Virus record (IMG/VR): IMGVR_UViG_3300012964_000061
Coordinates: 1-22,466 of that record
Length of the DNA: 22,466 nucleotides
From: a virus
Strand: one strand, 5' to 3'
Shown here one piece after another: positions 1 to 22,466 of this stretch (position 1 is its first letter; each line of letters opens with the position of its first letter). Below the pieces are notes generated by a model. It did no database searches and was not told the origin of the DNA. It saw only the letters and a program-made list of their open reading frames with translations. Made by a program: the position numbers and the translations under genes.

Positions 1-1
1 A

Positions 2-1243
2 GATAGGAAGTTTATTTTAATTGTAACTTCCACAAGTACGCTAGCTGAGAATATACTGGCGGATGTGGTAGATATGCTGAATGAGCCAAATATTAAGAGT
101 GTGTTCGGGGATTGGAATCTTAGTATTGAGAAGAATACAAGTGATGTTAAGAAGTTCGCATTTAATGGCCGGCCAGTAATTCTGGGAGCTATAGGTGTAA
201 ATGGCAGTGTCCGCGGATTGAACATTAAGAATGCTCGTCCAGATGTAATGCTTATGGATGATGTGCAAACTAAGGATAATGCTAAGAGTCCGGAATTAAG
301 TAAGCAGTTCGCACAAACAGTAGTTGGTACTCTTATGAAAACTAAGAGTCCAAGAAGGTGCCTGTACATATATGTAGGTAACATGTACCCCAGTGCCCTT
401 CCTAAGGACTTCCCAAGTACCTGCTTCCTGCATCAGTTGAAGAATAATAAGAACTGGATTACATTCATTGTAGGTGCATTGCTAGCGGATGGTACAGCTT
501 TGTGGGAACAGTTGCATTCACGGGAACAGCTAATAGCAGAGTTCCAGAATGATCTTTCCTTAGGACAAGCGGAAACCTTCTATGCGGAGGTTCTGAATGA
601 TCCAGATGCTAGCAGCAATAGTGGAATTGATATTACCAAGATTCCAATGAATCGCTTTGAGGAAGAAGTTGTAGATCAAGGTAGGTTCATTATCATAGAT
701 GTGGCTACTGATAAGCCAGGAGCGGATGATAATGCTGTAGGCTATTTCAGGCTCTTTGATGGAATTCCAGTATGCCAGGATACAGTAGAAGGGAAGTACT
801 CTCCTTCGGAGGTAATTAAAGTAGCCTTGCAAATGGCTCTGCATCATAGATGCACACTGATTGCTGTGGAAAGTAATGCCTATCAGTACTCACTGCTGCA
901 CTGGTTCAGCATTATCAGTGAGCAACTTGGCATTAGCGGAATTGAGTTCGTACCAGTGTATTCCGGAGCTAGAAGCAAGAATGCCCGGATTGAGGATATG
1001 ACTAAGGCCTTGCTCCCAGGGGATATCCAGATAGCCGCAAAAGTCCGAGGGAAGATACTGTATCAGCTAAGTTGCTGGGATCGAACGAAGAAAGTTAACA
1101 AAGATGAGCTGTTGGATTTGCTAACCTATGCACCTAAGGTTGTAAGTGAGTACGGAGGCTATCTCTGCTATTCCAACATTATTGATGAACAAGAATTTGA
1201 ACAGACAGAAGTACTGGAAGAGTGGGAAAACTCACTATTCTAA
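2..1243 (+). CDS. terL: Terminase large subunit, 3' part (5' end outside window)
   Basis: This is the DNA-packaging motor: the ATPase drives DNA through the portal and the C-terminal nuclease cuts the concatemer. The reading frame is open to the left edge from base 2, so the first in-window start-like codon (GTG at 65) is not the true start; the N-terminal Walker A part lies upstream. Walker B-like LMDDV is encoded near 250-264. A C-terminal RNase H-like nuclease follows: the first acidic site in FIIIDVATDK (about 683-712), the second in AVESNAYQY (about 865-891), and the third in KDELLDLLTYAP (about 1099-1134), matching the layout of the Terminase_6C nuclease family. It ends in TAA, 31 bases before the portal gene, as in many phage packaging modules. 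The family assignment is from motif recognition. A small terminase would be expected upstream of the window. Confidence 0.92.
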   Translation, partial: DRKFILIVTSTSTLAENILADVVDMLNEPNIKSVFGDWNLSIEKNTSDVKKFAFNGRPVILGAIGVNGSVRGLNIKNARPDVMLMDDVQTKDNAKSPELSKQFAQTVVGTLMKTKSPRRCLYIYVGNMYPSALPKDFPSTCFLHQLKNNKNWITFIVGALLADGTALWEQLHSREQLIAEFQNDLSLGQAETFYAEVLNDPDASSNSGIDITKIPMNRFEEEVVDQGRFIIIDVATDKPGADDNAVGYFRLFDGIPVCQDTVEGKYSPSEVIKVALQMALHHRCTLIAVESNAYQYSLLHWFSIISEQLGISGIEFVPVYSGARSKNARIEDMTKALLPGDIQIAAKVRGKILYQLSCWDRTKKVNKDELLDLLTYAPKVVSEYGGYLCYSNIIDEQEFEQTEVLEEWENSLF

Positions 1244-1274
1244 TTCATAATTATGCACTTCACTGGAGAACACT

Positions 1275-3212
1275 ATGGCTGTAGTTCCTGATTCCAACTT
1301 GCTTATTACTCCTACTGCTGCCCAAGGACTGGTTAAGTATGAGAAAACTGTCTACGAGCATATGGCTAAGCACAGCAACTTGCGGGCTGTAATGGAAGGT
1401 ATTGATCGTGAGTATGCAAGGGAGAATAATAGCAGTGATGCTCAACGGCGAGCTAAGCAAGCCAATGCAAACGGAGATAAGAGCAAGATTCAGGAGCTAA
1501 TCGTTCCAGTTATCATGCCGCAAGTGGAAAGTTCACTAGCTTATCTTGCTGGAGTGTTCCTGCAAGGTTATCCTATCTTCAGTAATGTAGCTCCTCCGGA
1601 ATACGCAGATGCAGCACTGCAAATGGATGCTATTATAGCAGATCAATCAACTCGCGGGGGTTGGGTTACGCAGTTTCTTCTATACTTCCTGGATGGGTTG
1701 AAGTATAACTTGCAAGCTATGGAGTGTTCCTGGGAGCTGGAGAAAACTTGGGGTGTAACAACTAGCAAGCTTAGTGCTACGCATGAGGCTCAAGCACAAG
1801 AACAAATCTGGGCCGGAAATAGGCTCCGTCGCTGGGACTTGTATAATACTCTGTGGGATACACGAGTTAATCCCACAGAAGTTCACACCAAGGGGGAATT
1901 TGCAGCTACTACTACCCTTATGAGCCGGGTAGCTCTTAATCAATTCCTACATAGCCTGCCAGATGCTATCCGTATTAAGCGGAATTACAAGCCCGCAATG
2001 GAAAGTTCCCTCGGGGAGGACAGATACTTCCATATTCCGGAGATCAATCCGGATGCTCTTATCTCTCCTACTGTTAAAGGTGAATTCAACTGGGCCGCAT
2101 GGGCTACTAATAGCCATGATGCCGCGAAACGCATCAATTACCAGAATGCTTATGAAGTTACCAAGCTGTATGCACGAGTAGTTCCTAGTGACTTCGGTAT
2201 TAATGTTCCTTTTTCTGGAACTCCACAGATTTGGAAGCTGTACTATGTGAATCACAAGTTCCTAGTAGCTGCGGAACGGCAAACTAATGCGCATAATTAT
2301 CTTCCTGTTATCTTCGGCCAGCCAAAAGAAGATGGCTTAGGTTGCCAAACCAAGAGTATGGCTAAGAACTTGGAGCCTATCCAGAATTTAGCTAGTGCTT
2401 TTGCTATCGCTAAGATTTCCAGCACTCGCAGAGCTATTAGTGATCGCATGCTCTACGATCCAAGGGCTGTAAGTTCAGATGCTATCAACAATCCAAGCGC
2501 TACAGCTAAAATTCCAGTTCGCCCGAATGCTTATAACAAGTCTCTTTCTGAGTTAGTACACCAGATTCCATACCGTGATGATGCAGCAGTAACTCTTATG
2601 CAAGATCTCAGCATGGTAGTGCGTATGGGGGATGATGTTACTGGCTCCAATCCTTCACGCCGCGGCCAGTTCGTGAAGGGCAATAAAACACGGAAAGAAT
2701 TCGAGGATACGCAAGGTAACAGCACTGGTCGGGATCAATTGCAAGCAGTAGCTATTGAACACCAAACCATGACTCCTATTAAGGAGATGCTGAAGATCAA
2801 TATCTTGCAATATCAGCCGCCAAAGTCCTTGCTGGCTCCAGATAATTCACAAGTAGTGAAGGTAAATCCTCTGACTCTCCGCGAAGCTATCATGACTTTC
2901 AAAGTATCAGATGGCCTGCTTCCTGCTGATAAGATCATGAGTACGGAGGACTTCGGAGCAGCACTTAATACTCTCAGCACAGTTCCACAACTTGGACAAG
3001 CTTATCATATAGCCCCGTTATTTACTTATATCATGAAGTCCAGAGGAGCTGATTTGCGGCCCTTCGAGAAAACTAAGGAGGAACTCCTGTATGACCAGCA
3101 ACTTCAGAGCTGGCAGCAAGTAGCTTTGGAAGCTATCAAAGCTGGCAAGGAACCCCCACCGCAACCACAGCCTCCACAACAGCAACAAGCACCAAACCCA
3201 ACAGGAGCATAA
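1275..3212 (+). CDS. Portal (head-tail connector) protein
   Basis: A 645-residue protein directly after the terminase and before the scaffold and coat genes, which is the standard portal position. The portal forms the dodecameric ring at the unique capsid vertex through which DNA enters and leaves. The start ATG at 1275 is preceded by GGAG at 1265-1268. The sequence is mixed alpha/beta with no signal peptide. The middle carries the long helical, charged stretch expected of portals. The last 20 or so residues are low-complexity Pro/Gln (PPPQPQPPQQQQAP), probably a flexible tail. Size is typical of podoviral portals (about 500-750 residues). I recognise the general portal character rather than a specific subfamily. 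Function is inferred from size, order and composition. Confidence 0.85.
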   Translation: MAVVPDSNLLITPTAAQGLVKYEKTVYEHMAKHSNLRAVMEGIDREYARENNSSDAQRRAKQANANGDKSKIQELIVPVIMPQVESSLAYLAGVFLQGYPIFSNVAPPEYADAALQMDAIIADQSTRGGWVTQFLLYFLDGLKYNLQAMECSWELEKTWGVTTSKLSATHEAQAQEQIWAGNRLRRWDLYNTLWDTRVNPTEVHTKGEFAATTTLMSRVALNQFLHSLPDAIRIKRNYKPAMESSLGEDRYFHIPEINPDALISPTVKGEFNWAAWATNSHDAAKRINYQNAYEVTKLYARVVPSDFGINVPFSGTPQIWKLYYVNHKFLVAAERQTNAHNYLPVIFGQPKEDGLGCQTKSMAKNLEPIQNLASAFAIAKISSTRRAISDRMLYDPRAVSSDAINNPSATAKIPVRPNAYNKSLSELVHQIPYRDDAAVTLMQDLSMVVRMGDDVTGSNPSRRGQFVKGNKTRKEFEDTQGNSTGRDQLQAVAIEHQTMTPIKEMLKINILQYQPPKSLLAPDNSQVVKVNPLTLREAIMTFKVSDGLLPADKIMSTEDFGAALNTLSTVPQLGQAYHIAPLFTYIMKSRGADLRPFEKTKEELLYDQQLQSWQQVALEAIKAGKEPPPQPQPPQQQQAPNPTGA

Positions 3213-3215
3213 ACT

Positions 3216-3575
3216 ATGAACTCAGTGAACAGTCCAGAACTTGATATTCGTAAGGAAGCTATTTTAAAGGATGTGTTCTCCAGTATTCAGAGATATGAAC
3301 TCTCAGATCAGGAAACACAGCAAGGGATGCAGCTAACTCCTATCCAGAAGATGATAATTCTGAACCTGCGGGCCGCCAGTATCGAGCAGAAGCTTGGGGG
3401 TGTTATTGATCCTAATGAGATCAACAAGTATATCCAGGAGGATGCGTACCTTCGTGGTTGTATTGATACGTATACAACTATGCTATTCAATGATTTCCAG
3501 TTCCAACAGGCCGCAGCAGAACTTGCAGCTTCTGGTACTGATAGTAATGAAGCAGTAATAGTCCCGCTGCCATAG
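3216..3575 (+). CDS. Small structural-cluster protein, function unknown
   Basis: A 119-residue, mainly helical, acidic protein with no recognised family. The start ATG at 3216 is three bases after the portal stop and has AGGAG at 3203-3207 inside the portal's last codons, so it is translationally coupled to the portal. Its place between portal and scaffold suggests a head-assembly or minor capsid role, but nothing in the sequence proves this. It ends with a single TAG followed by CAA TTC. The frame then stays open for 19 codons and runs in phase into the scaffold start at 3633. The scaffold has its own ribosome-binding site, so I treat them as two genes. Confidence 0.78.
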   Translation: MNSVNSPELDIRKEAILKDVFSSIQRYELSDQETQQGMQLTPIQKMIILNLRAASIEQKLGGVIDPNEINKYIQEDAYLRGCIDTYTTMLFNDFQFQQAAAELAASGTDSNEAVIVPLP

Positions 3576-3632
3576 CAATTCCCCGCAGTACCACAATGTA
3601 GTATTCTTCATCACAACCTTAGGAGTATCATC

Positions 3633-4385
3633 ATGAATGTAGGCGCACTATTGAATTTCTTCAAGCCAGGCCAGCAACAGACAGTAGCACCGGCTGTTCC
3701 AGGCAACCCGCAACTTAGCACTCTGCCCGCAGCGCAGCCAGCAGCCCCTGCTAATCAAGCACAGCCAGCAGCTGCTGATCCTAACGCACAAGCAACTCCA
3801 GCTGCACCTGCATCCCCTATGGATATTTTCGGAAAGTTATGGGATACTAAACCCGACGCTGAAAACACGGGAATCCCGAAATTCTCTACTGATCCTGCGA
3901 AGTTGCAAGAAGCTGCTAGCAAGATCAATTTTGCACAAGCTGTAGATCCAGCTTTGATGCAGAAGGCAATGGGAGGGGATGCCACAGCTTTCCAGCAAGT
4001 ATTGAATTCAGTTGCGCAATCAGTATTTACGCAGGCAGCCACAGTAACAACCAAGCTGCTGGACACTGGACTTGATGCTACTTCAGGACACTTGGCACAA
4101 CAACTGCCAGAACATATCAGGAAGCATAGTACAACTAACGAACTTGTGGCTGAAAACCCAATGTTCGCACATCCCGCAGTTAAGCCTATCTTGGACAGCT
4201 TGCAGTCACAACTTGCACTTACATACCCAACAGCAACAAGTTCGGAATTGGCAGCGAAAGCTAAAGAGTACCTTACAGCACTCATGGCCCTCAATGGTAC
4301 TAAGCCGGTCGCAGAAGCTAAGCCAACTACGAACGGTACGCAAACGGATGACTGGAGCACCTACGGGCAACCTCCGGCTCAGTAA
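3633..4385 (+). CDS. Capsid scaffold-like protein
   Basis: A 250-residue protein immediately before the major capsid gene, the usual scaffold position; scaffolds template procapsid assembly and leave before or during DNA packaging. AGGAG at 3621-3625 sits 7 bases before the ATG. Residues about 12-65 are a low-complexity Ala/Pro/Gln linker. The segment MDIFGKLWDT (about 63-72) follows, then helical, Ala/Gln/Leu-rich sequence to about residue 210, and a disordered Thr/Pro tail. A helical protein flanked by disordered ends just upstream of the coat gene is typical of scaffolds. There is no catalytic motif, so a fused protease is not suggested. The assignment rests on position and composition rather than a conserved signature. 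Confidence 0.75.
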   Translation: MNVGALLNFFKPGQQQTVAPAVPGNPQLSTLPAAQPAAPANQAQPAAADPNAQATPAAPASPMDIFGKLWDTKPDAENTGIPKFSTDPAKLQEAASKINFAQAVDPALMQKAMGGDATAFQQVLNSVAQSVFTQAATVTTKLLDTGLDATSGHLAQQLPEHIRKHSTTNELVAENPMFAHPAVKPILDSLQSQLALTYPTATSSELAAKAKEYLTALMALNGTKPVAEAKPTTNGTQTDDWSTYGQPPAQ

Positions 4386-4422
4386 CTTTCATTTGAACTT
4401 AGAAACTAAGGAGTAACGTAAC

Positions 4423-5649
4423 ATGACAGCACCTATTAACGGTATCTTCAATACTGGGAACTTGTTGACGGATCAAGCTAGCAAGAGTTTTGCGGCCCAG
4501 ATTCTTCGCTTGTTCCCTAATGGCCAGAGTCCGCTGTTTGCACTGTCTGGTATGCTGGATACTAAGACTGCCTTGCAAATTCAACATGGCTACTATACCA
4601 AAACCATGATCTTCCCAAGTGCCACACTGAACGGTGCCATTAACTCTGGTGCAGTTGCAGCGGGTACTGCCGAGAACTGGACTGTGGCATCTACTGCCAA
4701 TATCTTGGCTGGCATGGTGCTGCGTGTTACCAGTACTGGTGAGAACATTCTGGTAACTACTGTTACTAACAGTACTACGCTGGCCGTACAACGCGGCATG
4801 GGTACAATCGCTGCTGGTAATATTGCTGATGCAGTTGTGCTGTACCAAGTTGGTAATGCTTTTGAAGAAGCCAGCACCCGGCCTTCTGCAATGGCACTTA
4901 CTCCTGTGTACAACAGCAACCTGACACAGATCTTCCGTAACTCCTGGGCACTGTCCGGTACTACTTCCGCAGTACAGATGGCAGTGGGAGGTTCCCAAGT
5001 TGCGGAAAGTCGTCAGGACTGTATGGCCTTCCATGCCGCCGATATCGAGAAAGCTTTGATCTTCGGTCAGAAGTACAGTGGGACGAAGAACAGCCAACCC
5101 TTGCACATGATGAACGGTTTGCTGGCAAGTGTTACGGATGCAACTTACGGAGCTCCTGGCAATATTACCACGGCAGGTGCTACTACTACCTTCACCCAGT
5201 TGGAAACGGCTCTTGATCCTTGCTTCAATGTCCAAACTGATCCGAAGATTGCGAACCATCGCTTGCTGTTCGTAGGTGGTACTGCTCTGAAAGTGCTGAA
5301 TAACATTGGTAAGCTGAGTGGTACTTACCAGATCATTGATGGCCAGACTTCCTTCGGCTTGCAATTCAGCACCTTCAAGATTGCTCGTGGTACGTTCACC
5401 ATGATCGAGCATCCGCTGTTGAACAGCAATACTACCTGGGCGAAGATGGCAATTGCTGTTGATCTGTCCAGCTTCAAGCTGGCGTACTTGAATGGCCGCA
5501 AGACCAGCAGCCAAGAGTATGGTACGAACGGTACTCCAGTAGATAGCGGCGTGGATGCAGTTGGTGGTACCCTTACAAGTGAACTTACTTGTGAGATCAT
5601 CAATCCAGCAGCCAATGGTATCATCTGGAACCTGACGGCAGCAGCTTAA
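4423..5649 (+). CDS. Major capsid protein, SU10/DUF5309-like
   Basis: A 408-residue coat protein of the HK97 fold, related by recognisable motifs to the SU10 major capsid family (DUF5309). Characteristic pieces are an N-terminal block with YYTKTMIFPS (about residues 53-62), an inserted beta domain around VTSTGENILVTTVT (about 103-116), the helix HAADIEKALIFGQKYSG (about 206-222), and the C-terminal EHPLLNSNTTWAKMA block (about 328-342). The start ATG at 4423 has AAGGAG at 4408-4413. Codon use appears cleaner and more GC-ending than in neighbours, as expected for the most abundant virion protein. A strong terminator follows at 5698-5736. Many copies form the icosahedral shell. Identification is by motifs and position; confidence in function is high, in the subfamily moderate to high. 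Confidence 0.92.
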   Translation: MTAPINGIFNTGNLLTDQASKSFAAQILRLFPNGQSPLFALSGMLDTKTALQIQHGYYTKTMIFPSATLNGAINSGAVAAGTAENWTVASTANILAGMVLRVTSTGENILVTTVTNSTTLAVQRGMGTIAAGNIADAVVLYQVGNAFEEASTRPSAMALTPVYNSNLTQIFRNSWALSGTTSAVQMAVGGSQVAESRQDCMAFHAADIEKALIFGQKYSGTKNSQPLHMMNGLLASVTDATYGAPGNITTAGATTTFTQLETALDPCFNVQTDPKIANHRLLFVGGTALKVLNNIGKLSGTYQIIDGQTSFGLQFSTFKIARGTFTMIEHPLLNSNTTWAKMAIAVDLSSFKLAYLNGRKTSSQEYGTNGTPVDSGVDAVGGTLTSELTCEIINPAANGIIWNLTAAA

Positions 5650-5660
5650 TCGCTGTTCTT

Positions 5661-5688
5661 GCTATTGCTTAACTGGACTGGGCAATAG
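5661..5688 (+). other. Inverted repeat just after the capsid gene
   Basis: CTATTGC at 5662-5668 is complementary to GCAATAG at 5682-5688, giving a 7-base-pair stem with a 13-base loop. There is no following T-run, so it is not a terminator by itself. It lies between the capsid stop codon and the intrinsic terminator and could act as an mRNA 3'-end stabiliser or be chance. Confidence 0.4.
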
Positions 5689-5697
5689 TACTTGTGC

Positions 5698-5736
5698 GGA
5701 AGGTTTGGTAGCAATACTGAACCTTCCACTTTTTTT
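5698..5736 (+). terminator. Rho-independent terminator after the capsid gene
   Basis: GGAAGGTT at 5698-5705 pairs perfectly with AACCTTCC at 5720-5727 (loop 14 bases), followed after AC by seven T residues (5730-5736). This is a classical intrinsic terminator on the + strand, placed after the capsid gene within an otherwise continuous late operon. Many phages use such a site to raise coat mRNA relative to downstream genes through partial termination. Confidence 0.85.
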
Positions 5737-5772
5737 CTCTTCGTAGTCGTACTGAACTAGGAGTTCATAAAA

Positions 5773-6015
5773 ATGGCAGAAACTAAAGAAGCAGTCTTTC
5801 AAAGTGTTCATCCAGGTAGCACGTATGTGTTCACGGATGGTATCGCAGGGTTCTTCAATGATGGCCCAGAGAAGAATCAGCTGAAGGTTACCAGCGAAAG
5901 CTATATCGAGCAACTTCGGAAGCTTCCAGCAGCCGCGAATATCGTGGAAGTTAAGAAGGAGAAGCTTGTAGTAGCTCCCCCTCCTGCGGCTCCACCTGCT
6001 CCCCCAGCTAAATAA
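5773..6015 (+). CDS. Small protein with Ala/Pro-rich tail, unknown function
   Basis: An 80-residue protein, first gene after the capsid terminator, with AGGAG at 5759-5763. Residues 1-60 look folded (VFQSVHPGSTYVFTDGIAGFF near the start, short beta strands). The final 20 residues are Lys then Ala/Pro-rich (APPPAAPPAPPAK), probably a flexible extension. Small proteins straight after the coat gene in this type of phage are sometimes head-decoration or head-completion proteins, which is possible here, but there is no motif to confirm it. The next gene starts 12 bases after its stop. Confidence 0.75.
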   Translation: MAETKEAVFQSVHPGSTYVFTDGIAGFFNDGPEKNQLKVTSESYIEQLRKLPAAANIVEVKKEKLVVAPPPAAPPAPPAK

Positions 6016-6027
6016 TGGAGACTTACC

Positions 6028-6258
6028 ATGCCAGTTTTACAACTGAATCCAGTCAACTTGACATCTACGGATGAAGGTTACATTTCCTCCATTACAATCC
6101 GTAGCGGCGGTAGCACAACTGTCTACACTCCAGATGCTAACGAGCAAATTGGAGTAGCTTCAGCTTTGGCCGCAGCAGCTGCTAACAGGATTGCTGGCGG
6201 TGAAGGCAATATGGGCAATCCTGGAGGCACAGGCATTAAGTTGCTGAGCCACTGTTAA
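6028..6258 (+). CDS. Small conserved-looking protein, unknown function
   Basis: A 76-residue protein with GGAG at 6017-6020 ahead of its ATG. The N-terminal half is beta-strand-like (TSTDEGYISSITIRSGGSTTV). The second half has an Ala-rich helix (VASALAAAAANRIA) and ends in a Gly/Asn loop and a terminal Cys. There is no signal peptide or membrane segment. It sits between the 80-residue protein and the head-tail adaptor candidate in the same transcription unit, so a minor virion role is plausible but unproven. Confidence 0.72.
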   Translation: MPVLQLNPVNLTSTDEGYISSITIRSGGSTTVYTPDANEQIGVASALAAAAANRIAGGEGNMGNPGGTGIKLLSHC

Positions 6259-6292
6259 GCAGTAGTACTGAAAATAACAAGGAAACTACGCA

Positions 6293-6901
6293 ATGACTAC
6301 CTGGGCGACTTTACTAGCTGATCTGTACACACTTACTAATAAGCCGAATCTGGCTGCTGAGAGTGCTATAGCTCTGCGTAAAGCTACTATGGATATGCAT
6401 TGCGTAGCCTTCTTTGCAAGGGATTTGGTAGAGGGAGTAACTACCCTCGCAACTGCGGGATATAATCATGCTCTTGTGTTAGGAACGGAGTATCCAAGAC
6501 TCCGGGCTTTTAATTATTTACGAAAGTATGATTCTGTATCGCTGGAAGCAGGAGCTTTGCTAACTTATGTGGAACCTCAATATATTTTCGATGAGTACAA
6601 TGTCGAAAAAAATGACGTGTTTTACCTTGGTGGAACGAATGTTAATGTTCGTAGTAGCACTTCTATTGGCGCACTTAAGTATGGATATTTTGCGTATCCT
6701 GTGGTAACTCCAACAGGAAGTTATAGCTCCTGGATAGCGGATGCTCATGAGGAGATTATTCTGGAAGCGGCCGCGATGCGGATATTTAGCATCATTGGTG
6801 ATTTGGAACAAGCTGGCGCAATGCGGAACGCAGTAGGGGATTATCGTAGTGGAAATGTGAAGTTCCTACTGGACAATTATACCGTGCCAGCTGTTTCGTA
6901 G
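6293..6901 (+). CDS. Head-tail adaptor candidate (T7 gp11-like position)
   Basis: A 202-residue protein in the place and size range of podoviral tail tubular protein A / head-tail adaptors (T7 gp11 is just under 200 residues), which dock under the portal and carry the nozzle. AAGGA at 6279-6283 lies upstream of the ATG. Content is helical at the N terminus (TTWATLLADLYTLTNKPNL, residues 2-20), a beta-rich middle (about 90-135), and a C-terminal helix (EEIILEAAAMRIFSIIGD, about 153-170). This is the alpha-beta-alpha order expected for such adaptors. The terminal segment VKFLLDNYTVPA could be the docking tail. I recognise the arrangement rather than a diagnostic motif. It ends in a single TAG, and reading through would run antiphase over the next gene. 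Confidence 0.62.
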   Translation: MTTWATLLADLYTLTNKPNLAAESAIALRKATMDMHCVAFFARDLVEGVTTLATAGYNHALVLGTEYPRLRAFNYLRKYDSVSLEAGALLTYVEPQYIFDEYNVEKNDVFYLGGTNVNVRSSTSIGALKYGYFAYPVVTPTGSYSSWIADAHEEIILEAAAMRIFSIIGDLEQAGAMRNAVGDYRSGNVKFLLDNYTVPAVS

Positions 6902-6933
6902 CTGCTAAGAACTGTAGATAAGAGAGAACTAAG

Positions 6934-7623
6934 ATGCCGTATACACCTAATCCTGATGACGCAGCAGCACCGCTAGACAGTGAGCTAGCCAGTACGGCTG
7001 CTTCGGAGTTCCGGGCTTTGAAAGCTTGGCTTAAGAGTAATATTGCTCCAGCTGGTATCATTGCGCAAACAGCAAGAGCAACTGCTCCAAGTGGCTGGTT
7101 ACTGTGTGATGGAAGTGCTGTTAGTCGGGCCACCTATGCAACTCTGTTTGCAGCTATAGGAACTGCTTATGGGGCAGGTGATGGAAGTACTACATTCAAT
7201 GTGCCGGATGGCCGTGGAAGAACTTTCATCGGCGCAGGTACAGGTACAGGGTTGACGGCAAGAACCGTAGGGCAGAGCGGCGGGGAAGAAACACACCAGC
7301 TCAGTACTGCGGAGCTGGCAATGCATAGCCACAGCGCTACAGATTCTGGGCATACACATGGCAATACAGGTGCTGGGGGCTCCCATTCACACACGCTATC
7401 CCCATCCGTGCAAATGAACGATGGGCAGTTGTCTGGCACGCCTACGACAGGGTTGGATAACAGCAGGATCATAAACTCAACGGTAACGGTAAGTACGGCG
7501 CCAGATCATACACATGCAACCTCTAGTGGCGCTGCCAGCATATCAGTGGCCAATGCAGGCTCTAACACGCCGCACAACAACATGCAGCCGTTCCTGGTAG
7601 GTAGCTGGATTATTAAGACTTAA
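6934..7623 (+). CDS. Tail-collar-domain fibre protein with His-rich tip
   Basis: A 229-residue protein. Residues 38-100 match the phage Tail Collar domain: the short collar signature SGWLLCDGSAVSRATYATLF (53-72) and TFNVPDGRGRTFIGAG (87-102). Downstream are HxH pairs at H131/H133, H140/H142, H151/H153 and H192/H194. In T4 gp12 and gp37 such pairs coordinate metal ions inside a trimeric needle. The ending NTPHNNMQPFLVGSWIIKT (about 211-229) is also typical of the family. Likely a trimeric fibre or spike contacting the host surface. The upstream ribosome-binding site is weak (AAGAGAG). The part from about 7250 onward is richer in G+C and CpG than the first third, suggesting an exchanged C-terminal tip. 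Confidence 0.88.
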   Translation: MPYTPNPDDAAAPLDSELASTAASEFRALKAWLKSNIAPAGIIAQTARATAPSGWLLCDGSAVSRATYATLFAAIGTAYGAGDGSTTFNVPDGRGRTFIGAGTGTGLTARTVGQSGGEETHQLSTAELAMHSHSATDSGHTHGNTGAGGSHSHTLSPSVQMNDGQLSGTPTTGLDNSRIINSTVTVSTAPDHTHATSSGAASISVANAGSNTPHNNMQPFLVGSWIIKT

Positions 7624-7644
7624 GTTCATTGGAGAACTTGAAAA

Positions 7645-7851
7645 ATGCCACGATTTGAACTAGATATTCGTCAGCTTGCAGTTAAGGATGCTGTTATCCG
7701 TCTTTCTGCCCGCGAAGTACTTGTCGGTAGCCCACTGGATGCTGATATTCAACTCCAGTCTGGGAATGGAACTCCTGTAACTTTGTGTGCGAAAGCTGAT
7801 ATTGATAACTTCATTCTTGCACTGCAAGCTGCTAAGAAACTTTGGGCCTAA
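7645..7851 (+). CDS. Small unknown protein between fibre and nozzle genes
   Basis: A 68-residue protein with GGAG at 7631-7634. It reads as a small beta sandwich (FELDIRQLAVKDAVIRLS, then SPLDADIQLQSGNGTPVTL) followed by a C-terminal helix (ADIDNFILALQAAKKLW, about 51-67). No Cys pairs, membrane segments or known motif. It is tightly packed between tail genes, so it is probably a minor tail component or assembly factor. Function unknown. Confidence 0.7.
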   Translation: MPRFELDIRQLAVKDAVIRLSAREVLVGSPLDADIQLQSGNGTPVTLCAKADIDNFILALQAAKKLWA

Positions 7852-7864
7852 GAGCTTCTGAACA

Positions 7865-9484
7865 ATGGCTAATCAGAAATGGCGGCTGAATCTAATGCAA
7901 TCTTCCTTTCCACTTCTCAGTGGGAATATGGGAAGAAGCATAACCATTCCAGGGGCTGATCAGACCCAAGCTGGTAGCGGGGGAAATGAGGAAGCTATTG
8001 AAAGGTTGCGAGCTGTAGGTTATCCAGGTGTGTATTATTGCCACAATGTAATGCCAACCTCGCAAGGTTATAGTAGCCTTAGCTATACGAATAAGATAGC
8101 TGCGGCTGCAAGTACAGCTTTCGATGCAGTACATCTTCTGCGAGATGCTAGTGAGAATAGAATTTGGTTTGCCGGCGTGCCAAGTTATAACTGGTTCCTA
8201 GGCGGTACTAATGCAGCTTGGGCTAGCAAGGCTAGCAGCGCTCCTGCAACAGGACTTGTAACTAAGGCCTATATCCGCAAGCGTACCTTTGTATTCTTCG
8301 AAGGCTATGGCTGCTATGAGTACACTGCAAGTACTGATACTTTCGCGGCTGTAACACTCACTGGACTTACGGTTGCAAATATCAATGGTATTTGTGCTGC
8401 GAAGAATTACCTGATAGCTTGGGATGATAACTATATCTACTGGAGCATGCCGAATACGGAAACGAACTTCAGTGGTACTGGCAGCGGAAGTGGTGCACTT
8501 AGTGAAGCGAGGGGATTGATAACTACCTGTCTTCCAATTCCTGATGGATTCATTGCCTATACTACCGCGAATGCTGTTGCTGGCATCTTCACAGGAAATG
8601 GCACGTATCCATTCCTATATAAAGAAATTGAAGGTAGTGCAGGTGTACTGAGTCCTGAGCATGTAGCGTATGAGAGCAATGTAGCTGGGCACTTTGCTTG
8701 GACTACTGGCGGGCTAATGGAGATTAACAAGACTACAGCTCATGTTATCTTCCCAGAAGTTAGTGACTTTCTGTCCGGCAAGCACTTGGAAACTTATAGT
8801 GCCGGCACTCTTAGCACAGTTAAACTTGATAATGCACTTCGTATCAAGCTTACTCTTATCGGTAGCAGATACTTAGTTATCAGCTATGGAAATGGCGGAC
8901 TTCAGTTTGCCCTCATTTATGATATTAAGTATAAACGTTGGGGCAAACTAGCGAAAACGCATGTAGATGTTATTGAGTACACTGATCCTTCTCCTTACAG
9001 CTATGTGCAATACCAGCAGCTAGTAGGAACATATACGGCTCAGACGAGCACGTATGCAGGATTCAGTTCCAGTGCAGTTACTGTCGGTGTTCCTAATGGA
9101 GCTATTGGCTTCATTGAGAATAGCGGGAAGATTGATACTGTGAATCTGGATGACACTGGAGTCAGTGGTAATGACTCAGTACTTCTCTTTGGCAAGATTC
9201 AGTTTGTACGGAATAGGCAGTTTTCCTTCCTTGGAATGGAACTGGAGAATCAGAAACTTACAGCTGCTGGCGTTGGTACTGTAGCTGTTGATGTGCTAAC
9301 AAGCTATACTGGGAAGAAGCAGCATGATCTGACAACTACGCTAAGTCCTGTAAGTGGTACGGAAAATGATGAATCTGTAAGTTATGCTACAAGACTTACA
9401 GGCGAATGGCATTCGTTAAGAATTACTGGTGGATTTAATCTGAATACAATAACTGTGCTTGGGCACGCAGCTGGAAGGAGATAA
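7865..9484 (+). CDS. Tail nozzle / stabilisation-like protein (beta-rich)
   Basis: A 539-residue, strongly beta-rich protein, probably the nozzle (T7 gp12 or P22 gp10 role) that closes the short tail below the adaptor. Supporting features are repeated propeller-like strand pairs with aromatic turns, for example RNRIWFAG-type segments near residues 96-105, DDNYIYWSMPNTETNF (about 194-209, a pattern common in phage nozzle and propeller proteins at the point where values are drawn from successive blades), and LIYDIKYKRWGKL (about 355-367). The C-terminal 100 residues form a separate beta domain. The ATG at 7865 is 13 bases after the previous stop and has only a weak AAGAG, suggesting coupling. 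The gene ends with AGGAGATAA, which also supplies the ribosome-binding site of the next gene. Assignment is by architecture, not a named domain. Confidence 0.62.
   Translation: MANQKWRLNLMQSSFPLLSGNMGRSITIPGADQTQAGSGGNEEAIERLRAVGYPGVYYCHNVMPTSQGYSSLSYTNKIAAAASTAFDAVHLLRDASENRIWFAGVPSYNWFLGGTNAAWASKASSAPATGLVTKAYIRKRTFVFFEGYGCYEYTASTDTFAAVTLTGLTVANINGICAAKNYLIAWDDNYIYWSMPNTETNFSGTGSGSGALSEARGLITTCLPIPDGFIAYTTANAVAGIFTGNGTYPFLYKEIEGSAGVLSPEHVAYESNVAGHFAWTTGGLMEINKTTAHVIFPEVSDFLSGKHLETYSAGTLSTVKLDNALRIKLTLIGSRYLVISYGNGGLQFALIYDIKYKRWGKLAKTHVDVIEYTDPSPYSYVQYQQLVGTYTAQTSTYAGFSSSAVTVGVPNGAIGFIENSGKIDTVNLDDTGVSGNDSVLLFGKIQFVRNRQFSFLGMELENQKLTAAGVGTVAVDVLTSYTGKKQHDLTTTLSPVSGTENDESVSYATRLTGEWHSLRITGGFNLNTITVLGHAAGRR
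9473..9480 (+). promoter_or_regulatory. Ribosome-binding site fixing the start at 9489
   Basis: GGAAGGAG lies at 9473-9480, eight bases before ATG 9489. A longer frame opens at TTG 9459, but that start has no such site and overlaps the nozzle gene by 26 bases, so ATG 9489 is preferred. Confidence 0.8.
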
Positions 9485-9488
9485 GGAT

Positions 9489-10004
9489 ATGGAAGTAGTT
9501 ATTAGGTATAATGACCCAACAACTGGTGCTGAGAGGGAAGTAGCTATTACTGGTAATTCGTTGCACGCTCTCACCCACGGCCTAGACTCCGCTACCGGGT
9601 TGCCGGCGGCGAACCATAGCCACAACAACGCGCAGGATGTCTATGAAACTGGTCAAATCGGCGGCGAGCGAAATCCAACTTCGCAAGGGAATAACTACAC
9701 AGTTATTCGCAAAGAAGCAAGTCTAACCGTTGTCAATAAGCAGACAGCAGTTGCAATCGGAATAGCCGCAAACGACACACATCTTTTAAGTATTGAATTT
9801 GTGAAAGCTTTAGTAGGCACATGCGTTATTACTGGTTTCGCAGATGATGCGGCTGCGGCTGCAAGCATTACTTATCCTGCTGCATCACCTGCTGGAGTGC
9901 ATGATTTTGACGGGGCGCTCAATTCTGCTGGGCCATTAACTGTAACCTGCTCTAATGCCTCTGATGCCTTGCAGGTACTTATACGCTGGAGGCCAGTAGT
10001 ATGA
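9489..10004 (+). CDS. Tail/receptor-binding accessory protein, mosaic
   Basis: A 171-residue protein. The first 25 residues or so use the codons common in the rest of the genome. From about base 9550 (HALTHGLDSATGLPAANHSH onward) base composition shifts to more G+C and CpG, so a recombination junction probably lies inside this gene. The N-terminal part may anchor to the tail, with the C-terminal part (beta-rich, alanine-rich turn AAAAASITYPAASPAG, last residues LIRWRPVV) carrying the exchanged module. It contains an HSH motif (about residues 43-45), reminiscent of the metal-binding pairs of collar fibres, but only one is present. The stop overlaps the next start (ATGA at 10001-10004), so the pair is translationally coupled. 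No family is recognised with confidence. Confidence 0.72.
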   Translation: MEVVIRYNDPTTGAEREVAITGNSLHALTHGLDSATGLPAANHSHNNAQDVYETGQIGGERNPTSQGNNYTVIRKEASLTVVNKQTAVAIGIAANDTHLLSIEFVKALVGTCVITGFADDAAAAASITYPAASPAGVHDFDGALNSAGPLTVTCSNASDALQVLIRWRPVV

Positions 10005-10672
10005 GCCGCGCCCTAGTTAATGAATGGACACCTGCCAGATTGGGGGGTGGCAAGATCAAATTCTGGTATCGCCCGGATTTACTCCCAGTGGTGGCAGATG
10101 GAACAGCTATAGCGGCATTGCCGGATAGTTCGGTAAATGCCCTTTACCCACTGGCGCAGGCAACAGCCGGGAATCGTCCAACCTACCGTGTTAATGTGCA
10201 AAATGGTAAGCCTTCAATTCGCTTCGTTGGTAGCTCCTTCCAGTTTTTACAGCGAGCTACCGGCCCACAGCACAAATGGGTAGCAGCGGTTTTTAGCTTC
10301 ACCAATGGTGCTAATTTTGATGCCGCCTGGAATCATTTATTAAGCTCACCTGCTGCGGGTGCTGGTGGGTTTTTGGGTATTGGCTCCAGCACCACCATCA
10401 ACAACAATGGCAATATTTACGTGAATAACGGTGCGGCAACCGCAAGTCCAACTGCTGTAAGCCTAGCGCCGCTCTCAACTTTCCATGCCGTAATTGACGA
10501 AAATGTAGGCACCTATAATCTATCAACGGGAATGGTACTCGGGCGCAACGGTACAGCGGGCGCAGGGTACACGGGTGACTTGCTGGAAATGATTGGAGGA
10601 AACACAGTGCTGAATACATTGGAGCGTGATTTACTGTTCCGTTACTTCAACGATAAATTTGCGGTGTATTGA
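10001..10672 (+). CDS. Lectin-like (LamG / jelly-roll) receptor-binding protein
   Basis: A 223-residue protein with the start of a concanavalin A-like / LamG jelly roll: FWYRPDLLPVVADGTAIAAL (about 21-40), then PDSSVNALYPLAQAT, NRPTYR and NGKPSIRFVGSS (about 41-78). This order (W/Y-x-D, DG, PDSS-N, A-NRPTY, NGKP-VRF) recurs in secreted and phage glycan-binding modules. The second half is beta-rich with NNN and Gly-rich loops, and ends in the helix TLERDLLFRYFNDKFAVY that commonly closes such modules. Likely binds a surface polysaccharide. The ATG overlaps the previous TGA, with GGAGG at 9988-9992. Codon use differs from the structural genes, supporting acquisition from elsewhere. Host target unknown. 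Confidence 0.75.
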   Translation: MSRALVNEWTPARLGGGKIKFWYRPDLLPVVADGTAIAALPDSSVNALYPLAQATAGNRPTYRVNVQNGKPSIRFVGSSFQFLQRATGPQHKWVAAVFSFTNGANFDAAWNHLLSSPAAGAGGFLGIGSSTTINNNGNIYVNNGAATASPTAVSLAPLSTFHAVIDENVGTYNLSTGMVLGRNGTAGAGYTGDLLEMIGGNTVLNTLERDLLFRYFNDKFAVY

Positions 10673-10673
10673 T

Positions 10674-11300
10674 ATGGCAATCTTAATTCCAAATCTAAGT
10701 GATACGTTTCAAAGGGCTGATGGTGTACCAGGAACGGCGGATAGCAAGCATCCTTGGTCAACTAGCGGAGCAAACATTTCACATCTAGTTGGCGGTATGT
10801 TGGTTAATGCCCAGCCGGGTGTTGCTGGAGGTGGAAATTATACGTTTGTTGACTTGCTGGTTCCCCCAAGTGAAATGAGTGCAACTATCTCTCTGAGCGG
10901 GGCAGCATCTGGAACGCCCGGAGTGGTGCTTATTTCCGGTTCTTCCACAACCAACGGACTTGAATCGGATTTGCAGAAGATGTTGCACTGGCAAATTACA
11001 CGCACGGGGGGAACTTGCTCCTATTGGAGGGGAGGTGTTAATACCGGAACGATCTTCTCGCCAACATGGACAACTCCCCTGCTGACTGACGGCACCCAAT
11101 ACAACGTGCGAATGGTGATTAACCGCAACACCGTAACATTCTATGGCCCAGATGGAAGTGTGACGACAGTGACAGATAGCAACATTGCAGACCTTTATGG
11201 ACGGTTCTTGTGTTACCAGTGTGCAGGTGGTTATCTGGTCGCAGACGCAAGGTTTCACAGAGTCGGAGCAATTCCGCTCGGCAGGCAGCCATCGGCGTAA
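10674..11300 (+). CDS. Second lectin-like adhesin candidate
   Basis: A 208-residue protein starting at ATG 10674, one base after the previous stop. A longer frame from GTG 10626 would overlap the previous gene by 47 bases and has no better ribosome-binding site, so translational coupling from ATG 10674 is preferred. Near the N terminus is LSDTFQRADGVPGTADS (about 8-24), the DxFxRADG-type opening seen in many LamG/concanavalin-like glycan-binding domains. The rest is predicted beta sandwich with WQITRTGGTCSYWRGGV (about 104-120) and NVRMVINRNTVTFYGPDGS (about 143-161), a strand pattern also typical of laminin-G-like folds. It shares composition with the preceding gene and appears to be part of the same transferred block. 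Likely receptor binding; specificity unknown. Confidence 0.68.
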   Translation: MAILIPNLSDTFQRADGVPGTADSKHPWSTSGANISHLVGGMLVNAQPGVAGGGNYTFVDLLVPPSEMSATISLSGAASGTPGVVLISGSSTTNGLESDLQKMLHWQITRTGGTCSYWRGGVNTGTIFSPTWTTPLLTDGTQYNVRMVINRNTVTFYGPDGSVTTVTDSNIADLYGRFLCYQCAGGYLVADARFHRVGAIPLGRQPSA

Positions 11301-11319
11301 TTGTAAATTGCACAACCAC

Positions 11320-11337
11320 AGCCCGCGCAAGCGGGTT
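11320..11337 (+). other. GNRA-capped hairpin closing the adhesin cassette
   Basis: CCCGC (11322-11326), loop GCAA, GCGGG (11331-11335). The stem extends by a G-T and an A-T pair to 11320-11337. It lies between the second lectin-like gene and the next tail gene. There is no T-run after it (TTACTACTG), so it is at best a weak or factor-dependent terminator, or an RNA-stabilising hairpin. Its GC-rich character matches the cassette upstream, not the AT-richer DNA that follows. Confidence 0.7.
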
Positions 11338-11360
11338 ACTACTGTAGGAGTTAGTAAGCA

Positions 11361-11795
11361 ATGATAACTCTTCCAATTGATCTACAGCTTGCAGAAGTTC
11401 CAGTAGCTGTTCCTGAGAACTTGCAGTATCCTTTCCAGGATGTACACACAGCTATCTATAAGTTGGCAGATGCTATCTGTAATCCAGAAGCTTGGATTGC
11501 TGCTACTTATGAGAATAGCTGGGCTAGCTATGGAACTCCTTATGGAGCCGCAAAGTATTATAAGGACATTACAGGCAGGGTATGGCTTAAAGGTGTTGTT
11601 GCAAGCGGAACTATTGGACTTGCTATCTTTACACTTCCTGCGGGGTATCGTCCTGTGGAAGAAGAGGATTTCCTGCAAAGCCGGGCCAGTAATAATGTGA
11701 TTAGTGTCCATATAACTGCTGCGGGTGTGGTGTACTGTCCAACAGGAAGTAATGTGTATGTATCACTATCAGGAATCAATTTCTTAACTAAATAG
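11361..11795 (+). CDS. Tail-fibre tip-like protein
   Basis: A 144-residue protein. Residues 1-45 (LPIDLQLAEVPVAVPENL, then a helix ending in NPEAW) probably attach it to the tail. Residues 67-98 contain YYKDITGRVWLKGVVASG and FTLPAGYRPVE, a pattern seen at the ends of many phage tail fibres and spikes (GRVxLxGxV followed by FTLPxGYRP). The remainder is beta strand (VISVHITAAGVVYC). Probably a host-recognition or fibre-tip component. AGGAG at 11346-11350 is ten bases before ATG. Base use returns to that of the rest of the genome, so it is native to this phage rather than part of the upstream cassette. It ends in tandem TAG TAG. Confidence 0.75.
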   Translation: MITLPIDLQLAEVPVAVPENLQYPFQDVHTAIYKLADAICNPEAWIAATYENSWASYGTPYGAAKYYKDITGRVWLKGVVASGTIGLAIFTLPAGYRPVEEEDFLQSRASNNVISVHITAAGVVYCPTGSNVYVSLSGINFLTK

Positions 11796-11833
11796 TAGCT
11801 AGTAGTTAATAACACTAAGGAATGGAGGGAAGC

Positions 11834-12109
11834 ATGGAAGGCATGAGCACAGAAGAACTTGCGGAGCATATAGCTAGGAACCTAGCAGAGAAGTTTGCAG
11901 TACCGGCTCCAGGTTGTGCTCAATGCTATCCTCCGGAACATCGGGAATTTGTAGCAGCTTTTATTCAAGAGCTGGCGGATAAGAGGGCTAGGAGGAAAGA
12001 AATAGCAGATAAAGTAGCTGGTTCTGTAATAGCTGCAAGCTCCTTAGCTTTCCTTGGATTCCTAGGGGGTCTAGTTTTGGATTGGTTTTTCAAACGTGGA
12101 GGACACTAA
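11834..12109 (+). CDS. Small membrane protein, putative holin/lysis accessory
   Basis: A 91-residue protein. GGAGG at 11824-11828 is five bases from ATG 11834, so I choose this start; ATG 11822 upstream lacks spacing and ATG 11843 has no site. Residues 1-60 are soluble and charged, with CAQC (28-31) followed by PPEHREFV (33-40) and the basic stretch KRARRKE. Residues about 62-84 form one hydrophobic segment (VIAASSLAFLGFLGGLVLDWFF), ending KRGGH. A single C-terminal membrane anchor next to lysis genes fits a holin-like or antiholin-like protein, or a membrane-associated lysis regulator. I recall similar PPEH-containing small membrane proteins from phages of proteobacteria but cannot name a family with certainty. 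Confidence 0.7.
   Translation: MEGMSTEELAEHIARNLAEKFAVPAPGCAQCYPPEHREFVAAFIQELADKRARRKEIADKVAGSVIAASSLAFLGFLGGLVLDWFFKRGGH
12098..12102 (+). promoter_or_regulatory. Ribosome-binding site fixing the start at 12111
   Basis: GGAGG at 12098-12102, eight bases before ATG 12111. The longer frame from GTG 12096 includes this site and is therefore rejected. Confidence 0.8.
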
Positions 12110-12110
12110 C

Positions 12111-12572
12111 ATGGAACTGTTACTACAGAGTTTTCTATTCACTCCAAGAACCACCATTAGCAAGCTGTTTGTAGATGGAGTTTTTGAATGCTACATACTG
12201 GAAGATTGTACTAGGGAAATTCCCGGCGTGCCAGCTAAGGAGTGGAAGATTCCTAAGCAGACCGCGATTCCTTCTGGCAGATATCAAGTAGTGCTTAGTC
12301 GTAGTACAAGATTCAAGAAGCTACTTCCAGAACTGCTGAATGTTCCAGGCTATCTTGGAGTGCGCATTCACGGAGGAGTAACCAGCGAGGATACTGAGGG
12401 CTGCTTGCTTACAGGAACTTCTTACGAAGGGGAGAAGCTGCTGGAGTCTCAGAAGGCTAAGCTTGCCCTGATGACGAAGATTGCAAATGCTGCTTTCGAG
12501 GGAGAGCAAGTCTGGATTACAATTGAACGCAGGCAATATTACGATACCAACAGCGGAACATTAGGAGCTTAA
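12111..12572 (+). CDS. DUF5675 family protein, lysis-region enzyme candidate
   Basis: A 153-residue protein matching the DUF5675 family by its motifs: ILEDCTREIPG (29-39), TAIPSGRYQV (51-60), NVPGYLGVRIHGG (77-89) and DTEGCLL (94-100). The IHGG...TEGC pair resembles the catalytic HG...SHGC arrangement of YkuD-type L,D-transpeptidases, with H87 and C98 in comparable places, but the His of SHGC is Glu here. Family members occur in phage genomes often near lysis genes; their activity is not established to my knowledge. Here it lies between a small membrane protein and a three-helix holin, and no other cell-wall enzyme is visible nearby, so it may act on peptidoglycan. No signal peptide; export would need the holin. 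Confidence 0.85.
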   Translation: MELLLQSFLFTPRTTISKLFVDGVFECYILEDCTREIPGVPAKEWKIPKQTAIPSGRYQVVLSRSTRFKKLLPELLNVPGYLGVRIHGGVTSEDTEGCLLTGTSYEGEKLLESQKAKLALMTKIANAAFEGEQVWITIERRQYYDTNSGTLGA

Positions 12573-12573
12573 T

Positions 12574-13074
12574 ATGAGCAGCTTTTTTGATAAGATACTT
12601 GGGGCAGCCACTGGTGGCCTTGCAAGTGAAGTTAAGGACTTAGTTACAACCTACTGGCCTCCGGATGTAAGTCCTGAGAAGAAAGCTCAATTCGAGCTGG
12701 AAATGGACAAGCTGGAATTTGAACGGGAGAAAGCAGTAGACGCTGCTACACAGGCCGCTGAGGATAGTCTTAACAAGCGACTTGAAATGTATGAAGGTAC
12801 CGCCAAGGACTTGCTGGCAATTCCTGTTTTCGGGGCCCTAATGCTATTCATTCGCGGTAGCCAACGCACTGTGTGGGGAATGGCTGCTATCTATTTCGAT
12901 TATCTATGGTTCGTTACTAGCCTCAAGATGACTGACCAGCAGCAGACAGCTCTTATTATCATCAACTGCTTAGTACTTAGTTTCCTGTTCGGGGAACGAG
13001 CACTGAAGAACTTGATGCCGCTTATAATACAGCTGCTGGGGGTGAAAGCTAGCAGTCTTAAAGACGGCAAATAA
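12574..13074 (+). CDS. Three-helix holin-like membrane protein (GTA_holin_3TM type)
   Basis: A 166-residue protein. Residues about 35-75 form a charged helix (KKAQFELEMDKLEFEREKAV), then three hydrophobic segments: about 79-94 (DLLAIPVFGALMLFI), 99-117 (TVWGMAAIYFDYLWFVTSL) and 124-140 (QTALIIINCLVLSFLFG). This soluble helix followed by three membrane spans with a RxxxWG-type turn matches the holin family first defined in gene transfer agents. Expected role: permeabilise the inner membrane late in infection. AGGAG at 12563-12567 precedes the ATG. It begins two bases after the DUF5675 gene stop, so lysis genes are co-translated. Confidence 0.8.
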   Translation: MSSFFDKILGAATGGLASEVKDLVTTYWPPDVSPEKKAQFELEMDKLEFEREKAVDAATQAAEDSLNKRLEMYEGTAKDLLAIPVFGALMLFIRGSQRTVWGMAAIYFDYLWFVTSLKMTDQQQTALIIINCLVLSFLFGERALKNLMPLIIQLLGVKASSLKDGK

Positions 13075-13076
13075 TT

Positions 13077-13682
13077 ATGGGCTCCTTGATCGAAAGAACT
13101 AGCACACTTCAGGACTTCACAACTAGGGAGCAGGCTGTAAGTGGCTTTCCTGTAGTTACCACTATTATTCATGATAAGTTCCAAGAGCTTGTAACCAGAC
13201 TTACAGGAAGTTCTATTCTGGGGGATACTACAGCAGCGGAAATAAGGAATAAGATTCTCCAAATTGAAGCCTCGATGGAACGCAGTGTGGAAGATGGAAT
13301 TATCATCAATGAGATGGATACTTATCCACTACACCATTACTTCACAGAAGGAGCGTATGCTCGGGAGCTTAGTATTCCTGCCGGGAATCTGGTTGTTGGT
13401 AAGATCCATAAGAATGAACATTTTAACTTTATCTCCAAAGGCAAGGTAAGTGTACTTACGGAAGCTAATGGTTATGAAGTACTTACAGCACCTTGTATGC
13501 TTATATCTCCTGCCGGCGTTAAGAGATTGCTATTCACGCATGAGGATACTGTGTGGACTGTAATGCATGTTACCGAGGAAAGGGATGTGGATAAAATTGA
13601 GGAGCAAGTAATAGCGAAGTCCTATGCTGAACTGGAAGCTCCTATAGTAGTTGCTAAACTTACAGTATCTAAGGAGAATTAA
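13077..13682 (+). CDS. Cupin-fold protein, phage type
   Basis: A 201-residue protein. The N-terminal 75 residues are helical (HDKFQELVTRLTG, NKILQIEASMERSVEDG), and residues about 80-167 form a cupin-like barrel: LHHYFTEGAYARELSIPAG (85-103), KIHKNEHFNFISKGKVSVL (109-127; potential metal ligands H111, E114, H115) and SPAGVKRLLFTHEDTVWTVM (144-163; H156). A conserved tail, DKIEEQVIAKSYAELE, follows. Proteins of this pattern are common in phages of proteobacteria, where their role is unclear. The ATG follows the holin stop by two bases with no strong ribosome-binding site, implying coupling. It lies between lysis and ejection genes, so it could be a virion component or an enzyme acting on the host surface or a small molecule; neither is shown. 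Confidence 0.78.
   Translation: MGSLIERTSTLQDFTTREQAVSGFPVVTTIIHDKFQELVTRLTGSSILGDTTAAEIRNKILQIEASMERSVEDGIIINEMDTYPLHHYFTEGAYARELSIPAGNLVVGKIHKNEHFNFISKGKVSVLTEANGYEVLTAPCMLISPAGVKRLLFTHEDTVWTVMHVTEERDVDKIEEQVIAKSYAELEAPIVVAKLTVSKEN
13671..13676 (+). promoter_or_regulatory. Ribosome-binding site fixing the start at 13684
   Basis: AAGGAG at 13671-13676, seven bases before ATG 13684, inside the last codons of the cupin gene. The longer frame upstream (from TTG 13651) would overlap the cupin gene and lacks such a site. Confidence 0.8.
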
Positions 13683-13683
13683 C

Positions 13684-14379
13684 ATGGCTTGGGGTGCAAT
13701 TGGCGGAGCGGTAGCAAGTACAGTAGTTAGCAGTACTTTGAGTGGCGGTGGAGAAAGCAGTAGTAGTAGTGGTACCACCTCCCAGGATCAAGCTATAAAA
13801 GGGACTACTAGCACTACGGGTACAGAACTACTTAGTGGAAGCAATCTCGATCCGCAAAGTATGCAAGCTCTGCAGAATCTGTTAGGGATGTTGGGAACGA
13901 AAGTTAGTGCTCCGACAAGTCCTGAGTTTAGTAAGAGTGCTGCTATCAGTGATACGCAAGGACTCATTGAAGCTATCTTTAAGGAATACGAGAATAAACT
14001 CCCCAGCATATTCGCGGCGGAGAATGCTAGTGGGCTTACACGAAGTACGGATACTCAGAAGGTTGTGAACCAGGCTTTCAGTGATGCTGTTTCCAAGAGT
14101 GCGGGACTGGCTCTGGATACTATCACTAAGTACGCAGGCCTTGGGCAGAATCAACAGCAAATTGATCTCAAGGGACTACTTGAAGCTTTCGGTATAGCTA
14201 AAGGAGCTACTACCTCAGCCACTAAAACTACGGATAGTCTGGAGACTGTGGATAAAACGAGTACCAGTGTCGGAACCAGCTCTGAGGATAAGAGTGGCCT
14301 GAAAGGTGGAATCAGTGTAAAAGGTTCTGACCTGGTAGATGCTATTGGCGGATTCATGAACTCGTCTGGAGGTGCCTAA
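13684..14379 (+). CDS. Internal virion / DNA-ejection protein candidate, small
   Basis: A 231-residue protein with a short Gly/Ala/Val N-terminal hydrophobic segment (MAWGAIGGAVASTVVSSTL), then a Ser/Thr/Gly-rich disordered linker (to about residue 50). A helical middle follows (LLGMLGTKV; LIEAIFKEYENKLPSIFAAE near 93-112; TDTQKVVNQAFSDAVSK near 121-137), and then a Thr/Ser-rich tail. Small proteins of this composition, first in a set of three growing proteins, match the position of T7 gp14-type ejection proteins, which form an outer-membrane channel. It ends in TAATG, overlapping the next gene. Function is inferred from order and composition. Confidence 0.65.
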   Translation: MAWGAIGGAVASTVVSSTLSGGGESSSSSGTTSQDQAIKGTTSTTGTELLSGSNLDPQSMQALQNLLGMLGTKVSAPTSPEFSKSAAISDTQGLIEAIFKEYENKLPSIFAAENASGLTRSTDTQKVVNQAFSDAVSKSAGLALDTITKYAGLGQNQQQIDLKGLLEAFGIAKGATTSATKTTDSLETVDKTSTSVGTSSEDKSGLKGGISVKGSDLVDAIGGFMNSSGGA

Positions 14380-16142
14380 TGCCAGTTCCACAGTTGAATA
14401 CATCTGCTCAGGATCAGCAAGCTCCAGTTCTTGCAGTGGCTGACCCAAAAGCTGCGGATATGCAAGTAACACTGGATGCTATAGCTGCCGGAAAACCGGC
14501 TCCGGCCACCTTCTTAGGATTCCCAGAAGGAGTTCCTGTGCCAGGAGCCAAAACTACTAATCCAGAAACTACAGCTTACCTAGCAAGCGCGGCCACTCAC
14601 GGGCAGCAACTAGACGCTGTTATCAACACTATCATTCCTGATACACTGAAAAAGGTACAGGAAGCTAGCACAGCAATTGAAGCTAAGACCGCGGAAAGTG
14701 CTTTATTACTGCATCAAGTCGGCCTGCTACAGGCGGAGAGAATAGGGAATGAAACGCTGAGAGTTGCAGCTATGCGCGAGGCTATTAAACCCGATGTAGT
14801 ACTAAATCCTTTGTATGCGGAGTTGGCTAAAACTGCTACCAGGCTGAGTGATGTAGATAAGGCTCTAGCACTGGCAGCTAACCCAAACACTCCTAAACCT
14901 CAAGGATTTGTTGCAGGCTTTATGTCAGTAGCAGTTCCTAGGCACCTTAACAAGGAACGTGATGTTCTTTTGCGCCAAATTCAGGATTTACAAACTAGCA
15001 CTCATAATATTCAAGCGGCTATGCAAGACTCTGTAGCTACAGCCACTGCTATGAATACTATGCAGACAAAGACGGAACTGCAAGGTATTAGCCTAGCTAA
15101 ACTGGACATTGCAGTCGCAGAGCTTAAGAAGCAAGGCATTGATACTGCTAAGTTGGAGTTGGAACTGAATACGGTAGCTCTCAATGCTTCTGGCAAGGCT
15201 GCGGAATTGGCCCAGAAAGCAGTTACTGCGCCTTTGGAAATTAAAGGTCTGCAACAGCGCTTACAAGCTGGTGAGTTGGAACTCGCTAGTGCCAAACTTA
15301 ATGTTGCTGAGCGGGAAGCTTGGATTGCTCAGACTTCCAAGGCAATGCAGATTCTAGGTTATACTGGGGATATTACTCCTGAGAAGTTCAAGCTGCTTCC
15401 TAATGACTTGCAGGATACAATTTCCAAGATTACTCTTAGCGGAACTCTTGGGGATAGTGTAGCTTCTGTTGTGAAGAATATGGCACAAGCGAATGTAGCG
15501 AACATGGATTCAGTAGTTGTGCATACTGTGCGCAGCTTCCTAGCTCCGCAGTATAGTGCACAACTAGCTAAGCCTAGTGTAGCTGCGCTAGCTTCTAAGC
15601 CTAAGCAACAGGAGGCGGAAATTGCAAGGCTCATGACCGCCGATATCCAAGAACTATACAAGCGGCCAATTAGTTGGAATGATACCAGCGATCCTAGGCA
15701 GCGGGCTGCTATTCCTGTGCTTCTGAAGGAGCCTGGAATGCTGAATAATCCTATTGCTAAAGGCTTGGCTACGCGCTTTGGAGCTACTCCAGCAGAAACT
15801 GTTGTTAAGGATGAACAGATAGTGGATGCTGTAGCATCTATGGTTTCCGGAAAGGAACTCAGTGCAGGCGAAGCCAGTGCAGCAGCAGCTTCTTTTTATA
15901 AGAATGCAATAGCTTTCAATAATCGTATGAAGAAACCTGGAATGATTAAGCTACCAGAGCAAGTGGATTACAGGATAAGTCTTCCGGCAGCTACTACATC
16001 CTTTGGTGGCCTTGTATACAGTGCTGGAACCTTGGATTTAACAAGTCCTGCTGCCTGGACTAATCTGCTAGCTTTGCGGAATGCTAGAGCCGCTGTTGGT
16101 ATGCCTACTTCAATCCCTGAACTTCTAACTGGGAGTAAATAA
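14379..16142 (+). CDS. Internal virion / DNA-ejection protein candidate, helical
   Basis: A 587-residue, predominantly helical protein, second of three successive genes that overlap as TAATG. It contains long heptad-like runs, for example around residues 60-125 (TLKKVQEASTAIEAKTAESA) and 195-320 (ALNASGKAAELAQKAVTAPL and LQQRLQAGELELASAKLNVA), consistent with extended coiled coil or helical tube. No catalytic motif is visible. The position and helical make-up fit T7 gp15-like ejection proteins that line the trans-periplasmic conduit. GGAGG at 14368-14372 precedes the ATG. The Ala content is high. Assignment by order and fold pattern only. Confidence 0.65.
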   Translation: MPVPQLNTSAQDQQAPVLAVADPKAADMQVTLDAIAAGKPAPATFLGFPEGVPVPGAKTTNPETTAYLASAATHGQQLDAVINTIIPDTLKKVQEASTAIEAKTAESALLLHQVGLLQAERIGNETLRVAAMREAIKPDVVLNPLYAELAKTATRLSDVDKALALAANPNTPKPQGFVAGFMSVAVPRHLNKERDVLLRQIQDLQTSTHNIQAAMQDSVATATAMNTMQTKTELQGISLAKLDIAVAELKKQGIDTAKLELELNTVALNASGKAAELAQKAVTAPLEIKGLQQRLQAGELELASAKLNVAEREAWIAQTSKAMQILGYTGDITPEKFKLLPNDLQDTISKITLSGTLGDSVASVVKNMAQANVANMDSVVVHTVRSFLAPQYSAQLAKPSVAALASKPKQQEAEIARLMTADIQELYKRPISWNDTSDPRQRAAIPVLLKEPGMLNNPIAKGLATRFGATPAETVVKDEQIVDAVASMVSGKELSAGEASAAAASFYKNAIAFNNRMKKPGMIKLPEQVDYRISLPAATTSFGGLVYSAGTLDLTSPAAWTNLLALRNARAAVGMPTSIPELLTGSK

Positions 16143-19100
16143 TGACAAGTACTTACAATGATCCGTCCCCAATCTTCCTTACAGCTGACGCAGCTAATAT
16201 CAGCGGAAGTGGGCAGTCCATGCTTGGTAGTGCTACTGACTGGCTCACCAAGGGAGTTCTAGCTGCTGGAGTTTCCGGCCTGGATAGTATCTGGAATAGC
16301 ACTGTAGTTCCAGTTAATAACTTCCTTGGCGGTGATATGAGCAAGGTTCGGGCTGATTACCAGCTTCAGGACTGGGGTTTTGAGGATACTGCTGCGTACT
16401 ATAAACAGCATCAAGCAGGTGCTGATCTTGGAGGTTTTATTCTTGCTAGTACTATCCCTGGAACTATCGGCTTGAAAGCTCTGAAAGCTATGCAAGGTGG
16501 AGCACTGGGAACTACTGCTGCTAGGAGCTTAGGACTGGCGAAGAACGCACAAGCAGGATTCTTGGAAGCCGCACTTGCTGATATCAATCTGGGTGTTGAT
16601 GCAGCATCTTCCATTGTGAAGGCGAACAAGTATAAGGCTATGGTTGCCGGATTTGGTGAGCAAGCTCTCCAAGCTGCGGCTATGGAAGTTGCTATTGGCA
16701 CTACCATGCATAGCAGTCCTATCTTTGAAGAAATGGATGTTGGGGACATGGTTATCAATGGCCTGTGGGGAGTAGCCCTTGGTGGAGCTATCGGCGGTAC
16801 TTTTGCAGGACTTGGAATTAATCGGGATATCAAGAAAGGAATTGTTGGCTTCAATGAGAAAGCTCGTCCGTATGAAAGTATTCTTGATCCTGGGAAGCAA
16901 GCTGTTGGCCTGAGTGGTGGGAAAGTAGTTACAATTACTGGAGGTGACAGGGCCAGTGCTATGCTGGATCATTTGGATGAAATGCCACTTCCTGCCGCGA
17001 ATCAGGCTCTTAGCAACAAGGCGCTGGATAAATATAATAATACTTGGATGCAAGTTACCAAGCTAGCTATTGATATGACTCCTGCGGAAGGGGAACTGGC
17101 GAAGGATGCTGCTCTTGCTAATGAATTCACAGGCTTGCTGGTAAGGATGAAATCCTCCCTGCCAGAGGAACAATTCGTGGCCCTCCAGAAGAAAGATTAC
17201 ATGGACTTGATGCTAACAGGTGCTGCCAAGCTGGAACGTGCAGGTCTGGATTCTCATGTTCAGCCACTAGAAGTTAGCTATCTCCATCCTGAGGGCTTGA
17301 AGATGGGCAAGCAAGCTTGGGTTACTCTGAAGGAAGTTGGTGACTTGAAGCTTAATGTGGATAATCTTACCAAAGTCCATATCCTGAAGCCAGCGGAGGA
17401 AATTAAGATTGCTAGGTACAGCAGTATGGATGCCGAATTTGGAGCTGTAACTCAATTCGATAATCAGACACAAGCTTGGAATGCAGGTTTTGACCTGTAC
17501 TTGGATCATACTGGAAAGCTTATTATCAATCCCGCTTCCTCGGCACTCCAGAAAGTTATTAGTCCTAAGGCTAATGTATCTTTGTATGTTAATCTGGCTA
17601 ATGGAGAAGTTACAAATGCTGCATATGCTACTGCTTTTGATGCGTTTGCAAGAACTGCTGAAGATGTTAAAGTTGAAGGTATGGGAGCACAAGTGCTACG
17701 TCTTGGTAGCAAGCGGTTTGATTTTACTCTGGCTACTGGCTTTACCCCTGGTGAGTTGGATACTGTTACAGCTAATGCGCGGCACTTGTGGGCAGATAAG
17801 CTGCCCCTGAAGAAGCTGCTAGAGCCAGGAGTTGTTATCAATAGCAATGATACGCCTGTACTGGAGCGGTTGCTGAAGGAGAAACTTGCGGCTAAGGAAG
17901 CAGGAACTGCTGGGGAAGCTATTCTGGAGAAGCTTGATAGTATCAGCATCCAACACTTCGACGGAGAACTCAGTGATCTCAAGCATATCCGTGATCTGGA
18001 AGGCTTCATTGAAACTGCTAAGTCTCAGCATATCAAGCAGCTAGCGGAAGCTGGTACTGTAGTGGATGATATTGCTGTGCGGCTGAATGCCCCGAAGGAA
18101 GCAGTTGTCAGCGGAGAAGGCTCCCTGCTCCAGCACAGCGATATGCTATACAAGCCAAGTACTGCGAAAGTAACCTATGAAGTTACCAATCCTGTGCTCA
18201 ATCCTATTGATGGCATGATTATGCGCGGGCACGCAGCTGTAGCGGAGAAGATCAGACTTGCTGAGGACTATTCCAAAACAGTATTCGCTAACTTTGCCGG
18301 AGAGCTATTTGAGCAATTCCCAGATATCAGTGTTCTGGAAAGTAGGCTTAAAGCTAATGAACTACCTACTGGAAGTACTATGCTTGGTTCCAGCAATGCT
18401 AACTACGGGGAAGTTAAGAATGCCTATCAGGCTATTGGAGCTTCCTTTCAACAGCTTCGCAACAAGAGGCTGGATAGCACTACCAGCAAGTTCTTTGCTA
18501 GTAAGAATGAGATTCTCCAAGATAAGGAAGCTGCCGCAGAACTTGGTATCTTCATGAATGAACTTCGGAACACTGGGGAGAAGTATGGCTTCCTAGCTAC
18601 GGAGAATATGGATGCTACAGTTCTTACGAATCTTCTGAATAGTGCTGGAGTTAAGCTTCCACAAGGAGGCAAGCAACTTATCCTGCACCGCGAGCTTATC
18701 AATGCTATCGAGAATGATATGGAAGCTCTAGCTAAGGGCCGGAATACTAGCTTCACTAAGGACTTCATAGCAGGTGCGAAAACTGCGGAACTCAAGGCTA
18801 GCTATGAAGTATCCCCGAAAGTTGGGAGCTTCCTTCGTGTGCAGACTGTTATCAATGATGAGCGTGCCGGGCATTTCCAAGCTATGTACAATGCCCAAGG
18901 ATTGGAAAGCCGTCATATCCCAGGTACTATTTACATCCCTCCAATCAATACAGAACGTTACAGCTTCTTCGCATTCGTGCGGGAACGTTCCGGCGGTATG
19001 GGTGCGAACTCTCATGTTACTGTGGTTACAGCTAAGAATGCTGAAACACTGCAAGCACAGCTGGCTAAGATTGATCGTAGCATTTATGATGTAATCACCA

Positions 19101-21286
19101 AGGATGGCAGTAAGCTGTATCATGAAGCTCTTGGGGATTACAAGTATGCTATGAGTGTGAATGAGAGTGGTGTGGATAGTACCCTCCGTAAGCGGGGTGT
19201 ACTTAGTGATTTCTTCCCTGCTACCAGTCCTGCTGCTGTACTGGAGGATTGGGCCGACTGGCACATCAAGCAAGAGACACGGCTTACTAGGAACTATGTT
19301 GAACTTCGCTATGCCCAGCAATTCGCGGAACTCAAAGCTATTGGTCAGGACTTCACGGATATTGCTACTTCTCGCTTTGCTGCCACAGGTGCGAAGTATG
19401 AAAGCACCGTTGATAATCCATACATGGATCACATCAAGTTGGCTCTTGGCATTGATAAGAAGAATGAGCAACATTATAGGCTATGGCAGAATGCTAATGA
19501 GCTGGTGGAATCTGCTGGCAATACAGCTTTCAACCTTGCTAGGACTGCTTTCGGGGATGCTAAGAAAGGGCTTATCAGTTGGGAACGTGCCAATGAGCTA
19601 GCGGAAAGTATGGGAATTAAGCCTCCATTCCGTGGTGCCGCAGAGGATATGATTCAAGCCCAGATACTAGCGAATACTCAGTATGACCGGAATGTAATGA
19701 GCCGCTTCGTTAATACCGCGAATTCCGTATTGGCAGCAACTGTGCTTCGGTTGGATTTCATCAACCCTCTAATCAACATTATTAGTACTCCAATCCTTGC
19801 AGGTACGGAACTCAGCAGCATTCGCCAACAACTTAAGAATAATCCGGAAGCTCTTGGGAAGCTAGCGGAAATGATGAGCCAGAAGGTTCCAGGTCAGGAA
19901 CTACATATCCCAAGTACAATGAAGCTGTTGCAGACTGCAATGACAAATTACTTTGGAGATAGCGGGGAGGTTCTTATTGCCAGGTACAAGCAGGCTGGCT
20001 ATATCAAGAACATTGCTCAACTGCATCATGAAATGTTGGATGATATTAGTGATGTGTGGATTAAAGGCCAGAAGCTGGAAATTGCGGAAGCCAAGATTAA
20101 AGCTGCGGTTGATAAGGGAGCTAAGCTTACAGGGAATAACTTTGCTGAGGAATTCACACGCTTTGTTAGTGCGGATATTATGCGGCAGATTACGGAAGCA
20201 GCTGGATTGAGTGTTCGGGAGCAGCATGCCTATATTAGTACCTTTGTAAATCGGGTGCAGGGGAACTACATAGCTAATCAACGTCCTCAGCTCTTTCAGG
20301 GAGTACTAGGGAAAGCTATTGGCTTGTTCCAGACATATCAGTTCAACCTATTGCAGCAAGTATTCCGGCATGTGGAAGCTGGGGATAAGAAAACACTGGC
20401 CATATTCGGGGCCCTTCAGACTAGCATCTTCGGCCTCCAAGGACTTCCAGTGTTCAATGCTATCAATACGCACCTGATAGGGAATGCTGCTGGCAATCCT
20501 AACCATGCTGATCTTTATACTGGAACTCAGCAAGCTCTTGGTAAGGAGTGGGGTAACTGGCTCATGTACGGAACAGCTTCTGCTTTCCCGCTTACTCCTA
20601 ACTGGAGTCTGTATACTCGTGGAGATTTGAATCCAAGAACAGCTACTATACTACCACTGAATCCTGCGGACTGGCCAATAGTAGCAGGAAGTGCTAAGTT
20701 CTTTGGGAATCTTGCAAATACCTTCAGCAAGATCAGTGCTGGTGGAGATGTATGGACTTCGCTAGCACAAGGTATTGAACATAATGGCATTAACAGGCCA
20801 ATGGCAGGACTTGGGCAGTGGCTAGCCAGTGCTAAGACTGGAGCAGTTACAGCTACTACTAGCAAAGGTTCCCTAATAAGTGCCAATGCTGATATCCTGA
20901 GCATGGCTACAGCTAGCCGCCTACTAGGAGCTAAGCCTCTGGATGAAGCTGTAGCTATGGATGCTATGTACCGCAGCAACGCTTATCGAGTTAAGGACTT
21001 GCTACGGATTGGCCAGCTTGGGGAAGCTATCAAGACTACTCTAATTGGAGGAGCAGAACCTAGCCAGCAGCAACTGGAAGATTTCGCGGTTAGTTACGCA
21101 GCCAGCGGCGGCAGGATTACGGAGTTCCACAGCTATCTCATGGGACTTACTAAGGGTGCGAATACAGCTACGGTTAATAGCTTGTTGCAGAAGATGAATA
21201 GCCCGCTAGGTAGGAATATGCAGGTTATTATGGGAGGGGAGGAACTGCCGGATTATACGAATATGCAGAATGTTCCTGGGCAGTAG
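16142..21286 (+). CDS. Giant internal virion / ejection protein (1714 residues)
   Basis: The largest gene in the window, about 5.1 kb, last of the late unit. Its TAATG overlaps the preceding gene and GGGAG at 16131-16135 precedes the start. Rank and size match the largest ejection protein of podoviruses (T7 gp16 role: conduit and, in T7, peptidoglycan digestion), but it is larger than T7 gp16 and I find no lytic-transglycosylase signature. Residues 93-130 and 203-226 (MVINGLWGVALGGAIGGTFA) are glycine-zipper-like hydrophobic segments that could insert into the inner membrane. The rest is largely helical and charged. Near the C terminus a Trp/Pro-rich region (LNPADWPIVAGSAKFFGNL, about 1505-1523) and the RLLGAKPLDEAVAMDAMYRS block precede a helical end. 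Alternatives such as a tape measure are less likely because no tail-tube genes are present. It ends in tandem TAG TAG. Confidence 0.7.
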   Translation: MTSTYNDPSPIFLTADAANISGSGQSMLGSATDWLTKGVLAAGVSGLDSIWNSTVVPVNNFLGGDMSKVRADYQLQDWGFEDTAAYYKQHQAGADLGGFILASTIPGTIGLKALKAMQGGALGTTAARSLGLAKNAQAGFLEAALADINLGVDAASSIVKANKYKAMVAGFGEQALQAAAMEVAIGTTMHSSPIFEEMDVGDMVINGLWGVALGGAIGGTFAGLGINRDIKKGIVGFNEKARPYESILDPGKQAVGLSGGKVVTITGGDRASAMLDHLDEMPLPAANQALSNKALDKYNNTWMQVTKLAIDMTPAEGELAKDAALANEFTGLLVRMKSSLPEEQFVALQKKDYMDLMLTGAAKLERAGLDSHVQPLEVSYLHPEGLKMGKQAWVTLKEVGDLKLNVDNLTKVHILKPAEEIKIARYSSMDAEFGAVTQFDNQTQAWNAGFDLYLDHTGKLIINPASSALQKVISPKANVSLYVNLANGEVTNAAYATAFDAFARTAEDVKVEGMGAQVLRLGSKRFDFTLATGFTPGELDTVTANARHLWADKLPLKKLLEPGVVINSNDTPVLERLLKEKLAAKEAGTAGEAILEKLDSISIQHFDGELSDLKHIRDLEGFIETAKSQHIKQLAEAGTVVDDIAVRLNAPKEAVVSGEGSLLQHSDMLYKPSTAKVTYEVTNPVLNPIDGMIMRGHAAVAEKIRLAEDYSKTVFANFAGELFEQFPDISVLESRLKANELPTGSTMLGSSNANYGEVKNAYQAIGASFQQLRNKRLDSTTSKFFASKNEILQDKEAAAELGIFMNELRNTGEKYGFLATENMDATVLTNLLNSAGVKLPQGGKQLILHRELINAIENDMEALAKGRNTSFTKDFIAGAKTAELKASYEVSPKVGSFLRVQTVINDERAGHFQAMYNAQGLESRHIPGTIYIPPINTERYSFFAFVRERSGGMGANSHVTVVTAKNAETLQAQLAKIDRSIYDVITKDGSKLYHEALGDYKYAMSVNESGVDSTLRKRGVLSDFFPATSPAAVLEDWADWHIKQETRLTRNYVELRYAQQFAELKAIGQDFTDIATSRFAATGAKYESTVDNPYMDHIKLALGIDKKNEQHYRLWQNANELVESAGNTAFNLARTAFGDAKKGLISWERANELAESMGIKPPFRGAAEDMIQAQILANTQYDRNVMSRFVNTANSVLAATVLRLDFINPLINIISTPILAGTELSSIRQQLKNNPEALGKLAEMMSQKVPGQELHIPSTMKLLQTAMTNYFGDSGEVLIARYKQAGYIKNIAQLHHEMLDDISDVWIKGQKLEIAEAKIKAAVDKGAKLTGNNFAEEFTRFVSADIMRQITEAAGLSVREQHAYISTFVNRVQGNYIANQRPQLFQGVLGKAIGLFQTYQFNLLQQVFRHVEAGDKKTLAIFGALQTSIFGLQGLPVFNAINTHLIGNAAGNPNHADLYTGTQQALGKEWGNWLMYGTASAFPLTPNWSLYTRGDLNPRTATILPLNPADWPIVAGSAKFFGNLANTFSKISAGGDVWTSLAQGIEHNGINRPMAGLGQWLASAKTGAVTATTSKGSLISANADILSMATASRLLGAKPLDEAVAMDAMYRSNAYRVKDLLRIGQLGEAIKTTLIGGAEPSQQQLEDFAVSYAASGGRITEFHSYLMGLTKGANTATVNSLLQKMNSPLGRNMQVIMGGEELPDYTNMQNVPGQ

Positions 21287-21298
21287 TAGTTTGGGAAT

Positions 21299-21337
21299 AA
21301 GGAAGGGTAGGTTCTGTAATAGTTCCTACCCTTCCTT
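21299..21337. terminator. Intrinsic terminator between convergent units
   Basis: GGAAGGGTAGG at 21301-21311 pairs perfectly with CCTACCCTTCC at 21325-21335 (loop 13 bases). The stem is extended by A-T pairs to 21299-21337, and TTTTA follows on the + strand. It separates the rightward late unit from the leftward unit ending at 21348. It looks functional for + transcription; on the minus strand the T-run is short (TTATT), so bidirectional use is probable but weaker. Confidence 0.88.
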
Positions 21338-21347
21338 TTAGTACCTG

Positions 21348-21593
21348 TTACGGATACATAGGAGTATCGTCTCCGGAAATATCTTCATCGGCTAGCAGCA
21401 CAGTAAACACTTCCAACTCCGTCCAAGTATCTGGAATATCCGGCATCCACTCAAAGTTATTAATATCTGAATTCCACCTTATAGCATAAGCTTCTTGGCT
21501 AGCAGTATGATAGTTAGCTTGTTCAATACCTTCCACTAGGAAAGGAACGTCCCCTGTACAGGGGCAGATAAGATAAGTATTTTCTGGTAACAT
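21348..21593 (-). CDS. Small acidic protein, unknown function
   Basis: An 81-residue acidic protein, last gene of the leftward unit. AGGAG (minus strand; + positions 21601-21605) is seven bases before the ATG. It contains CPCTG near the N terminus (residues 10-14), a Trp-rich centre (IRWNSDINNFEWMPDIPDTW, about 38-57) and a beta strand (LEVFTVLLAD) before an acidic tail. The two Cys in CPC could bind a metal or form a disulphide, but no second pair is present. No family recognised. The upstream gene's TAG is in the same frame 19 codons earlier, with no other stop between. Probably an early or middle small regulator, but this is only context. Confidence 0.72.
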   Translation of the reverse strand: MLPENTYLICPCTGDVPFLVEGIEQANYHTASQEAYAIRWNSDINNFEWMPDIPDTWTELEVFTVLLADEDISGDDTPMYP

Positions 21594-21647
21594 GGTGTTT
21601 CTCCTAAGGATGTGAAGTGAATGATGGAGCGCGGGAAATACCTTGTA

Positions 21648-22262
21648 CTAAGCTTTCACAAACGGATTCCCTGCTAACTGGTTCCTATCATCCGTACCAA
21701 CCCCAAAACGCTGATACTCCAGCAGGAACATTAGGCAACAGATAGCATGTGCGATGTGCGGAATACCACTCTCCGGATCAGTATCTTCCCCACGTTGCCA
21801 AGCTTCCAAATGCCGGCGGGCAGCATCGTACATCCGAGTCCACTCCATACCTTTCTGCCAATTATGCGCAGCATATTTCTTAGCCCCGAATTCCAGCACC
21901 CGAACTACTTCTTCAGTAGCAAAAGAGGGAAGTAGGGAGTAGCGAAGTTTGCCAGTATCAGCTTTAGTAGCCTGCCTATTAGCACCATGAGCTTGCATAA
22001 GTCTTCCAGGTGAAGATACCTGCTCAAATCCTACTACTAGTTCCCTCCACCTTCCAAGTATGAAGTCATATATCCTGCCATTAGTACACCGGATAGCCGC
22101 TATCTTAGGTACCCCAAGTTGGGATGTCAGCACCTCAGCGGAAAGCTGTAGTGGGTAAACAACATAGTGCTTGTCTGGCCCTGTAACAACATTCCACAAG
22201 CCTCCTTCCACAGAAGTGTATGCGTCCACTAATAAGTGCTCCGTATTAAGTTGCTTATCCAT
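21648..22262 (-). CDS. dATP/dGTP diphosphohydrolase-family protein (DUF5664) with extra N-terminal domain
   Basis: A 204-residue protein. Residues about 100-185 match the dATP/dGTP diphosphohydrolase (DUF5664) domain, a MazG-related fold: KADTGKLRYSLLPS (100-113), EVVRVLEFGAKKYAAHNW (118-135), then DAARRHLEAWQRGEDTD (146-162), ESGIPHIAHAICCLMFLLEY. Likely metal ligands are E124, H151, E153, E159 or D160, and H169/H172. Known members hydrolyse dATP or dGTP; the cyanophage S-2L member works in 2-aminoadenine genome synthesis. The N-terminal 95 residues (YTSVEGGLWNVVTGPDKHYV, then YPLQLSAEVLTSQLG) are an unrecognised domain. GGGAGGA on the minus strand (+ 22271-22277) is eight bases before ATG 22262, so the frame's earlier ATG at 22295, inside the upstream gene, is not used. 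It ends with a single TAG. Confidence 0.85.
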   Translation of the reverse strand: MDKQLNTEHLLVDAYTSVEGGLWNVVTGPDKHYVVYPLQLSAEVLTSQLGVPKIAAIRCTNGRIYDFILGRWRELVVGFEQVSSPGRLMQAHGANRQATKADTGKLRYSLLPSFATEEVVRVLEFGAKKYAAHNWQKGMEWTRMYDAARRHLEAWQRGEDTDPESGIPHIAHAICCLMFLLEYQRFGVGTDDRNQLAGNPFVKA

Positions 22263-22270
22263 TTGCTTTA

Positions 22271-22277
22271 TCCTCCC
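22271..22277 (-). promoter_or_regulatory. Ribosome-binding site fixing the start at 22262
   Basis: Read on the minus strand, GGGAGGA lies eight bases before ATG 22262. It is within the last codons of the preceding (mazG-like) frame, a typical coupled arrangement, and rules out the longer start at 22295. Confidence 0.8.
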
Positions 22278-22356
22278 TTGCAATAGCTGCTGCATTGGAA
22301 TACTTCAGTCCTTTGTAGCGAGCACTTAGCTTCTCCATGTTCTGCTGCAAAGTTTC

Positions 22357-22359
22357 CTA
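22357..22359 (-). other. In-frame amber codon within mazG-like reading frame
   Basis: On the minus strand the codons around it are ATT ACT AGA TAG GAA ACT TTG (Ile Thr Arg stop Glu Thr Leu). Family-typical residues on both sides show that the frame is preserved, so this is a substitution, not a frameshift. Confidence 0.85.
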
Positions 22360-22466
22360 TCTAGTAATTCCTAGCCCTTGCCGCAAGCCTTCCATGTAGA
22401 ACTCCAAGTCACCAAGTTCCTCAATAACATTGGCACGATCCAGAAGCTTCTGGTAGATACAATGTA

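Follow-up and report, generated by a model that had tools for sequence, protein, structure and literature searches.

Phage MazG can act on dNTPs, and one cyanophage enzyme has been described as preferring dGTP and dCTP (PMC6850273). MazG proteins resembling the one described here are known from Pseudomonas phages pPA-3099-2aT.3 and PaMx25 (PHROG 229/PF03819), with 65-68% identity over 65-66 residues; EELGD and a C-terminal KLxxRY...A..RxDK pattern were common to both sides of the comparison. Unlike these relatives, the present gene carries a TAG (amber) codon, placed at a variable, mostly acidic or glutamine position, and its 5' part is missing. As here, conserved genes contain TAG in frame in phages in which this codon has been reassigned (genetic code 15; Crassvirales and others; PMC11210395, PMC10607447). 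In metagenomic contigs, nonsense pseudogenes and single-base errors likewise present a single in-frame stop with no frameshift, with family sequence on both sides and a stop that occurs in no relative, and in these respects no difference from the present locus was seen. Nothing points to a new way of reading genes. With high confidence, the locus is interpreted as a phage gene for a MazG-like nucleoside-triphosphate pyrophosphatase that is ordinary except for a nonsense difference of one base.

The window analysed was the whole of IMG/VR record IMGVR_UViG_3300012964_000061 (22,466 bases). The left part of the record encodes, on the plus strand, terminase, portal, major head and other virion genes, the last of which specifies a protein of 1714 residues, while the right part carries on the minus strand, from the contig end inwards, the MazG-like gene, a gene with a dATP/dGTP diphosphohydrolase domain and an 81-residue gene. 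The record stops within the MazG-like gene, the 5' part of which is therefore absent; full-length relatives have about 118 residues, so that roughly the first 50 residues are lacking. What remains is the C-terminal 69 codons (22255-22464, minus strand), identified by translation, tblastn and PHROG match. Read from 22464 to 22255 with the TAG taken as a residue, the frame gives 69 residues, composed of HCIYQKLLDRANVIEELGDLEFYMEGLRQGLGITR, the amber position and ETLQQNMEKLSARYKGLKYSNAAAIAREDKANG, and closes with the natural TAA. There was no frameshift, and the sole internal stop was the TAG at 22359-22357 (minus strand; fragment position 36), 107 bases from the contig end. An independent search of the record in six frames likewise returned one TAG within the MazG-like match, so that the coordinates of frame and codon in the preliminary description were correct. 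The segment before the stop (22360-22464, minus strand) comprises 35 codons and the segment after it (22258-22356, minus strand) 33 codons. The natural TAA (22255-22257, minus strand) sits in the opening codons of the gene that follows, whose ATG is at 22262-22260, giving an overlap of 8 bases (ATGGATAA); the earlier statement that an intact TAA end overlaps the next ATG was right in substance.

Membership in the MazG-like family was supported by tblastn of the frame, which matched 41 phage records (best E 8e-22, identity up to 69%), and by a match to PHROG 229, 'MazG-like pyrophosphatase' (E 5.6e-20); relatives were encoded in 229 IMG/VR stretches. Profiles were built separately from the parts of the relatives that precede and follow the stop, and the window scored 86.6 bits before the stop (median of the relatives 85.6) and 61.1 bits after it (median 64.8). 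Both scores are typical of members, which indicates that the family sequence on either side is real and not a chance resemblance. Frame translation, family matches and half-profile scores thus agree with the preliminary description in placing MazG-like sequence on both sides of the TAG. The Pfam MazG family (PF03819, positions 25-71) gave E 7.7e-4 and 15.2 bits, which falls short of the 22-bit cut-off, as half of the gene lies beyond the contig end; the full-length relatives L001 and L004 exceeded the cut-off. The second metal-binding motif (ExxD, here EELGD, with invariant positions E15, E16, G18 and D19) was present before the stop, and the first acidic motif (GExGE in the relatives) maps beyond the contig end. 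The frame departs from the uninterrupted frame of the family at the TAG. By its family match, the present MazG subtype is a putative pyrophosphatase.

The likely effect of a real stop on the protein was read from the structure predicted for a full-length relative (mean pLDDT 92.1), in which helices in the second half span residues 61-81, 86-100 and 108-115. The stop aligns to residue 87, where helix 86-100 has just begun. A protein truncated there would be predicted to retain EELGD but to lack the two last helices and the conserved residues N, K, R-Y and R-x-D-K, and the truncated enzyme, if the stop is real, would probably be unstable or inactive. A sequence search of the full-length relative against solved structures gave no MazG match, and a fold search with its model returned weak matches (best E 0.04), among them MazG, PRA-PH and DCTPP1-type enzymes.

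The stop was not shared by any relative. In 80 IMG/VR relatives (66 distinct proteins), the amber column held E in 57, Q in 13, D in 5, K in 2 and A, S and P in one each; none of these 80 loci had a stop there, and all continued through the conserved C-terminal region. In a scan of a genome collection, the ten nearest loci from cellular genomes all read through the site as well. The alignment of homologues proposed in the preliminary description thus revealed none, among the 80 viral and ten nearest genome loci, that ends at this position. A degenerate DNA pattern of the family segment followed by TAG had no match in IMG/VR; the same pattern without the TAG matched 54 of the 80 loci in hand, which indicates that the amber scan had power. 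The exact DNA around the site had no sister-phage copy in IMG/VR, and a search of phage records turned up no relative of this phage at the DNA level. Among the relatives examined, the stop is private to the present record.

The sequence beyond the stop has barely drifted. All nine post-stop residues that are invariant in the 80 relatives were retained, and no residue in either half fell outside the range of the homologues. For comparison, random substitutions were simulated in the 90-base post-stop stretch and scored on whether residues stayed within the homologue range, which they did in 44% of trials with one substitution, 3.8% with four and 0.9% with six. At least four random substitutions leave less than 4% of simulations within the residues of the homologues, which supports the earlier supposition from the sequence that any decay must be recent. 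The near absence of drift implies that the stop is not real, that it is very young or that the segment is still translated.

TAG is an ordinary terminator in this phage. The 24 other genes of the record end in TAA (17), TAG (5) or TGA (2), and no in-frame TAG was found within their 7,249 codons. Under the standard code (table 11), coding density was 97.5%, with a median gene length of 609 bases. The TAGs of gene 6293-6901 and of the dATP/dGTP diphosphohydrolase-domain gene lie close to the ends of their homologues. Two TAG-ended genes, 3216-3575 and 21648-22262, run in frame with no further stop into 3633-4385 and 21348-21593, respectively; the TAA-ended genes 1275-3212 and 5773-6015 likewise continue in frame into the next gene, and the continuation after TAG is therefore probably due to chance. 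No tRNA gene, and hence none with the anticodon CUA that the preliminary description had proposed to look for, was found in the 22 kb record, which is a fragment. Recoding of TAG throughout the phage was rejected on the stop usage, the coding density and the lack of in-frame TAGs elsewhere.

Reassignment of TAG across the whole genome (genetic code 15 or similar, known from some crAss-like phages) would explain why a conserved gene contains a TAG in frame, and among the five genes ending in TAG two (3216-3575 and the dATP/dGTP gene) do continue in frame, but so do two ending in TAA. When table 11 is applied to code-15 phages, the median coding capacity is 67-69% (PMC11210395), against the 97.5% found here across 22 kb, and one code-15 genome had TAGs in 41 ORFs together with three suppressor tRNA genes (PMC10607447), whereas the present TAG is a single case in 25 genes and five genes end in TAG, two of them close to the natural ends of homologues. 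The present record, a fragment, has no suppressor tRNA, but about half of code-15 phages also lack one (PMC11210395). For the 22 kb segment code 15 is refuted, and genome-wide reassignment was considered exceedingly improbable. Programmed or suppressed amber decoding, in which TAG is partly read by a phage or host suppressor tRNA to yield a short and a full-length MazG, agrees with the preservation of family sequence beyond the stop, as expected if the segment is still translated, and the suppressor tRNA may sit elsewhere in the phage, of which the record is a fragment, or in a suppressor host. Against it, the amber is absent from all relatives examined (80 viral loci, ten nearest genome loci and zero pattern matches), so that the conservation of the stop that would mark programmed readthrough was not seen; the record has no tRNA gene; and the predicted RNA structure around the stop was unremarkable (z -1.13). 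The cut also coincides with the beginning of a helix and not with a domain boundary, which makes a useful short form unlikely. Partial decoding of the amber was accordingly rated very unlikely. The least probable reading, with next to no weight, is a naturally short MazG followed by a separate small reading frame: the TTG at 22350 and the ATG at 22338 are in frame downstream of the stop (the only such starts there), but neither is preceded by a convincing ribosome-binding site, no relative examined terminates at the position, and the leftover piece would be about 27-31 residues long and without catalytic motifs.

Two readings carry most of the weight. The base would be either a sequencing or assembly error at the contig end or a null mutation that arose very recently in a dispensable gene. 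A slight preference, at about even chances, was given to an error at a thinly supported contig end with the phage gene itself intact, a judgement made from the contig sequence by the position and rarity of the stop. The amber lies close to the end of a metagenomic record, where an artefact is more likely; apart from the stop the frame is perfect and keeps every family-invariant residue on both sides; and the stop is absent from all relatives examined. Against an error, the contig showed no further suspect position, and no other gene in it looks broken, which indicates that the assembly is not generally poor. A real and recent nonsense mutation, by which the phage or an assembled strain variant has just lost a non-essential MazG-like enzyme, was held to be somewhat short of even chances. 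It would fit with phage MazG genes being auxiliary and horizontally exchanged (PMC6850273, PMC2297514), and nine IMG/VR records whose major head protein is related to that of this phage (44-56% identity) had no match to this MazG, a weak indication as these records are mostly fragments. The complete conservation after the stop speaks against this reading to the extent that the mutation must be very young. If the mutation is real, translation would end before the last two helices and the enzyme would probably be lost, while the next gene would keep its own ribosome-binding site. A point against attributing the stop to error or recent mutation is that preserved post-stop sequence would also be expected under translation by readthrough. 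Of the three readings offered in the preliminary description, recent nonsense mutation and sequencing error stand, and the programmed or suppressed amber finds no support: TAG is a normal terminator here, the amber is absent from the relatives examined, the record encodes no tRNA-CUA, and neither a structure for readthrough nor a convincing restart site was found. Where a lone stop sits close to the end of a metagenomic contig, the base should be regarded as unverified before a pseudogene, recoding or readthrough is invoked. If the amber existed in the phage and were suppressed, it would offer a minor instance of regulated nucleotide metabolism in phages, which nothing here favours.

The neighbouring gene with the dATP/dGTP diphosphohydrolase N-terminal domain (PF18909, E 8.1e-37; 21648-22262, minus strand) is intact, with its TAG where homologues end. 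It has a ribosome-binding-like GGGAGG upstream of its ATG (22262-22260) and so need not rely on translation of MazG. The first approximately 90 residues of its product lie outside the PF18909 match, and for most of its 80 best IMG/VR relatives the alignment begins only at about residue 90. None of the 80 MazG loci had a match to this gene near the MazG subtype, and among 80 dATP/dGTP loci there was one MazG match, a weak one (L163, 3706-3831; 38% identity over 42 residues, E 0.001); the dATP/dGTP neighbour does not travel with the present MazG subtype. On the plus strand, the gene for the 1714-residue protein (16142-21286) terminates in tandem TAG TAG, and its product had no Pfam match, while its C-terminal third matched PHROG 16165 (unknown function). 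Two adjacent small plus-strand genes (12096-12572 and 12574-13074; 158 and 166 residues, respectively), located between a fibre-like region and the large virion proteins, suggest a putative lysis-type cassette.
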